Positions 1 through 64,000 of a stretch of 64,000 nt of DNA are shown here, piece after piece. Origin of the DNA: Planktothricoides sp. SR001 (GTDB taxonomy: Bacteria > Cyanobacteriota > Cyanobacteriia > Cyanobacteriales > Laspinemataceae); assembly GCF_001276715.1 (NCBI RefSeq), contig NZ_LIUQ01000009.1, forward strand, positions 32,728-96,727. The letters run 5' to 3'. Each line of letters begins with the position of its first letter. Positions within the stretch are counted from its first letter, which is position 1. Both the position numbers and the translations under genes were made by a program. The notes under the pieces were generated by a model. It saw only the letters and a list, made by a program, of their open reading frames with translations. It was not told the DNA's origin and did not search any database.

Positions 1-199
1 AAAACTTAATAGAATACAATGGTCTCAGGCTCGCACTTGAGGCCGCTTGCTTTCTTGATAAATTCTTTCTAGAAGTCTTTGGGTTTCTGGACTTAAATTC
101 TGAATAAATCTCACTGTAGTGCCAAGCACCGGGGGATTTTCCCTGTCCTATTATACACGAATCACAAACAATGTGCAATTTATTTTACACCAGTGCTTA
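1..199 (-). mobile_element. IS630-family element, 5' end, running off the left edge
   Basis: The first 199 bases match 35791-35991 almost base for base. They hold the start of an IS630-type transposase on the minus strand: GTG at 129-127, then L-G-T-T-V-R-F-I-Q. The rest lies beyond the left edge. Both copies stop matching just after CAGTGCTTA, which fits an element end at a TA dinucleotide, the IS630/Tc1 target. Upstream of the GTG the element contributes about 70 non-coding bases ending near 199. Whether this copy is full length cannot be seen. Confidence 0.8.
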
Positions 200-226
200 C
201 CACTTTGGCGGCATTCTGCTTATAAT
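197..226 (+). promoter_or_regulatory. Possible IS-derived hybrid promoter for nblB
   Basis: TATAAT at 221-226 is a perfect -10 box. TTACCA at 197-202 matches four of six -35 positions with an 18-base spacer. The -35 would straddle the end of the IS630 copy (about 199). The nblB ATG lies 34 bases downstream of the -10. This is motif matching only. Confidence 0.4.
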
Positions 227-259
227 AGAAACACGGTAATGTAAACTTTTGTAAAGAAA

Positions 260-943
260 ATGAGTGCTTTAATGACCTTAGAAGAAATTTCTGCCAAGTT
301 GGACAGCCCAAAAGTGGCCGATCGCATGGTGGCATTGGCGCATCTGCGGGATGTGGCGCCGGAAGATGCCATGCCTTTAATTAAGAAAGTTTTAGATGAT
401 GAAAGTCTGCAAGTGCGGGCAATGGCCGCGTTTGCGGTGGGACTGAAGCCCACCGACGAAAGTTATCCGATTTTGGTGCAACGGCTGGAAAGCGAACCGG
501 ACTACAGTGTGCGGGCAAATGTGGCGGGGGCTTTGGGTTACTTGGAAGACCCGCGAGCATTTCAGCCATTAGTCCGGGCATTTTATGAGGATACGGAATG
601 GTTGGTGCGCTTTAGTGCCGCAGTCGCTTTGGGCAATTTGAAAGATCCCCGCGCCCGTGATGTGCTGATTTCTGCCCTGGATAGCCCAGAAGTGGTGGTG
701 CAACAAGCGGCGATCGCGGCATTAGGGGAAATTCAATCCGTAGAATCCGTGGATCGGATTCTCCGGTTTATCCAATCCGAAGATTGGTTGGTGCGTCAGC
801 GTTTGGCGGAAGCTTTGGGAAATCTGCCTACGGAGAAAAGTCTCTCAGCCTTGAAATTCTTAGAAAAAGATAGCCATCCCCAAGTGGCAGCGGCGGCTTG
901 CTTATCCCTGGAACGTTTGGGCAAAATCAAAAATCAATCTTGA
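260..943 (+). CDS. nblB: HEAT-repeat phycobilisome degradation protein NblB
   Basis: The 227-residue protein is built almost wholly of HEAT-like helical repeats (for example D-E-S-L-Q-V-R-A-M-A-A-F-A-V-G and S-P-E-V-V-V-Q-Q-A-A-I-A-A-L-G). Length and sequence fit NblB, which is related to the CpcE/CpcF bilin lyases and takes part in phycobilisome breakdown, probably by detaching bilins, under nutrient stress. ATG at 260 follows an AAAGAAA stretch; a second in-frame ATG at 272 is possible. It lies 60 bases from an IS630 end and is followed by a CpcS-type lyase on the same strand. A generic E/F-family lyase is the main alternative. Confidence 0.8.
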   Translation: MSALMTLEEISAKLDSPKVADRMVALAHLRDVAPEDAMPLIKKVLDDESLQVRAMAAFAVGLKPTDESYPILVQRLESEPDYSVRANVAGALGYLEDPRAFQPLVRAFYEDTEWLVRFSAAVALGNLKDPRARDVLISALDSPEVVVQQAAIAALGEIQSVESVDRILRFIQSEDWLVRQRLAEALGNLPTEKSLSALKFLEKDSHPQVAAAACLSLERLGKIKNQS

Positions 944-1029
944 TTCTTAATCTTGATTCTTTTTGATCCCCCAATAACTTGTACCATAGACCGATAGATA
1001 TAAATATAGCGATCGAATTGCTTTAATTG

Positions 1030-1569
1030 ATGGACATTATTGAGTTTTTTGAGCAGAGTGCTGGTAAATGGTTTTCTCAGCGCACCAGTCAACATATGGC
1101 AGAAACCAAATCTGTGGCAGATAGCACGGATCTATGGATTGACTCCTTAGAGAAAAATGACCAAGAGGTGCTGCAACTTTGTCAGGATCACAAAGTTAAC
1201 CCCTCTTTGGCTTTATGTGCGGTGCGGGTACGTTGGGAAAATAAACCCTTGTACAAGGAACCGAAAAAGATGGGGTCTACGGTTTTGGTAGCGATCGCCT
1301 CCGACCCTCACGCCAAAGAAGGCAAGTTATTGAGAAAACCAGGCCCAGGAATCAGCGATCGCGCTGGCAATGTTAGTCGGTTTGCGATCGGCAATGATAA
1401 CGCTGTCACCATTACTACCGAGTCCGATTCTTTGTTTGCGGAAGAAAGGCTCTGGTTTGCTGGAGATAATTTACGCTTGCGTACCAGTGCGGTAAAAGAC
1501 GAAACCGGCTATAGTTTATTGTCATTTTGTAGCGAAATTCGCATGGGTGGAGTTAAGCCCAAGGAATGA
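1030..1569 (+). CDS. cpcS: CpcS/CpeS-family phycobilin lyase
   Basis: The 179-residue protein opens with the family signature D-I-I-E-F-F-E-Q-S-A-G-K-W-F-S-Q-R-T-S. CpcS/CpeS proteins are lipocalin-like lyases that attach phycocyanobilin to the conserved Cys84-type site of allophycocyanin and phycocyanin beta subunits. ATG at 1030 is preferred to the adjacent in-frame TTG at 1027. It lies 86 bases after nblB on the same strand, so attachment and removal factors sit side by side. CpcU or CpeS specificity cannot be excluded. Confidence 0.85.
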   Translation: MDIIEFFEQSAGKWFSQRTSQHMAETKSVADSTDLWIDSLEKNDQEVLQLCQDHKVNPSLALCAVRVRWENKPLYKEPKKMGSTVLVAIASDPHAKEGKLLRKPGPGISDRAGNVSRFAIGNDNAVTITTESDSLFAEERLWFAGDNLRLRTSAVKDETGYSLLSFCSEIRMGGVKPKE

Positions 1570-1583
1570 TCGGATCCCCCCAA

Positions 1584-1606
1584 CCCCCCGATCCTCGGGG
1601 GGCTTT
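1584..1606 (+). terminator. Terminator after the lyase gene
   Basis: CCCCCCGA (1584-1591) pairs perfectly with TCGGGGGG (1595-1602) across a three-base loop, followed by CTTT. It lies 15 bases after the lyase stop and probably also limits antisense read-through from the convergent gene. Confidence 0.6.
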
Positions 1607-1626
1607 CGATTATCTGATTTAATCGT

Positions 1627-2739
1627 CTAATTTGATTTTTTCCGAGGTCGAGAGCGTCTTTTTCGCGGTTCTTCTTCGGGATGCTCTAACTTATTTTCTA
1701 ACACCGCTTTTAGCTTCATATAAAACTCTGAAGCGGCTACATCTGGAGTAAATTGATGAATCGGCGGACGAGTTTCTTGCCAATTAAATTCAGAATTCAC
1801 CGGGGCTGAGGGTAGTTGATCTGAGTCAAGGTTTAGGACTGTTTGCCAATCAAATGTTGGCAAATCAGAAGAACTCATAGAAGCATCGATCGCCGCATTA
1901 GCGGCATTGATAGAATCATTGAAAGAGGAATTTGTCGAAACATTGAGAATGCTTTGAATCGTCGCTTCATCTTCCTCATCTAGCCAAGGATCTTGGAGTA
2001 AATTATTAATGATTTGACGCTGAATTTCTTCGGTAGATAACTTTTCTTTTTCATCAGCTTTTGACTGAGCTTTTGAGTTAGCGCTATTCTCAGAAATCAA
2101 GGGCAAAGAATGAGCGGCATTTGATTCAAATGATTCAACCTCCGGGGAGGCGATGCCGTTTTTTTCCCCAGAATTTTCAGAGTTTTCAGAATTTTCAGCG
2201 GCAGATAGCAAAGCCACTGCGGGGGATTGTTCCGCAGTATCCACCATGATTCTCGGGACAGTTTCCCCGGTGGTTGGCAGGCTCAAATCAGGCTTATACT
2301 TAGCAATTATGGGGTGGATCGCGGGGTTATTTGTCAATAATTTATCCGGTTCCTCAATAATTGTATCGGGGATATTTTCTGCCAATTCAGGGGCTTCAAG
2401 CAGCGCCGATTGATGAGTCACTTGAACATCTTGTTCGGGAATATTTGCTTCTGGCAATTTCCCACAAATTAACTGCTCAAATTCCCAGTTAAAGTGATAA
2501 ATTGGCCTAGATCGCCGCTGCCAGCAGGCTAAAATTTGTTCTACAGAAATGCTTTTATAACGGCCTTGATATAACGCTTCAATAATCGCTAACCGTAACC
2601 AGCGGGATGGATAATCTTGCAGCCATTTATGAATTAATTCTGCTGCGGTCCAATGACTCAGATCAAAACTATAGTGAACCAGCAGCGTTTCAGCAGTCAT
2701 CGCTGCTGCATCATTATTTTTTGGATCTGGTCTAGTCAT
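1627..2739 (-). CDS. Conserved cyanobacterial hypothetical protein
   Basis: A 370-residue protein I cannot assign to a named family. The first ~95 residues look like a small folded domain (motif W-L-Q-D-Y-P-S-R-W-L-R-L-A-I-I-E-A-L-Y-Q, then a W-Q-R-R-S-R-P segment). The middle is a long acidic, Ser/Asn-rich, low-complexity stretch with E-N-S repeats. A short conserved-looking tail (F-Y-M-K-L-K-A-V-L) ends in a very basic R-K-R-R-S-R-P-R-K-K. No signal peptide or membrane segment is seen, so it is probably cytoplasmic. It starts 41 bases after the DUF3769 gene, suggesting an operon. Confidence 0.6.
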   Translation of the reverse strand: MTRPDPKNNDAAAMTAETLLVHYSFDLSHWTAAELIHKWLQDYPSRWLRLAIIEALYQGRYKSISVEQILACWQRRSRPIYHFNWEFEQLICGKLPEANIPEQDVQVTHQSALLEAPELAENIPDTIIEEPDKLLTNNPAIHPIIAKYKPDLSLPTTGETVPRIMVDTAEQSPAVALLSAAENSENSENSGEKNGIASPEVESFESNAAHSLPLISENSANSKAQSKADEKEKLSTEEIQRQIINNLLQDPWLDEEDEATIQSILNVSTNSSFNDSINAANAAIDASMSSSDLPTFDWQTVLNLDSDQLPSAPVNSEFNWQETRPPIHQFTPDVAASEFYMKLKAVLENKLEHPEEEPRKRRSRPRKKSN

Positions 2740-2780
2740 TTTTTTTGCAGAATTTCACCCATTATTTGTAATTGTCGGAT

Positions 2781-5084
2781 TTACTGAATTTCTTGGTTAA
2801 CTCGCCGGATCCCACCATCCACCGATCGCACTTCTGAGCGAGAAAAAGGTTCACCTCCACCCCTCCAGTTAAAGTCACTGATCCGCAAAGACAGAGAACC
2901 GAGTTGTTGTTCAGGATTATAGCGAATCGCTAGACCGTAACTACGCCGACTGTACTCCAGAATTAAATCAGTATTAATCGCTTCCTTGGTATCAAGATTA
3001 ATCAGAGTTTGTACCCCGAAGCGAATTGGCCCATAAATTTGTTGGGTCAATCCGAGGGCAAGTACCTTAGAGTCAGCAATTCTATCAAATAAAAAGGGAG
3101 AAGCACCATCTTTCCAAATCCGGGATAAACTTACGCTCCAACCCGTATAGTCTAACCAACGACGGGAAAAATGACCAAATTGCCCTTGGATGCCAATACT
3201 TCCAGAGACAAAGTTTTGGGTATCGCCATTACTGTAGCCAGTCAAAGTGCCGTTGAGTCCCGTGAACAAGCGAATATATGGAATGACAGGACTGGGACTA
3301 TATCGTAGTCCCTCTTGGGGATTCGCCGGTAACGGGGTTCCTTGCCAAAGTAAAAAGCCACGACTTAAAGCCGCACCCCCTTGAAATCGGGTTAAGCTGG
3401 TGCGATTATGCTCCCGGATCGGTTCGAGTAAGTCGATTTGATCGGTGTCCGCATTGATGGATTGAATGCTGCCTTCATAGCTGAGGTTGATGCCGGTTTT
3501 GCCCAAGGGGATAATGGGAGAATTTAATAGGACGCCCAGACTTTGTTGCACGGTTCTAAAGCCAAGAGAACCGTTGAAAATGCGATCGCGATAGGCGTAT
3601 TCCCCTGTCAGAGAATGGGTGCCAATTTGTTGCCTTAGTAGTAGATTGGCTCTAGTTTTATCGTCAATAGTGTCAGGGTTGAGGGTGGTAAATGTGGCTC
3701 GTCCTTCTAGGTTGGTGGTGGGACTGAGTTTGCCATTGACTCTGGTTTTGAAGCCAAACAGGTCAGAAATGCTATCGGGGCCGGCGATCGCCTTTTGAAT
3801 ATAGAATTGGGGGCTAATGCTGAATTGGAATCGGTCATTGACGATGGGCTCTAAAGGCGTTTCGGCATAAAATCCCCCGCGATCGCCCCCATCATAGCCG
3901 AAACGAATTAAAGACGGGTCGCGTTCCCGGCGATCGATAATCACTCGTTCCCGCAACAGCGGAATCGATACTTTATTCTCGAAAACTAACCGAGGTCGTC
4001 GGGCAATCACTTCATCCTGTTCCGGGGACAACCGTCGCACCGTCACATGACGGGAGCGTAATTCTAATTCTGGGGGAGAATATGGATCGTTGGTAATTCT
4101 AACATTCGTCCCCTGCCAATCTTCCCCGGTAAAGGTCAGGTCATCGCTTTCAAACCGCAGCCGGTTGATGGTGCCTCCGGTAGTGGGCAGACCCACCCCT
4201 TGATTTAGTCCAGCCCCCACGCCGATCACTAGACCCCCTGTGTTCCTAACTCGGCGCGGCGGTTCTCCCGCCCGCAGTCTTTCCGTGAGCGCCCGTTCTT
4301 GTCCAGCCCCCGCCGTCACATCCGTGGGTAAGGTGGTGGCAACCGTCGAGGTCGCTTCATTCAAAACAATCTGACCTTTAGCCTGCTGCATTCCCCCTTG
4401 GTTTCTGACCACATCGTATTCCAAGCGATCGCCCTCGATCACCTGAGTGCCATTGGTTAAAAGCACTTGCCCTTGGGCTACGGCAAACCGGCTGAGTAAA
4501 TTCATTTGCAGCCATTGGGAATTTAATACCGTATTCCCCAACCGCATAAACACATCGCCTTCCGCCGTCACCACCTGACGTTGCTCGTTATATTCCTGGC
4601 GATCGGAATTAATTTTTACTACATCCTCTGCACTCAACGGCAGAGGCGTTCCCTCCGTGGGTTGTGGGTTGGGGGTCACGGCTTCTCCTGGGGCCGGGGT
4701 TGGGGCTGGGGTGACTTGACCCGCTTGACTAATATTAATTTCTGAAAAGTTATTTTCTGAACAGTTAATTTTTGGAAAGTTAATCTCTGAAAAATTAATT
4801 TCTGACAGTTTTGGGGTCAGTTCGGAGGGCGATCGCTCCTTTGTTGATAAAGGCCAACTCACTTCTAAAGGCCCACCGAGTAAAAAAGCTTGCGGCGGTA
4901 TTGCCCCATTAGCATCAGGGACAACTGGCAGCGCCGTTAAGCGATCGGCATCAACATTAAATAACCGCTGTGCTGGAGGTGCAATAGAAAAATTTTCTGC
5001 CGTAGTCAACTCCGAATCCTGGATTGGCGGCATTTGGTATTCAATGATCGCAGGCGGTTCAGAAGGGGGAACCGGATAGGACAT
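2781..5084 (-). CDS. DUF3769 protein, LptD-like outer-membrane barrel
   Basis: 767 residues. Residues ~1-150 are Pro-rich with a short repeat (S-E-I-N-F-S-E-I-N-F-P-K-I-N). Residues ~155-260 form an OstA/LptA-like beta fold (V-V-T-A-E-G-D-V-F-M-R-L then V-I-E-G-D-R-L-E-Y-D). Residues ~350-767 alternate hydrophobic and polar residues as in an outer-membrane beta-barrel, with Y-R-D-R-I-F-N-G-S-L-G-F-R. This layout matches DUF3769, the presumed cyanobacterial counterpart of LptD, which places lipopolysaccharide in the outer membrane. No clear signal peptide is seen at this start, so export may depend on another start or an atypical signal. Confidence 0.75.
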   Translation of the reverse strand: MSYPVPPSEPPAIIEYQMPPIQDSELTTAENFSIAPPAQRLFNVDADRLTALPVVPDANGAIPPQAFLLGGPLEVSWPLSTKERSPSELTPKLSEINFSEINFPKINCSENNFSEINISQAGQVTPAPTPAPGEAVTPNPQPTEGTPLPLSAEDVVKINSDRQEYNEQRQVVTAEGDVFMRLGNTVLNSQWLQMNLLSRFAVAQGQVLLTNGTQVIEGDRLEYDVVRNQGGMQQAKGQIVLNEATSTVATTLPTDVTAGAGQERALTERLRAGEPPRRVRNTGGLVIGVGAGLNQGVGLPTTGGTINRLRFESDDLTFTGEDWQGTNVRITNDPYSPPELELRSRHVTVRRLSPEQDEVIARRPRLVFENKVSIPLLRERVIIDRRERDPSLIRFGYDGGDRGGFYAETPLEPIVNDRFQFSISPQFYIQKAIAGPDSISDLFGFKTRVNGKLSPTTNLEGRATFTTLNPDTIDDKTRANLLLRQQIGTHSLTGEYAYRDRIFNGSLGFRTVQQSLGVLLNSPIIPLGKTGINLSYEGSIQSINADTDQIDLLEPIREHNRTSLTRFQGGAALSRGFLLWQGTPLPANPQEGLRYSPSPVIPYIRLFTGLNGTLTGYSNGDTQNFVSGSIGIQGQFGHFSRRWLDYTGWSVSLSRIWKDGASPFLFDRIADSKVLALGLTQQIYGPIRFGVQTLINLDTKEAINTDLILEYSRRSYGLAIRYNPEQQLGSLSLRISDFNWRGGGEPFSRSEVRSVDGGIRRVNQEIQ

Positions 5085-5252
5085 ATTTAATCACAACAGA
5101 TATAAATAATCGTGGCAATTTACCCAAATCTCAGATAAAACTGCCAGCTTAAAACAATAGTTTCCAGGAGATTCATCTGAGAGGATAAGTTCCCAGGCAA
5201 TTGACAATCATTATTATCCGGCATTATCCGGCAACTCTCCCCATTCGTGACA

Positions 5253-5276
5253 AACCCCCACTTAAGCGCGGGGGTT
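5253..5276 (-). terminator. Possible terminator hairpin after psbI
   Basis: AACCCCC (5253-5259) and GGGGGTT (5270-5276) form a 7-bp stem 27 bases past the psbI stop. Only a short TTTG tract follows on the minus strand. It could equally be an IS200/IS605-type end remnant. Confidence 0.35.
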
Positions 5277-5302
5277 CAATCTTGGGATATTTCTTCCCTG
5301 AA

Positions 5303-5419
5303 TTATTCCAAGTCGCGACGACCGGGGTTCCGGGATGGGTCAGAAGACAAAAATCCAAACACAAATAAGCCCACAAAGAACAGAACCACGATATTGACAA
5401 CGATTTTCAACGTAACCAT
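5303..5419 (-). CDS. psbI: Photosystem II reaction centre protein PsbI
   Basis: A 38-codon gene: [10 protein letters not shown], one hydrophobic membrane helix ([14 protein letters not shown]), then [14 protein letters not shown]. The length of 38 residues and the D-P[10 protein letters not shown] tail are exact PsbI hallmarks. PsbI is a single-span subunit next to D1 that helps early photosystem II assembly. GGAG lies about 9 bases before the ATG. It stands alone, upstream of and co-directional with the DUF3769 gene. Confidence 0.95.
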
Positions 5420-5751
5420 GAAAAAATCTCCGAATATATAGCAAAAGATAACAACAAAACCATCATCGATGGTTTAAGCATCCTTATCATATCGAAATCT
5501 GGTCATTTTTGAGCGCTGAATTTTCTCAAAATAAATTCGTTATTTGTTATTCGTTATTTATTGGATATTTATTGTTTATATGTTATATGTTATATGCGAT
5601 AATATAAAATATGCAACCACCAACCAACAACCACCAACCACCAACCACCAACGAATAACCAACAACCACCAACCAACAACTTTTTTGGTAAAATCAGCAC
5701 CGACGACCTGAGACAATCGTCAAGCATAAAGAGGATAAATGAGGCATTTCT
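5420..5751. other. AT-rich intergenic region with CCAAC/ACCAA repeats
   Basis: No gene is seen. It holds TTCGTTATT/TTATATG low-complexity repeats (5535-5600) and a run of ACCAACC/ACCACCAACC repeats (about 5613-5685), the short tandemly repeated type common in filamentous cyanobacteria. Regulatory signals for psbI and the methyltransferase must lie here but none is clear. Confidence 0.5.
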
Positions 5752-6948
5752 GTGAGTGAAAAGACACAATTAAAAGCCATTGAATTATTTGCCGGGATAG
5801 GCGGTTTTCGCCTAGGCATGGCAGCGGCGAATATTTCTACAATTTGGGCTAATGATAGCAGTGAATTATCCAGTCAAGTTTATCGGAGTAACTTTGGCAA
5901 AAATTCTTTAGTTTTAGGCGATATTAGGGAAATTAATCTAGAAGAAATTCCCTGCCATGATATTTTAACTGCCGGATTTCCTTGTCAACCTTTTAGTCCC
6001 GCAGGAAAAAAGCAGGGAGTTCGCGATCGCATTCGGGGAACTCTGTTTGAACGGATTATAGAAATTTTGCATCATAGAAAACCGCAGTATTTCTTTTTAG
6101 AAAATGTTAAGCGTTTGTTGACAATGGAATCCGGTTATCACTTTCGCGCGATTTTAGATGCCCTGTCAGCTTTGGATTATTTTATAGAATGGAGAATAAT
6201 TAATACTGTCAGCTTTGGTTTACCCCAGAATCGCGAGCGCATCTTTATTTTTGGCACTAGGATTAACCAAACAAACAGCCCGGAAATGCTAGAAATGCTA
6301 AAAATGCTAAAAATGCTAGAAAAATATTCCGTCTTTTTAACCCATGAAGATTTAAACTTCCTAGAAATTAATCCATCATTTACGGATAATTTAACGCCAA
6401 TTATCCGCAGTCACAGCAAACCGGGAAATTGGGGAATTGCCTATCAGAAAAAAATCTACTCTAAGCAGATTCCTCCGTTACCAGACATCCAACCGAGAAA
6501 GAAACTCAGAGATATTCTGGAAAATGAATCCGATGTCGATCCGCAGTTTGATTTTACCACCGATACTGGGGAAAGAATCAAACAAAGTAAAGCCGTGAAT
6601 CGCTATTGTAATGGAGTCGAAATCCTTTATAATCAAGGAGGAGGAGCGAGACTCGGTTATACTATTTTTGGGATTAATGGCATTACTTCAACCCTAACCG
6701 CTTCTACTTCCAGACATTATGAACGGTATCAAGTAGGGGATAAATATCGACGGTTAACCCCAGTGGAATATGCCCGATTGATGGGATTTCCCGATGATTG
6801 GTGTCGCGTTGCCAGAATTTACGATCGCTATGCATTATTTGGCAATGCGATCGCTCCTCCTTGTGTGGCATGGGTAGCCAATCGAATCGGTAAAAATAAC
6901 CTTATCTTAAATCAGCCAAGTTTTCAGCAACTAACCTTAGCTTTGTAA
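5752..6948 (+). CDS. Type II DNA (cytosine-5) methyltransferase
   Basis: 398 residues with the ordered C5-methyltransferase motifs: I (E-L-F-A-G-I-G-G-F-R-L-G), IV with the catalytic Cys (G-F-P-C-Q-P-F-S), VI (E-N-V-K-R-L-L), VIII (Q-N-R-E-R-I-F), IX (R-R-L-T-P-V-E-Y-A-R-L-M-G-F-P) and X (F-G-N-A-I-A-P-P-C-V). It methylates the C5 of cytosine in an unknown recognition site read by the target region between VIII and IX (~195-310). That region contains an L-E-M-L-K-M-L repeat from a slipped ATGCTAAAA tract (about 6286-6320). The start is GTG. A restriction-enzyme-like pseudogene follows after 19 bases. Confidence 0.93.
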   Translation: MSEKTQLKAIELFAGIGGFRLGMAAANISTIWANDSSELSSQVYRSNFGKNSLVLGDIREINLEEIPCHDILTAGFPCQPFSPAGKKQGVRDRIRGTLFERIIEILHHRKPQYFFLENVKRLLTMESGYHFRAILDALSALDYFIEWRIINTVSFGLPQNRERIFIFGTRINQTNSPEMLEMLKMLKMLEKYSVFLTHEDLNFLEINPSFTDNLTPIIRSHSKPGNWGIAYQKKIYSKQIPPLPDIQPRKKLRDILENESDVDPQFDFTTDTGERIKQSKAVNRYCNGVEILYNQGGGARLGYTIFGINGITSTLTASTSRHYERYQVGDKYRRLTPVEYARLMGFPDDWCRVARIYDRYALFGNAIAPPCVAWVANRIGKNNLILNQPSFQQLTLAL

Positions 6949-6967
6949 CCAGGATTAGCCTGAATCA

Positions 6968-7627
6968 ATGCAACGATTAACCTTGACTAAATTAAAGACA
7001 GAAGTCCAAAAATTTGCCAGACAAATCAGTGATACTCCGATTCCAAGCTTATACGGAATTACTGACGAAAAAGCAGTCGAAACTTATGTATAAGCTGCCT
7101 TTAATCAATATTTAATTCGTCAATATTCTTACAGCAGCGGAAGTGCCGCCAGTGGCATAGATTTTCCCGATTTAAATGTTGATTTAAAAGTAACATCCAT
7201 TCGACAGCCTCAGTCTTCCTGTCCATTTCGCGATGCCAGTCAGAAAGTATTTGGACTGGGGTATCATCTCCTGGTTTTAGTCTATGAAAAAACCGACGAT
7301 AGAGCCTCTCATACTTGTGATCTAAAATTTTTACACATTGTTTTCTTAGAACAAAAACACACCGCTGATTATCAAACCACTTATGGATTGCGAGAAATTA
7401 TACGGCGTCATGGTAATAAAGATGATATCATTGCGTTTTTAGAAGAACGGAATCTCCCTCTAGATGAGATAGGCCGTGAAATTTTAGCCGATCGCATAAT
7501 CAGCCACCCTCCAGAACAGGGTTTCTTAACGATTTCAAATGCCTTGCAGTGGAGATTGCAATATAGAAGAATTATTGATCTAGCCAATTTGAGCACAACA
7601 GAAGGCGTAGAAAATTTACTAATCTAA
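6968..7627 (+). pseudogene. Restriction-endonuclease-like gene with in-frame stop
   Basis: From ATG 6968 to TAA 7627 the frame encodes 219 codons interrupted once, by TAA at 7091-7093 (codon 42). On either side the protein is continuous (E-T-Y-V-stop-A-A-F-N-Q-Y-L). After the stop comes G-I-D-F-P-D-L-N-V-D-L-K-V-T, which looks like a PD-(D/E)xK nuclease core. Its position right behind the methyltransferase, with the same orientation, suggests the cognate endonuclease. A single base change (for example from CAA, GAA or AAA) would explain the TAA. The family name is not certain. Re-initiation at an internal start would give a protein lacking the N-terminus. Confidence 0.7.
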
Positions 7628-7690
7628 CCCAAAGATATAGCACCGCCCTGGATTAACTTGTGTTAATCCTTGTGTTAATACTTCAATTAA

Positions 7691-7730
7691 GAAACCAGGT
7701 TTATGAGTTTCTGGAAACCTGGTTTCTTTT
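7691..7730 (+). terminator. GAAACCAGGTTT hairpin with T tract
   Basis: GAAACCAGGTTT (7691-7702) pairs with AAACCTGGTTTC (7715-7726) and is followed by TTTT. It can act as a terminator for the restriction gene and belongs to a hairpin family scattered through the window. Confidence 0.5.
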
Positions 7731-7742
7731 CTGTGCGTAAGC

Positions 7743-7782
7743 AAAAACCCCTAGCACTTGAACTCATGCTAGGGGTTTTAAC
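7743..7782 (-). terminator. Terminator at the end of the HNH gene
   Basis: AACCCCTAGCA pairs with TGCTAGGGGTT around a short loop and is flanked by A and T runs on both sides, so it could end transcription in both directions between the restriction pseudogene and the convergent HNH gene. It overlaps the last HNH codons. Confidence 0.6.
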
Positions 7783-8275
7783 TGCCAATCACATACTTTT
7801 TCCATTCTTGATGCAAGCCACTCTTGACGTGCTTGTTCACCTCAAAGTAGAGGCTGCTGTGCGGTTTGCGCGGATGATGACTTAGAGGCATATTAGCTTC
7901 TTGGGGGGTACGATTTCCTTTTTTAACGTTGCAACGAATACAGGCAGTCACGAGATTGTCCCAGGTATCTCCACCGTGGCGCGATCGCGGCAGGACGTGA
8001 TCCAGGGTCAAATCATCCCCAGAATATCCACAGTATTGACAAGTATGGTTATCTCGGTAATATATATTAGGGCGAGTCAGTGGGATATCTTTGTAAGGCA
8101 CCCGGACGTATTGCCGCAACCGAATCACCGTGGGCAAAGGAAACTCAGCATAAACATATTTACCGTTATGTTCTACTTGCTCGGCTTTGCCTTTGAGCAA
8201 TAAAACCACCGCTCTTCGCCAGTTGGTGATATTGAGCGGTTCGTAAGAAGCGTTAAGAACCAGAACCTTACTCAT
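7778..8275 (-). CDS. HNH endonuclease
   Basis: 165 residues from the ATG at 8275 (M-S-K-V-L-V-L-N-A-S-Y-E-P-L-N-I). A longer in-frame start at 8350 exists but the M-S-K start matches the family. The HNH core is clear: zinc-binding C-Q-Y-C-G, then L-T-L-D-H-V-L-P-R-S-R-H-G-G-D, then N-L-V-T-A-C-I-R-C-N-V-K-K-G-N. Such McrA-like HNH proteins are found in nearly all cyanobacteria as single genes; their role is unknown, with repair or processing nuclease most likely. No restriction partner is implied. Confidence 0.85.
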   Translation of the reverse strand: MSKVLVLNASYEPLNITNWRRAVVLLLKGKAEQVEHNGKYVYAEFPLPTVIRLRQYVRVPYKDIPLTRPNIYYRDNHTCQYCGYSGDDLTLDHVLPRSRHGGDTWDNLVTACIRCNVKKGNRTPQEANMPLSHHPRKPHSSLYFEVNKHVKSGLHQEWKKYVIGS

Positions 8276-8395
8276 TGATTTGGGGGATTTGGAGATTAAT
8301 TTTAGGGATTTTAAAAGCAAGTTTTCCCCCGATGCTAACACAAGTTGCAATTTTCGGCTGTTTTATCTCGGACTAGGGCCGCCCGATCGCCTGAA

Positions 8396-9925
8396 TCAAG
8401 GTGCAGGGTGCAGTGCAGCACAACCAAAGAGAGTAAACCCTGCCCAATATCTAGGTTCTGGGAATTTTTCCCTGGTCGAGAGCATGGCTTGACGTAAAGA
8501 TTGGGCTTTATCTCCAGTGCCTTGAAAATCTTGATAAAACTGTTTCATTAGTATGGGGCTGGAGTCGGTGGGGGGCAGCCACAGAGAGATGATTAATGTA
8601 TTCGCTCCCGCGACTAAAAAAGCTTGGCTGAGTCGAAACACCCCGTCACCCCAAATCTGACCCCGGGCAATATCACAGGCACTCAAGCAAACCAGATCCG
8701 CTGATAAGGGCAGTTGGTGGCGATCGCTGCTTAAATGAAAAATATCTCGCAGGGTCAAAAAACCATTTTTTCCTTGGGAATTGGGTGCTAAGGCAACGAC
8801 TCCTTCCATGCATTCCGTGGAACCCAGCCACCCATGAGTAGCTAAGTGAATAATTCTGGCTTTGGGCATTTGCTCCAAAACCACAGTTCTTGTAGCAGCA
8901 TCATTGGTCAGGGGTGCCACATTCAGTACATCAGCCACCGCTTTAGCTTCGATTTCCGCTCCTGGTAAGCGGGTCATATAGACGGGAACCTCCCCAAATT
9001 GTAGGGAAAAACTGGGCATGGTGGGATTTCCCAAGACTAATGCCGGATAAAGAGTCAGGGGTAATTTAGCGGTCGGATCTGAGAGGCGAAGGAGCTCCGC
9101 TCCGCTGCCGCGATCGCTGCTTTTGGGGGTCAAAGAACTGCTGAGGGATTGATCGGGGGGGAGATCCTGCGGGACAAATGAGTGTTTTTGTCTTTTCCGA
9201 ATCAGTTCGATCGCCTGCAAACTTGGCGCACTCAATAAAGTATGTTTTTCGATCAAATATTGACCATTTTGATCTTTCAGAGCGCCAAAGGGAAGTAAAA
9301 ATAGGAAATCTTGGGGAATAATCATCACCCGTGAACTGGGATCCCTCGGCAACCAATCCGCGATCGGCGAAATCAAAAACCGATACAGTAATTGTAATTG
9401 TTCGTCCAGGGAATAGCGGCGAAACATTTGCGGTAACGTGGACAAATAATCTTTGCCAACGGCGATCGCCTCTCGCACCGTTCGCACCAAATTCGCCAAA
9501 GAAGTCTGATATTCTTCCAGCAAAGGTGTTAAGTCAACTTCTTGAAACCAAATCTGACCTTTGGGGGACACCACCCAAATCAGTAACTTCGTTGCATAAG
9601 CATAAATATCAGGGATGCCCCAATGAGTAGAACGAGTAGAACTTCCCTGATAAAACTGGTTGTAATCATAAATCAGGGAATATTCCACTAAAGTAGATGC
9701 CTGAGATTTGGCAATTTGTTTAATCTGGTAAATACTTAGGGGAGAAACCGATGGCAAAAAGGGCGATCGCATCCCTATATGGTTGGTCAAAAAATCCACA
9801 AATCCTTTCGCTCTGCCTTGTTCTGATACCTCCAAGGCTTTATCAACTCTTTGCTGCTCGATTAAAACCCGTTCAAATCCGCGATAAATATCGGGAAGCC
9901 CCTGGTCTTTGATATATAAATTCAT
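8396..9925 (-). CDS. CHAT-domain (caspase-like) protein
   Basis: 509 residues. The C-terminal ~300 residues form a CHAT domain with the catalytic pair visible: His in I-I-H-L-A-T-H-G-W and Cys in C-L-S-A-C-D-I-A-R-G, plus G-F-T-L-F-G near the end. CHAT proteases are caspase-like cysteine peptidases and usually follow long TPR arrays. Here only one TPR-like helix pair is left at the N-terminus (V-D-K-A-L-E-V-S-E-Q-G-R-A-K). An in-frame TAG lies seven codons upstream of the ATG, so this start is not simply missed. The protein is probably an orphan of the TPR-CHAT family or a truncated form. Confidence 0.8.
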   Translation of the reverse strand: MNLYIKDQGLPDIYRGFERVLIEQQRVDKALEVSEQGRAKGFVDFLTNHIGMRSPFLPSVSPLSIYQIKQIAKSQASTLVEYSLIYDYNQFYQGSSTRSTHWGIPDIYAYATKLLIWVVSPKGQIWFQEVDLTPLLEEYQTSLANLVRTVREAIAVGKDYLSTLPQMFRRYSLDEQLQLLYRFLISPIADWLPRDPSSRVMIIPQDFLFLLPFGALKDQNGQYLIEKHTLLSAPSLQAIELIRKRQKHSFVPQDLPPDQSLSSSLTPKSSDRGSGAELLRLSDPTAKLPLTLYPALVLGNPTMPSFSLQFGEVPVYMTRLPGAEIEAKAVADVLNVAPLTNDAATRTVVLEQMPKARIIHLATHGWLGSTECMEGVVALAPNSQGKNGFLTLRDIFHLSSDRHQLPLSADLVCLSACDIARGQIWGDGVFRLSQAFLVAGANTLIISLWLPPTDSSPILMKQFYQDFQGTGDKAQSLRQAMLSTREKFPEPRYWAGFTLFGCAALHPAP

Positions 9926-10494
9926 TGTTTTGCCTACCCATTCCTATCAATTATTCTACGTCTTCAGTAGTCAGAGATCGGCGATCGGTCGTACCCATGC
10001 AAAAAAATTTTGTCAGCATTCAGCATTGACAGCGGCCAGTTCTCACCCATGAGCCTTGGGTTCCGAGCCTCAAGGTTAACGACTCACGGGTTGATGTAGA
10101 GAGGATAAATTGCTGCTCTTTACAAGCTAACCACTAATCCCTATAAATTATTTGATCCTTTATATATTCTTTACATATTATAGTTTATCTTATTCCTGAG
10201 AAACTGACCATTTTTTTGAGAAAATTTCCGCCCGAATTTAGCCCTAAAATTTGTTCCATAATCTTAAATTATTGTGAAATTATTTAAGTTTATTTAAAAA
10301 GCCACAAACTGCGCGAAATCTTTTAGCATAAAATAATCGCTATTTGTTAACAGGTATTCATTATTTGTTATTCGTTATATAATATTTGCTATTTAATAAA
10401 GCCAATGCCTACGCAAGCTTAATTTTCCCCCCTATTTCCCCTATCTCCCCTATCTCCCCTTATCATCTTCACAAGGTTGACAATGCCCACCCGA
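9926..10494. other. Intergenic region, no gene seen
   Basis: 569 bases, AT-rich, with ATTTGTTATTCGTTAT low complexity (about 10345-10400) and a short CCCCTATCT repeat (10430-10460). No coding frame, RNA gene or clear promoter was recognised. Confidence 0.5.
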
Positions 10495-13400
10495 CTACTT
10501 TTCAAGTAAAGCACGAGTTAATTGCATAACAATATCCGTATTAAAATTAATCACTAACTCTCTCAAGGCATTTGCTAAATTGGCTTCTGAATCAGGGATT
10601 TGTCTAATTAATTCCAGCATCACATCCGCATCCAAACAGTAAGCGGCTTGATACATTTCTTCTAGCCATTCCGGGGACATCACCCCTAAAGCTTCTGGGG
10701 ATAAATTAGCCCCTGCAAAAGCTGGCTGTATAGGGGATGGAGTTTCATAAATATACTGCACCCCTAAATATTGAGAAATTTTGGCAAAAATCACCGATTC
10801 TTGGAAAGGTTTTCTCACCATATCGTCACAACCTGTCGCGAGAATTGCTTCCTGTTGTTCTTCCCAAACACTTGCGGTTAAAGCAATAATCACAGGTTTT
10901 TGTGTACCAGCAGCTTCGGTAATTCGTTGAGTGGCTTCATAGCCATTCATAATCGGCATCCTCAGATCCATCCAAATCAAATGGGGCGACCAAATTTCCC
11001 ATAAAGCCACAGCTTCAGCGCCATTTGTGGCTTCTTTCACCTCAAAACCGATCGCCCGCAGCAGTTCAACCAATAAGCAACGACTTTCCCAAAGATCCTC
11101 CACAACTAAAATGCGATAATTCGGCTGTCCTGGGGCTAGTCCGACCACGGTTTGAGTCAATTTTTCCGGTTCACTTTTCGAGGCTAAACCTAATTGAACC
11201 GGAATAGCAAAGGAAAAAATAGTGCCTTCTCCTAAGACACTTGCAACTTGGATTTTACCGCCCATCAATTGCACAAGTTTTTGCGAAATCGCTAAACCCA
11301 GCCCCGCGCCTTGATTTAAATTTTTTCCCGCTTCTCCTTGCAAGAAAATTTCAAATAAACTGTCAATCTCATCCTGAGCAATTCCCACTCCGGTATCTTC
11401 TACGGCAAAGCATAGAGAGAAAGGGCAATAGTCATCAGTCATCAGTGAATCATTCGCCAGATTATTCGCCGGATTGATTTCATTTTCCCCTAGGCTAACG
11501 CTAACTCTTAAAGTCACGCTGCCTCGATCGGTAAATTTAATCGCATTAGTTAATAAATTAATTAAGACCTGACGCAATTTTTTCTCATCGATTTGAACCC
11601 ACTGAGGCAGATCGAAAGCCCGGTCGAAAATTAAATTTAATCCTTTGGCTTGCGCTTTAGAGCGTAACATTTCTTCAACGGTGAGTAATAACCAGTGCAA
11701 GTCACAATCATTCCGGGCTAAACTCATTTGTCCCGTTTCAATTTTGGATAACTCTAAAATATCATCAATTAATCCGAGTAAATGTTCCCCGCTGCGATTA
11801 ATAATCTGTAACCTTTCTTGATGATAAGCACTTAAAGAGCGATCGCGCCCTAAAAGTTGGGTAAAGCCCAAAATAGCATTTAAGGGAGTCCGCAGTTCAT
11901 GGCTCATATTCGCCAAAAACATACTTTTAGATTGGTTCGCTAATTCGGCTTTTTCTTTGGCTTGTTTTAATTCTAACTCCGCTTGTTTGCGCTCCGTAAT
12001 ATCAAAAATAGTAGAGCGACTCATTAAGAAATTACCGGCGGCATCTTTCTGGGCTGTACCATTTAAACTCACCGAAAAAACTGTCCCATCAGAGCGAGTC
12101 ATTTCCAAGTCTAAGTTATTGATAAAACCGCGCTGTTTAAATATGGGAAAATTTTCTTTAAAGATTTCAACACTTTCGGGGGTAAAGCATTGAGTAATGT
12201 TCATCTTTCCCACAACTTCTGCTCGCCTATAACCTAACCATTTCAGTTCAGTATCATTAATTTGAATAATTCTGCCCTGACTATCTAAGGAATGGTAGCC
12301 ACAGGGGGCATTATTGTATAAATCCGTAATCTCTTCCGCATATTTTTGTAATTTTTTTTCAGCGTTTTTGCGCTGAGTGATATCTCTAATCACCACCATA
12401 AAACCAATGATCTGATTTTCACTATTTTTCACCATTGTCCCAATGGTTTCAGCCAGAATCATTCCCCCATCTTGGCGGCGAAACTCAATTTCCGATCGTT
12501 TTGGTTCGTCGGTTGCCGTCGGACTATAATACTTTTTCCAATGGGCATAATACATATCGGGTGTTTCATAAAGAAATTGGGGAGTTTTTCCCAACACCCG
12601 TTCGGCAGGATACCCTAATATTTTAGTAAATGCCGGATTAACTTTCCTAATTTTGCGACTGACATTGGTAAAGATAATTGGATCGGGAATCGCTAAAAAA
12701 ATTGCTTCAATTTCCGCTTTCTTATTTTCTAAGCTCCGTTGAAACTGATGCCTCTTGATTAATTCTGCTTGTAGTTGATGATTCAGAGTTTGTAATTCCA
12801 GGGTTCTTTCCGCCACTCGGTTTTCTAAATTATGATTAGTTTCCCTTAATTCAAGTTCTAAATTTTTTCGATAGGTGATATCTTTGAGAATGCCAAGCAT
12901 CTGTACTGCCGATCCGGTTTCGTCATACAAAAATTTACCGCTTGAGACAACCCAACGCTCCTTGCCAGTCGGATCAATAATTTCATGATCCATCAGCCAG
13001 GGAGTAGCGTTTAACCGGGATATTTCCAAGGAATTGGTAATCGCATCGAGGTCGCTATGATGGAGTAAGTTAATAAAGGCTTCATAAGTTCCCGGAAAAC
13101 TGCCCGCCGCCAAACCTAACAGCCTTTCGCTTTGAGGAGATAATATGAGACTTCCGGTGATTAAATCCCATTGCCATGTTCCTAATTCCGCCGCTTCTAC
13201 CGCTTGTTTAAAATGTTGTTGTGTCTGTTGAAGGGACTGGTTAGCCTCGGTGCGATCGCGCTCTATTTGATTTAACCAATAGCCATTCCAACAAACAATC
13301 ACTAAAAAACAAACAATGGTAAACGTTACTTGAATGCCATAAGCCGCTTTCAGATCGTACCAGCCGAAATCATATCCTTCAAACACCAAAAAATTGAGAA

Positions 13401-14100
13401 CTAGAGGAAATAAAATTACCCAAGGAATGAGCCAACGCACCATCAAACCACCGATAAAGGGACTGACAATGATTTCCATCAATCCGGCTTCGGGATTGGT
13501 CAACAAAATTCCACCATAGAGAAGCAAAAAAGCCAGAGCAGTATGGATTGCTTGAGTGGTTGAATAGGCGATCAAAGTAGCCAGAACACCCACATTAAAC
13601 AAATGTCCCAATAAAGCCAAAAGAGAAATAATAGCGGCCACACTACTGAAAAATTGCGCCAACCAAATGCCACGATTGGTTTTGTTTCCCACCAACCATA
13701 AAGCTATTCCCATTAAGACAAAATTCAGGGCTGTATTAAACCCCATTCTCCCCGGAAAAGTTGTGGTAATTGCAGGGCTGACATCCTGAAAAAGCCACTC
13801 ATCAATGCCTAAATTTATTTTCAAATAATATTGAATTATATTGACTACTCCCAGCAGGCTTACCAATAACGCTAACCCTTGGGCGATGCGATATTGCAGT
13901 CGGGTAATTCTTTGATATTGGAGAATTCTTAAGGATATTCCAGCTAATAAAAAAGCCAAAGCGGTGTTAGCTTTCATGGTTGATATACTACCGGGAAAAC
14001 CTGTTTTGAGTAAAGGAATATCCCAGTACCAACCTAGAAGCACCAGACCGCCTATGGCCATGACCAAAAAACTCAAAAATTGACCGATTCGTTTGTTCAT
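10495..14100 (-). CDS. Membrane hybrid histidine kinase with PAS repeats
   Basis: About 1201 residues from the ATG at 14100 (a TTG four codons upstream is also open). Residues ~1-290 hold about eight hydrophobic segments, a membrane-bound sensory region. Three PAS/PAC units follow (D-I-T-Y-R-K-N, D-I-T-Q-R-K-N, D-I-T-E-R-K-Q). Then come HisKA with the phosphoacceptor His (N-M-S-H-E-L-R-T-P-L-N, about residue 728), a HATPase (D-T-G-V-G-I, G-L-G-L-A-I-S) and a receiver with I-W-M-D-L-R-M-P. The ~100-residue tail resembles a degraded HPt without the His. The ligand is unknown. Two further signalling genes lie upstream on the same strand. Confidence 0.88.
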   Translation of the reverse strand: MNKRIGQFLSFLVMAIGGLVLLGWYWDIPLLKTGFPGSISTMKANTALAFLLAGISLRILQYQRITRLQYRIAQGLALLVSLLGVVNIIQYYLKINLGIDEWLFQDVSPAITTTFPGRMGFNTALNFVLMGIALWLVGNKTNRGIWLAQFFSSVAAIISLLALLGHLFNVGVLATLIAYSTTQAIHTALAFLLLYGGILLTNPEAGLMEIIVSPFIGGLMVRWLIPWVILFPLVLNFLVFEGYDFGWYDLKAAYGIQVTFTIVCFLVIVCWNGYWLNQIERDRTEANQSLQQTQQHFKQAVEAAELGTWQWDLITGSLILSPQSERLLGLAAGSFPGTYEAFINLLHHSDLDAITNSLEISRLNATPWLMDHEIIDPTGKERWVVSSGKFLYDETGSAVQMLGILKDITYRKNLELELRETNHNLENRVAERTLELQTLNHQLQAELIKRHQFQRSLENKKAEIEAIFLAIPDPIIFTNVSRKIRKVNPAFTKILGYPAERVLGKTPQFLYETPDMYYAHWKKYYSPTATDEPKRSEIEFRRQDGGMILAETIGTMVKNSENQIIGFMVVIRDITQRKNAEKKLQKYAEEITDLYNNAPCGYHSLDSQGRIIQINDTELKWLGYRRAEVVGKMNITQCFTPESVEIFKENFPIFKQRGFINNLDLEMTRSDGTVFSVSLNGTAQKDAAGNFLMSRSTIFDITERKQAELELKQAKEKAELANQSKSMFLANMSHELRTPLNAILGFTQLLGRDRSLSAYHQERLQIINRSGEHLLGLIDDILELSKIETGQMSLARNDCDLHWLLLTVEEMLRSKAQAKGLNLIFDRAFDLPQWVQIDEKKLRQVLINLLTNAIKFTDRGSVTLRVSVSLGENEINPANNLANDSLMTDDYCPFSLCFAVEDTGVGIAQDEIDSLFEIFLQGEAGKNLNQGAGLGLAISQKLVQLMGGKIQVASVLGEGTIFSFAIPVQLGLASKSEPEKLTQTVVGLAPGQPNYRILVVEDLWESRCLLVELLRAIGFEVKEATNGAEAVALWEIWSPHLIWMDLRMPIMNGYEATQRITEAAGTQKPVIIALTASVWEEQQEAILATGCDDMVRKPFQESVIFAKISQYLGVQYIYETPSPIQPAFAGANLSPEALGVMSPEWLEEMYQAAYCLDADVMLELIRQIPDSEANLANALRELVINFNTDIVMQLTRALLEK

Positions 14101-14112
14101 AAGTTTAACCAA

Positions 14113-14515
14113 GGGTAAATTTTGTATAACTGTATAACATAGACAAGAAAGCTTTTATACCAATCTTGATCCCCCCCAACCCCCCTTAAAACCGCCATCG
14201 GCTTTTTATACCAATCTCGATCCCCCCCAACCCCCGCTTCCAAGCTATTCTTTTAGGGGTTTGGAAACCCCGAAAAATCGTTCAACAGAAGATCGTTATT
14301 TCGTGTAGGGGCGAAGCATTCCCGTACAAAATTTACGCTTCTAACCATAAACTATCGGCGGGAATGCTTCGCCCCTACGGATCCCCGATGGATCCGACCA
14401 ATATTTGTGGTCTATTCAATTGAAAAGTAAAATAACGATTTTTGAAGACAGGATTTCCCAAACCCTACAAGATTAGCTAAAAAAGGGGGTGTTTTTGATA
14501 ATTTTGCAGTCTTGT
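14113..14515. repeat. Intergenic repeats, including a GTAGGGGCGAAGCATTCCC hairpin
   Basis: A near-duplicate segment of the form ATACCAATCTxGATCCCCCCAACCCCC occurs at about 14157 and 14209. A 19-bp perfect inverted repeat (14305-14323 with 14360-14378) belongs to a palindrome family also found at 27 kb, 50.6 kb and 51.6 kb. No gene is seen. Confidence 0.75.
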
Positions 14516-17500
14516 CTAATAATTCACCTCCTTTAAAATTTTCAATAATTGACTAATGGTGTAAGGCTTTAACAAAAAGGCTTGGGCATCAGCTTGTAAA
14601 GCCAGTTGTTTATTGTCCAGGATGCCGCTGGTGGCAATAATCTTAACTGCTAGGTTCATTTTTTTCAGAGTGCGGATGGCGGTAAATCCATCTAAATTGG
14701 GCATCATCATATCCATTAAAACCACACTGATTTCTGCTTGATTTTTGGCATATATGGCCAGGGCTTCAATCCCATCACTCGCCAGCAGTATTCTGTAATT
14801 ATACTTCTCTAAGGCAGTTTTGGTAATTTCTTGAATCGAGCTTTCATCCTCCACAATTAGAATTAACTCTCCGTTCCCGGAGGGCATTTCTTCTTCTAAG
14901 GTGGTCGTAATGATTTCTCCCTGAATAGCCGGTAAGAAAACTTCAAATTCTGTCCCCTTACCCAACTCACTTGTCACCCGGATAAAACCGCCATGATTTT
15001 TCACAATTCCCATCACCGTAGATAATCCCAGTCCGGTGCCTTTTCCCACTTCCTTAGTGGTGAAAAATGGGTCAAAAATTCGCTCTAATAGTTCCGACGG
15101 AATGCCGGATCCTGTATCAGAAACCGTAACCACCACATAAGGCCCCGGTTTGGCTTCTAAATTCAGCAGGGCATAATGTTCGTCTAAATAGCGATTTTCG
15201 GCACTTATGGTTAAACTACCTCCTTCGGGCATGGCATCCCGCGCATTAATCATCAGATTCATAAATACCTGATCCATTTGAGTGCGATCGGCGGAAATTG
15301 TCCAGAGTTCTCTGGTGGGGCTTTGATCGGAAATTTCTATCGATTTGGGAAAAGTCTGTTTGGCAATTCCGATCAATTCTCGAAACAGATACCTGAGTTG
15401 GAAGACAACGAATTCACCGTCACTGGCGCGACTAAACAGCAGAATTTGCTTGACCAAATTCACCGCCCGTCGGGTACTTGTAGTCAGGGTACTCAACAAT
15501 TCTTGTGTCTTTTGATCAACATTCGTGAGTCGGAGAGGCAAGAGTTGACTAATTCCCAAGATGGGAGTCAGGATGTTATTAAAATCATGGGCAATGCCAC
15601 TGGCTAAGGTGCCGATACTTTCTAAACGCTGGACATGGTAAAACTGTTTTTCCAGTTGTTTTTTCTCTGTAATATCGCTGTTGACGCTCAGGATTGATTT
15701 CGGTTGGCCTGATTCATTTTTTACCAATGTCCAGCGACTAGCTAGGATGATTTTTTTATTGCTTTTAGTCCCTTGTGCGATTTCCCCTTGCCAACTGCCC
15801 TGTTTCATTGTGATTTGTAAAGCTTGATTCAGGGCATCATCTTGATTAAATAGGGTTTGAGTTTTTTGCCCGATCGCTTCAGCGGTTGTCCAACCATATA
15901 ACCGTTCAGCCCCTTGATTCCAGAAAACAATTTGCTGTTCTAGGTCTTGGACAAAAATCCCATCAGTGGCAATATCAATTAAGACTGCTTGTTCAGCAAT
16001 TTTGCGCTCGGCTTTTTGCCGATCTAATAATTCTTGACGAGTTTTTTCATACAATTCTGATTGTTGAATGGCAATCCCTACCTGAATCGCTAATTGTTGC
16101 AGTAATTCAATTTCTGTGGTTTGCCATTGCCGGGGGGCAGAACATTGATGGACAATTAATAATCCCCATAAGCGATCGCCTTCCAAAAGCGGAACGGCTA
16201 AATTAGCCCTGGCTTGAAAAGATGCCATTAGTTCGCGATAACAGGGTTGAATGTCATCCGCATAAAAATCGCTGCGGTTGGTGACAATTCCCTGACGATA
16301 GGGTTCGATATATTTGTTCGCAAAGCAGGGATCGTAAATATGCCTGGACAGAATAGCAGGATAATCACTTAGCACCGATTCTGTAATCACTACACCAGTC
16401 CAATCCGGTTGAAAACGAAAAATAATCACGCGATCGGCGGTGAGAAATTCCCGCACTTGATCCACGGTTCTTTGTAATACTTGATTGAGATCCAAGGTTT
16501 GACGAATGTTTTGCGTGATATTGGTGATTAATCGCTCCCGTGCCATTCGTTCTTTTAAGGCGATTTCTGCCTGTTTGCGCTCTGTAATATCAAGATTTAC
16601 ACCTCCTCCATAGAGAGGTTTTCCATTTTCGTCAAAATAAAAACGTCCATAAGCCGCCATCCAGTGAATACTTCCATCTGGCCACTGAACACGCACTTCA
16701 AAATCGAGTTTACCCGTTTTCATGGCACGAGCAAAGGCATCATCCCAAATTTTCCGGTCAGCTTCCAAAATGTGCCGTCTAGCAATGGCTTCTCCCCACT
16801 CTATTTGGGGCGTATCATAACCAAAAATCTGGTCATGGCGTAGCGATCGCACCGAGGAAACATCATTAATTAAATCCAGATACCATGTACCCATTTGGGC
16901 GGCTTCAATGGCAATCATTAAACTCTCTTGAGTCTCTTGTAAAGCCATTTCTGCTTGTTTGCGCTCTGTAATATCGTCAACAAAAATCAGAATTCCTCCC
17001 ACTTCCTCCGTATCAAGTCGCCAGGGTAAAATTTCCCATTTCAACCATTGCACAGAGCCATCAGGTAGGATAAAAGAGTCTTGATCGCATTTTTGCGTAG
17101 CACCTGCTAAACATTCTTGATGGATCTGTTTCCAAGTATCAGGAATATTCGGGAATACTTCATAGTGAGAGCGCCCTAATATCGCTGCCATAGAATCTAA
17201 TTGATACAATTCTAGCCAGCGTTGACTGACATTCAGATAACGCATTTCGCGATCGAACATGGCCACACTGACAGGAGCATATCTCACAAACAAACTTAAT
17301 TTTTTTTGCTCTTCCCTTAAGGCAATTTCCGATCGTTTGCGATCGCTGATGTCAATAATAGTCCCCATCATCCGCACAGCTTTTCCCGTTTGATCATAAA
17401 TTCCTTGTCCTTTGCCTAACAGCCAATGGACAGAGCCATCTGAATGTATAACCCGATATTCTGCGGTGTAAACTGTGTGATTTTCTTGTGCTTGTAGGAG

Positions 17501-18954
17501 TTTCTTTTCTGTCTCAGTCACATCATCGGGATGAAGACGACATCGCCACGCTTCATAATCCGATATCACTTCCCCTGGTTGATAGCCTAATAAGGTATAA
17601 TGACTCGGATTCCATTGAATAATTCCGGTGGTTATATCCCAAGTCCAAATACCAGTTTTAGTTAATTCTAATGCTAATCGGAATTGTTCTTGTTGTTGCT
17701 TGATAATATTTTCCGCTTCTTTCAGCGCTATTTCTGAATTTTTCCGTTGGGTAATATCCGTTAAAACCCCAGTTAAGAACCAACAATTATGAGTTGGCTC
17801 CCATTCAGAAAACAGGGAAGCGGAAATCCAGTGCCAAGTACCATCTTTGTGGCGGAAGCGATACTCTACATGGCTGATGGGTTTCACCCGATCTTCTTCA
17901 GTAATTTGAGCAAACAGGGGGTCTAAATCTTCAGGATGGATATTGTTTTTCCAGAGATTTGGATCGGCGATGAGTTCTTCTGCGGTATAGCCGAACAGGA
18001 TTTCGCATCCCGGAGACCAATAATCATAAATACAAGTGCGATCGGGAAATGTTCGATAACTGGTAATCGCCGCGATCGCCCGATTCAAAATATTATTCAG
18101 TTTCGCTTCTTCCTGGCGCTTATAATCGGTGATATCTTTAAACACGATCGCCGCCCCAATCACCTGACCTTGGCTATCTTGAATCGGGGAGACTGAATCA
18201 TCAATAGGAAATTGCTGGCCATTCCGGGCAATCAATATAGTATTTGGCGGCAGATTGACAATTTTAACTTGCTCTAAGGCTTGGATAATCGGATTTTTTA
18301 CGGGTTCTTTTGTAATAGCATTAATAATCTGAAATACTTCAAATAAATGTAACCCTTGCGCCTCCTTTTGATGCCAACCCGTTAAAGATTCGGCGATCGG
18401 ATTGAGATAGGTGACATAACCCTGGGCATCGGTGGTAATCACCGCATCCCCAATGGATTTGAGGGTGACTTGGGCTAATTCTTTTTCATAGAATAAGGCC
18501 GCTTGGGTGCGCTGATGTTCGGCGATTTCTTGCTGCAACCGTAAATTTTTTGCTTCTAGACTTTTTTGCAGGCGCTGAATGGATAAATGAGTTTCTACGC
18601 GGGCTAAAACTTCTTCAATTTGGAAAGGTTTGGTGATATAATCCGCCCCCCCAACGGCAAATCCTTGCACTTTATCTAAGGTACTATTCAGGGCACTTAA
18701 AAAGATTACGGGAATATGGGCCGTTTTCTCATCGGCTTTTAATTGACGACAAACTTCATAGCCATCATAATCAGGTAGTTTGATATCCAGTAAAATCAAG
18801 TCTGTCGCCGCCGCTTTCGCCCCTCTTAAAGCCATTGCCCCATTGGTACAGGAACGAAATAGCCTTCTGCTTGTAATGTGTCTCTCAGAACGCGCAGATT
18901 ATCCGGTAAGTCGTCAACGATTAAAATACTCCTATGACCCATGTCATTTTTCAT
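14516..18954 (-). CDS. Multi-PAS/GAF hybrid histidine kinase, frameshifted receiver
   Basis: The open frame 14516-18835 encodes 1439 residues that start in the middle of a receiver domain (L-I-L-L-D-I-K-L-P-D-Y-D-G). The missing part (M-K-N-D-M-G-H-R-S-I-L-I-V-D-D-L-P-D) is present upstream from an ATG at 18954 in another frame; the shift falls near 18855-18861. Order: receiver, coiled coil, about six PAS units, GAF (~810-980 of the full protein), PAS, HisKA with G-I-A-H-D-F-N-N-I-L, HATPase (D-T-G-S-G-I, G-T-G-L-G-L-S-T), C-terminal receiver (V-V-L-M-D-M-M-M-P). Either a real mutation unlinking the first receiver or a sequence error. The kinase part itself is intact. Confidence 0.82.
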
Positions 18955-19110
18955 TAGATATCTCCAATATTTGTGATTATTTTGTGATAATTAGTCCTGC
19001 CATTATAGGTTGGAGCCTGGGAACATAATACCATGACTCATGTCATTTTTTTGCCCTCGTTCCCAGGCTAGATATGGGGGGAGAACGAGAAAACCATCAA
19101 CGATTAACCA

Positions 19111-21276
19111 TTAACCATTAACAAATGTTTTCCCAAAATCAAAAGGAGCAGGCTTTGAGATTTCATAGCCTTGAGCATAATCTACACCGATCGCCCCGAT
19201 TTTATCTAAAATTGCGGCATTTTCCACAAACTCAGCGATGGTTTGCAAATTCATCACCTGCCCAATGCGATTAAAACTTTCCACAATTGCCAGATCGATC
19301 TCACTATTGACAAGATTCTTGACAAAACTGCCATCAATTTTCAAATAATCCACCGGAAAATGTTTAATATAATCGAAAGAGTTCAGGCCATGACCAAAAT
19401 CATCTAAGGCAAAACAACAGCCCAATTGCTTCAGTTCATTAATTAATTTAATGGCTTGGTCAAAATTAGCGATCGCAGTAGTTTCGGTAATTTCCAAACA
19501 AATCGTCTGCGGTGGGACTTCCGCTTGCTGTAATTGCTCCTTGAAAAAATCAAGAAATTGCGGCTGATTAATACTAGATCCAGAAATATTCAGCGCATAT
19601 AAATTATGCGTCTCATCAACCCGGTCAAAATTTTGCTGGTAGTAATGGCGATATTGACTGAAGAAAGTCTGAATGACCCAACGATCTATGGTTGGCATCA
19701 ATCCATAGCGTTCTCCAGCGGGCAGAAACACTGCCGGGGAGAATAGTTGGCCATTTTCACTTAAGAAACGCAATAAAATTTCATAGTAAATCGGCTTATT
19801 TTGACCTTGAATGGGAGTAACTTTTTGATAATAGAGACAAAAGCGATTTTCCTGTAATGCCTGATTAATTTGGACAACCCATTGTCTTTCTTTCCGTTGT
19901 CTGACTAACTCATAATCATTATCTTGATAGACTTGAATACAGTTACGCCCTCGGTTTTTTGCCGCATAACAACAGGCATCGGCAATACTCAAAACCGTAT
20001 TTTTATCTTTGGTATGCTGGTCGATCGCCACTACGCCGATACTCACCCCAATCTTAAAGGTTTTATTCTGCCAATAAAAGCGAAATTTTTCAACTTTTTG
20101 GCGATAAGATTCGGCGACTTCAATTCCTTTTTCCAGGGAACATTGATGAAGTAAAAAAGCAAATTCATCTCCGCCTAAACGAGCTAAAGTATCCGTAGAC
20201 CGGATGCGCTGCTGCAATAATTGAGTCACTTGACGTAATAACTCATCTCCCGCTGCATGACCACAAGTATCATTCACCACCTTAAACTGATCTAAGTCTA
20301 AATAGCATAAAATATGGTTGTGTTGCTCATTTTTGGCAGAGGCGATCGCCTCCTCGAGTTCTTGTTCAAATTTCCGGCGATTCATTAATCCGGTTAAGGC
20401 ATCGTGGCTGGCTTGCCAAGACAATTGACGGGTAAAATTATAGGATTCGGTGATATCCCGAAACACAATCACTGCCCCAATGACATTACCTTGACGATCT
20501 TGAATCGGCGCCGCTGAGTCATCAATCGGAAATTCTCGCCCATCCCGCGCTATTAACATCGTATTTTTAGCGAGATTAACTATTTTAACTTGCTCTAACG
20601 CCTCAAAAATCGGATTTTCCACGATTTTTTTCGTGAATTCGTTAACAATATTAAAAACTTCAAATAAATGTAACCCTTGAGCCTCTTTTTCATTCCAGCC
20701 GGTTAAATATTCGGCCATCGGATTGAGATAGGTGACAAAACCATGAGCATCGGTGGTAATCACCGCATCCCCAATGGATTTTAAGGTGACTTGAGCTAAT
20801 TCTTTTTCAAAGAATAATGCTTCTTGGGTGCGCTGATGGTCGGCGATTTCTTGCCTTAAAAGCAAATTTTTTTCCTGGAGAATTTTTTGCAGGCGCTGAA
20901 TGGATAAATGAGTTTCTACGCGGGCTAATACTTCTTCGATTTGAAAGGGTTTGGTGATATAATCCGCCCCACCCACGGCAAATCCCAGGATTTTATCGAA
21001 AGTATTCGCCAGCGCACTCAAGAAAATGATCGGAATTTGGGCAGTTTGCTCATCGGCTTTTAATTGACGACAAACTTCATAGCCATCATAATCAGGTAGC
21101 TTAATATCCAGTAAAATTAAATCTGTCTCCGCCGCTTTCGCCCCTCTTAAAGCCATTGCCCCGGTTGTACAGGAACGAACTTTATAGCCTTGTCCTTGTA
21201 ATGTGTCTCTCAGAAGTCGAAGATTATCGGGTAAATCGTCAACGATCAAAATGCTACCTTTAGTACAGGAAGTCAT
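19111..21276 (-). CDS. Response regulator with PAS, GGDEF and EAL domains
   Basis: 721 residues: receiver (I-L-I-V-D-D-L-P-D-N, phosphoacceptor in L-L-D-I-K-L-P-D), coiled coil, PAS (D-A-V-I-T-T-D-A-H-G), GGDEF with the intact signature R-L-G-G-D-E-F-A-F, and EAL with E-I-L-L-R in place of E-A-L-L-R but with D-D-F-G, K-I-D and E-F-V-E conserved. It should make and/or break cyclic di-GMP; the E-I-L variant leaves phosphodiesterase activity open. The receiver and PAS portion is nearly the same as in the hybrid kinase downstream, so the kinase may phosphorylate it or the two arose by duplication. Confidence 0.9.
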   Translation of the reverse strand: MTSCTKGSILIVDDLPDNLRLLRDTLQGQGYKVRSCTTGAMALRGAKAAETDLILLDIKLPDYDGYEVCRQLKADEQTAQIPIIFLSALANTFDKILGFAVGGADYITKPFQIEEVLARVETHLSIQRLQKILQEKNLLLRQEIADHQRTQEALFFEKELAQVTLKSIGDAVITTDAHGFVTYLNPMAEYLTGWNEKEAQGLHLFEVFNIVNEFTKKIVENPIFEALEQVKIVNLAKNTMLIARDGREFPIDDSAAPIQDRQGNVIGAVIVFRDITESYNFTRQLSWQASHDALTGLMNRRKFEQELEEAIASAKNEQHNHILCYLDLDQFKVVNDTCGHAAGDELLRQVTQLLQQRIRSTDTLARLGGDEFAFLLHQCSLEKGIEVAESYRQKVEKFRFYWQNKTFKIGVSIGVVAIDQHTKDKNTVLSIADACCYAAKNRGRNCIQVYQDNDYELVRQRKERQWVVQINQALQENRFCLYYQKVTPIQGQNKPIYYEILLRFLSENGQLFSPAVFLPAGERYGLMPTIDRWVIQTFFSQYRHYYQQNFDRVDETHNLYALNISGSSINQPQFLDFFKEQLQQAEVPPQTICLEITETTAIANFDQAIKLINELKQLGCCFALDDFGHGLNSFDYIKHFPVDYLKIDGSFVKNLVNSEIDLAIVESFNRIGQVMNLQTIAEFVENAAILDKIGAIGVDYAQGYEISKPAPFDFGKTFVNG

Positions 21277-21412
21277 GGTGATATCTCCCTAGGGAATATG
21301 GGGAAATTAGCTTAACTTTAGCAGAAACCCGATGAAAAATTACCCTAGGGCAGTCCAAGGGCATTTGATTCAGGGGAAAACCCCTTTCCGTTGGTATTTA
21401 TTCCCGGTTGGA

Positions 21413-22237
21413 TTAGCTGGGAAAAAATAACCGTAAATAACTGGATAAAATCACATCACCCCAAATGGCGCTGATGGCTCCACCGATCGCCAAAAATGGG
21501 CCAAAGGGCATGGGTTGTCGGCGATCCAACCAACCCAGAGCGATCGCCCCTCCGCCGAGAAATGCGCCCATGATACAAGCCAGAAAACCCGCCACGAGCA
21601 TATATTTCCAGCCCAACCAAGCTCCCATCATAGCCATCAGTTTGGCATCTCCTGCGCCCATTGCCGCTTGTCCAAAGGCGATCGACCCCACCACGCCAAT
21701 AATATCTAATAACCAAATTCCCAAGACCATGCCGATAATTCCTGGCATCAAATAATCGTGGAGTCCGGCGGCAAAATTCGGGGCTTGCAAAAAACACCGG
21801 GCTACCTGAAACCCCAAACCCACAACTAAACCTGATTTCGTGAGGACATTGGGCAGGGTCATGGTATCCAAATCGATCAGAGATAGGGCGAGTAACCAGC
21901 TAAAAAATGCCCAATTTGCCACCATGTCCAAGGGAGTCGCCAAAGAAGTTAAGCAAATGAAGACAAATAATAAACCTGTGGCGGCTTCTACCAAGGGATA
22001 TCGGATAGAAATTGGACTGCGACAGTGGCCACAGCGTCCCCGCAATCGGATCCAACCCCAGACCGGAATATTTTCGGTCTTGCCCAGTTTATGCAAACAT
22101 TGGGGACAACGGGACGGAGGCCAAAGAATTGATAAGCCAGCAGGCACCCGATAGACGACGACGTTGAGAAAACTGCCAATGGACGAACCCAAGATAAACA
22201 CGATCGCGATCGCTGGCAAATAGTAGATCCATTCCAT
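21413..22237 (-). CDS. pilD: Prepilin peptidase/N-methyltransferase PilD
   Basis: 274 residues. N-terminal G-S-F-L-N-V-V-V-Y-R-V-P and two C-x-x-C pairs (C-P-Q-C and C-G-H-C) mark the methyltransferase part. Aspartyl-protease residues are in L-I-D-L-D-T-M-T-L-P and G-A-G-D-A-K-L-M. About seven to eight membrane helices. It cleaves and methylates type IV prepilins at the inner membrane, needed for pili, motility and DNA uptake. It follows a small hypothetical gene on the same strand. Confidence 0.95.
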   Translation of the reverse strand: MEWIYYLPAIAIVFILGSSIGSFLNVVVYRVPAGLSILWPPSRCPQCLHKLGKTENIPVWGWIRLRGRCGHCRSPISIRYPLVEAATGLLFVFICLTSLATPLDMVANWAFFSWLLALSLIDLDTMTLPNVLTKSGLVVGLGFQVARCFLQAPNFAAGLHDYLMPGIIGMVLGIWLLDIIGVVGSIAFGQAAMGAGDAKLMAMMGAWLGWKYMLVAGFLACIMGAFLGGGAIALGWLDRRQPMPFGPFLAIGGAISAIWGDVILSSYLRLFFPS

Positions 22238-22278
22238 GTGAGTTTAAATTTTTCCTGATAAGATGCCCGAATCTTCAA

Positions 22279-22545
22279 TTAATAAAGTCCCGATTCAATT
22301 TGCTCAAACGGGACAAAAGATTCAGTAAATAATAAGATCGGTTTGCGTTGGAAAATTAGCTGTCCCCGATAACTCAACCGATCAATTGCCACCCCCACAG
22401 GGCGATCCATCCGTTCTCGATGAACTTCTTTATAAGCACGATAAAACAGTCTTGCTGCTCTGAGCAAGGTTGGATCGAGTAATTGGGGTGACTGTGTAGA
22501 ATAACTCGCCATTTGTTCTGGCCATTGCTGTGCCGCGTTTACCAC
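22279..22545 (-). CDS. Small hypothetical protein, start uncertain
   Basis: 88 residues from a GTG at 22545; not recognised. Tail: D-R-P-V-G-V-A-I-D-R-L-S-Y-R-G-Q-L-I-F. The same frame stays open for 46 more codons upstream, to a TAA at 22684-22686, and reads like protein (A-T-F-G-N-G-G-N-F-L-A-I-P-S-P-R-S-L), yet has no ATG, GTG or TTG. So either the true start is non-canonical, a start codon was lost, or the upstream frame is not used. It is 42 bases from pilD and may share its transcript. Confidence 0.5.
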   Translation of the reverse strand: MVNAAQQWPEQMASYSTQSPQLLDPTLLRAARLFYRAYKEVHRERMDRPVGVAIDRLSYRGQLIFQRKPILLFTESFVPFEQIESGLY

Positions 22546-22821
22546 GGACCCACTCCAATGCTGAAAATTTTCTCGATTGTAGCTGATTTTGTTAATCAGC
22601 GATCGCGGTGATGGAATTGCCAGAAAATTACCCCCGTTGCCAAACGTGGCGATCGGGGCAGTATCGCTCTCAAGGATATCCCGTTATAATCTCTATGGAA
22701 CGTCTGTTTAACCAAAGAGTATCAATGCTCTGGACTATCTACAGTCAGCGTGTTGATCTCTGACCTGTTGGGTCGCCACACTTTCTGCTCGATTTCCTGT
22801 TGTGAACTTTTACAAACGCTT

Positions 22822-23835
22822 ATGGAAACCTTAGATCAATTTCTCCCACAAGTTTGGTTTGTCATTTTAGCCTTGTTCCTTTTCCTTTATGTTATGCTGG
22901 ATGGCTTTGACTTAGGGGTGGGAATTTTATCTCTGACCGCTTCTACGGAAAAACGGCGAGGTATTTTGATGACAAGCTTAAGCAATGTTTGGGATGCGAA
23001 TGAAACCTGGTTAGTGCTGATGGGTGGTGCTCTTTTTGGCGCTTTTCCCTTGGCATATAGCACTATTCTCAATGCCCTATATATCCCGATTTTGATGATG
23101 ATTTTCGGGTTTATATTTCGGGCGGTGGCCTTTGAATTTCGCGAACATTCTCGCCGCAAAGTATTGTGGAATTTTGCTTTTGGTGCCGGTAGTTTCTTGG
23201 CCGCCCTTGGTCAAGGATTTGCCCTAGGGGGTGTTTTGCAAGGTATTGCCGTTGATGAAGCAGGACATTTTGTGGGCAATACTTGGGACTGGTTAAGTTT
23301 GTCTTCTTTGTTGGTGGCGTTGACTTTAATTCAAGGTTACGTTTTAATCGGTTCTACTTATCTGATTCTGAAAACTTCCGGAGAGTTGCAAACTACCCAT
23401 TTCCGCACTGCCAAAATCGCCGCTTGGACAACATTATTGGGCGCGGGATTAATTACGATTACCACGCCGCTATTTTTTGCCCAAATCCGCGATCGCCTAT
23501 TTAATCCCCCGCAAGTGTATATTTTTGCCCTGATTCCTTTCTTAGGCATTTTGTTAATCGGTTTATTGATTAATAGCCTGAACCAGCGACAAGAAAAAAC
23601 CCCGTTTATATGGACAATCGGCATTTTCCTACTCACGTTTTTTGGATTAGCTTTGATTGTGTTTCCCTACATCATCCCCATCCAAATTACTATATATGAT
23701 GCCGCCGCTGCCACCAGTTCCCTGGTGTTTATGATTGTCTTCATTGGTTTTTTAATCCCGATTATGTTGTTTTACAATATTTATCAATATATTGTGTTCC
23801 GGGGAAAAGTCATTACCGACAATTATGGCGATTAA
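22822..23835 (+). CDS. cydB: Cytochrome bd quinol oxidase subunit II
   Basis: 337 residues from ATG 22822 (M-E-T-L-D-Q-F-L-P-Q-V-W-F); an upstream GTG at 22750 adds an unlikely 24 residues. Family signatures: V-M-L-D-G-F-D-L-G-V-G-I near the N-terminus, W-D-A-N-E-T-W-L-V, and F-R-A-V-A-F-E-F-R. About eight to nine membrane helices. With CydA it forms the bd-type terminal oxidase that reduces O2 using quinol. cydA usually sits directly upstream, but here the upstream gene is divergent and no cydA is in the window. Confidence 0.92.
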   Translation: METLDQFLPQVWFVILALFLFLYVMLDGFDLGVGILSLTASTEKRRGILMTSLSNVWDANETWLVLMGGALFGAFPLAYSTILNALYIPILMMIFGFIFRAVAFEFREHSRRKVLWNFAFGAGSFLAALGQGFALGGVLQGIAVDEAGHFVGNTWDWLSLSSLLVALTLIQGYVLIGSTYLILKTSGELQTTHFRTAKIAAWTTLLGAGLITITTPLFFAQIRDRLFNPPQVYIFALIPFLGILLIGLLINSLNQRQEKTPFIWTIGIFLLTFFGLALIVFPYIIPIQITIYDAAAATSSLVFMIVFIGFLIPIMLFYNIYQYIVFRGKVITDNYGD

Positions 23836-23904
23836 GAGGATTAATTCGCGGTTGGCTAGGTTAGGGGGCGATCGCACCTGTTTTCTTTTGCCAAATTAAT
23901 CTAA

Positions 23905-24055
23905 TTGATAATTGACAATTGATAATTGACAATTGATAATTGATATTTTTTAGCGATCGATCAATTATGAATTATCAATTGTTAATTAATTGTTAATTAT
24001 TTTACCCGTTCCCCGTTCCCCGTTCCCAGTTCCCCAACCACCAACCACCAACCAT
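23905..24055. repeat. GATAATTGACAATT tandem repeats and CCAACC repeats
   Basis: About 2.5 copies of a 14-bp unit GATAATTGACAATT (23907-23943) are followed by its partial inverted form (about 23966-23998), then CCCGTTCC and CCAACCA repeats. Non-coding spacer between cydB and the MDR oxidoreductase. Confidence 0.75.
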
Positions 24056-24092
24056 AGAATCCCTACCCACCAACCATCAACCATAAATTATT

Positions 24093-25031
24093 ATGAAAGC
24101 AGCCATCATCAATCAATACGGTTCCTCGGAAGTATTACAAATCGCCGAAGTTGCCAAACCTACTCCCAAAAATAATCAAATTTTGCTCAAAGTTCACGCA
24201 GCCAGCATTAATCCAATTGATTGGAAAACCAGAAAAGGAATGCTGAAATTTTTAATTAACCAAAAATTTCCCTTAATTTTAGGATTTGATGTGTGTGGGG
24301 AAGTGATAGAAATCGGCAGCAAAGTCACCAAATTTAAACCCGGAGATTTAGTTTACGGAATGGTCGATTTTCCCGGTGGGGCTTATGCGGAATATGCAGT
24401 AGTTTCAGAAACCGCTGCGGCATTTAAACCGAACAATATGACCGCCGAAGAAACTGCCGCTTTACCTGTTGCTGCCCTAACCGCTTTACAATCTTTACGA
24501 GACTTAGGGGGAATTCAGCCCGGACAAAAAGTGCTGATTAATGGCGGTTCTGGAGGGGTAGGTACTTATGCCATCCAAATTGCCAAAGCCTATCAAGCCC
24601 ATGTCACCGCTGTATGCAGTACCAAAAACTTAGAATTAGTCAAAAGTTTAGGCGCAGATCGCGCGATCGACTATACGCAACAAGATTTTACAATTTCTTC
24701 AGAAACTTATGATATTATTTTTGATACAATTGCTCATAAATCTTTAGGAAAATGTAATAAAATTTTACACAAAAACGGAGTTTATATTACCACTTTGCCC
24801 ATATTACCTTGCTTATTAGAAAGTTTCCTAACTCTGTTATTGCCCGGAAAAAAATGTAAAATTATTTTGGCTAAACCTAGTGGTGAAGATATGGCTACCT
24901 TGAAAGACCTGGTTTCTGCGGGTAAACTACGCAGTATTATCGATCGCACCTACCCCCTTTGGCAAATTGCCCAAGCCCATCAACACAGCGAAGCCGGCCA
25001 TGTAGTGGGTAAGATAGTGATAACCGTCTAG
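24093..25031 (+). CDS. NAD(P)-dependent MDR-family quinone oxidoreductase
   Basis: 312 residues of the medium-chain dehydrogenase/reductase fold. N-terminal M-K-A-A-I-I-N-Q-Y-G and A-A-S-I-N-P-I-D-W-K belong to the zinc-free quinone-reductase branch. The nucleotide-binding site is G-G-S-G-G-V-G-T-Y-A-I-Q-I-A-K. The family reduces quinones or enones with NADPH. No catalytic zinc ligands are visible. It stands alone, 85 bases before hypD on the same strand. Substrate unknown. Confidence 0.88.
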   Translation: MKAAIINQYGSSEVLQIAEVAKPTPKNNQILLKVHAASINPIDWKTRKGMLKFLINQKFPLILGFDVCGEVIEIGSKVTKFKPGDLVYGMVDFPGGAYAEYAVVSETAAAFKPNNMTAEETAALPVAALTALQSLRDLGGIQPGQKVLINGGSGGVGTYAIQIAKAYQAHVTAVCSTKNLELVKSLGADRAIDYTQQDFTISSETYDIIFDTIAHKSLGKCNKILHKNGVYITTLPILPCLLESFLTLLLPGKKCKIILAKPSGEDMATLKDLVSAGKLRSIIDRTYPLWQIAQAHQHSEAGHVVGKIVITV

Positions 25032-25116
25032 AGAGTAGTTTGCCACCAGGGGCTGGGAGTCCGCGATCGGCGGTCAGCTAAATTTGGCAATAACTAAACA
25101 TAAAGGATCAAAGATT

Positions 25117-26232
25117 ATGAAATTTGTGGATGAGTACCGAGATGCGAAGGCTGCACAAGACTATGCTCTGGCGATCGCCAAAATTGTCACCAAACCTTGG
25201 ACAATTATGGAAATCTGCGGCGGACAAACCCACTCGATCGTCAAATATGGCATTGATGAACTTTTACCCAAAGAAATTACCCTCATTCACGGGCCTGGTT
25301 GTCCGGTTTGTGTCACTTCTATTGAGTTAATCGATCAGGCGATCGCCCTAGCACAACGTCCAGAAGTTATCCTCTGTTCTTTTGGGGATATGTTACGAGT
25401 TCCTGGCACAGAAAAAGACTTGTTAAGTGTAAAAGCAACCGGGGCAGATGTGCGGATCGTGTATTCTCCCGTAGATGCTTTAAAAGTTGCGCGGGATAAT
25501 CCTGACAAAGAAGTGGTATTTTTTGCTGTCGGATTTGAAACCACTGCCCCAGCCACATCAATGGCCATATTTCGGGCAGAACAACAAGAACTAAAGAATT
25601 TCTCCATGTTAGTTTCTCATGTGTTAGTGCCCCCGGCAATGGAAGCGATCTTAGCCTCACCCAACTGTCAAGTTCAAGGCTTTTTAGCGGCGGGTCATGT
25701 TTGCACCGTCATGGGTTACACCGAATATTATCCCATTGCCGAAAAATATCAATGTCCCATCATCGTCACCGGATTTGAACCTGTGGATATTCTCCAAGGA
25801 ATTTATCTTTGCGTGCAGCAGTTAGAAGCAGGGAAAGCCGAAGTAGAAAATCAGTATAAACGTTCCGTAGAAGAACAAGGAAATATTCCGGCTCAACAGT
25901 TAATTCGAGAAGTGTTTGAAGTGACTTCACGAGACTGGCGCGGCATTGGGGAAATTCCCCGCAGCGGCTTAAAACTCCGGGATAAATATGGCCAATTTGA
26001 TGCCCAAAAACGCTTTAATTTGCAGAGTATCCCGTCAGCTTTCGCCGAACCATCACCATGTATTAGTGGGGAAATTATGCAAGGAGTTAAAAAGCCTCAT
26101 CAGTGTCCGGCTTTTAGCGGCGAATGTACTCCAGAGCATCCTTTAGGTGCGCCGATGGTTTCTTCCGAAGGGGCTTGTGCTGCTTATTATCGCTATCGCC
26201 AACAGTCCAATCAAACCTCACAAAAAAGTTAA
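25117..26232 (+). CDS. hypD: Hydrogenase maturation protein HypD
   Basis: 371 residues from ATG 25117, which has AAAGGA about 8 bases upstream; a TTG at 25084 is less likely. Signatures: [20 protein letters not shown] and C-terminal cysteines of the 4Fe-4S cluster (C-P-A-F-S-G-E-C). HypD works with HypC to build the Fe(CN)2CO centre of NiFe hydrogenases. No other hyp or hox gene is nearby. Confidence 0.95.
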
Positions 26233-26296
26233 AGGAGTGGCTTGATTGTGTCTCATCAGAATGCTAAATCATCAGTTTATTAGCCGGGCAGAGAAA

Positions 26297-26358
26297 AGAA
26301 ACCGGGTTTTTTCCGAACCACCCACATTTTTGGAAAAAACAGCAAAAACCCGGTTTCT
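26297..26358. repeat. AGAAACCGGGTTTTT hairpin repeat
   Basis: AGAAACCGGGTTTTT pairs with AAAAACCCGGTTTCT across about 30 bases. A member of the same hairpin family as 7691, 43804, 57094 and 62784. It may end hypD transcription. Confidence 0.7.
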
Positions 26359-26379
26359 CTAATCCCGATAATAAATTTT

Positions 26380-26530
26380 GCCGTTAAGTTTGCCGTTAAG
26401 TTTGCCGTTAAGTTTGCCGTTAAGTTTGCCGTTAAGTTTGCCGTTAAGTTTGCCGTTAAGTTTGCCGTTAATTTTGTTGATAATTTTGCCGTTAATTTTG
26501 CCGTTAATTTTGCCGTTAATTTTGTTGATA
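26380..26530. repeat. 12-bp tandem repeat array (GCCGTTAAGTTT)
   Basis: About eight copies of GCCGTTAAGTTT are followed by GCCGTTAATTTT and GTTGATAATTTT variants, about 12-13 units in all. The unit is a multiple of three and the array overlaps the last codons of the SH3b gene, whose stop is in the outermost unit. Read on the minus strand it would be (N-G-K-L)n, but that frame has no convincing gene. Confidence 0.9.
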
Positions 26531-26887
26531 AAAATCCCAGCTAGGCAGAATGAAAGCTGAGTGAGAACGCACAAAACAAGATTGATTATTATCGACGATT
26601 ACTTCTACCCAAGGATCTCGATCCTTATCTAATTTGACTTCGCGGGATGATACCGGAGCAATCTGTGTTAAAAAACGAAATCTTCTGAGAATGTTATAAT
26701 TAGTCCCCGGCCCTTGACGACAATTTAAACCGTTGGGATCTCGGTCAACCACCCGCCAAGATTGCCAGTTTACATTTCTAAAGTTTCCCCGATTATCCGG
26801 TTGTGGCTGTGCATGAACCCCAAAGGAAGTGGTGGTGATGGCTGAGGAGATCGCGATCGCGAAAATATTTCTCAACATCTTAGACAT
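26516..26887 (-). CDS. Secreted SH3b-like protein
   Basis: 123 residues: a signal peptide (I-F-A-I-A-I-S-S-A-I-T-T-T-S-F-G-V-H-A-Q, cleavage after V-H-A) then an SH3b-like domain with L-N-C-R-Q-G-P-G-T-N-Y-N-I-L. Such domains bind peptidoglycan or other wall components outside the membrane. Two cysteines in the mature part may pair. The stop codon lies in the 12-bp repeat array, so array growth could alter the C-terminus. Confidence 0.75.
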   Translation of the reverse strand: MSKMLRNIFAIAISSAITTTSFGVHAQPQPDNRGNFRNVNWQSWRVVDRDPNGLNCRQGPGTNYNILRRFRFLTQIAPVSSREVKLDKDRDPWVEVIVDNNQSCFVRSHSAFILPSWDFYQQN

Positions 26888-26989
26888 CTCCTAAATTAAT
26901 TTGCTACGGCTGAATAGCACTTTCATTCATTCACAGCCGCCATCAATCAGGAAGGTGAGAGAGAAAATAAGAGAGAAAATCTTTGCCTT

Positions 26990-27135
26990 ACAGCAGTTTT
27001 CAGATTGGTCAACCACAAATATCCGTAGGGGCGAAGGAAGGATTCCGGCAGTCTAAGGGCACGATCTTTCCGGCAGTTAATTTATTGCTTAAAATATTAA
27101 TTTAACTGCCGGAAAGATCGTGCCCCTACTGCTTA
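26990..27135. repeat. Long perfect hairpin repeat (24-bp stem)
   Basis: A 24-bp perfect stem (27057-27080 with 27102-27125) carries CCGGCAG and GGGGC motifs. Just before it (27026-27050) lies GTAGGGGCGAAGG..ATTCCGGCAG, an end of the family seen at 14.3, 50.6 and 51.6 kb. The surrounding 26888-27305 holds no gene. Confidence 0.8.
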
Positions 27136-27305
27136 AAATTTTGATATTTGATGGTTGACGGTGGACTGTTCACAGACAACGGGCAAACGAGGACTAGGAA
27201 CTAATGAGCGATCGCCAAAAAGAAAGCAGAAATAACTAGGGACTAAGGACTAAGGACTAGGAACAAATAACCAAGGACAAAAGCCATAAGTGGTTGGTTA
27301 AAAAA

Positions 27306-27545
27306 TTAAAATTCTGCCTCATCTTCTAAGGTTTCAATTAATAAATTCATTTGCTTTTTTTTCTCGGACAAAAAAACCTCGCATTCCTGTAACGCTGCTA
27401 CAGCCCAGGCAAATTTATCAAAGACTTCCGCCAGGTCTAACTGGCCTGATTCAATTTCATCAATAATCGTTTCTAGGTTAGCTACGGTAGCTTCATAATT
27501 CCAATTTTTAGCTTTAGCGGACTTGGTAGTAGTAGATTTTTTCAT
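27306..27545 (-). CDS. xseB: Exodeoxyribonuclease VII small subunit
   Basis: 79 residues, the usual size, with N-Y-E-A-T-V-A-N-L-E-T-I-I-D-E-I-E-S-G and L-x-E-V-F-D-K-F. It lies 29 bases after xseA, as expected for the operon. With XseA it degrades single-stranded DNA. Confidence 0.9.
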   Translation of the reverse strand: MKKSTTTKSAKAKNWNYEATVANLETIIDEIESGQLDLAEVFDKFAWAVAALQECEVFLSEKKKQMNLLIETLEDEAEF

Positions 27546-27574
27546 AGGGCGTTACTATTAGCTGTACTATTCAT

Positions 27575-28759
27575 TTAATCAGATAAAATTTCGGTAATTT
27601 TAACTTTAATCTGTCCTTCGCCTAACTGAATGATTAACCCTTGATCTAAGGATAAATCAGCGGTAGACCGGGCAATTGCCCCAGCTTCGGTTTTGGCGAT
27701 CGCATAGCCGCGTTTTAACACCGCATTAGGGTCAAGGGCAGCCAATTTTTGCCGCAATAAATCACAGGTTTGGTCAGCTTTTTGCAAACTGCGGCTAGTT
27801 TGGGGAAGCTGAAGCAGGCGCGATCGCATAAAGGCTAAATTTTCCCTAGCCTCTTCCCACTGTTGTGTCACGGAACGATAAAGCGCCGTCATCCGCTGAC
27901 GATGTTCCGCCTCCAGAACCCGGAAACTGGGCACGGCAATTTCTGCCGCAGCGGTCGGGGTGTGAGCGCAAACATCCGCCGCTAAATCCGCCAAAGACTG
28001 ATCTCGTTGATGCCCAATGCCTGTAATCACCGGAATCGAACAATCAGCGATCGCTCGCACCACTCTTTCATCATCAAAACAGACCAAATCCTCCGTAGCG
28101 CCACCACCTCGCGCCAAAATCAACACCTCAGCGCGACCATCTGCCTCAACCCGCTGAATCGCCTGAACAATCGAACTTGGGGCTTGTTGACCCTGAACCG
28201 TTGCCGGGGAGAACAAGACCTCTAACCCTGGATAGCGTTGGCTGAGAGTTCGTTGAATATCGCCCCAAGCGGCGGCTTGCGGCGAAGTCACCACCGCAAT
28301 GGTTTGGGGATGAACTGGCAAAGGTCGCTTTTTCTCCGGGTCAAACAACCCCTCTGCTTCCAGACGCGATCGCAGTTGGCGGTAACGCAACGCCTGCAAC
28401 CCTTCTCCGGCTGGCAACGCTTGCCAAATCGTCAACTGATAATCTCCCCGCTGGGGATAAAGGCGAATACTGCCCAAAACGAGCAACTGTTCCCCAGTCA
28501 CAGGCTGTTGCACCAACTTTCCCCGCTGACTATTCCAAGTCACACAGCGAATGGCAGCCCCCTCATCTTGCAGGGTAAAAAATATCCCACTGGCATGATG
28601 TCGTGTACTTGACACCTCTCCCATCACCCAAATTTGGCGTAAAAGCGGATCCTTCTGTAAAACTGCCTGAATATAAGCAGTCAATCCAGACACCGACACC
28701 ACGGAGATATCGGCTAGATCCGCATCGGCAAGTTGAAAATCGGGCAAATCGGCAGTCAT
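27575..28759 (-). CDS. xseA: Exodeoxyribonuclease VII large subunit
   Basis: 394 residues from ATG 28759. N-terminal OB-fold (V-S-G-L-T-A-Y-I, I-W-V-M-G-E-V-S-S) and catalytic core with V-V-T-S-P-Q-A-A-A-W, A-R-G-G-G-A-T-E-D-L and T-G-I-G-H-Q-R-D. Divides single-stranded DNA to short oligonucleotides in repair. recA is divergent upstream, so two DNA-repair units share one control region. Confidence 0.95.
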   Translation of the reverse strand: MTADLPDFQLADADLADISVVSVSGLTAYIQAVLQKDPLLRQIWVMGEVSSTRHHASGIFFTLQDEGAAIRCVTWNSQRGKLVQQPVTGEQLLVLGSIRLYPQRGDYQLTIWQALPAGEGLQALRYRQLRSRLEAEGLFDPEKKRPLPVHPQTIAVVTSPQAAAWGDIQRTLSQRYPGLEVLFSPATVQGQQAPSSIVQAIQRVEADGRAEVLILARGGGATEDLVCFDDERVVRAIADCSIPVITGIGHQRDQSLADLAADVCAHTPTAAAEIAVPSFRVLEAEHRQRMTALYRSVTQQWEEARENLAFMRSRLLQLPQTSRSLQKADQTCDLLRQKLAALDPNAVLKRGYAIAKTEAGAIARSTADLSLDQGLIIQLGEGQIKVKITEILSD

Positions 28760-28821
28760 AAGCAACGAGTCAGCAGCGATCGCGACGAGCAGTCAGAGGT
28801 TTAATTTACCAGAAAACTTAG

Positions 28822-28850
28822 TTGACTTAAAAGTCAATATATCCTATAGT
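28822..28850 (+). promoter_or_regulatory. recA promoter with palindromic -35 region
   Basis: TTGACT (28822-28827) and TATAGT (28845-28850) with an ideal 17-base spacer. The -35 lies in the inverted repeat TTGACTTAAAAGTCAA (7-bp arms, 2-base centre), an operator-like site. It does not match the usual LexA box. Confidence 0.6.
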
Positions 28851-28965
28851 GGGTTTAAAGCCCGGAGAGAGCAATCCTAGGGCTTTTCCTTGCTGACCAC
28901 AAATTTTCAGGCAAGCAAGCTAAAATAAAAGCTCTCGAAAACCCTGACAACTCTTGAGGCTAGGC

Positions 28966-30051
28966 ATGGCTACTCAAACCTCTACGAATAGCGAAAAAGA
29001 CAAAGCCCTGAAAATGGTGCTGACCCAGATTGAGCGAAACTTTGGCAAAGGCTCAATCGTGCGCCTGGGAGACGCCACCCGGATGAAAGTGGAAACCATC
29101 CCCAGTGGAGCCTTGACCCTGGATTTAGCCCTGGGAGGCGGCTTACCAAAAGGGCGGGTGATTGAAATTTACGGCCCTGAGAGTTCGGGTAAAACCACCG
29201 TCGCACTCCATGCCATCTCCGAAATTCAAAAATCTGGGGGAATTGCCGCGTTTGTCGATGCGGAACACGCTCTCGACCCGACTTATGCCGCTAACCTGGG
29301 CGTGGATATTGAAAATTTACTCGTTTCCCAACCAGATACGGGAGAAATGGGTTTAGAAATTGTGGATCAACTGGTGCGATCGACCGCTGTAGATATTGTA
29401 GTGATCGACTCTGTGGCGGCGTTGGTGCCTAGGGCAGAAATCGAAGGACAAATGGGAGAATCTCAAATAGGCTTACAAGCCCGTTTAATGAGCCATGCCC
29501 TCAGAAAAATTACTGGAAATATTGGTAAATCTGGTTGTACGGTGGTATTCCTCAACCAACTCCGGCAAAAAATTGGCGTCACCTATGGGAATCCAGAAGT
29601 GACAACCGGAGGACAAGCCCTGAAGTTTTATGCTTCTGTCAGATTAGATATCCGCCGGATTCAAACCTTGAAAAAAGGCTCAGAAGAATATGGAATTCGG
29701 GCAAAAGTGAAAGTGGCGAAAAATAAGGTTGCGCCCCCGTTCCGCATTGCCGAATTTGATATTTTATTTGGTAAAGGGATTTCTCGCTACGGCTGTATTT
29801 TGGATCTGGCCGAAGAAACTGGCGTGATTACTCGCAAAGGTACTTGGTATAACTACAACGATAATAACATTGGGCAAGGACGGGATAATGCCTCGAAGTA
29901 TCTCGAAGAAAATCCCCAAATGGCGGCAGATGTTGAGAAAAAAGTGCGCGAACAATTAGAACTGGGTGCCCTGGTTTCTGCTAATTCCGTGGGACATCCT
30001 CACGATGAGGATTCTGCGGAAGAATATTCTGAAGAATATTCTGAAGATTAA
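28966..30051 (+). CDS. recA: Recombinase RecA
   Basis: 361 residues from ATG 28966. Walker [10 protein letters not shown], Walker [10 protein letters not shown], the L1/L2 loops and [11 protein letters not shown]. It makes ATP-dependent filaments on single-stranded DNA for homologous recombination and the stress response. The C-terminus ends in a short acidic repeat ([10 protein letters not shown]) from a 15-bp tandem duplication. Acidic RecA tails normally moderate DNA binding. Confidence 0.98.
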
Positions 30052-30090
30052 TGCCGATTAGAGGTTAATAAATCTCTGATAAATCAGCAC

Positions 30091-30122
30091 AAAACCTCGG
30101 CTTCATTGTCGAGGTTTTTTTG
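30091..30122 (+). terminator. recA terminator
   Basis: AAAACCTCG pairs with CGAGGTTTT across a 10-base loop, followed by a T run, 40 bases after the recA stop. Confidence 0.8.
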
Positions 30123-30222
30123 GGCGCGATCGCATCCCCCACATTTAATTTATTGACTGCTAAATCATCATCGATTGTGTAGTTTATAGTAATTTTAAAT
30201 TTAAATGAGACATTTAATCGTA

Positions 30223-30292
30223 GTAGGGGCGGTTCGCGAACCGCCCCTACATACGCCCCTACATAATTAATAATTGCGCGAACCGCCCCTAC
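30223..30292. repeat. GTAGGGGCGGTTCGCGAACC palindrome
   Basis: 30223-30250 is a 28-bp perfect palindrome; half of it is repeated at 30276-30292. A palindromic dispersed repeat in the recA-minE spacer (30052-30594), which otherwise has no gene. Confidence 0.8.
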
Positions 30293-30340
30293 ATAATTAT
30301 ATTAATCTTAATTGCAATAACTATAATATCTATTTCATCT

Positions 30341-30431
30341 ATTTCCCGGATTATTTCCCGGATTATTTCCCGGATTATTTCCCGGATTATTTCCCGGATT
30401 ATTTCTCGGATAATTTCTCGGATAATTTCCC
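30341..30431. repeat. 12-bp tandem repeat array (TTTCCCGGATTA)
   Basis: About seven copies of TTTCCCGGATTA/TTTCTCGGATAA. The minus-strand translation (R-E-I-I)n is regarded as chance. Its period equals that of the array at 26.4 kb but the unit is unrelated. Confidence 0.9.
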
Positions 30432-30594
30432 ACCATTGAAATAAAATTTCGCTGGTGAAATCCAGAGAAACAGGGATTCTCCCTCCCAGAGATTGATACA
30501 CGCGGTTGGCAAAATAGACCCGCCCCGCAGAAAATGCGCGTTAGGATCTCAAAGGTTTCTCACTTCCGGTCGTTCGATCAATTTTTGGTTCTGA

Positions 30595-31155
30595 TTAATC
30601 CCGGTCTGAATCTGGTTTTTTTTCTAGTTGTTTTGGCTCTAAATTTATATTGGGATTGGCTTCTAATCCTAATTGTAATTTAAGTTCAGGTGTGGACTTA
30701 GATGCCGTTTCTAGTTCGGCATCGATTTCCGATTCAGAATCAATGTCTAGATCGTTTTCCAGATCTATTTCCGATTCAATTTCCGGTGCTGATAGAGGAG
30801 AAATTAAGTCTCCATCGGCTGTAAATTGAGGGTAATTTGACGGCAAATCTAAGGACATTCCAGATTTAGATTTTGCCGAAGATTCTACCTGTGTTTTCAT
30901 TCGCCGAATGGGAAAATTGGCAATCAACGCCGTGGCGCGATCGCTATTTTCCAGGGATAAATTAAATCCTTCGGAGTCTAATTCTACATATCGAGAAACC
31001 ACTTCCAGGATTTCTTGTCGCATCGCCTCAAAGGTATCTGGAGTGATATCAGCGCGATCGTACGCCAACACCAGTTTGAGGCGGCGCTTGACTTCTAGGC
31101 GACTACTGTCAGGCCCAGATCGAGGAAACAATCTTTCGAGAAGTTCGCTAATCAT
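30595..31155 (-). CDS. minE: Cell-division topological factor MinE, long acidic tail
   Basis: 186 residues. The first ~95 match MinE (I-S-E-L-L-E-R-L-F-P-R, R-L-K-L-V-L-A-Y-D-R-A-D-I, and Y-V-E-L-D). MinE drives MinD off the membrane so the Z ring forms at mid-cell. The remaining ~85 residues are acidic and Glu/Ser/Asp-rich (I-E-S-E-I-D-L-E-N-D-L-D-I-D-S-E). Most MinE proteins are 85-110 residues, so the tail is an extension. It ends the minC-minD-minE cluster. Confidence 0.92.
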   Translation of the reverse strand: MISELLERLFPRSGPDSSRLEVKRRLKLVLAYDRADITPDTFEAMRQEILEVVSRYVELDSEGFNLSLENSDRATALIANFPIRRMKTQVESSAKSKSGMSLDLPSNYPQFTADGDLISPLSAPEIESEIDLENDLDIDSESEIDAELETASKSTPELKLQLGLEANPNINLEPKQLEKKPDSDRD

Positions 31156-31179
31156 GTAGCTTGCAAAAATGGTAGAGGC

Positions 31180-31986
31180 TTACATTATTTTGGTAAAGAA
31201 CAATTTGCGGATGCGGGAAAAGAAGTTGTCTGAAGGTAGACTTAAATCTAATAACTCTACTTTTTCTCCTTCTAAACGACGGGCAATATTATCAAACGCT
31301 TTGCCAGCGAGTGTTTGCTCCTCCCCTAATACTAAGGGTTCCCCACGATTGGTAGAAACAATCACCCGTTCATCATCTGGAATCACTCCAATCAGAGGAA
31401 TAGCCAGAATTTCTTGGACATCCGCTACTGACATCATGTCATTAGCTTCTACCATTTGTGGTTTAAGTCGATTCACAATTAAATGAATTTGCCGCACTCC
31501 GTGGGCTTCCAGCAAACCAATCACCCGGTCAGCATCACGCACTGCGGCAATTTCCGGCGTGGTGACAATTAAGGCTTCTCTCGCGGCGGCGATCGCATTT
31601 TGAAACCCCTGTTCAATTCCCGCCGGTGAGTCAATCAGCACATAATGATATTTCTGCAACAGTTGCTGAACAATCTGTTTCATTTGATCTGGGGTCACGG
31701 CATCTTTCATGCGATTTTGTGCTGCGGGCAGAAGTGCGAGTCCCGGTTGACGCTTGTCTTTAACCAAGGCTTGTTCTAACCGACATTGACCGGCAATCAC
31801 TTCTACCGCTGTGTAAACGATGCGATTTTCTAACCCAAGAAGTAAATCAAGATTTCTTAGGCCAAAATCAGCATCGATTAAAGCTACTTTGCGACCTCGT
31901 TTAGCCAGTGCCATGCCGAGATTCGCTGTAGAGGTGGTTTTTCCCACCCCGCCTTTACCAGAAGTGATGACAATAATGCGACTCAT
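31180..31986 (-). CDS. minD: Septum-site ATPase MinD
   Basis: 268 residues. Deviant Walker A G-K-G-G-V-G-K-T-T, D-A-D-F-G-L-R-N-L-D, V-L-I-D-S-P-A-G. C-terminal amphipathic helix (F-F-S-R-I-R-K-L-F-F) for membrane binding. MinD recruits MinC to the membrane and is cleared by MinE. 24 bases before minE. Confidence 0.97.
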   Translation of the reverse strand: MSRIIVITSGKGGVGKTTSTANLGMALAKRGRKVALIDADFGLRNLDLLLGLENRIVYTAVEVIAGQCRLEQALVKDKRQPGLALLPAAQNRMKDAVTPDQMKQIVQQLLQKYHYVLIDSPAGIEQGFQNAIAAAREALIVTTPEIAAVRDADRVIGLLEAHGVRQIHLIVNRLKPQMVEANDMMSVADVQEILAIPLIGVIPDDERVIVSTNRGEPLVLGEEQTLAGKAFDNIARRLEGEKVELLDLSLPSDNFFSRIRKLFFTKIM

Positions 31987-32193
31987 AAATAAAATTGACT
32001 ATGAGATTGCGGGTGAATGGATGGGTTATTTTTATTTACCAGCGATAAAGCTGATCAGAGTTGGACTGCCGATTTAGTTAATCGATTGGTAGCCGATTTA
32101 CTTTACCATAGTGTGCTGCGTTGGTCCGAGGAACACTTCGGACTCAACCGAGAAATTTTGGTGTTTTTAACAGGGAAAGAGCAGAAATAGCAG

Positions 32194-33123
32194 TTATAAT
32201 TCCGTTGCCGAGGAAGAAGATTTGGCAAAATCCAGAGCTCCAGCGATGCGAATACCCTCTGGGGATACATACGCCACTTCTGGATAGAATTCCGGGGGAC
32301 TTTCTGGAGAACGGGCAACATAATCGCCAATTCTAATTTGGGTGGGCTCCATTTCCAAGGCCATAATGATTGATTCATTATTGCCCCGCGCTCCTGCATG
32401 GACAATGCCCCGCAAACGGCCCCAGACTAAGATATCTCCATCAGCGACCACGGAACCCCCCGGATTGACATCCCCGCGAATCACCACGGTTCCTTCATGG
32501 CGAATTTCTACCCCAGAACGAATGGTCGTTTCTAGATAAAGAGGATCGGCGAGGGCTTGGACTGGGGCATTGTTGCTGGGATTAAAGGCCGCTAGGTTGA
32601 TGCGCTGTTCGACGGAATAGCCAGCGGTTGCCGCTGCCACAGCGGTTTGACGGCGAGCAGTGTAAACCCGACTGAGGTTTAATTGCACTTCAGAAAGGGC
32701 ATCGGCGATCGCCTGCAATTGTCGCACATCTAGCAACCGATCCTGAGCCATCAAATAGACGGAGGTATTGGCTTGCCAGAAGCGATCGCCCCCATTTAAT
32801 CGGTGTTTTAGGGCTTGCCACATCTCCATCCAATCATTCAATGGTGTATCGCCATCTTTTGCTCGGATTTCTCGGGGCAGAATTAGCAAGAGTTTTCCAT
32901 CCTTGGTGGTAAATCGAGGCTGCAAGTTCGGATCGATCGCAATGAAGAAATCTGGCTCCTCCGCTGATTTATCCTCAGTCACTTGCTCCTCCGTCGAGGA
33001 GGTCTCCGGTTGCTCCAGTTCTTTCTCTGGAGGGGTTTCGGCAGAGATGTTGGTGGCTGGGATGTTGGTAGAGTTTTCCTGGGAAATGGTTTCCGACAAT
33101 GGAACAGAAGTATCAGAAGTCAT
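32194..33123 (-). CDS. minC: Septum-site inhibitor MinC
   Basis: 309 residues. An acidic, Thr/Glu-rich N-terminal extension precedes the MinC N-domain; the C-terminal beta-helix is clear (V-I-R-G-D-V-N-P-G-G-S-V-V-A-D-G-D-I and A-G-A-R-G-N). It inhibits FtsZ polymerisation. First gene of the min cluster, with a 207-base gap before minD. Confidence 0.93.
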   Translation of the reverse strand: MTSDTSVPLSETISQENSTNIPATNISAETPPEKELEQPETSSTEEQVTEDKSAEEPDFFIAIDPNLQPRFTTKDGKLLLILPREIRAKDGDTPLNDWMEMWQALKHRLNGGDRFWQANTSVYLMAQDRLLDVRQLQAIADALSEVQLNLSRVYTARRQTAVAAATAGYSVEQRINLAAFNPSNNAPVQALADPLYLETTIRSGVEIRHEGTVVIRGDVNPGGSVVADGDILVWGRLRGIVHAGARGNNESIIMALEMEPTQIRIGDYVARSPESPPEFYPEVAYVSPEGIRIAGALDFAKSSSSATEL

Positions 33124-33243
33124 GCGGCAAACACAGGCGCATTAAGGCTTTGAATAGTTTAACAAAATTATAGACATACCTAGACAAAAATTGAAAACTC
33201 TTTTTGATTTATAGGAGAATATCCGCTATGAGGCGGAAACGAA

Positions 33244-33440
33244 ATGCAGCTAGTCGAGAGGCATCTAATCAAGAAGACACATGAGGATTGGCAAGAATGC
33301 GATTCTTTATGCTTTAAAGCCAAGAATCTTTACAACCTCTGCAACTACTACATAAGGCAACGGTTCTTCGAGACTGGCAAGGTCTGGCCTAATACTAAGT
33401 TGTATCACTTGGTAGCCGAATCTTATGCCTATAAACATTC
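33244..33440 (+). pseudogene. IS200/IS605 TnpB N-terminal fragment
   Basis: From ATG 33244 the frame reads M-Q-L-V-E-R-H-L-I-K-K-T-H-E-D-W and N-L-Y-N-L-C-N-Y-Y-I-R-Q, matching the TnpB N-terminus. It is cut after about 64 codons where ISAs1 sequence begins. All catalytic parts are missing. Confidence 0.8.
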
Positions 33441-33668
33441 GATATCTTCCCACCCCTGATCACCGCCAATCACAGCTAAAATAGCAATGACTAAAATATC
33501 TTTAAGGTTGTGTTTTTGGGTTCTTGCCACTCTCGGATCGGGAACAGAAGCTACATAATTTAATAAATTGGCTTGGATTTCGTTTAGAGAAGTTAAGGTT
33601 GGTTGGTCAGATATTCTAGGTTGAGGGGGTTGAGGAAGTTGATCTGCCGATGCAAAACCCTTTGTCAT
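33429..33668 (-). pseudogene. ISAs1-family transposase N-terminal fragment
   Basis: From ATG 33668: V-P-D-P-R-V-A-R-T-Q-K-H-N-L-K-D-I-L-V-I-A-I-L-A-V, the helical N-terminal domain of ISAs1 transposases. It is cut at G-W-E-D-I-E next to the TnpB fragment. An in-frame ATG at 33704 also exists. Confidence 0.8.
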
Positions 33669-33804
33669 TGCCTTTGACTCCGTTTCAAATTGATTGACTA
33701 TCACTGAGATTCAAATTCAAAATTGATTATAGGTTTAACTTCGGTGACTCGAACCCATTACATATTTTGACAAATTTATCAAGGACATTTTTTACTAAAT
33801 TAGA

Positions 33805-34515
33805 TGAGCTTACCCTGAGTGAACAACGTCTAGTATTAGCGCAAGTCAAAGTCGAAGACCATTAAACATGAAATTACTGCAAATTACTGCAATTCCCGCT
33901 CTATTGGCATTATTAGATATTCAAGAGGCAATTATTACCATTGATCCGATGGTAACCCAGACTGATATTGTCCGACTCCTTAGAGAGAAAAAAGCCGATT
34001 ATGTGTTGACACTCAAAGGGAATCATCCAACTCTTTACACCCAAGTAAAAAACTGGTTTATCCAGGCTCAAAGCAACCATTTTGAATGCCTTGATGTTAG
34101 TTATGTATGACCAACGCATTGACAAAGGGCATCATCGTGTTGAAAAGCGTCACGTTTGGGCTGTACCACTGTCAGCTTTTGGTGGTCTTTATCAACAGGA
34201 GCAATGGGAACGGACTTCAATGTGTCGTCATGGTTGAGAGAGTCCGTCATCTGTGGAACAAAACTACTCGTGACGTTCACTTTTATCTGTCTTCTTTACC
34301 TGCTGATGCCCAACATCTTGGTCGTGTGATTCGCCAGCACTGGGGCATTGAAAATCAAGTTCACTGGACAATAGACGTTACTTTTAAAGAAGATCAATGC
34401 CGGATCCGCTTTGGTCATAGTCCTCGTAATTTCGCCTTTCTCAGACGTCTGGCTCTTAATCTCCTTAATCAAGAAAAAACTTTCAAGAGCAGTGTGCGTC
34501 AAAAAAGTAAACGGG
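33805..34515 (+). pseudogene. ISAs1-family transposase C-terminal remnant, degraded
   Basis: Pieces in different frames reconstruct the ISAs1 catalytic region: S-E-Q-R-L-V-L-A-Q-V-K-V-E-D-H, then I-T-A-I-P-A-L-L-A-L-L-D-I-Q, K-G-N-H-P-T-L-Y, D-Q-R-I-D-K-G-H-H-R-V-E-K-R-H, and R-H-L-W-N-K-T-T-R-D to F-L-R-R-L-A-L-N-L-L-N. A 10-bp tandem duplication (ATTACTGCAA, about 33880-33900) and at least two more shifts break it. The 3' end is cut by IS630 sequence. Confidence 0.8.
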
Positions 34516-34934
34516 CTTCCATGAAGATGAGTGCCATATGTGGTGGGGATATCTGTGTAGGTATGTATGGGGTAAAACAGACGAACGGATTTCAGTCCCC
34601 ATCACGAATGAGAGACAGAAGCAGACCTACTATGGAGCGGTGGATTTATATACCCAGCAGTGTCTAATTCAAGTCGTTAAGAAGGGGAATTCTGAGTCAG
34701 GCGATAGCCTTCATTAAATATTTGTTAGACCAATATCCTCAGAGTAGGATTGCCATCATTTGGGATGGTGCAACGTATCATCGTTCTCAGGCCGTCAAAG
34801 ATGATCTAAAGTCGGTCAATCAAGAACTCGATGAATCTCACTGGAAAGTGACTTGTATTAGCTTTGCTGCCAATGATCCAACTCAGAATCCCATTGAGGA
34901 TATTTGGTTTGAAGCGCTTGGTGTGTCTTCCTGA
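34515..34934 (+). pseudogene. IS630-family transposase catalytic fragment
   Basis: The frame from about 34515 reads D-E-C-H-M-W-W-G-Y-L-C and V-W-G-K-T-D-E-R-I-S-V-P-I, with the first catalytic Asp. After a one-base shift near 34695 it continues I-I-W-D-G-A-T-Y-H-R-S (second Asp) and N-P-I-E-D-I-W-F (Glu). Both ends are cut, by ISAs1 on the left and group II intron sequence on the right. It differs in sequence from the minus-strand IS630 beside it. Confidence 0.8.
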
Positions 34935-35303
34935 GTGGTTGTTTCTGAACTTGTTGAAACATTGTTCAATTGCATCTTGGCAGCTTCTTCAGGGTCTGAA
35001 GCCATAGGAGTTTGCTTCAAACACGGCTTCCCATTCAGGTTCCATTACATTTTTGACTATTGCTTGTGCGACTCTATCCTTGATGGTGGGAATCCCTAGA
35101 GGACGTTTCTTGCCATTGGATTTGGGTATATATACCCGTTTTGTGGGTTTTGCTGAAAGGCATCACAGCAATTCTCATTTTGGAAATTTAACTGCTAGCT
35201 CGTTGAGTCCTTTCTGTGAGGGCTAGGGGTGGAAATCCCTATAAGGTTCGGAACCTTGTTTCAAATGACCATTTCAGGTCGCGCCCGTGTGAACGAATCG
35301 CAC
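34930..35303 (-). mobile_element. Group II intron remnant inside an IS630 transposase
   Basis: On the minus strand, GTGCGATTCG at 35303 is a typical group II 5' end, followed by G-rich intron-like sequence. At about 35150-34930 the frame encodes V-Y-I-P-K-S-N-G-K-K-R-P-L-G-I-P-T-I-K-D then N-S-Y-G-F-R-P-stop-R-S-C, the N-terminal motifs of an intron reverse transcriptase, with TGA (34991-34989) where Gly is expected. Only about 370 bases remain, so most of the intron and the ORF are gone. Confidence 0.7.
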
Positions 35304-35991
35304 TGAACTTTTCAAAGTAATTGTTTCCCCCGGCAATTGCCATCCATAAGGGATAACAGGAGTCAGGCTAAACCCAACTTCATCTAAATACCTTAAGTCT
35401 ATGTCGCCTTTTTCATCAAGGTTTTTTAAGACTGATAATTTTTCTAGCTTCAGATCATATTCCCACTCAAAGGGTGACCCGTTGAGACTTATGATCATTC
35501 TTTTCCTGGTCATGCCGAATTCTTTTACCACTTTTTTTAGGGTAGATTTACTCACTTTGATTCCCCAGGATTCTTCTACCTGATTTATCACTTTTTTTCA
35601 AGTTTTCGGCTCCGACTTCACCCACTCTTTCACTTGTTCCTTTTGGGATGATGACAACTTGGGTTTTCTGCCTCGGCCTGCCCGGTCATACAATCCTACT
35701 AATTTTTGAGTTTCCCACTTCTGAAACCAATAGTGTATGGTACGGCGGCTGACTCCGAATATGTCGATGAGTTGCTCTCTCCTGAAACCGCTAAAACTTA
35801 ATAGAATACAATGGGCTCGGGCTCGCACTTGAGTCCGCTTGCTTTCTTGATAAATTCTTTCTAGAAGTCTTTGGGTTTCTGGACTTAAATTCTGAATAAA
35901 TCTCACTTTAGTACCAAGCACCGGTGGATTTTCCCTATGCTATTATACACGAATCACAAACAATGTGCAATTTATTTTACACCAGTGCTTA
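35304..35991 (-). mobile_element. IS630-family element, 5' part, broken transposase
   Basis: Transposase from GTG 35921: helix-turn-helix region (I-D-I-F-G-V-S-R-R-T-I-H-Y-W-F-Q), then S-E-P-K-T, an in-frame TGA at 35600-35598, and the same frame continuing K-K-V-I-N-Q-V-E-E-S-W-G to the first catalytic Asp (Y-L-D-E-V-G-F-S). The group II intron sequence interrupts it at 35303. The element end (35922-35991) is nearly identical to 130-199. Inactive. Confidence 0.85.
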
Positions 35992-36264
35992 TCAGCCGCT
36001 TAAACTGAGCATTAACACCGTCGATCGCGGTGCTTGATGCGTGTGGTAGTAGGGGGCAATTTATCAACTGTCCCACAGCCAACGGAACCAAAATTCAGTT
36101 GTGTTACAAAAAAGTTGTTCGTTCATATCCCAGTTGATTAACTGGCATATCATCAACGGAATTAGCCACCGGGGGTCCAGAATCCCCAATAGATCGGGAG
36201 GCTGATTCATTTTTCCTTTAAGACTTTTTTCCTTTGAGACTTCTCTTTAAGGCTAGTTTTGATT
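35992..36264. other. Spacer after the IS630 end
   Basis: No gene is seen. It precedes the DUF2157 gene; a TTTAAGACTTTT/TTTGAGACTT repeat lies at 36216-36243. Confidence 0.4.
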
Positions 36265-37704
36265 ATGGTTTCAGAAAAATTTCGCCATGAATTACGCAAA
36301 GAATCTCAGCAATGGCAAGCGGAAGGATTGATTAGTTCCCGGCAATATGAGGAATTATCCCAACGCTATAGATTTAATCAGTTAGACTCCGCCGCCAGCG
36401 ATCGCTTTATTAGTATCTTAATTGGTTTAGGATGTATTCTCCTGGGTTTAGGGGCGATCACATTTGTCGCCGCAAATTGGCAAGATTGGTCACGAAACTT
36501 TCGGGTTATATTACTGTTGGCCGTATTTTTGACCGTGAATATCAGCGGCTTCTATCTTTGGCGACAACCGACCCGTAACCCTGGAAAAAAACGCTTGGGT
36601 CATGGATTATTACTGTTCGGGTCGCTAATTTTAGGGGCAAATATAGCCCTAATGTCCCAGCTTTTTCACCAAAGCGGCCCCATTTACGAGCTATTTTTAT
36701 ATTGGTCATTAGGTGTCTTACCAATGGCTTTTGCTCTCCGGTTAACTTCTTTAGGAGTTTTCGCCCAAATTCTCCTGGGAATCAGCTATTTTTCAGAACT
36801 GACAGATTACGGTCGAATCGAAGAGTTTGGTTTCTCGCAAATACTGATAAATCATTTGCCGATCGCCCTCAGTTTATTATTTGTTCCGTTAGCTTATTGG
36901 TGTGGTTCGCGGGTAATTTTTGCCTTAGCCAGTATTGGCATTACCCTCAGTTTTATGATCGGTATTAATCCCTTTGCCTTGGGTACGAACGGCGGGGGTA
37001 TTTTGGCCGCGATCGCCTTTACTATACCGCCCGCTTTATTATGGGGTTATCGCGATGATTTATGGAAATTTACCAGAATCTGGATCGCCAGGATGCCTGC
37101 TTTAAATGAATATTCTTTTCAGGCCATTTCACGAGCGATCGCCCTTTGCTTTTTCGCCATATTTTTATATTTCTTTTCCTTTCACGGAGTTTGGGATCGT
37201 TGGTTGTGGAGTGATCCTAGTGTCACAGAAATCGAAAAGTTTCGCCAATTTTTACCCGATGTATTCTTGTTGAGCGTCTTTGCCTTCATGGGATGGCTGC
37301 AAATTTTCAAACAGCCTCAAAATCTGAATCCATTTCAGACCCTTAACATTAACAATGGGATGATTCTCATATTGATGAGCGTCATCAATATCTTATTGAT
37401 CGTCCACCTGAATATTACGCCGATTCTGCCAATTGCCACCATCGCCATTAACATTTTATTAGCCTGGTTCGCTATTGGGTTAATTCGGGATGCCTTAACC
37501 TTAGTCAAACGCACAACCTTTTGGTATGGCATGGTGCTGTTAGTCTTGCAAATTACCAGTCGGATGTTTGAATATGACACAGAATTGCTGTTAAAAGCCA
37601 TCGTCTTTGTTATCTGTGGTGTGGCCATTATTGCGGCGGGTTTGTGGTTTGAACGTCAGCTTAAAGCCGCGAAAGCTAAAGCATCTTTACCTGAATCAAT
37701 TTAG
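36265..37704 (+). CDS. DUF2157 membrane protein
   Basis: 479 residues from ATG 36265. N-terminal soluble helix (L-R-K-E-S-Q-Q-W-Q-A-E-G-L-I-S-S-R-Q-Y) with the DUF2157 motif, then about 12 hydrophobic segments (A-A-N-W-Q-D-W-S-R). Biochemical role unknown. DUF2157 genes are often paired with GDYXXLXY-domain genes, as here. Confidence 0.85.
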   Translation: MVSEKFRHELRKESQQWQAEGLISSRQYEELSQRYRFNQLDSAASDRFISILIGLGCILLGLGAITFVAANWQDWSRNFRVILLLAVFLTVNISGFYLWRQPTRNPGKKRLGHGLLLFGSLILGANIALMSQLFHQSGPIYELFLYWSLGVLPMAFALRLTSLGVFAQILLGISYFSELTDYGRIEEFGFSQILINHLPIALSLLFVPLAYWCGSRVIFALASIGITLSFMIGINPFALGTNGGGILAAIAFTIPPALLWGYRDDLWKFTRIWIARMPALNEYSFQAISRAIALCFFAIFLYFFSFHGVWDRWLWSDPSVTEIEKFRQFLPDVFLLSVFAFMGWLQIFKQPQNLNPFQTLNINNGMILILMSVINILLIVHLNITPILPIATIAINILLAWFAIGLIRDALTLVKRTTFWYGMVLLVLQITSRMFEYDTELLLKAIVFVICGVAIIAAGLWFERQLKAAKAKASLPESI

Positions 37705-37829
37705 GAAAAATGGATAAAGGGGAATATAGCAAAAATTATTTATAGTCACATTCCCCTATATTTTTCCATGTTTTTTCCAACAACAACGATTAATTCATTT
37801 TTGTCAAATTCGTTAAAGGAATTCAGCCC

Positions 37830-38501
37830 ATGATATCACCGAAAGAAAATCACCAAAATCCTGAATCAGAACCCAAAGAATATCAGCCAATTGCTGAGGC
37901 TAAAAATTCTGGAAAATGGTGGAAATTCGCCGTAATCCTGGTATTACAAACCGGATTAATTTTAGCGGTTCCCGCTCAAGCGGTTTATACTCATTTAACC
38001 GGAACCACAGTTATTTTGGAAACTAGACCCGTCGATCCTTACGATCCGATGCGGGGTTACTACCAAACTTTATCCTATAAAATTTCTGATACCGATACTT
38101 TGAAGAAGTTACCCGGTTGGGAAGAAATCACCCCGCAGAGAAATTATGCCGCCAATTATCAGTCAAACTCTCAGACTTTTTATATTGTGATGGAACAACC
38201 AGCAAATCCAAAAAGCACCCTCACGCCAAGTCCTTGGCAACCGATTAAAATTAGTCGCGATCGCCCCCAAGATTTGGCCGCGAATCAAGTGGCTATCCAG
38301 GGAGAATATATCAATGAATGGCAGATTCTCTATGGCATAGAAACTTATTATATGCCCGAAGACCAAGGAGAAAAAATTAATAATGAAATTGCTCAAGCTC
38401 AACGACAACCACAGGCTTTTGTAGTGGAAATTAAAGTGGATCGATCGGGGAATTCGGTGCCTGTCAGTTTGTGGGTGCGCGATCGCAACTATAAATTTTA
38501 A
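37830..38501 (+). CDS. GDYXXLXY-domain membrane-anchored protein
   Basis: 223 residues. A hydrophobic N-terminal helix (F-A-V-I-L-V-L-Q-T-G-L-I-L-A-V) anchors a domain carrying R-P-V-D-P-Y-D-P-M-R-G-Y-Y-Q-T-L-S-Y, the family signature with Y in place of D. The C-terminal part is probably outside the cytoplasm. It follows the DUF2157 gene by 125 bases and the two probably work together. Confidence 0.8.
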   Translation: MISPKENHQNPESEPKEYQPIAEAKNSGKWWKFAVILVLQTGLILAVPAQAVYTHLTGTTVILETRPVDPYDPMRGYYQTLSYKISDTDTLKKLPGWEEITPQRNYAANYQSNSQTFYIVMEQPANPKSTLTPSPWQPIKISRDRPQDLAANQVAIQGEYINEWQILYGIETYYMPEDQGEKINNEIAQAQRQPQAFVVEIKVDRSGNSVPVSLWVRDRNYKF

Positions 38502-38504
38502 AAT

Positions 38505-38559
38505 TAGCTAAAATCAGCTAAACTCAGCTAAACTCAGCTAAACTCAGCTAAAATCAGCC
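38505..38559. repeat. 10-bp tandem repeat (AACTCAGCTA)
   Basis: About five and a half copies of AACTCAGCTA/AAATCAGCTA directly after the GDYXXLXY stop. The rest of 38502-38838 has a TTAGTTTTTGCCCGTTGA duplication (about 38689-38722) and no gene. Confidence 0.85.
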
Positions 38560-38838
38560 AATCATATGAAGTCTTATGAAGTCATAATTAAGCAGCCGCT
38601 AGAGGCGATCGCTAAATAAGATTAAAATAGGGTTTGATTGGCTTGAGATATTCTGGAGGCGCGACCCTCGCTGAATTGCTGAATTAATTAGTTTTTGCCC
38701 GTTGATTAGTTTTTGCCCGTTGATTCACGGGAAAAAATAGGTTAAAAATAGCTTAATTTGGCTGAAGTGGGTCGGCCTCTATAAAGCCGAAGATAGAATA
38801 GCCGATAGAGAATCGCTGGTGATGTTAAATCTCTCAAA

Positions 38839-39267
38839 TTATTTGATCTTTGACCGTTGCTCCACTGTCTCTTCAGAATTCGCATGAATACTCAGAAAAG
38901 TTTTCACCACTTGACACAACTGTTCACTTTGAAACGGTTTGGTTAAATACTCCGTGGCTCCGGCTAATCGTCCCTGCACTTTATCAAACATTCCATCACG
39001 GGCGGTTAACATAATAATCGGCAGTTCTTGAAACTGTGGAATGTTACGCACCGTGCGACAGAGTTCAAGACCGTCAATTCCTGGCATGGTTACGTCGAGC
39101 AATAATAGTGCAATCTGATCGTGGTAAATAATTGATAAAGCGTCCACGGCGTTATCGGCGACCAGCACCCGATATTCACTGGATAAAGCCCTTTTTACCA
39201 GGTCTTGCATCACTGGACTATCATCTACCGCTAAGATTGTCGGGCTTTGATTCTCATTTGACGACAT
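38839..39267 (-). CDS. Single-domain response regulator
   Basis: 142 residues: acidic pocket A-V-D-D-S, phosphoacceptor Asp in L-L-L-L-D-V-T-M-P-G, T in L-T-A-R-D, K in T-K-P-F. No output domain, so a CheY/PilG-type phosphotransfer regulator. No kinase is adjacent; it may serve pili/phototaxis or other pathways. Confidence 0.92.
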   Translation of the reverse strand: MSSNENQSPTILAVDDSPVMQDLVKRALSSEYRVLVADNAVDALSIIYHDQIALLLLDVTMPGIDGLELCRTVRNIPQFQELPIIMLTARDGMFDKVQGRLAGATEYLTKPFQSEQLCQVVKTFLSIHANSEETVEQRSKIK

Positions 39268-39459
39268 TTTTTCCCTCCAGTTTTACTTTCAAAGTACCCT
39301 GACTGCAAAATTTGTTGATTCAGTTTTGATTCTGACAACGGTTTTGTTTATGTTGGCATCTAGTTGGCATCTAGTTGACATCTCACTCCAGTTTGTCTGA
39401 ATTATGGTTTTTTTCTAGGAAATCTACCAGACTCCTACTATCACTTTAGCTTATTCTCG

Positions 39460-39705
39460 TCAACAGTTGCGAAGGTTCCCAATTAATATTACCGCCATCA
39501 ATACTACCGTCATAAATATTCCTGAGACGATCGCCTGGCGGTGGGTTCCGGTTGCAGTCCGGGAAAAAAGCGATCGCGGCTTTCCCTGGATCCTTTGTTT
39601 GATGGGGGCGATCGCTTCAGGATCCGACAGGGACTTAAGTCCCTGTCGGATGCGAAACTTGACGTTAAGCCTGCCCCCGCGAGGGGGGGTTGACACCAAT
39701 GCCAA
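39460..39705 (-). CDS. Possible small single-span membrane protein
   Basis: 81 codons from a TTG. The C-terminus is a credible membrane helix (A-I-V-S-G-I-F-M-T-V-V-L-M-A-V-I-L-I-G-N-L). The N-terminal half is encoded by a perfect palindrome repeat and looks unnatural, so any true protein probably starts later. It follows the DUF3153 gene by about 40 bases. No family is recognised; it may not be expressed. Confidence 0.25.
   Translation of the reverse strand: MALVSTPPRGGRLNVKFRIRQGLKSLSDPEAIAPIKQRIQGKPRSLFSRTATGTHRQAIVSGIFMTVVLMAVILIGNLRNC
39622..39651. repeat. 30-bp perfect palindrome
   Basis: A perfect palindrome with centre GGGACTTAAGTCCC; it would form a 15-bp hairpin without a loop. 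Confidence 0.9.
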
Positions 39706-39714
39706 GCGGAACCG

Positions 39715-39771
39715 CCCCTCGATCGGTAGGGTGCGTTACGCTGCCGCTAACTCACCCTACCGATCGAGGGG
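39715..39771. repeat. 19-bp inverted repeat overlapping the DUF3153 stop
   Basis: CCCCTCGATCGGTAGGGTG (39715-39733) pairs perfectly with its complement at 39753-39771. The loop holds the DUF3153 stop (TAG, 39749-39747). It encodes the last ~8 residues of that protein and may also terminate it. Confidence 0.85.
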
Positions 39772-40703
39772 TTGCTTAAGTCCTGTTCTGGTTTTGAAGC
39801 GATCGCACCAGAGTTGGGGTCTTCTGTTGACCGTTCCTCTGTTGACCCCTGTGGGGGTGACAACAGATTTTTCGCATACATACTGATGCCAATAAATAAA
39901 GCAATCATTCCCGCCCCAATACCAATCGGACTTGGCACCCAGAAAGTCACCTCAATATGGTTCAGTTGTCCTGGTTGTAAATGCCAAATAAAGGTTTTTC
40001 CCTGGTCTATAATTTCGGGAATTAGCGGTGCATTTTGACTTATTTTTGCTTCTAATTCACTCTCTGGAGTAACGGCAGCATCGGTAATAACTTCACCTCC
40101 CCAAGGAGTTTGCAACGCAAATTTTAAATCCAGCAAAGCCCCTGGGCTAATTAACAGGTTACCATTGGTAGAAATGACACCGAGCGATCGCAAATCCAAA
40201 TCATAAATTAAGCGATTCCGCAAAGCAAACAACCAATTATTTTGGGTCACGGTCATTGCTGCGGAAATTGGCGGCAGGTCTGGGTCTAATTCTTTTTTCG
40301 CTCCAGAACCCGGTTGACCACCGGGATTCATAAATTGATTAATTTTATCGGCTAATTCAACCCCATTATTAAACGGAATCTTTACCACAATTTCTTGGTC
40401 AGAAATTTTCTGAGTTTTTCCGCCTAAATCACGAGTACGCCGCTTAATACTCTCTAGCCATAATCTAGCGGTTTCGCTGCTAAATGAACTCAGCCGTTCT
40501 CCAATTTGAATATGTTGAATAATCTCCCCATGAGTTTGACTGGCAAAATTAATTCCTAAATCATATTTAACACAGCCACTCAATAGCATTAAACTACAAG
40601 CCATAAGCATCACGACTAAACTCCGGGACTGTCTGAATGATCCACGCAGTTTTTTACTCAAGTCTGTCATCGGATTTAACCCTAACATGATTGTTTCTTT
40701 CAA
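39747..40703 (-). CDS. DUF3153 lipoprotein
   Basis: About 318 residues. A lipobox (L-M-L-L-S-G-C-V) marks a lipoprotein, followed by the DUF3153 domain and a C-terminal membrane helix (G-A-G-M-I-A-L-F-I-G-I-S-M). AGGAGA eight bases before a TTG at 40703 supports that start; ATGs at 40688 and 40670 are possible. It is probably in the thylakoid or plasma membrane; role unknown. The C-terminal residues come from a palindromic repeat. Confidence 0.8.
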   Translation of the reverse strand: MKETIMLGLNPMTDLSKKLRGSFRQSRSLVVMLMACSLMLLSGCVKYDLGINFASQTHGEIIQHIQIGERLSSFSSETARLWLESIKRRTRDLGGKTQKISDQEIVVKIPFNNGVELADKINQFMNPGGQPGSGAKKELDPDLPPISAAMTVTQNNWLFALRNRLIYDLDLRSLGVISTNGNLLISPGALLDLKFALQTPWGGEVITDAAVTPESELEAKISQNAPLIPEIIDQGKTFIWHLQPGQLNHIEVTFWVPSPIGIGAGMIALFIGISMYAKNLLSPPQGSTEERSTEDPNSGAIASKPEQDLSNPSIGRVS

Positions 40704-41125
40704 ATTATTATCTCCTAATTATCTCCTAATTCTTTCCTGATTCTCTCCTGGAAAAATTGCCCTCTGAGTGAGCGATCGCCCTCCCAGGTATCAATCACAA
40801 CTAAGTCTATTTTAAGACCGATGATGTCTAATCTGGTTTTATTGTTATAAATAATAACATATCTGTTATATAGGATAAAATCAAGCCGGTTTTTCCGGTT
40901 GACTATTTTCGGCGGAATGCTGACCCCCGATCCGGGCATTCTCCCGACCCCAGAGAAATCAAAAATTTTAACCAGCTTTAAACAGGAAAAAAGTGACTTA
41001 GACAACTGGGGATCAACTAAAAAATGTTTTTAATTGATTTTATAAAAGAGTTAATATTAAATAAGTAGACCATTAAAAGTTTAATGGCTTTTAATGGCTT
41101 AATTTTCTCTGAAGGTTGACAAAAA
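40704..41125. other. Intergenic region, divergent promoters expected
   Basis: No gene is supported. AGGAGATAATT is repeated at about 40708-40730 before DUF3153. An inverted repeat CCATTAAAAGTTTAATGG (41070-41087) lies 39 bases before the phosphate transporter ATG and could be an operator. Confidence 0.4.
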
Positions 41126-42856
41126 ATGACAGTCACAAACACAATTAGTCTTTTAGAACTCGGTAAAATTACCGTGGGTCTTTGTGGAGGTCTGGCCTTT
41201 TTTCTCTATGGACTGGAACAAATGACCGAGGCATTAAAACAAGTTGCCGGTAAATCCATGAAGCTTATGCTGGCTAAACTGACCTCGAATCATTTTAATG
41301 GCTTGATGGTGGGAGCATTTGTCACCGCTGTGATCCAGTCCTCAACGGTGACAACGGTTTTGGTAGTGGGTTTTGTCTCTGCTGGTTTGATGACGATGCC
41401 CCAATCCATTGGGGTGATTATGGGGGCGAATATTGGCTCCACGATTACCGCTCAAATTATTGCTTTCAATATTACTCGTTCCGCCTTAGTGTTTTTTGCC
41501 CTGGGTTTTGGTTTGCAACTGATTTCTAAACGACGATACTTTCGCCTGTATGGTGTTTTGTTAATGGGCTTAGGTCTGATGTTTTATGGGATGGAGTTAA
41601 TGAAGATCGCCACAACTCCACTTCAGACTTATCCCCCGTTTATTGAATGGATGCAGCAAGTGCAAAATCCTTGGTTGGGCATAACTTTGGCGGCGGTTTT
41701 TACGGCGTTAGTGCATAGTTCGGCGGTGACAACTAGCTTGGTGATTGTGCTGGCTAGTCAAGGTTTATTGAGTCTGGAAGCCGGAATTGTTTTAGTGTTT
41801 GGCGCAAATATTGGCACTTGTGTCACGGCAACTTTGGCATCATTGGGCAAACCTTCAGCGGCTTTTCAGGCAGCGATCGCCCATGTGTTGTTTAATACTT
41901 TGGGTGTGATTCTCTGGATTGGGTTTATCGACCAACTAGCTGATGTAATTCGCTGGATCACTCCGGTTTCATCATCCTTGGAAGGTATGGGTAAACTGGC
42001 GGTAGAAACGCCCCGACAAATTGCTAATGCCCATACTTTTTTTAATGTGGCAAATGCATTTATTTTTATTTGGTTTGTCCCGCTTTTCGCTAGGTTTTTA
42101 CAATGGTTAGTCCCCGATCGCTCTCTGGAGAAAGCACAATGGCAACCAAAATATCTGGATGACCTTTTGCTGACTACCCCAGCTTTGGCCTTAGATCGGG
42201 TGCGTTTGGAGTTAGCTGAACTGGGAAAAATTACCCTTCAGATGGTGCGGAGTTCCCTGCAAACCGTTGAGCAAGGAAACAACGATCAGGTGACAGCCCT
42301 GAGAACGATGGATGATGATGTGGATCGACTCCATGAGGCGATCGTTGCTTATTTAAGTCAGCTAAGTTTACAAAGGTTAGTCCCGCCCCAATCTCAGTTA
42401 ATCTCAATGTATTTGGATATTGCCGGTTATATTGAAAATATTGGCGATACCATTGAGACAAATATGGTGGAACTGGGTTATCAGCGGCTGCGCCATGAGA
42501 TTAAATTAAGTGATTCGACGCAACAGGTTTTAAAGTCACTGCATGAGGAGGTTTGTTTAGCGGTGGAACAGGCGATCGCCTCTGTGGTTTCTGGCGATCA
42601 AAAATTAGCCGCCGAAGTTGTGGCTATGAAGCCGCATATTAATCAGTTAGCTGACCAAGCTCATCATCATCTAGCGATGCGTTTAAAAGCTAACCAATCT
42701 AATGGCTTAGTAGCATTTCGCGTCGAATCCGATTTTATTGAATATTTGAAGCGATTATTTTATTTTGCCAAGCGAATCGCTAAACTGATGGCGGAAATGA
42801 ATGTAGAAATTAATGGTAATGGTCAAACCCATTATGATTTAAAGCTTGATTTTTAA
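41126..42856 (+). CDS. Na/Pi cotransporter family protein with PhoU-like tail
   Basis: 576 residues. Two inverted transport repeats with Q-S-S-T-V-T-T and H-S-S-A-V-T-T, each followed by G-A-N-I-G (G-A-N-I-G-S-T, G-A-N-I-G-T-C), as in NptA/PNaS proteins. About eight to nine membrane helices, then a helical PhoU-like tail (~350-560). Probably Na+-coupled phosphate transport. A possible operator lies 39 bases upstream. Polyphosphate glucokinase is next, convergent. Confidence 0.9.
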   Translation: MTVTNTISLLELGKITVGLCGGLAFFLYGLEQMTEALKQVAGKSMKLMLAKLTSNHFNGLMVGAFVTAVIQSSTVTTVLVVGFVSAGLMTMPQSIGVIMGANIGSTITAQIIAFNITRSALVFFALGFGLQLISKRRYFRLYGVLLMGLGLMFYGMELMKIATTPLQTYPPFIEWMQQVQNPWLGITLAAVFTALVHSSAVTTSLVIVLASQGLLSLEAGIVLVFGANIGTCVTATLASLGKPSAAFQAAIAHVLFNTLGVILWIGFIDQLADVIRWITPVSSSLEGMGKLAVETPRQIANAHTFFNVANAFIFIWFVPLFARFLQWLVPDRSLEKAQWQPKYLDDLLLTTPALALDRVRLELAELGKITLQMVRSSLQTVEQGNNDQVTALRTMDDDVDRLHEAIVAYLSQLSLQRLVPPQSQLISMYLDIAGYIENIGDTIETNMVELGYQRLRHEIKLSDSTQQVLKSLHEEVCLAVEQAIASVVSGDQKLAAEVVAMKPHINQLADQAHHHLAMRLKANQSNGLVAFRVESDFIEYLKRLFYFAKRIAKLMAEMNVEINGNGQTHYDLKLDF

Positions 42857-42937
42857 TCCCCAGCAAATCTGGGTTGATTAACCCGGATTTGCTATCAGAT
42901 GGGCAAAATATTGCCAATTTTCGCTCGATCTATATCT

Positions 42938-43645
42938 TTAATCTTTCCACAGGGCAATGCCACCCAATAAGCCGTGAATATTGGGGATAATTGTGACATT
43001 TTCTGGTAAGTCGATCGCAATTTTTTTGGCTTCGCCCCCACCGATATAGATGCGATCGCAGTTAAACATATTTTGCCAAGATTCTAGGGCTTTTTCTAAT
43101 CGTTTATTCCAGCGTTTTTTGCCAATTTCGTCTAAGGCAGTTCGGCTTAATTGTTGTTCGTAGGTTTCGCCTTTTCTAAATGGATGATGTCCCCCTTCCA
43201 AATTCGGGACTAATTTACCATCCACAAACAAAGCTGTACCAAATCCAGTGCCGAGAGTAATCACTAATTCTACTCCCACACCAGCGATCGCGCCTAACCC
43301 TTGTATATCCGCATCATTACAAACTCGCACGGGTTTTCCTAACCGTTCAGATAGGACAGTTGCTAAATTAAACTTCACCCAATCGGGGTGTAAATTCACT
43401 GCGGTGTAAATCACTCCATGCCGCACCACTCCGGGAAAACCCACCGATACTCGGTCAAATTCTCCTTGTTCACTGGCTAAAGAGGCGATCGCTTGAATCA
43501 CTGGTTCTGGTTGTGCGGGATTGGGAGTCGGCACCCGGTTGCGTTCCGTCAAAGGTTCTCCCGCTTCATCTAATACAATGGTTTTAATCCCACTGCCGCC
43601 AATATCAACTGCTAATGTTCTAATATGCTGCTTTTTTTTCGTCAT
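42938..43645 (-). CDS. ppgK: Polyphosphate glucokinase (ROK family)
   Basis: 235 residues. N-terminal phosphate site A-V-D-I-G-G-S-G-I-K, glucose site V-C-N-D-A-D-I-Q, L-G-T-G-F-G-T-A-L, and E-G-G-H-H-P-F-R. It phosphorylates glucose using polyphosphate (and possibly ATP). The length and sequence are the PPGK subtype. Its neighbour is a phosphate transporter. Confidence 0.88.
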   Translation of the reverse strand: MTKKKQHIRTLAVDIGGSGIKTIVLDEAGEPLTERNRVPTPNPAQPEPVIQAIASLASEQGEFDRVSVGFPGVVRHGVIYTAVNLHPDWVKFNLATVLSERLGKPVRVCNDADIQGLGAIAGVGVELVITLGTGFGTALFVDGKLVPNLEGGHHPFRKGETYEQQLSRTALDEIGKKRWNKRLEKALESWQNMFNCDRIYIGGGEAKKIAIDLPENVTIIPNIHGLLGGIALWKD

Positions 43646-43803
43646 TTTTTCACCTCAAATAAACTTAAATTAACAATAATTAATCAAAAATTTAGGGAGC
43701 GATTTAATCTGAATTAATCTAAATTATTCTCAATAATATTCAATTAAATTTTTCCCATACAATTCGCCCACCGAACCAAAAAAAGCGATCGCCATAACCA
43801 TAT

Positions 43804-43870
43804 AGAAACCGGGTTTTAGGGCAACAATTAGAAGCTTTTTCCCCTAAGTTAACCCAGAAACCCGGTTTCT
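43804..43870. repeat. AGAAACCGGG hairpin repeat
   Basis: AGAAACCGGG (43804-43813) pairs with CCCGGTTTCT (43861-43870). It sits just after the PDH E2 stop and could help terminate it. Confidence 0.7.
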
Positions 43871-43873
43871 TGA

Positions 43874-45190
43874 TTACATCGTCAAAGACTCAGGCTTAGT
43901 CTCAATTAATTGCGCCAAATCTTGCAAGAAAGCAGCGGCATGAGCGCCATAAATCACCCGATGATCGCAAGTAACATTCACCTGCATCTGACGCTTCACC
44001 CCGAACATTCCATCGTCAGTGGCTACTACTTGCGGACGGGAAGCACCGATCGCCATAATCGCCCCTTGACCGGGTGACAACACCGCATCAAAACGGTCTA
44101 CCCCAAACATCCCTAAATTAGAGATGGTGAAAGTGCCGCTGTTGTATTCTGGGGGTTGCAGTTTCTTAGCTCTAGCCCGTTCCACCAAATCCTGCCAAAC
44201 TCGCGACAGAGAATAAATATCCAACTGGTCAGCATTTTGCAGCACTGGGGTAATTAAACCGCCATCAGGCATCGCCACACCGACTGCAATGTTAATCGCA
44301 CTACTATAGGCGATCGCCCCATCCCGATAACTGGCATTCATAATCGGATGTTTCTGCAACGTATTCGCCACCGCCTTAGCCAACAAAGCAGTCATGGTCA
44401 CGCCCTTGGGCTTCAGTTGCTTATAGAGTCGATCCAGATTATCCGTAGTAATCGTATAGCCAACGCGGAACACCGGCATCTCCAGGCTGGCGTTCATATT
44501 CGCCACCACTGCTTTTTGCAGGGTATTTAACGGCACCACTTGACCGGGGGCTGACGGGGCTGGAGTCACCACGGGGGTCACGGTTCGAGTCACGGTGGGG
44601 ACTGGTGACGGGGCGACGGGAGCAACGGGGGCAACGGGAGCAACGGGAGCAACAACCGGAGTCGCCACGGCAGCGGCTGGTTGCAACCCGGCGGCTGCTT
44701 CCACATCTCCCGCCACAATCCGACCATGCGGGCCACTACCCTTTAAGGTGTCTAAATTAACTTTGAGTTCTTTGGCCAACTTTTTCGCACGGGGGGAGGC
44801 AACGGTGCGACCATTGTCCACAGTGGCAGGTACGGCAGGTGTACTCGTTGCGGCTGCTTTGGGCGCTGGGGCGCTGGCTGGTGCAGCACTGGTGCTGGCA
44901 GCGGGTTGCGACAGATTTTTCGCCTTCTGTTTTGCTACTTCGATTTCCGCTTCCGTTTCCGCGAGAAAGGCGATCGCCTCTCCTACTGGGGCTGTACCAC
45001 CGGCAGGGACAATAATCGTCGCCAAATACCCGGAATAAAAGGACTCTACGTCCATATCAGCCTTATCCGACTCGACAATTAAAACGGTTTCCCCTTTTTC
45101 CACCTTGTCCCCTGGGGCTTTTTCCCAGGAAACAATTTTACCTTCGGTCATTGTGGAGCTCAGGGCGGGCATGAAAACTTCGTGAATCAT
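43874..45190 (-). CDS. odhB: Pyruvate dehydrogenase E2 (dihydrolipoamide acetyltransferase)
   Basis: 438 residues. Lipoyl domain with the modified Lys in V-E-S-D-K-A-D-M, an Ala/Pro-rich linker, an E1/E3-binding domain (A-S-P-R-A-K-K-L-A-K-E), a second Ala/Pro/Val linker with A-P-V repeats, and a catalytic domain ending with the active His in C-D-H-R-V-I-Y-G-A. It passes acetyl groups to CoA in central metabolism. The linker DNA has GGGGCAACGGGAGC repeats. Confidence 0.95.
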   Translation of the reverse strand: MIHEVFMPALSSTMTEGKIVSWEKAPGDKVEKGETVLIVESDKADMDVESFYSGYLATIIVPAGGTAPVGEAIAFLAETEAEIEVAKQKAKNLSQPAASTSAAPASAPAPKAAATSTPAVPATVDNGRTVASPRAKKLAKELKVNLDTLKGSGPHGRIVAGDVEAAAGLQPAAAVATPVVAPVAPVAPVAPVAPSPVPTVTRTVTPVVTPAPSAPGQVVPLNTLQKAVVANMNASLEMPVFRVGYTITTDNLDRLYKQLKPKGVTMTALLAKAVANTLQKHPIMNASYRDGAIAYSSAINIAVGVAMPDGGLITPVLQNADQLDIYSLSRVWQDLVERARAKKLQPPEYNSGTFTISNLGMFGVDRFDAVLSPGQGAIMAIGASRPQVVATDDGMFGVKRQMQVNVTCDHRVIYGAHAAAFLQDLAQLIETKPESLTM

Positions 45191-45424
45191 GGGGAGAAAG
45201 TTTCCGACTAGACGCTAAAATAAAACAAAATGTACGCCGATCGATCCGCCGATCGATCTGGTCGATAGAATCAACCACCGCGATCGGCAGATCCCCTACA
45301 AATAAATATGCATAGGGATGCGTAAGTCCTAATCAAAATTAGGTCAAATGGCATTGTACCGTGATGCTGGACACCACGGATACAATTCGCCCAATTTTCG
45401 CCAAATTTTTGCCAAATTATTTTA

Positions 45425-45522
45425 CTGGCATTATGGGTCTGGCATTATGAGCCTGACATCATGGGTCTGACATTATCGGCCTGACATTATCGGCCTGACA
45501 TTATCGGCCTCACATTATGGGC
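45425..45522. repeat. 14-bp tandem repeats (CTGACATTATCGGC)
   Basis: About six to seven diverged copies of CTGACATTATCGGC. The spacer 45191-45536 has no other recognised feature. Confidence 0.85.
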
Positions 45523-45536
45523 GATCGGTCATACCC

Positions 45537-45986
45537 TTATAGATCCCCGCGAATTTCTTCCACGATCCCATCCCGTAATAAAATTTCCACTTGCATTTTT
45601 TTAATCAGATTCTCACCCAGTTCAACGGTAAAAAAGCTTTCAACCTGAGTTTGGGTGACTTCTGTTTCCAGTTCCAAGGTCTGCACTTGTTGCAAGTTTT
45701 GCAAAATTTGATTTTTCTGATCCAGCAGCTTACGTTGCTGATTATTAACCTGAGATTGAATACTTTCCATCTGTTGCTGGATTTGTGCGCCACCGACACT
45801 AGCACTCTGTCTTTGCAAATCACTCATCGCTCGGTTCGCCTGGATTTCGATCTGCTGTAACTGAGTATCCAGTTGGTTAATTTGCGCTTGTAATTGTTGT
45901 TGGACTTCTTCTTTCCATCGTGGCGTCACAACGGCTTTCACGATTACATTGCGCTTCAGGAAGAGTTGTGAATTCGATAAATCCAT
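45537..45986 (-). CDS. YlqD-like coiled-coil protein
   Basis: 149 residues with a Gln-rich coiled coil (~25-105). N-terminal K-R-N-V-I-V-K-A-V-V-T and C-terminal beta part (M-Q-V-E-I-L-L-R-D-G-I-V) as in YlqD. Function unknown; no signal peptide. Confidence 0.8.
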   Translation of the reverse strand: MDLSNSQLFLKRNVIVKAVVTPRWKEEVQQQLQAQINQLDTQLQQIEIQANRAMSDLQRQSASVGGAQIQQQMESIQSQVNNQQRKLLDQKNQILQNLQQVQTLELETEVTQTQVESFFTVELGENLIKKMQVEILLRDGIVEEIRGDL

Positions 45987-46059
45987 GTATTTCTCCGTAA
46001 TTATTAGAGTATCGGAACCTATTGCATATTAGTGCAGAAGCTAAAAAATCGGGGAACGG

Positions 46060-46300
46060 GGAAGAGAGGGTGTAGGGTGTAGGGTGTAGGGTGTAGGGAA
46101 GAGTGAATAGTCAATAGTCAATAGTGATATTTATGCATAACTTTTCAATGCATCACTTTTAACTTTTCACTTCTCCCCCCGATGGCGGCCCTACACCGAT
46201 GGCGGCCCTACACCGATGGCGGCCTTACACCCTACACCGATGGCGGCCTCAACCAACAACCAACAACCAACAACCAACAACCAACAACCAACCTATTGTG
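46060..46300. repeat. TGTAGGG, CGGCCCTACACCGATGG and CCAACAA repeats
   Basis: Four TGTAGGG units (46070-46098) are complementary to CCCTACACC units at 46180-46240, so the region could fold into a long hairpin. A CCAACAA array follows (about 46253-46290). 45987-46458 contains no gene. Confidence 0.75.
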
Positions 46301-46458
46301 AATTTTTATTAAACTGACTATACTTAAAAGCTACATCACTATAGAGTAATAAAAAGATTAAGACACCGGGTTTCGCGTAAGTATTATTACTGAGAAACCT
46401 TTTTCCCTCAGAAACTTTCTGATTCAGGCACCCGATTACAAACCATTAACAATTCAGC

Positions 46459-47178
46459 ATGAGCAGTCAACTAGCCGCAAAGCTTCGGGAAGGAACAAAA
46501 AAGCCTCATAGCACAGCCGAAAACACGGGTTTTGTGCTGTGTTTAATCAAAGGGGTTATCGAACCCATCTCCTTGAGAAAATTTCTTAGCTACTTATATT
46601 TTGTCTACAGTGCATTAGAACAAAATCTAGAAAAATATCGGCAACATCCGGTGGTTGGGCCGATGTATTTTCCCGAACTGAATCGCACCGCAAATTTACA
46701 AGAAGATTTAGCCTATTTTTATGGCGAAAATTGGCGCGATCAAATCACTACCTCAGAACATTGCGATGTTTTTGTAGCGCGGATTCATGCCGTATCAGTC
46801 ACTCATCCAGAATTATTAGTGGCTCATGCTTACACTCGCTATTTAGGCGATTTATCCGGCGGTCAAGCATTTCGGAAAATTTTTCGCAATGCTTTAAAAT
46901 TACCGGCAGACAAAGGCACAAGATTTTATGAATTTGATGCCATTTCTGATATCCCAGCCTTTAAAGATCGCTATCGCGATGCTTTAAATTATTTGGTAGT
47001 CAGCGATGAAATTGCCGATAAAATTGTCGCTGAAGCAAATGAATCATTTTATCTCAGTCGCAGTCTATTTAAAGGACTAGAAGTTGATTTAATTAAAGTC
47101 ATTGGCCAAGCAGAATACGATCGCATTGCCAGCCAAACCCACCCCGGAAGTACGGAAACCGTAGGGGCTAGATCGTAG
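46459..47178 (+). CDS. ho: Biliverdin-producing heme oxygenase
   Basis: 239 residues. Proximal His in R-E-G-T-K-K-P-H-S-T-A-E-N and the distal helix L-G-D-L-S-G-G-Q. It opens heme to biliverdin for bilin synthesis. Cyanobacteria have a constitutive HO1 and a low-oxygen HO2; its place directly ahead of hemN and bchE suggests the HO2 type. Confidence 0.93.
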   Translation: MSSQLAAKLREGTKKPHSTAENTGFVLCLIKGVIEPISLRKFLSYLYFVYSALEQNLEKYRQHPVVGPMYFPELNRTANLQEDLAYFYGENWRDQITTSEHCDVFVARIHAVSVTHPELLVAHAYTRYLGDLSGGQAFRKIFRNALKLPADKGTRFYEFDAISDIPAFKDRYRDALNYLVVSDEIADKIVAEANESFYLSRSLFKGLEVDLIKVIGQAEYDRIASQTHPGSTETVGARS

Positions 47179-47334
47179 CCTAAATCTGCCAAAACGGGCG
47201 ATCGACCGGGTTGCTAAATAAATCTTGTTTTGATCTCTTGTTCTAATTTCAGACATAAAAATAACCCGGGTTTTTAACCAATTTTTGTCCCACTCTTACT
47301 TGATTCCACTCTTAAAATTTCAGAAATAACGACT

Positions 47335-48720
47335 ATGAAATTATTAACCCAAGACGTAAAATTTGACCACGATTTGATTGTCAAGTACGATCGCACCAGC
47401 GCCCGTTATACCAGCTATCCCACTGCCCATGCCTTAAGCAGTGAATTTACCGAGACAGCTTTACACGACTGTATCGCCCGGAGTAATGAAAAAAAATCGC
47501 CCCTATCCCTTTATTTTCATATTCCTTTTTGTCAAAGTGCTTGCTATTTCTGTGGTTGTAATGTGATTGTCACCCAAACCCAGAAAGCTATTGAACCTTA
47601 TTTGAATTATTTATATCAAAATATTGCCAACGTTTCTGGGTTAATTGACAAAGACCGGAAAGTTTCTCAACTTCACTGGGGTGGGGGAACTCCGAATTAT
47701 TTAAGTCTGCATCAAGTGGAAGCCCTCTGGACTAAAATTAATCAACATTTTACTTTTGCAGACAATGCCGAAATTTCTATAGAAGTCAATCCCCGCTATG
47801 TCGATCGCAACTATATTTTTCTCTTACGGGAATTAGGCTTTAATCGGATTAGCTTTGGGATTCAAGATTTTAATCCCCAAGTTCAAGCGGCAGTGAACCG
47901 AGTTCAGCCAGAAGAATTGCTGTTTAACGTGATGAGTTGGATTCGGGAAGCGGGGTTTGAAAGTGCAAATGTGGACTTAATTTATGGGTTGCCTTTCCAA
48001 AGTCTGAGTACCTTTACCGAGACGATTGAAAAAACCATTAAACTCGATCCAGAACGGGTGGCGGTGTTTAATTTTGCCTATCTGCCCAGCATGAAACCTG
48101 TACAAAAAAATATTGCGGAAAAAGACTTGCCGCAAGCAGAGGAAAAACTGGCAATTTTACAAATGGCGATCGAAAAGTTAACCAGCAATGGTTATGTATT
48201 TATTGGCATGGATCACTTTGCCAAACCGAATAATGAGTTAGCGATCGCCCAACGGGAAGGGGAACTGCACCGCAACTTCCAAGGCTATACCACCTTACCT
48301 GGGGCCGACTTATTTGGCTTTGGCATTACTTCCATTAGTATGCTCGATGATGTTTACTTCCAAAATCATAAACGCCTGAAAGATTATTACCAAGCCATTG
48401 ATGCAAAACAACTGCCGGTAGAAAAAGCAGTATTTCTGGATTTTGATGATATGCTGCGTCGGGAAGTAATCATGGAACTGATGTGTCAGTTCAACTTATC
48501 CAAACGTCAGATAGAAGCCAAATATGATCTGAATTTTGAGCAATATTTTGCTTGGGAACAAGAGCATTTACACGCCCTAGAAAAAGATGGACTGGTACAG
48601 GTGGACGCGGAAAAAATCCAAGTTACCCCAGTGGGTCGGTTACTCATCCGCAATATTGCCACAATTTTTGATGCTCATAGCCGCCAAAATCAGGTAAGAA
48701 TACTTTCCCGATCTATTTAA
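47335..48720 (+). CDS. hemN: Oxygen-independent coproporphyrinogen III oxidase
   Basis: 461 residues. N-terminal Y-D-R-T-S-A-R-Y-T-S-Y-P-T-A, radical-SAM C-x3-C-x2-C (C-Q-S-A-C-Y-F-C-G-C), G-G-G-T-P. The fourth Cys and substrate motif are as in true HemN rather than HemW. It makes protoporphyrinogen without O2. 156 bases after the heme oxygenase on the same strand. Confidence 0.95.
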   Translation: MKLLTQDVKFDHDLIVKYDRTSARYTSYPTAHALSSEFTETALHDCIARSNEKKSPLSLYFHIPFCQSACYFCGCNVIVTQTQKAIEPYLNYLYQNIANVSGLIDKDRKVSQLHWGGGTPNYLSLHQVEALWTKINQHFTFADNAEISIEVNPRYVDRNYIFLLRELGFNRISFGIQDFNPQVQAAVNRVQPEELLFNVMSWIREAGFESANVDLIYGLPFQSLSTFTETIEKTIKLDPERVAVFNFAYLPSMKPVQKNIAEKDLPQAEEKLAILQMAIEKLTSNGYVFIGMDHFAKPNNELAIAQREGELHRNFQGYTTLPGADLFGFGITSISMLDDVYFQNHKRLKDYYQAIDAKQLPVEKAVFLDFDDMLRREVIMELMCQFNLSKRQIEAKYDLNFEQYFAWEQEHLHALEKDGLVQVDAEKIQVTPVGRLLIRNIATIFDAHSRQNQVRILSRSI

Positions 48721-48726
48721 TAAAGT

Positions 48727-48897
48727 AACCACAAAGCAACCACAAAGACACAAAAGACCATTAGCATAATTACGGAAAAAAACCACCAAAAACCCTGAAA
48801 AATGGGGCTTAGGGAGGGATGTAAAAAGCATAAATATTTTCTTCTGCGTTTGTGTCCTTTGTGTCCTTTGTGTCTTTGTGGTAAATCTGTTTATAAT
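48727..48897. repeat. ACCACAAAGACACAAAG inverted repeat
   Basis: ACCACAAAG..ACAAAGACACAAAAG (48727-48755) is matched by CTTTGTGTCTTTGTGGT-type sequence at 48855-48895. It is a hairpin-forming repeat in the hemN-bchE spacer; it could be copied in transcripts without stopping them. Confidence 0.75.
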
Positions 48898-48923
48898 CTG
48901 CTTATTTTTATCAGGAGAAAAAT

Positions 48924-50522
48924 ATGATGAAAATAATGATGGTTCAACCGAATTATCACTCTGGTGGGGCGGAAATTGCCGGAAATTGGCCGCCAAGTTG
49001 GGTGCCTTATGTGGGGGGCGCGTTGAAAACCGCAGGGTTTAAGAATATTCGCTTCGTAGACGCGATGACAAATAATATCTCTGACGATATTTTAAGGGAA
49101 ATTATTGAGAGAAATCAGCCGGATGTGGTGCTGGCAACGGCAATTACCCCGATGATTTATCAATCGCAGAAAACTCTGAAGATGGTGAAAGAAGTTTGCC
49201 CCCAAGCGAAGACGATTATGGGGGGAATTCACCCCACTTATATGTATGCAGAAGTTTTGACGGAATCCCCTTGGGTGGATTATATTATTCGGGGTGAAGG
49301 GGAAGAGATTACGGTGAATTTGATGCGGGCGATCGCTGCGGGAACGGATATGAGCGATCGCCACCAAATTAAAGGGATTGCATTTTTAGAAAATGGCCAA
49401 ATTTTCGCCACACCAGCCCACGATCCAATTGCCAATCTGGATACATTAACCCCGGATTGGAGTTTATTAGAATGGGATAAATATATTTATATTCCCTTAA
49501 ATGTGCGGGTAGCGGTGCCCAACTACGCTAGGGGTTGTCCGTTTACCTGCCGGTTCTGTTCTCAGTGGAAATTTTGGCGCAATTATCGCATCCGCACGCC
49601 AAAATTATTCGTGGATGAAATTGAAACCCTGGTGAAAGAACACAATGTAGGTTTCTTTATTTTAGCTGATGAAGAACCGACGATTAATCGGAAACAATTT
49701 ATCGCCTTATGTGAGGAATTAATCGATCGCAACTTGGGGGTTCACTGGGGAATTAATACTCGCGTCACCGATATTTTACGGGATGCAGAGTTACTGCCTC
49801 TCTATCGGAAAGCGGGATTAGTTCATGTGTCCCTGGGCACGGAAGCAGCCGCCCAATTAAACCTGAATGTGTTTCGCAAACAAACCACCATTGAAGATAA
49901 TCACCGGGCGGTGCAATTGCTGAAAGAAAATGGCATTGTGGCCGAAGCCCAATTTATTATGGGTTTAGAAAATGAAACCCCGGAAACCATTGAAGAAACC
50001 TATAATATGGCGCTGAAATGGAATCCAGATATGGTGAACTGGAATATATTTACTCCTTGGCCATTTTCTGAATTATTCCAAGAAATCGGCGATCGCGTCG
50101 AAGTGCGGGACTACTCTCAATATAACTTTGTCACCCCAATTATTAAACCCAACAACATGGAACGAGAAGAGGTACTCAAAGGGGTACTACATAACTATGC
50201 TCGTTTCTATATGCGGAAAACATTTGAGTATTGGTTAATCAAAGATAGCTTTAAGCGGAAATATATGTTGGGCTGCTTAAAAGCCTTTGCCAAAGCAACT
50301 TTAAATAAGCGCTTTTATAACCTTAACCGCGTCAAACAAAAAGGGCTACATACGGAAATTGATTTAGGGTTCGATCAATCCAAAATTTACACCAGAGAAG
50401 AAATCGCCAAACGGAAACAAGAACATCCCGAACTGGCCGCAGATATCAATTTTGCGGGCACCGCTTGCACCCAATTTGAGGACAATTCATCAAATTCTGA
50501 CTCCTCCGCTTGTTGTTTATAA
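48924..50522 (+). CDS. bchE: Anaerobic Mg-protoporphyrin IX monomethyl ester cyclase
   Basis: 532 residues. N-terminal cobalamin-binding-like domain (P-N-Y-H-S-G-G-A-E-I-A-G, F-V-D-A-M-T-N), radical SAM cysteines C-P-F-T-C-R-F-C-S-Q, and long C-terminal helical part. The sequence matches BchE of purple bacteria closely at the N-terminus. It forms the fifth ring of chlorophyll without O2, replacing AcsF/ChlA. AGGAGA lies five bases before ATG 48924; an immediate second ATG is possible. BchE is uncommon in cyanobacteria and many homologues are untested, so activity is inferred. Confidence 0.88.
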   Translation: MMKIMMVQPNYHSGGAEIAGNWPPSWVPYVGGALKTAGFKNIRFVDAMTNNISDDILREIIERNQPDVVLATAITPMIYQSQKTLKMVKEVCPQAKTIMGGIHPTYMYAEVLTESPWVDYIIRGEGEEITVNLMRAIAAGTDMSDRHQIKGIAFLENGQIFATPAHDPIANLDTLTPDWSLLEWDKYIYIPLNVRVAVPNYARGCPFTCRFCSQWKFWRNYRIRTPKLFVDEIETLVKEHNVGFFILADEEPTINRKQFIALCEELIDRNLGVHWGINTRVTDILRDAELLPLYRKAGLVHVSLGTEAAAQLNLNVFRKQTTIEDNHRAVQLLKENGIVAEAQFIMGLENETPETIEETYNMALKWNPDMVNWNIFTPWPFSELFQEIGDRVEVRDYSQYNFVTPIIKPNNMEREEVLKGVLHNYARFYMRKTFEYWLIKDSFKRKYMLGCLKAFAKATLNKRFYNLNRVKQKGLHTEIDLGFDQSKIYTREEIAKRKQEHPELAADINFAGTACTQFEDNSSNSDSSACCL

Positions 50523-50852
50523 GTTATACCGTTTTCAAAATTGTAGCCATAATTTTTGAAATTAGTATTAAATATAGGGTTGGCAATGCCCCCCTAATAA
50601 TTTTATCCTTTGGTAAATATATCTGTAGGGGCGAAGCATTCGCGGAGACTTACCCGCGAATGCTTCGCCCTTAAACTGAAAAGCGGCGATAATTTCTCGG
50701 TTGGTAGTGGAGATTAGACATATTAGACAAGAATGCTTCGCTTTTAAAGACCTATTTGTACAATCGGGAGCTTCCCAGTTTTATTTCTATAAGTTGTCAA
50801 ATAAAACCGATTTTATTGGGTTTTTTTCTGGGGAATTCCTGGGTATACAAAT
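50523..50852. repeat. Spacer with GGGGCGAAGCATTCGCGG hairpin
   Basis: A 17-bp inverted repeat (50629-50645 with 50654-50670) of the window-wide palindrome family, followed by a stray partial copy (AATGCTTCGC, about 50731). No gene is seen. Confidence 0.8.
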
Positions 50853-51242
50853 TCATTTCCAGATTCGTTGAATTGAATAAGAATTAAATTTAGTATCGCC
50901 ACTCAACAGCAGCAGCGATCGGTTCATAGCTTGAGTGACTAAAATGCGATCGAATGGATCTCGATGACCGGGGATAACCGGCAAACTTGCGTAAGTTTGA
51001 GTATCTTCAACGGTTATGGGCAAAATTTCCGCATCGATCGTCACCACCTCCTGAAATAGCTCTTGAACTGGTCGATTAATTTCTAGTTTTCCCACGTTTA
51101 ATTTAATGGAAATTTCCCATAAACTAACGATACTGAAATACAAACCAGTCTTGGAATCGATGATTTGTCTGGCTTCATTAATGAGTCTGGGATCTCCTAG
51201 TAAATACCAGAGGAATACATGAGTATCTAAGAGAAATTTCAT
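50853..51242 (-). CDS. PIN-domain toxin (VapC-like)
   Basis: 129 residues. PIN acidic residues in L-L-D-T-H-V-F-L-W, W-E-I-S-I-K and D-P-F-D-R-I-L-V. These proteins cut RNA. Its ATG is one base after the antitoxin stop, so the two are translated together. Confidence 0.92.
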   Translation of the reverse strand: MKFLLDTHVFLWYLLGDPRLINEARQIIDSKTGLYFSIVSLWEISIKLNVGKLEINRPVQELFQEVVTIDAEILPITVEDTQTYASLPVIPGHRDPFDRILVTQAMNRSLLLLSGDTKFNSYSIQRIWK

Positions 51243-51243
51243 G

Positions 51244-51489
51244 CTACATATAGTCCTTTAAATCTTCCAGGGGTTCGTCAAAATCATCGGACATAATGAT
51301 TTGTCCAGCCCAACTCCCATAACCATGAGATTTTTCCAGGTCTTGTTGGTTCTCCTCTTTGCCGTTTGGTCGAGATGCTCCCGTCGAATTGACATATTTT
51401 TCTAACAAAAACTCGATATAGTGACCGACTTCGGTTTTGAGTGACTCTGGCAATGCCTCGTATTTTTCTAAAATTTTTGCTTGTGTCAT
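51244..51489 (-). CDS. DUF2281-type antitoxin
   Basis: 81 residues from ATG 51489, with AGGAG nine bases before it; a longer frame to 51525 is less likely. Motifs L-E-K-Y-E-A-L-P-E-S-L-K-T-E-V and A-G-Q-I-I-M-S-D-D-F-D-E-P-L-E-D match DUF2281 antitoxins paired with PIN toxins. The tail probably binds the toxin. Confidence 0.88.
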   Translation of the reverse strand: MTQAKILEKYEALPESLKTEVGHYIEFLLEKYVNSTGASRPNGKEENQQDLEKSHGYGSWAGQIIMSDDFDEPLEDLKDYM

Positions 51490-51525
51490 TGGTGTTTCTC
51501 CTAGCTGTTTTTCCAGTTTATTCAT

Positions 51526-52085
51526 TAGTATTAGGGACGATTTGGGGGCAATTACTACCCGATTAGACTAATTTTTACAGCGGTTTTCAGATTACTAAAC
51601 CACGATTGGGCGAAGCATTCCGGCAGTCAGGTTAATACTCTAAGCAATAATTTATCTGCCGGAATGCTTCGCCCCTACAGATATTTCTGGTTTACTCGCG
51701 GAGAAAATTGCTGTAAACCAATTAATTATATCACTCAGATATATTTGGTTGTTGGTGGTTGGGTGTTGGTGGTTGGTGGTTGGTGGTTGGTGGTTGGTGG
51801 TTGGTGGTTGGTGGTTGCTGGTTGCTGGTTAATGGTTGCTGGTTAGTTACTGATTACTTGTTGCTTGTCAATGACAAAGAACTAAAGACCATCAACCAAC
51901 AACCAAGAACCAAGAACAAAACCCATACACAGTAAAGCTTTCAGGAAATAAAAAAATTTTTTCAAAAAACATTTAACAACTAAACACTTATATAGTTATT
52001 TAAATATATAAACAGGCAAAACCTCAAATCAAATTTGATGATGAGGATGAGGATGTCGGGAAAAATACTAGCCATCATCAAAACT
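51526..52085. repeat. psbA upstream region with hairpin and GGTGGTT array
   Basis: A 19-bp inverted repeat (51608-51626 with 51656-51674) of the GGGGCGAAGCATTCC family, then a long array of the heptamer GGTGGTT (about 51748-51845), then AT-rich DNA (51940-52035) that probably carries the psbA promoter. No promoter is defined. Confidence 0.8.
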
Positions 52086-53168
52086 ATGACCACTACTTTT
52101 CAAGAACGCCAAAGTAACAGTCTTTGGGAACGCTTTTGTAGCTGGATTACCAGCACCGACAACCGTCTATATATTGGCTGGTTTGGTGTGTTGTTAATTC
52201 CCACAGCTTTAACCGCAGCAATTGTATTTATTCTGGCAATGGTTGCGGCTCCTCCGGTAGATTTGGATGGCATTCGTGAGCCTGTTTCCGGTTCTTTGCT
52301 GTATGGAAATAACATTATTACGGCAACTGTTGTTCCCTCTTCTGCGGCGATCGGGTTGCATTTATATCCAATCTGGCAAGCAGCTTCTTTGGATGAATGG
52401 CTTTACAATGGTGGCCCTTATCAACTGATTGTGTTGCACTTCTTAATCGCTATCTATGCTTACATGGGTCGCGAATGGGAATTAAGCTACCGTTTAGGAA
52501 TGCGTCCTTGGATTGCTGTTGCTTTTTCCGGTCCAGTGGCGGCAGCGACTGCGGTACTGTTGGTTTATCCGATTGGACAAGGCAGCTTTTCTGATGGTTT
52601 GATGTTAGGAATTTGTGGAACCTTCAACTTTATGATTGTGTTCCAAGCTGAACATAATATTCTGATGCATCCTTTCCATATGCTTGGTGTTATCGGGGTA
52701 TTTGGCGGCGCTTTATTCTCCGCAATGCACGGTTCTTTGGTGACTTCTAGCTTGATTCGTGAAACCAGTGAGGAAGAATCTCAAAATGCTGGTTACAAGT
52801 TTGGCCAAGAAAAAGAAACTTACAATATTGTTGCCGCTCACGGTTACTTTGGTCGCTTGATTTTCCAATATGCCAGCTTTAATAACGGTCGTTCTTTGCA
52901 CTTTTTACTCGCCGCTTGGCCTGTGATTGGTATCTGGTTCACTTCTCTCGGTGTTAGCACAATGGCCTTCAATTTGAATGGGTTTAATTTCAACCAATCT
53001 GTCTTAGATTCTGAAGGACGAGTGATTAATACTTGGGCTGATGTGATCAACCGGGCGAATTTGGGAATTGAAGTGATTCACGAGCGCAATGCTCACAACT
53101 TCCCCTTAGATTTAGCTGCTGGTGAATCTCAACCAGTTGCGATCGCGGCTCCCGCTATCCAAGGTTAA
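52086..53168 (+). CDS. psbA: Photosystem II D1 protein, D1'-like isoform
   Basis: 360 residues from ATG 52086, exactly the D1 length; in-frame upstream ATGs are rejected. All key residues are present: Tyr161, His198, His215, Ser264, His272, and Mn/Ca ligands Asp170, Glu189, His332, Glu333, His337, Asp342 and Ala344. Residue 130 is Glu. Ala80 and Leu158 match the D1' isoform made in low oxygen, but Thr286 stays Thr. Cys125 and Cys144 of common D1 are Ala. The mature end should be Ala344. It lies after an anaerobic tetrapyrrole cluster. Confidence 0.97.
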
Positions 53169-53226
53169 TCTGACGATTTTGCATCAATGAGCGTCAATCT
53201 CTTCTGCTTATCCTCAACATAAAAAT

Positions 53227-53266
53227 ACCGTCCCTTAGTTACTCCCAGCTAAGGGCGGTTTTTTTA
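53227..53266 (+). terminator. psbA terminator
   Basis: ACCGTCCCTTAG pairs with CTAAGGGCGGT with one mismatch, followed by a run of seven T. It is 58 bases after the psbA stop. Confidence 0.8.
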
Positions 53267-53369
53267 TTAGTTCATTTTTGGAGATAGATCGCGCATTTTG
53301 GGAAAAATAGGATATAAAAGGGATGAGGCATTCCCTATTGATGCCCTATTGATACCCAATTTCCCACCC

Positions 53370-55766
53370 ATGAGTGATTACGCTTACCAAGTCGGCGGTA
53401 GCTTGCCGGTAGATGCTCCCAGCTATGTGCAACGGCAGGCAGATGAAGACCTTTATCAAGGGTTAAAAGCGAGAGAGTTTTGCTATGTGCTGAATTCCCG
53501 ACAAATGGGTAAATCTTCGTTGCGGGTGCGGACGATGCAACGGTTACAAGCAGAGGGAATTCTTTGTGCTTCCATTGATTTAACAGCGATCGGCACTTCA
53601 GAAATTACCCCAGAAGAATGGTATGCGGGGGTAATTGACAGTATTGTGGGCAGCTTAGATTTATATAATGTGTTTGATTTAGATGAATGGTGGGAAACCC
53701 AGGGACGGTTGTCAAATTTACGCCGCTTCAGTAAATTTATTGAGCAAATTCTGATCCATCAAATTCAGCAACCTCTGGTGATTTTTATTGATGAAATTGA
53801 TAGTGTTTTGAGTTTAAATTTTAAAGTTGATGATTTTTTTGCGGCGATTCGGGCTTGCTATAATAAACGGGCAGAACAGCCCGCATTAGGGCGACTGACT
53901 TTCTGTATTTTGGGGGTGACTACTCCTTATGATTTAATTCAGGATAGAAATCGCAGTACCCCATTTAATATTGGCAGAGCGATCGCCCTCACCGGATTTC
54001 AGTTCCATGAGGCAGCACCTTTAGTCCAAGGATTACGGCAAAAATTTGCCCATTTTGCCCATGCGGATCTTATTTTAAAAGAGGTGTTGTCTTGGACGGG
54101 AGGACAGCCTTTTTTAACGCAAAAAGTTTGTCGAATGTTGGGCAATGCCACCCCGCCCACCACGGAGAAAAATCTGGCGGATTGGGTGGAAAAAATTATC
54201 CGTCAGCAGGTGATTTATAATTGGGAATCCCAGGATGAACCGGAACATTTACGCACTATTCGCGATCGCCTACTTTGGCGGGGCGATCGACAAGGGAAAA
54301 TCCTGCGACTCTATCAGCAAATATTACGCCAAGGGTCAATTAGAGCACAGCAAAAGCCCGAATATTTAGATTTGCAACTCACCGGCTTAGTGGTGAAACA
54401 CAATAGTAGATTAAAAATATATAACCGCATCTATGGTGAAGTTTTTAATCAAACTTGGTTATCATATGTTTTAAAAGAAACTTTTACGAAAAATCATCCC
54501 CTAAATCCGTTCAATGATGTGACAATTGACTACAGCAAACTCCGGGATTTTTTGGCGGCTAAACAGTGGCAAGCAGCGGATCAAGAAACCGCAGCAATTA
54601 TGCTGAAAATCGCTGGTAAAGAATCCGCCAGTCGGTTGACAGGTCAGGATATCCAAAAATTTCCTTGTGAGGAACTTGGCAGAATTAACCAATTGTGGTT
54701 GGATTTTAGTGATGGGCGGTTTGGCTTTACGGTACAAAAACAGATTTGGGAACAAGTGGGGGGATTGGTCAATTCAGATGATTCTGAAACCTACAGTCGT
54801 TTTGCCGATCGCGTTGGTTGGCGCAAAAATGGTTCTTGGTTGGACTATTCCCAACTGAGGTTTAATAGCAATTCTCACAGCACTTCTCCCCTGGGACATC
54901 TTCCTCGCGTTATGGTAGTTTTTTGGCCGACTGTTGCCGGTGATGAGACTTTCAAAGAAAGGGATTTTTTAGAGGCGATCGCGCAAGCGGAAAACTGGAC
55001 AGAAGAAGAAATTGGCGATTTATTTGAAGGATGTGTTTATCTATTTTCTCGGCTGAAGGATTGTAATTTAGAATCTAGTTCAGAGTTAGCAGAAAATCCG
55101 CGCCTATCTTCATCACCTTCCCTTGCCGATGCCCCCAAAGTAAAATCAAAAAATATTGTCGTTAATTCACAAAAAACAATGAATCGTGTTCCATTAATTT
55201 CTGCCCAAGATCGGAATTTAAACTCAAATTTTTTATATGAATCGATGATTCATAATTGTTGGCTGAGAATCTATCTAGGAGATATTACTGATTTAGTCGT
55301 TGATGTGATCGTCAGTTCTGATGACATATATCTGACAATGGGCGGAGGAGTATCGGCCAAAATCAGACGAGTGGGCGGCGATGAAATTAAAAAAGAAGCT
55401 CAACTATTAACTCCTTTATCTTTAGGTGATATTGCCATTACCACCGCTGGAAATTTGGCGGCAAAAAAAATATTTCATGCAGCGGTGCTTGATTGGCAGC
55501 CCCTACAAAAGCCAACGGAAGATCCGATCAAAAAATCAGTGGTAAATTGCCTGGATTGTGCGAATTATTTAAAACTTAAAACCATTGCTTTTCCTTTGTT
55601 GGGAACTGGTAAAGCCCGGTTTACTTCTCTGCAAGTTTTTGATATTATGGTAAATGAGATTATCGCCAAAATTGGCACCGACAATCAAAGTATTGAGGAA
55701 GTAGCGATCGTCATTTTTGGTGATATATCTCTCGCGGAATATTTAATTTCAACGCTAAAAAAATAG
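53370..55766 (+). CDS. AAA_35 ATPase fused to GUN4 and macro domains
   Basis: 798 residues from ATG 53370; a longer start at 53298 is less likely. Residues ~1-330: AAA_35 with Walker [10 protein letters not shown] and Walker B V-I-F-I-D-E-I-D. Residues ~385-510: GUN4 ([33 protein letters not shown]). Residues ~626-798: macro domain ([14 protein letters not shown] and [11 protein letters not shown], then L-L-G-T-G-K). GUN4 binds Mg-porphyrins or, in such fusions, senses unknown ligands; macro domains bind or cleave ADP-ribose. No membrane helix is seen. It is upstream of the TIR genes. I know of no characterised protein with this order. Confidence 0.85.
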
Positions 55767-55999
55767 TGATTGATTAATTAATTAGTTATATAAGCAGTTA
55801 TCTAGGAGGTGTCGATAGTCGATAAATAACCATAATTTACAGGCTGTTTACAGCATTTTAACCATAAAGATTAAGAGTAAACAATAAGCATCACCACTTA
55901 TTGCCGATTATTTTGCCAGAAATAAATTACTAAAACGCTTCGCCCTGACAGAATTGTTTTATTATAATCAAATAATGAGATGTTGCCATAAATCCAATT

Positions 56000-56305
56000 A
56001 TGAAGTTGAAAAATATAAATTTAATTGCCTTTGTCCTCATATTCCTCTTATCTTTCAGCATTGCCCAACCAGCGGCAGCAGCCTTTTGCCGGAATTACAA
56101 AGGAAATAGTATTTGTATTCTGAGTATTGAACGCAGTGCTAAATATTATTGGGAATATCGGGCAGCGGTCAAAGTGAATGGCGCAACTCGTCCGGTGGAA
56201 ATTTATAATTGCCGCGATCGCACTCGGACAAAAGCAGATGGCAAAATCGTCTCATTCGAGAAAAATGGGGCAGGCAATTTGATTTGTACCGTGCTGAATC
56301 AGTAA
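56000..56305 (+). CDS. Small secreted cysteine-containing protein
   Basis: 101 residues: signal peptide (L-I-A-F-V-L-I-F-L-L-S-F-S-I-A, cleavage near A-A-A-A) and about 75 mature residues with four Cys (in A-F-C-R, S-I-C-I, Y-N-C-R, L-I-C-T) that could form two disulphides. Unrecognised. The next gene begins 11 bases later, suggesting one transcript. Confidence 0.65.
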   Translation: MKLKNINLIAFVLIFLLSFSIAQPAAAAFCRNYKGNSICILSIERSAKYYWEYRAAVKVNGATRPVEIYNCRDRTRTKADGKIVSFEKNGAGNLICTVLNQ

Positions 56306-56315
56306 AAGTTTTATT

Positions 56316-57074
56316 ATGAAAAAAAGGCAAATTTTAGTTTTATTAAATATTGCTTTATTTGCTGTTTTATTCATTTCTATAATACTGAATTTTATCCTCT
56401 ACAAACGAGGAATTCAGTATTATATAGACTTGAATCAGACTCGCTTAGATCCTTTTCAGGTAAGCACCTATCCCCCAGAGGCAAAACCGCCCAAAAATCC
56501 GCAAGCTTTATCAAAGCGAGTGGTATTTTTTGGAGACTCTAGAGTCCTGAGTTGGCCAGCGCCCAACTTGCCCAACTATGAATTTATTAATCGGGGAATT
56601 GGGGGACAAACTTCGGTGCAAATTAAAGGACGCTTTGACCAGCATATCCGTCCCCTGCAACCGGATATTGTGGTACTGCAACTAGGGATTAATGATTTAA
56701 AAACCATTGGCTTATTTCCCGAAAAAAAAGCGGAAATTATTGCCAATTGTCGAGAAAATATTCGAGAAATCGTCAAAAAATCTCAAGCCTTGGGAGCGGT
56801 GGTGATCGTCACGACAATTTTTCCTTTTGGGGATATTCCTATCACCCGGCAACCTTTATGGTCTGATGATATTTTGCCTGCGGTTCAAGAAATTAATGCC
56901 CATATTGCCAGTTTAGAGGATGAGGGGATTATTATATTTGATTCTTTTTCCATTCTCGCGGATGACCGGGGCATGATGCCAGCGTCTTATCGCATTGATG
57001 AGTTACACTATAACCAGCGGGGATATCAGAAAATTAATCAAGAGTTTACTGAGTTATTCAAAACCATTGATTAA
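56316..57074 (+). CDS. SGNH/GDSL hydrolase, membrane-anchored
   Basis: 252 residues. An N-terminal hydrophobic helix (~8-28), then SGNH blocks: F-F-G-D-S-R (nucleophile Ser), N-R-G-I-G-G-Q-T, G-I-N-D, and the Asp/His pair in D-E-L-H-Y-N. An esterase or acyl hydrolase facing outside the membrane; substrate unknown. It shares orientation with the AAA-GUN4-macro gene and precedes the TIR gene by 134 bases. Confidence 0.88.
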   Translation: MKKRQILVLLNIALFAVLFISIILNFILYKRGIQYYIDLNQTRLDPFQVSTYPPEAKPPKNPQALSKRVVFFGDSRVLSWPAPNLPNYEFINRGIGGQTSVQIKGRFDQHIRPLQPDIVVLQLGINDLKTIGLFPEKKAEIIANCRENIREIVKKSQALGAVVIVTTIFPFGDIPITRQPLWSDDILPAVQEINAHIASLEDEGIIIFDSFSILADDRGMMPASYRIDELHYNQRGYQKINQEFTELFKTID

Positions 57075-57093
57075 ATAATGATTATCTCTGCCT

Positions 57094-57168
57094 CTAAAAA
57101 AACCCGGTTTCTTAAAAAACTCCTAGGTTTATGAAGAAAACCTCAGTTTCTTCAAGAAACCTGGGTTC
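57094..57168. repeat. AAACCCGGTTTCT repeat upstream of the TIR gene
   Basis: Two or three AAACC(C/T)xGGTTTCT-type units, alternately inverted, in the 134-base gap before the TIR gene; same family as 62784-62820, which is also just upstream of a TIR gene. Confidence 0.65.
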
Positions 57169-57208
57169 TATCCCCGGCATATCTATTCCCAGCAATTATT
57201 AACAAATT

Positions 57209-60200
57209 ATGTCTGAATTGTACCATGCCTTTATTTCCTATGGCCGCGCCGATAGCAAAGAATTTGCCATCAAACTTTACAATTGCCTCACAAACCTTGG
57301 CTTTAATATCTGGTTTGACCAACATGATATCCCCTTGGCGGTAGATTTTCAAAATCAAATCGATGATGGCATTGCCAAAGCGGATAATTTTCTGTTTATT
57401 ATTTCCCCCCATGCGGTGAATTCCTCCTATTGCCAGAAAGAGATTAATCTGGCATTAAAATACCATAAGCGGATAATTCCCTTACTGCACGTGGAACAAA
57501 TTACCCAAGAAACTTGGCAAAGCAGAAATCCCCTGGGTACTGAAGCCGAATGGCAAGATTATCAAGCTAAATGGTTACATTCTAGCTTTGTCAATATGCC
57601 CCCAGAGATTGCAAAAATTAACTGGGTTTACTTTCGGGAAAATATTGATAGTTTTGATGAGTCTTTAGGCGGGTTAATCCAAGTCTTTGATACCCATATA
57701 AATTATGTTAGACAGCACACTAAGTTTTTGGCTGATGCTCTAAATTGGCAAGAAAATCACCAGCAAACTCGATATTTGTTGATTGGCGAACAAAGGCAAG
57801 CGGCAGAACAATGGTTAGACCGAAAATTCGTGGATGAACCTGCTCCTTGTCAACCCACTGATTTACAATGCGAATATATTTGTGAAAGCATCAAGAATGC
57901 GAATAACTTGATGACCCAAGTATTTATCGGGTATGCAGACTCAGACCGGGACATTATGGAACATCTGACTCGGACTTTGCGCCGAGAAAAAATTACGGTT
58001 TGGCAAAATACCAGAGATATTAAAACTGGTGCAGATTTTCAAGAAGAAATTAAGCGAGGGATTGTTGGGGCAGATAACTTAGTTTATCTAATTTCTCCAG
58101 ATTCTCTCGCTTCTCAATATTTTCACTCAGAAATTGAGTTGGCTTTGTCCTACCAAAAGCGGATTATTTGTTTAATGGTTCAGCCTATAGAAGTTAAAAC
58201 GATTCCTGAAACATTGCGATCGCTTCAATTTATCGAGTTAACCGATTGGCAAAATTATGAAATTTATCAGAAACAAAGCAATGAATTAATTAAACAACTC
58301 CGAGAAGAATCCGCTTATTATCAAGACCATAAACTTCTCCTGGCTAAAGCCTTAAAATGGCAAGAACAAAACCGCAACCCTAGCATTTTGTTGCGGGGAT
58401 ATAACTTACAGCATTTTCAGGCATGGCTGAAACTAGGAAAAACCCGCGATCGATATCAGCCAATTCCTTTACAAGGGGAATTTATTGAGGTCAGCAGTCA
58501 GTATCAGTTCAGTTATTTAGAAGTTTTCATCTCTTATTCTCGCACCGATTCCGACCTAGCTAGAAAAATTAATGATGCACTCCAATCTCAAGGAAAATTT
58601 ACCTGGTTTGACCAGGAAAGTATTGCCGCTGGGACAGATTTTCAGCAAGAAATCTATCGGGGCATTGAAAATTCTGATAACCTCTTATTTATTATTTCTC
58701 CTAGTTCGGTGAATTCCCCCTATTGTGCGGCGGAAGTGGAATATGCCCAAAAATTAAATAAGCGATTTGTCACTATATTATATCGTCCCGTTGACCCAGA
58801 AACTTTGCATCCCGTTTTGGCGAAAGTGCAGTGGATTGACTTTAATCAGCATGGGGGCGATTTTTATGCCAATTTTAGTGAGTTAGTCAGAACTTTAGAC
58901 ACGGATAGAGACCATCTAAGAAGTCATACGAAGTGGTCGCAACGAGCTTTGGAATGGCAGGAAAAAGGGAAAAGTGCCGATTTATTGTTGCGGGGCAGCG
59001 AGTTAAGTGTTGCTGAAGATTGGTTGCAGGAAAGTCAACAAGAACATAAGCAGCCTCCGGTGACGGATTTGCAACAGGAATATATTGCGAAAAGTCAAGC
59101 CGCGAGAGAAGCTGGGATTAAGCAAGAAAAGCAACGAGTTTTGATTTTAAGAACCCTACTTGGTGGAGTTAGCGTGGCATTGGTGGCGGCGATCGCCCTG
59201 GGGTTAAAGGCGAATAAATTGGCCACAGAAGCGACGATTAAAGCTGATGCAATTTTAGCCCGAAATTTGATTAGAGCAAATCCCCTAGAAGCTTTAATTT
59301 CCGCCATTGAAATCACCGGCAGAAGTGAAGCAAAATTAGGCCAAGTTTTGCCGATCGCTCAATCTAGTTTATCCGCCACCGTCCACGCAATTCGAGAACG
59401 CGATCGCCTCAAAGGACATACCGCTAATATTAATTCAGTGGTGATGACTCTAGACGGTAAAAAAATTGTTTCTGCCAGTGGAGATAAAACCATTAGAATC
59501 TGGGATAATTCGGGAGAAAAATTAGCGGTATTAACCGGCCATAAAAATTATATTTTCTCCGTGGCTATTACCCCAGACGATCAAAAAATTGTTTCCGGTA
59601 GTGGGGACAGTACGATTCGCGTCTGGGATATTATTTCCGGGAAACAATTAGCCGTTTTAAAAGGACATCATGGGAACATTTTAGCAGTAGCTATTACCCC
59701 AGATGGGCAAAACATTGTTTCCGCCAGTTGGGATAACACAATTAGAATTTGGGATATTAATTCAGGCCAGCAATTAGCCGTTTTAAATGGACATGAAAAT
59801 GGGGTGATTGCGGTGGCCATTACACCAGATGGGCAAAACATTGTTTCCGCCAGTTGGGATAACACAATTAGAATTTGGGATTTAGTTTCCGGATCTGAAT
59901 TAAAAGTATTAAAAGGCCATGATTCTGGAGTAATTTCTGTGGCGATTACCCCCGATGGGCAAAATATTGTTTCTGGGAGTTGGGATAATACAATTCGGGT
60001 CTGGAATATGGCCGGTGAACCATTAAAAGTTTTAAAAGGACATCTGGATCGAGTTTGGTCTGTGAAAATTACCCCCGATGGCCAAAAAATTGTCTCCGGT
60101 AGTGGGGATAAAACGATTAAAGTTTGGAGTTTATCCGGTGAAGAATTAGCGGAATATAAAGGACATGAGTCAGGGGTACTTTCCATAGGCATATCCCCCG

Positions 60201-62017
60201 ATGGCAAAACGATTATTTCTGCCAGTGATGACCGCACAATTCGTCTGTGGGATATGTCAGCCCAAGAACCGAAAATTCTAGGGATACATGACTCATATGT
60301 GATTTCCGTAGCCATTTCTCCAGACGGGCAAAAAATTGTTTCTGGTAGTGCGGATAAAACCATTCGACTTTGGGATATATCTCAGGATAAATTAACCGTA
60401 TTTAAAGGACATGAATTGACGATTAATTCAGTGGCTATTACCCCCGATGGCCAAAAAATTGTGTCCGGTAGTGATGACCAGACAATTCGACTTTGGGATA
60501 TGTCTGGTAAGCAATTAGCGGTGTTAAAAGGGCATCAGTCTGGGGTAATTTCTGTGGCTATTTCCCCGGACGGGAAACAAATTGTTTCTGGTAGTTCAGA
60601 CAATACTATTCGACTTTGGGATATCTCCGGTAAGGACTTAGCTGTATTTGAAGGACATGAGGGGGCGGTGGTTTCCGTGGCTATTTCTCCCGACGGGAAA
60701 CAAATTGTTTCTGGTAGTGATGATGGAACAGTTCGTTTGTGGAGTATTTCTGGGGAACAATTAGCCGTATTTACCGGCCATGAATCCGGGGTTTATTCCG
60801 TGGCTATTTCCCCAGACGGCAAAAGAATTGTTTCTGGTAGTTTAGACAACAAAATTCGCATTTGGAATTTAGCGGGTCAGCCCCTCGCTATATTAAAAGG
60901 CCATGAGAATTATGTGCGATTTGTGGCTATAACCCCCAATGGCCAAAATATTGTTTCCGCTAGTCAGGATAATACAATTAGAGTCTGGAATTTAGCCGGG
61001 GAAGAAGTAGGAATCTTACAAGGACATGAGGGCGGAGTTAATGCAGTGGCGATTACTTCAGATGGGCAGAATATTATTTCTGGCAGTGATGATAAAACGA
61101 TTCTTTTGTGGCGAGGTTCTTGGTCTGGTTGGTTAGCCACAGGATGCGATCGCTTACGGTTACATCCAGTATTCTTAGAAACCGCATTTAACCGCCCAAA
61201 TGTAGAATCAATCCGCTTGGATTTTTCCCAAAAATCAGAAACAGAAAATATCCCACTGGCAGCGGTAAAAACTTGTCAAGAACAGGTATGGAATAAACAG
61301 CAAACAGCCGATTTTTATGTGCAACAAGGTTTATTAATTGCCCGGTCAACGGGTGATTTTGCCTCCGCGAAAAAACAGTTTAAGCAAGCGCAACAGTTAG
61401 ACCCAGAATTTTATTCTGCTTTAGAATTTAACCCAGAAACAAAAGCCAAGCAAATCGTGGTGTTAATGTTGCTCCAAGATGCAGAAAACCGGGCACAACA
61501 GGCAGATTTACCCGGCGCGATCGCCAAATTTAACCGGGCGAAAAATATCGATCCGGCTTTACCATTTGACCCGGAAACAAAAGCCAAAGAAATCGTCGCG
61601 GCTACTTGGATTACTAAGGCCGCTGCATCGATTCGCCAAGGAGATTTAGAGTTAGCGTGGAAACATTATCAACAGGCGCGGGAATTAGACACTGAATTAG
61701 CAAAAGCCACTGTAGGGGATTTAAATACAATCTGTTGGTATGGCACTTTACAAGGTTATGTTACTCAGGCGATCGCTGCTTGCGAAATTGCCGTAAAACG
61801 CGAACCCAATCATGGGGGAATGCGGGATAGTCGCGGGGTGGCGCGAGTGTTGACGGGCAATTATGCCGGGGCAATGTCTGATTTTGAGGCATTTATTAAC
61901 TGGAGTGATAATGACGTAGAAAAAAATCAACGTCAAGGCTGGGTAGATGCGTTACGTCAGGGAAAAAACCCGTTAACGGAGGACGTGATAAAAGAGTTAT
62001 TATTAGAATCCCACTAA
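57209..62017 (+). CDS. Triple-TIR, 14-WD40-repeat, TPR-like protein
   Basis: 1602 residues. Three TIR domains begin at ~1, ~233 and ~436 (F-I-S-Y-G-R-A-D, F-I-G-Y-A-D-S-D, F-I-S-Y-S-R-T-D). Each keeps the helix Glu used by TIR NADases (S-Y-C-Q-K-E-I, Q-Y-F-H-S-E-I, P-Y-C-A-A-E-V). Each is followed by an A-L-x-W-Q-E and L-L-R-G type module. A hydrophobic helix at ~642-664, then 14 WD40 repeats (~734-1300), enough for two seven-bladed propellers, and a TPR-like tail (~1330-1602). TIR domains split NAD or act as adaptors. No NTPase domain is seen. Substrate and partner are unknown. Confidence 0.9.
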   Translation: MSELYHAFISYGRADSKEFAIKLYNCLTNLGFNIWFDQHDIPLAVDFQNQIDDGIAKADNFLFIISPHAVNSSYCQKEINLALKYHKRIIPLLHVEQITQETWQSRNPLGTEAEWQDYQAKWLHSSFVNMPPEIAKINWVYFRENIDSFDESLGGLIQVFDTHINYVRQHTKFLADALNWQENHQQTRYLLIGEQRQAAEQWLDRKFVDEPAPCQPTDLQCEYICESIKNANNLMTQVFIGYADSDRDIMEHLTRTLRREKITVWQNTRDIKTGADFQEEIKRGIVGADNLVYLISPDSLASQYFHSEIELALSYQKRIICLMVQPIEVKTIPETLRSLQFIELTDWQNYEIYQKQSNELIKQLREESAYYQDHKLLLAKALKWQEQNRNPSILLRGYNLQHFQAWLKLGKTRDRYQPIPLQGEFIEVSSQYQFSYLEVFISYSRTDSDLARKINDALQSQGKFTWFDQESIAAGTDFQQEIYRGIENSDNLLFIISPSSVNSPYCAAEVEYAQKLNKRFVTILYRPVDPETLHPVLAKVQWIDFNQHGGDFYANFSELVRTLDTDRDHLRSHTKWSQRALEWQEKGKSADLLLRGSELSVAEDWLQESQQEHKQPPVTDLQQEYIAKSQAAREAGIKQEKQRVLILRTLLGGVSVALVAAIALGLKANKLATEATIKADAILARNLIRANPLEALISAIEITGRSEAKLGQVLPIAQSSLSATVHAIRERDRLKGHTANINSVVMTLDGKKIVSASGDKTIRIWDNSGEKLAVLTGHKNYIFSVAITPDDQKIVSGSGDSTIRVWDIISGKQLAVLKGHHGNILAVAITPDGQNIVSASWDNTIRIWDINSGQQLAVLNGHENGVIAVAITPDGQNIVSASWDNTIRIWDLVSGSELKVLKGHDSGVISVAITPDGQNIVSGSWDNTIRVWNMAGEPLKVLKGHLDRVWSVKITPDGQKIVSGSGDKTIKVWSLSGEELAEYKGHESGVLSIGISPDGKTIISASDDRTIRLWDMSAQEPKILGIHDSYVISVAISPDGQKIVSGSADKTIRLWDISQDKLTVFKGHELTINSVAITPDGQKIVSGSDDQTIRLWDMSGKQLAVLKGHQSGVISVAISPDGKQIVSGSSDNTIRLWDISGKDLAVFEGHEGAVVSVAISPDGKQIVSGSDDGTVRLWSISGEQLAVFTGHESGVYSVAISPDGKRIVSGSLDNKIRIWNLAGQPLAILKGHENYVRFVAITPNGQNIVSASQDNTIRVWNLAGEEVGILQGHEGGVNAVAITSDGQNIISGSDDKTILLWRGSWSGWLATGCDRLRLHPVFLETAFNRPNVESIRLDFSQKSETENIPLAAVKTCQEQVWNKQQTADFYVQQGLLIARSTGDFASAKKQFKQAQQLDPEFYSALEFNPETKAKQIVVLMLLQDAENRAQQADLPGAIAKFNRAKNIDPALPFDPETKAKEIVAATWITKAAASIRQGDLELAWKHYQQARELDTELAKATVGDLNTICWYGTLQGYVTQAIAACEIAVKREPNHGGMRDSRGVARVLTGNYAGAMSDFEAFINWSDNDVEKNQRQGWVDALRQGKNPLTEDVIKELLLESH

Positions 62018-62076
62018 CCAATACCAATAAGCAACAATTTTCAGAAATTTAGGGGCTACATCGGATGACAATTAGG

Positions 62077-62613
62077 TTATCGAATACAGAAAAAATTTGT
62101 AAAGCGATCGTTTTGACAGACTTTTGCTGTTTTCTCTTCATCTGTTCTGTCAGAGTTGTTTTGGTTATTATTTTGCCTATTGGGTGCTAACCGGGAAAAG
62201 GGCTGGGTAGGTAGGGGCATTGAATTCCTCCCAGACTGAGACCCGGAAGTTGAGGTAGTCGTCGTGCCGGAGAGCGAGCCTGGGGTGGGGGTTGCGGGGG
62301 GCGGCTGACTAGGCAAAACGCTTGGGGAGGGCGTGGGTGCGGAACCCGGAAAAATACTCGGTGTGGGCGTGGGCGTGGGTGTGGGCGTCGGTGTGGGTGT
62401 GGGCGTGGAGGTTTCCACTGGCGTACCACCCAGGTCAAAGCTAAGGGGTGCAGTAGGTACTACGGGGGCTGGAGAAACTGGGGAATTTTGGGCTTGCGCG
62501 GGGGCTGCCGGAACCACTACAGTGGCGATCGCGCTAACCATGCCCGCAGTACCGACCGCGATCGCACTGTTTATAGGTGTTTTAAAATTAGAAAATCGCT
62601 GTTTTTCTTTCAT
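62077..62613 (-). CDS. Secreted Pro/Thr-rich low-complexity protein
   Basis: 178 residues with a signal peptide ending near A-Q-A-Q, a (T-P)n stretch of about nine units from a TGTGGGCG-type repeat, then P/S-rich and N-rich segments and two Cys near the end. Probably an exported wall or linker protein. It is opposite in strand to its neighbours. No domain is recognised. Confidence 0.6.
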   Translation of the reverse strand: MKEKQRFSNFKTPINSAIAVGTAGMVSAIATVVVPAAPAQAQNSPVSPAPVVPTAPLSFDLGGTPVETSTPTPTPTPTPTPTPTPSIFPGSAPTPSPSVLPSQPPPATPTPGSLSGTTTTSTSGSQSGRNSMPLPTQPFSRLAPNRQNNNQNNSDRTDEEKTAKVCQNDRFTNFFCIR

Positions 62614-62783
62614 TGATAAACTCTTATTAAACTATCAGAGGAAGCGATACAACGGTATCGCCTTCTTGGTAAAATACCAAATTTGCTTAAAAAAAACCAG
62701 GAGAATTTACCAAAAAGACATAAAAGACATAAAGGGGATTGATTATAATCTCTATAAAGAACTCCGATTTCTTGAAAAAACTG

Positions 62784-62820
62784 GCAGAAACCCGGTTTCT
62801 TCAAGAAACCGGGTTTCTGC
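62784..62820. repeat. 18-bp GCAGAAACCCGGTTTCTT hairpin
   Basis: GCAGAAACCCGGTTTCTT (62784-62801) and its exact complement (62803-62820) with a one-base loop, 22 bases before a TIR gene. Confidence 0.8.
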
Positions 62821-62842
62821 TCCTACCAATCATTAAAAACTT

Positions 62843-64000
62843 ATGGCTGAATTTTACGATGCCTTTATCTCCTACGGACGCGCCGATAGCCAAGAATTTG
62901 CCATCAAACTTTACAATTGCCTCACCAACGCTGGCTTTAATATCTGGTTTGACCAACATGATATCCCCTTGGCGGTAGATTTCCAAAATCAAATCGATGA
63001 TGGCATTGCCAAAGCGGATAATTTTCTGTTTATCATTTCCCCTCATTCGGTGAATTCCCCCTATTGCCAGAAAGAGATTAATCTGGCATTAAAATACCAT
63101 AAGCGGATCATTCCCTTATTGCACGTAGAACAAATTACCCAAGAAATTTGGCAACGCAGAAATCCCCAGGGTACTGAAGCCGAATGGCAAGATTATCAAG
63201 CTAAAGGGTTACATTCTAGTTTCACAAATATCCCCCCAGAAATTGCCAAGATTAACTGGGTTTACTTTAGAGAAAATATTGATAATATTAACGCAGCATT
63301 GGCGGGATTAATCGACTTATTTTATAAGCATCAAGATTATGTCAGACAACATACGGAGTTATTGGCGAAAGCCCTGGAGTGGGCAGAAAATAAAAAGCCT
63401 AATCGCTATTTATTAGTTGCCGAAGAAAGGCAAAAGGCAGAAGATTGGTTAGAGATTAGATTTAAAGGTGAACAAGCCCCCTGTCAGCCAACGGATTTAC
63501 ATTGTGAGTTTATTTGTGAAAGCATCAAGGATGCCAATAATTTTCTGACTCAGGTGTTTATCCGATATGCGGAAGAAGACCGGGGGACGATGGAAAAGTT
63601 AACTAGGACGTTGCAGCGAGAAAAAATTACTATTTGGACTGAGAGAAGCGATATCAGAAAAAGAATGAGTTTCCAGGAAAAACTGAATCGCGGTATTCTC
63701 GTATCTGACAACTTTGTTTATCTCGTTTCTGCGGATTCTCTTCAATCTGATTATTGCCAAAAAGAGATTAATTTAGCGTTGTCGTATCACAAGCGAGTGA
63801 TTTGTTTTATGGTGCCATCCCCAGAAATGGAGGCGCTGCCTGAATTTAGTTATGAACACCAAGCAAATGAGCTAATTAAACAAATTAGAGACGATGATAA
63901 ATATTATGAATACCATAAAATTTTGTTGGTGCAATCTCTGAAATGGCAAGAACAAAATCGCCACCCTAGTATTTTATTTCGAGGATATAAATTACAGAAT
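62843..64000 (+). CDS. Second multi-TIR protein, runs off the right edge
   Basis: From ATG 62843 the frame is open for 386 codons to the window end with no stop. The first ~130 residues are close to TIR1 of the neighbouring gene (A-F-I-S-Y-G-R-A-D-S-Q-E-F; Glu in S-P-Y-C-Q-K-E-I). A second TIR starts at ~231 (V-F-I-R-Y-A-E-E-D) with Glu in D-Y-C-Q-K-E-I, followed by the W-Q-E-Q-N-R-H module. It is a paralog of the triple-TIR gene; the C-terminal part is unknown. Confidence 0.88.
   Translation, partial: MAEFYDAFISYGRADSQEFAIKLYNCLTNAGFNIWFDQHDIPLAVDFQNQIDDGIAKADNFLFIISPHSVNSPYCQKEINLALKYHKRIIPLLHVEQITQEIWQRRNPQGTEAEWQDYQAKGLHSSFTNIPPEIAKINWVYFRENIDNINAALAGLIDLFYKHQDYVRQHTELLAKALEWAENKKPNRYLLVAEERQKAEDWLEIRFKGEQAPCQPTDLHCEFICESIKDANNFLTQVFIRYAEEDRGTMEKLTRTLQREKITIWTERSDIRKRMSFQEKLNRGILVSDNFVYLVSADSLQSDYCQKEINLALSYHKRVICFMVPSPEMEALPEFSYEHQANELIKQIRDDDKYYEYHKILLVQSLKWQEQNRHPSILFRGYKLQN

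Follow-up and report, generated by a model that had tools for sequence, protein, structure and literature searches.

A single gene of the cyanobacterium Planktothricoides sp. SR001 encodes an ATPase domain, a GUN4 domain and a macro domain in one polypeptide. This raises the question whether such a protein connects pigment metabolism with ADP-ribose chemistry, as suggested by the original prediction of a switch that links a tetrapyrrole or similar ligand to ADP-ribose, or whether it serves a different kind of signalling. The gene was analysed within a window, which here means the whole stretch of 64,000 nucleotides to which all coordinates refer.

Domain order and the AAA_35 ATPase

The gene is located at 53370-55766 on the forward strand and consists of one unbroken reading frame of 798 amino acids with an ATG start codon at 53370 and a stop codon at 55764-55766. 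A longer alternative frame with a TTG start begins at 53298 but is not needed, because other T2-type AAA_35 proteins (see below) begin just ahead of the same YQVGGSLP motif. From the N- to the C-terminus, Pfam profiles match AAA_35 at residues 10-360 (108 bits, cut-off 27, E 5.3e-31), GUN4 at residues 384-514 (131 bits, cut-off 29.2, E 4.8e-38) and Macro at residues 654-759 (72 bits, cut-off 22, E 5e-20). All matches are far above the curated cut-offs, and the predicted presence and order of the three domains are thus borne out. In the sister strain G037, a protein of identical architecture is encoded with 92.7% amino acid identity and a dN/dS of 0.38, which indicates a maintained protein; an orthologue with the same domains under constraint also rules out an assembly or frame artefact. 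The host genome (7.07 Mb) contains eight GUN4 and twelve AAA_35 matches, while its only macro match is the one in this protein.

The ATPase domain (53397-54449, forward strand) is STAND-like, and its motifs can be read directly from the sequence. Walker A (NSRQMGKSS, residues 42-50, 53493-53519) is shared with other T2 proteins, and both it and the Walker B region, which includes VIFIDEID (53772-53801), are intact. These are followed by GGQP (54099-54110), which we take to be the counterpart of the GxP motif in STAND/ORC-type ATPases (cf. Leipe et al. 2004).

In the cyanobacterial family of the host, two types of AAA_35 (Pfam PF14516) proteins can be distinguished. T1 proteins score above about 390 bits in Pfam when complete and carry an N-terminal TIR or HTH domain or a C-terminal GGDEF domain. 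T2 proteins score about 100 bits and have a variable tail consisting of WD40, CHASE2, CHAT, NACHT, GUN4 or macro domains. With its AAA_35 match, both Walker motifs and GGQP, the protein has all features of T2, and it shares the N-terminus, the start, the motifs and the exchangeable tail of the T2 partners in cyanobacterial T1-T2 pairs. A T1 gene lies at most 1.5 kb upstream in 17 of the 28 T2 loci of the family and nearby upstream in both relatives that combine AAA_35 with the same macro variant. In contrast, no T1 gene adjoins the gene in the window, where the AAA_35 match is the only one on the contig, and none is present in the corresponding locus of the sister strain (L063).

A tail of GUN4 plus macro on AAA_35 has been seen in the host species only. 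In another genus (L252), a TIR-AAA_35 gene is followed by an AAA_35-GUN4 gene without macro domain, and a further locus (L285) encodes AAA_35 with GUN4 repeats. Judged from these AAA_35-GUN4 types, the macro domain resembles a module that was added. The arrangement of T1 followed by T2 with exchangeable tails recurs in cyanobacteria (L252, L256-L265, L017, L018, L065, L067). The T1-T2 pairing seems to be a separate signalling or defence system that has so far not been described, and a literature search for AAA_35 returned nothing relevant.

The SSDD macro domain as a candidate receptor

The macro domain comprises residues 617-798 (55218-55763, forward strand). Its AlphaFold2 model has a mean pLDDT of 90.9, and the best PDB matches found with Foldseek, macroH2A1.1, AF1521, OiMacroD and TTHA0132, are all macro domains, so that the fold itself is predicted with confidence. 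It has this fold in common with TTHA0132-like, MacroD and macroH2A macro domains (target-length TM-scores reach 0.89; 35% sequence identity to 2dx6). Unlike these, it carries a changed ligand motif and belongs to a subfamily that is nearly always fused to other domains. The motif VNAAN...GGGVD/A reads VSSDD...GGGVS, with VSSDD (residues 648-652, 55311-55325) at the VNAAN site and GVS (residues 660-662, 55347-55355) at the GVD/GVA site. In the alignment, Asn30 and Asp40 of OiMacroD correspond to Asp652 and Ser662, respectively, and both MacroD-type active-site positions are thus replaced, while the GTG loop is largely kept. As the N30A and D40A variants of OiMacroD have lowered activity that is still present (PMC5413906), the domain is termed active-site changed and not inactive.

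Two observations bear on the ligand. The adenine-contact residue Asp638 is a serine in the sister strain, so that ADP-ribose binding there would be weaker, and the SSDD motif brings a pair of acidic residues close to the diphosphate/ribose site, so that the ligand may be a compound other than ADP-ribose. The original prediction had pointed to the reading or erasing of ADP-ribose signals by macro domains; the macro domain is real, but it is not a standard one, and the link to NAD or ADP-ribose chemistry is plausible only.

The SSDD variant occurs in about a dozen of the 293 genomes searched in the order of the host. The window macro as a single query retrieved no relatives in a wider genome scan. 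With an alignment as query, the SSDD variant was also found among 84,980 species genomes in Bacteroidota, Nocardiopsis, Planctomycetaceae, Leptolyngbya, Nostoc and a Heimdallarchaeota bin, and it thus extends over cyanobacteria, Bacteroidota, Actinomycetota, Planctomycetota and one archaeal bin; as several carriers are metagenome bins, placements that depend on a single taxon are at some risk. The pattern V-S-S-D-D-x4-M-x2-G-x-S is invariant in ten sequences with 31-38% identity to the first, and this invariance across phyla argues against decay. When 80 macro domains were placed in a maximum-likelihood tree, a single branch with 100/100 support set the 20 SSDD rows and five derived variants apart from the rest, and the window macro, which has the full signature, is placed in this clade. 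The score gap to ordinary macro domains is wide. SSDD macros reside in open frames of at least 300 amino acids in 18 of 20 cases compared to 4 of 143 for ordinary macros (Fisher p ~3e-18, which is optimistic as rows are related; the truncation of several loci at contig or locus ends only shortens frames). In random draws of about 400 genomes from each of the phyla of a Bacteroidaceae bin (L100) and a Nocardiopsis bin (L135), no member beyond the seed was found by score, and the family is therefore rare outside cyanobacteria. Plasmid and phage searches returned ordinary-looking macros or nothing. Proteins of about 820 amino acids (L147-L149), in which the SSDD motif has changed to VNYxD, also branch within the SSDD clade.

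In the open-access literature, which leaves most subscription papers outside, no description was found of the AAA_35-GUN4-macro order, of the SSDD macro group or of GUN4 and macro in one protein; the only two papers that name both domains appear to treat them separately. The SSDD variant is apparently previously undescribed.

According to Pfam, SSDD macros are fused to TIR (L100, L135), caspase (L088), Ser/Thr kinase (L074, L116, L027), CHAT (L072, L032), AAA_35-WD40 (L067) and GUN4 domains (L070). The two TIR fusions (L100:1453-2541 and L135:1327-2616) are possible self-sensing NADases. Since the SSDD macro accompanies outputs as different as caspase, CHAT, kinase, TIR and ATPase, it is most simply regarded as an input or regulatory domain. 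A precedent is ThsA of the TM-macro Thoeris systems, in which the macro domain is the nucleotide-binding part and receptor for TIR products (PMC11204291). In both cases the macro domain is a likely receptor for TIR-made signals of the ADP-ribose type, and TIR domains are nearby or, in relatives, fused. In contrast to ThsA, the window protein has the SSDD motif and appears to carry an ATPase and GUN4 in the place of TM helices; its N-terminus is AAA_35, and two genes separate it from the TIR-WD40 gene downstream.

The best reading, which we consider to have an even chance of being right, is that of an orphan STAND-like ATPase for signalling or defence under the control of a nucleotide-reading, non-hydrolytic SSDD macro. 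As an orphan T2 member of the cyanobacterial STAND-like AAA_35 family with exchangeable C-terminal modules (WD40, CHAT, CHASE2, NACHT, GUN4, macro), the protein would bind via its macro domain an NAD-derived nucleotide, i.e. ADP-ribose or a TIR-type product, that arises from stress or phage attack, without hydrolyzing it. Binding would be relayed to the ATPase and shift its nucleotide or oligomeric state, with the paralogue-type GUN4 domain (see below) as an additional module for binding or protein docking. The partner that carries the output would probably be either a T1 AAA_35 protein from another locus or the nearby TIR-WD40 proteins. Against this reading stand the lack of a T1 gene beside the gene, the serine at position 638 in the sister strain, the acids of the SSDD motif near the ligand site, the residual activity of the OiMacroD variants, which leaves room for hydrolysis, and the genomic context outside cyanobacteria, which is not clearly defensive: most of the examined SSDD loci there have no obvious defence neighbours. 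The wider proposal that the SSDD macro is an undescribed NAD-signal receptor module of bacteria and archaea, which is attached to many outputs (TIR, caspase, CHAT, kinase, AAA_35, vWA-MoxR systems) and drives a STAND-like ATPase in the window protein, is more tentative. If SSDD macros are receptors, their signature would allow the spotting of NAD-signal sensors across many unrelated effectors.

Alternatively, the SSDD macro might itself be the output enzyme: controlled by the ATPase and GUN4, it would strip ADP-ribose off proteins or degrade an ADP-ribose signal, using a rearranged active site that has two aspartates and a serine instead of Asn/Asp. A strictly conserved acidic motif would suit a catalytic as well as a binding site, and the largely preserved GTG loop and the partial activity of the OiMacroD mutants at both positions are compatible with catalysis. 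However, both MacroD active-site positions are changed, and the fusion partners TIR, caspase, kinase and CHAT are already output enzymes, which fits better with an input or regulatory role. This explanation is regarded as unlikely.

The GUN4 domain and the adjacent pigment genes

The GUN4 domain (54519-54911, forward strand) was aligned to Gun4 proteins of known structure (1y6i, 1z3x) and to the Gun4 orthologue of the host (L001), which is encoded separately. Pfam and the alignments to 1z3x and 1y6i agree on a GUN4 fold. At the positions of Synechocystis Gun4, Phe196 is kept, Trp192 is replaced by Tyr, Asn211 by Met and Arg214 by Phe; the latter was placed by ungapped extension after GHLP, where L001 reads LSNQLRG. 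Thus, RVMVVF (residues 513-518, 54906-54923) takes the place of the LxNxLR bilin motif. Full porphyrin binding by Gun4 requires Phe196 and Arg214 (PMC8967248), and bilin binding requires Asn211 of LxNxLR, a motif that is absent from cyanobacterial GUN4 paralogues (PMC10156173). Because the positions of Asn211 and Arg214 are replaced, the domain is assigned to the paralogue type; tetrapyrrole binding may still occur, but the main argument for it is gone. In the other GUN4 fusions of the host genome, too, the motif is missing after GHLP. In comparison to the Mg-chelatase cofactor Gun4, the domain shares the fold and a high Pfam score but is part of a multidomain protein in a host with its own orthologue.

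The PADLOC profile PD-T4-6 also matches the GUN4 domain (54519-54911, 1e-38). This was rejected as evidence for defence, as only the GUN4 part of the profile is covered, and the profile may cause mistaken defence calls for cyanobacterial GUN4 proteins.

Upstream, haem oxygenase, hemN and bchE (oxygen-independent cyclase) are encoded at 46459-50522, followed by a VapBC-like toxin-antitoxin pair (50853-51525) and psbA (52080-53168); the gene begins at a distance of about 200 bp from psbA and 3 kb from bchE. The sister locus L063 has further VapBC-like copies in the corresponding position, and a G/T-rich short tandem repeat (ggttggt) lies upstream of psbA at 51740-51830. The psbA product deviates by eye from standard D1 at several sites (e.g. 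LLVYP, DGLMLG), as do low-oxygen D1' forms. In G037 and in G184, which belongs to the same genus, the conservation of the pigment genes is 89-100%. G184 has the haem oxygenase-hemN-bchE cluster without the AAA_35-GUN4-macro gene after bchE, psbA is absent at the corresponding place in G037, and a hairpin with a T run resembling an intrinsic terminator (53232-53262, forward strand) separates psbA from the gene. The linkage to the low-oxygen pigment genes is not stable, and a common operon with psbA and bchE was rejected on these grounds.

These results bear on the proposal that the GUN4 domain responds to a tetrapyrrole and ties ADP-ribose signalling to the state of the pigments, in concert with the neighboring low-oxygen genes haem oxygenase, hemN, bchE and psbA. 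The intact fold with Phe196, the proximity of psbA and bchE and the fact that tetrapyrrole sensing has also been proposed for GUN4 fusions (PMC7159879) speak in its favor. However, Met and Phe occupy the positions of Asn211 and Arg214, published paralogues lack the bilin motif, psbA is missing here in G037, the pigment cluster of G184 stands without the gene, and a terminator-like hairpin follows psbA, so that this explanation is quite improbable. Of the originally predicted switch, the tetrapyrrole half is not supported, while the NAD/ADP-ribose half stays plausible. The tempting reading as a pigment control gene is corrected by the GUN4 residues and the locus comparison, and the protein bears more resemblance to an exchangeable stress or immune sensor than to a regulator of chlorophyll.

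GUN4 and macro domains also occur together in other proteins. Fusions of GUN4 to signalling domains are already known in cyanobacteria, and GUN4 fusions and macro-bearing proteins of cyanobacterial conflict systems have been described in outline (PMC7159879). In a Microcoleus sp. EPA2 bin (L070), an SSDD macro precedes GUN4, i.e. in reversed order, and the gene lies directly downstream of genes for CHAT-iSTAND, MoxR-like AAA and vWA_CoxE proteins; this operon is an iSTAND ternary conflict system of the published kind (PMC7159879) and speaks for the preferred reading. Another protein (L040) has two GUN4 domains and a macro of the ordinary clade after a kinase domain, the latter judged by eye. 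Tree position and domain order suggest that GUN4 and macro were probably joined on at least three occasions. With the iSTAND MoxR-vWA ternary systems (Kaur et al. 2020, PMC7159879), the window protein shares a regulated NTPase combined with effector or sensor modules such as GUN4, TIR, CHAT and macro, but AAA_35 takes the place of iSTAND, and neither a MoxR nor a vWA gene was found beside it; the identified neighbors are psbA, a gene for a small protein, a GDSL hydrolase gene and the TIR-WD40 gene.

Divergence between strains and the TIR-WD40 neighbors

Between the host (G000) and G037, the gene differs in 5.0% of its nucleotides, compared to 0-0.7% in six neighbors. The linker between GUN4 and macro (residues 515-616, 54912-55217, forward strand), which has low pLDDT in the full-length model, is the most divergent part (11.5% of bases; 83% amino acid identity), whereas the macro domain differs in 2.2%. 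The dS is 0.10, and dN/dS is 0.33-0.43 in every domain. As dS is raised too, positive selection was rejected as the cause, and the pattern fits the replacement of an allele by recombination under purifying selection and not a loss of constraint. Allele replacement with purifying selection is common for accessory or conflict genes. That the protein is a decaying relic, i.e. an orphan T2 protein drifting after loss of its T1 partner, is very improbable: the missing T1 neighbor, the fast divergence and broken AAA_35 and GUN4 copies elsewhere in the host genome would be in line with decay, but the frame is open in two strains, every domain is under constraint, the high dS reflects allele replacement, and the ATPase and SSDD motifs are intact.

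Under the preferred reading of a nucleotide-sensing ATPase, a source of the signal might be encoded close by. Downstream of the gene, a small secreted-type protein and a GDSL hydrolase are followed by a TIR-WD40 protein of 1602 amino acids with three TIR domains and WD40 repeats (57209-62017, forward strand; Pfam), which is a possible source of an NAD-derived signal. The region 57209-64000 appears to contain two long genes of this TIR-WD40 type in tandem. The second of these runs beyond the window; the two copies share about 60% identity in G037 (L064).
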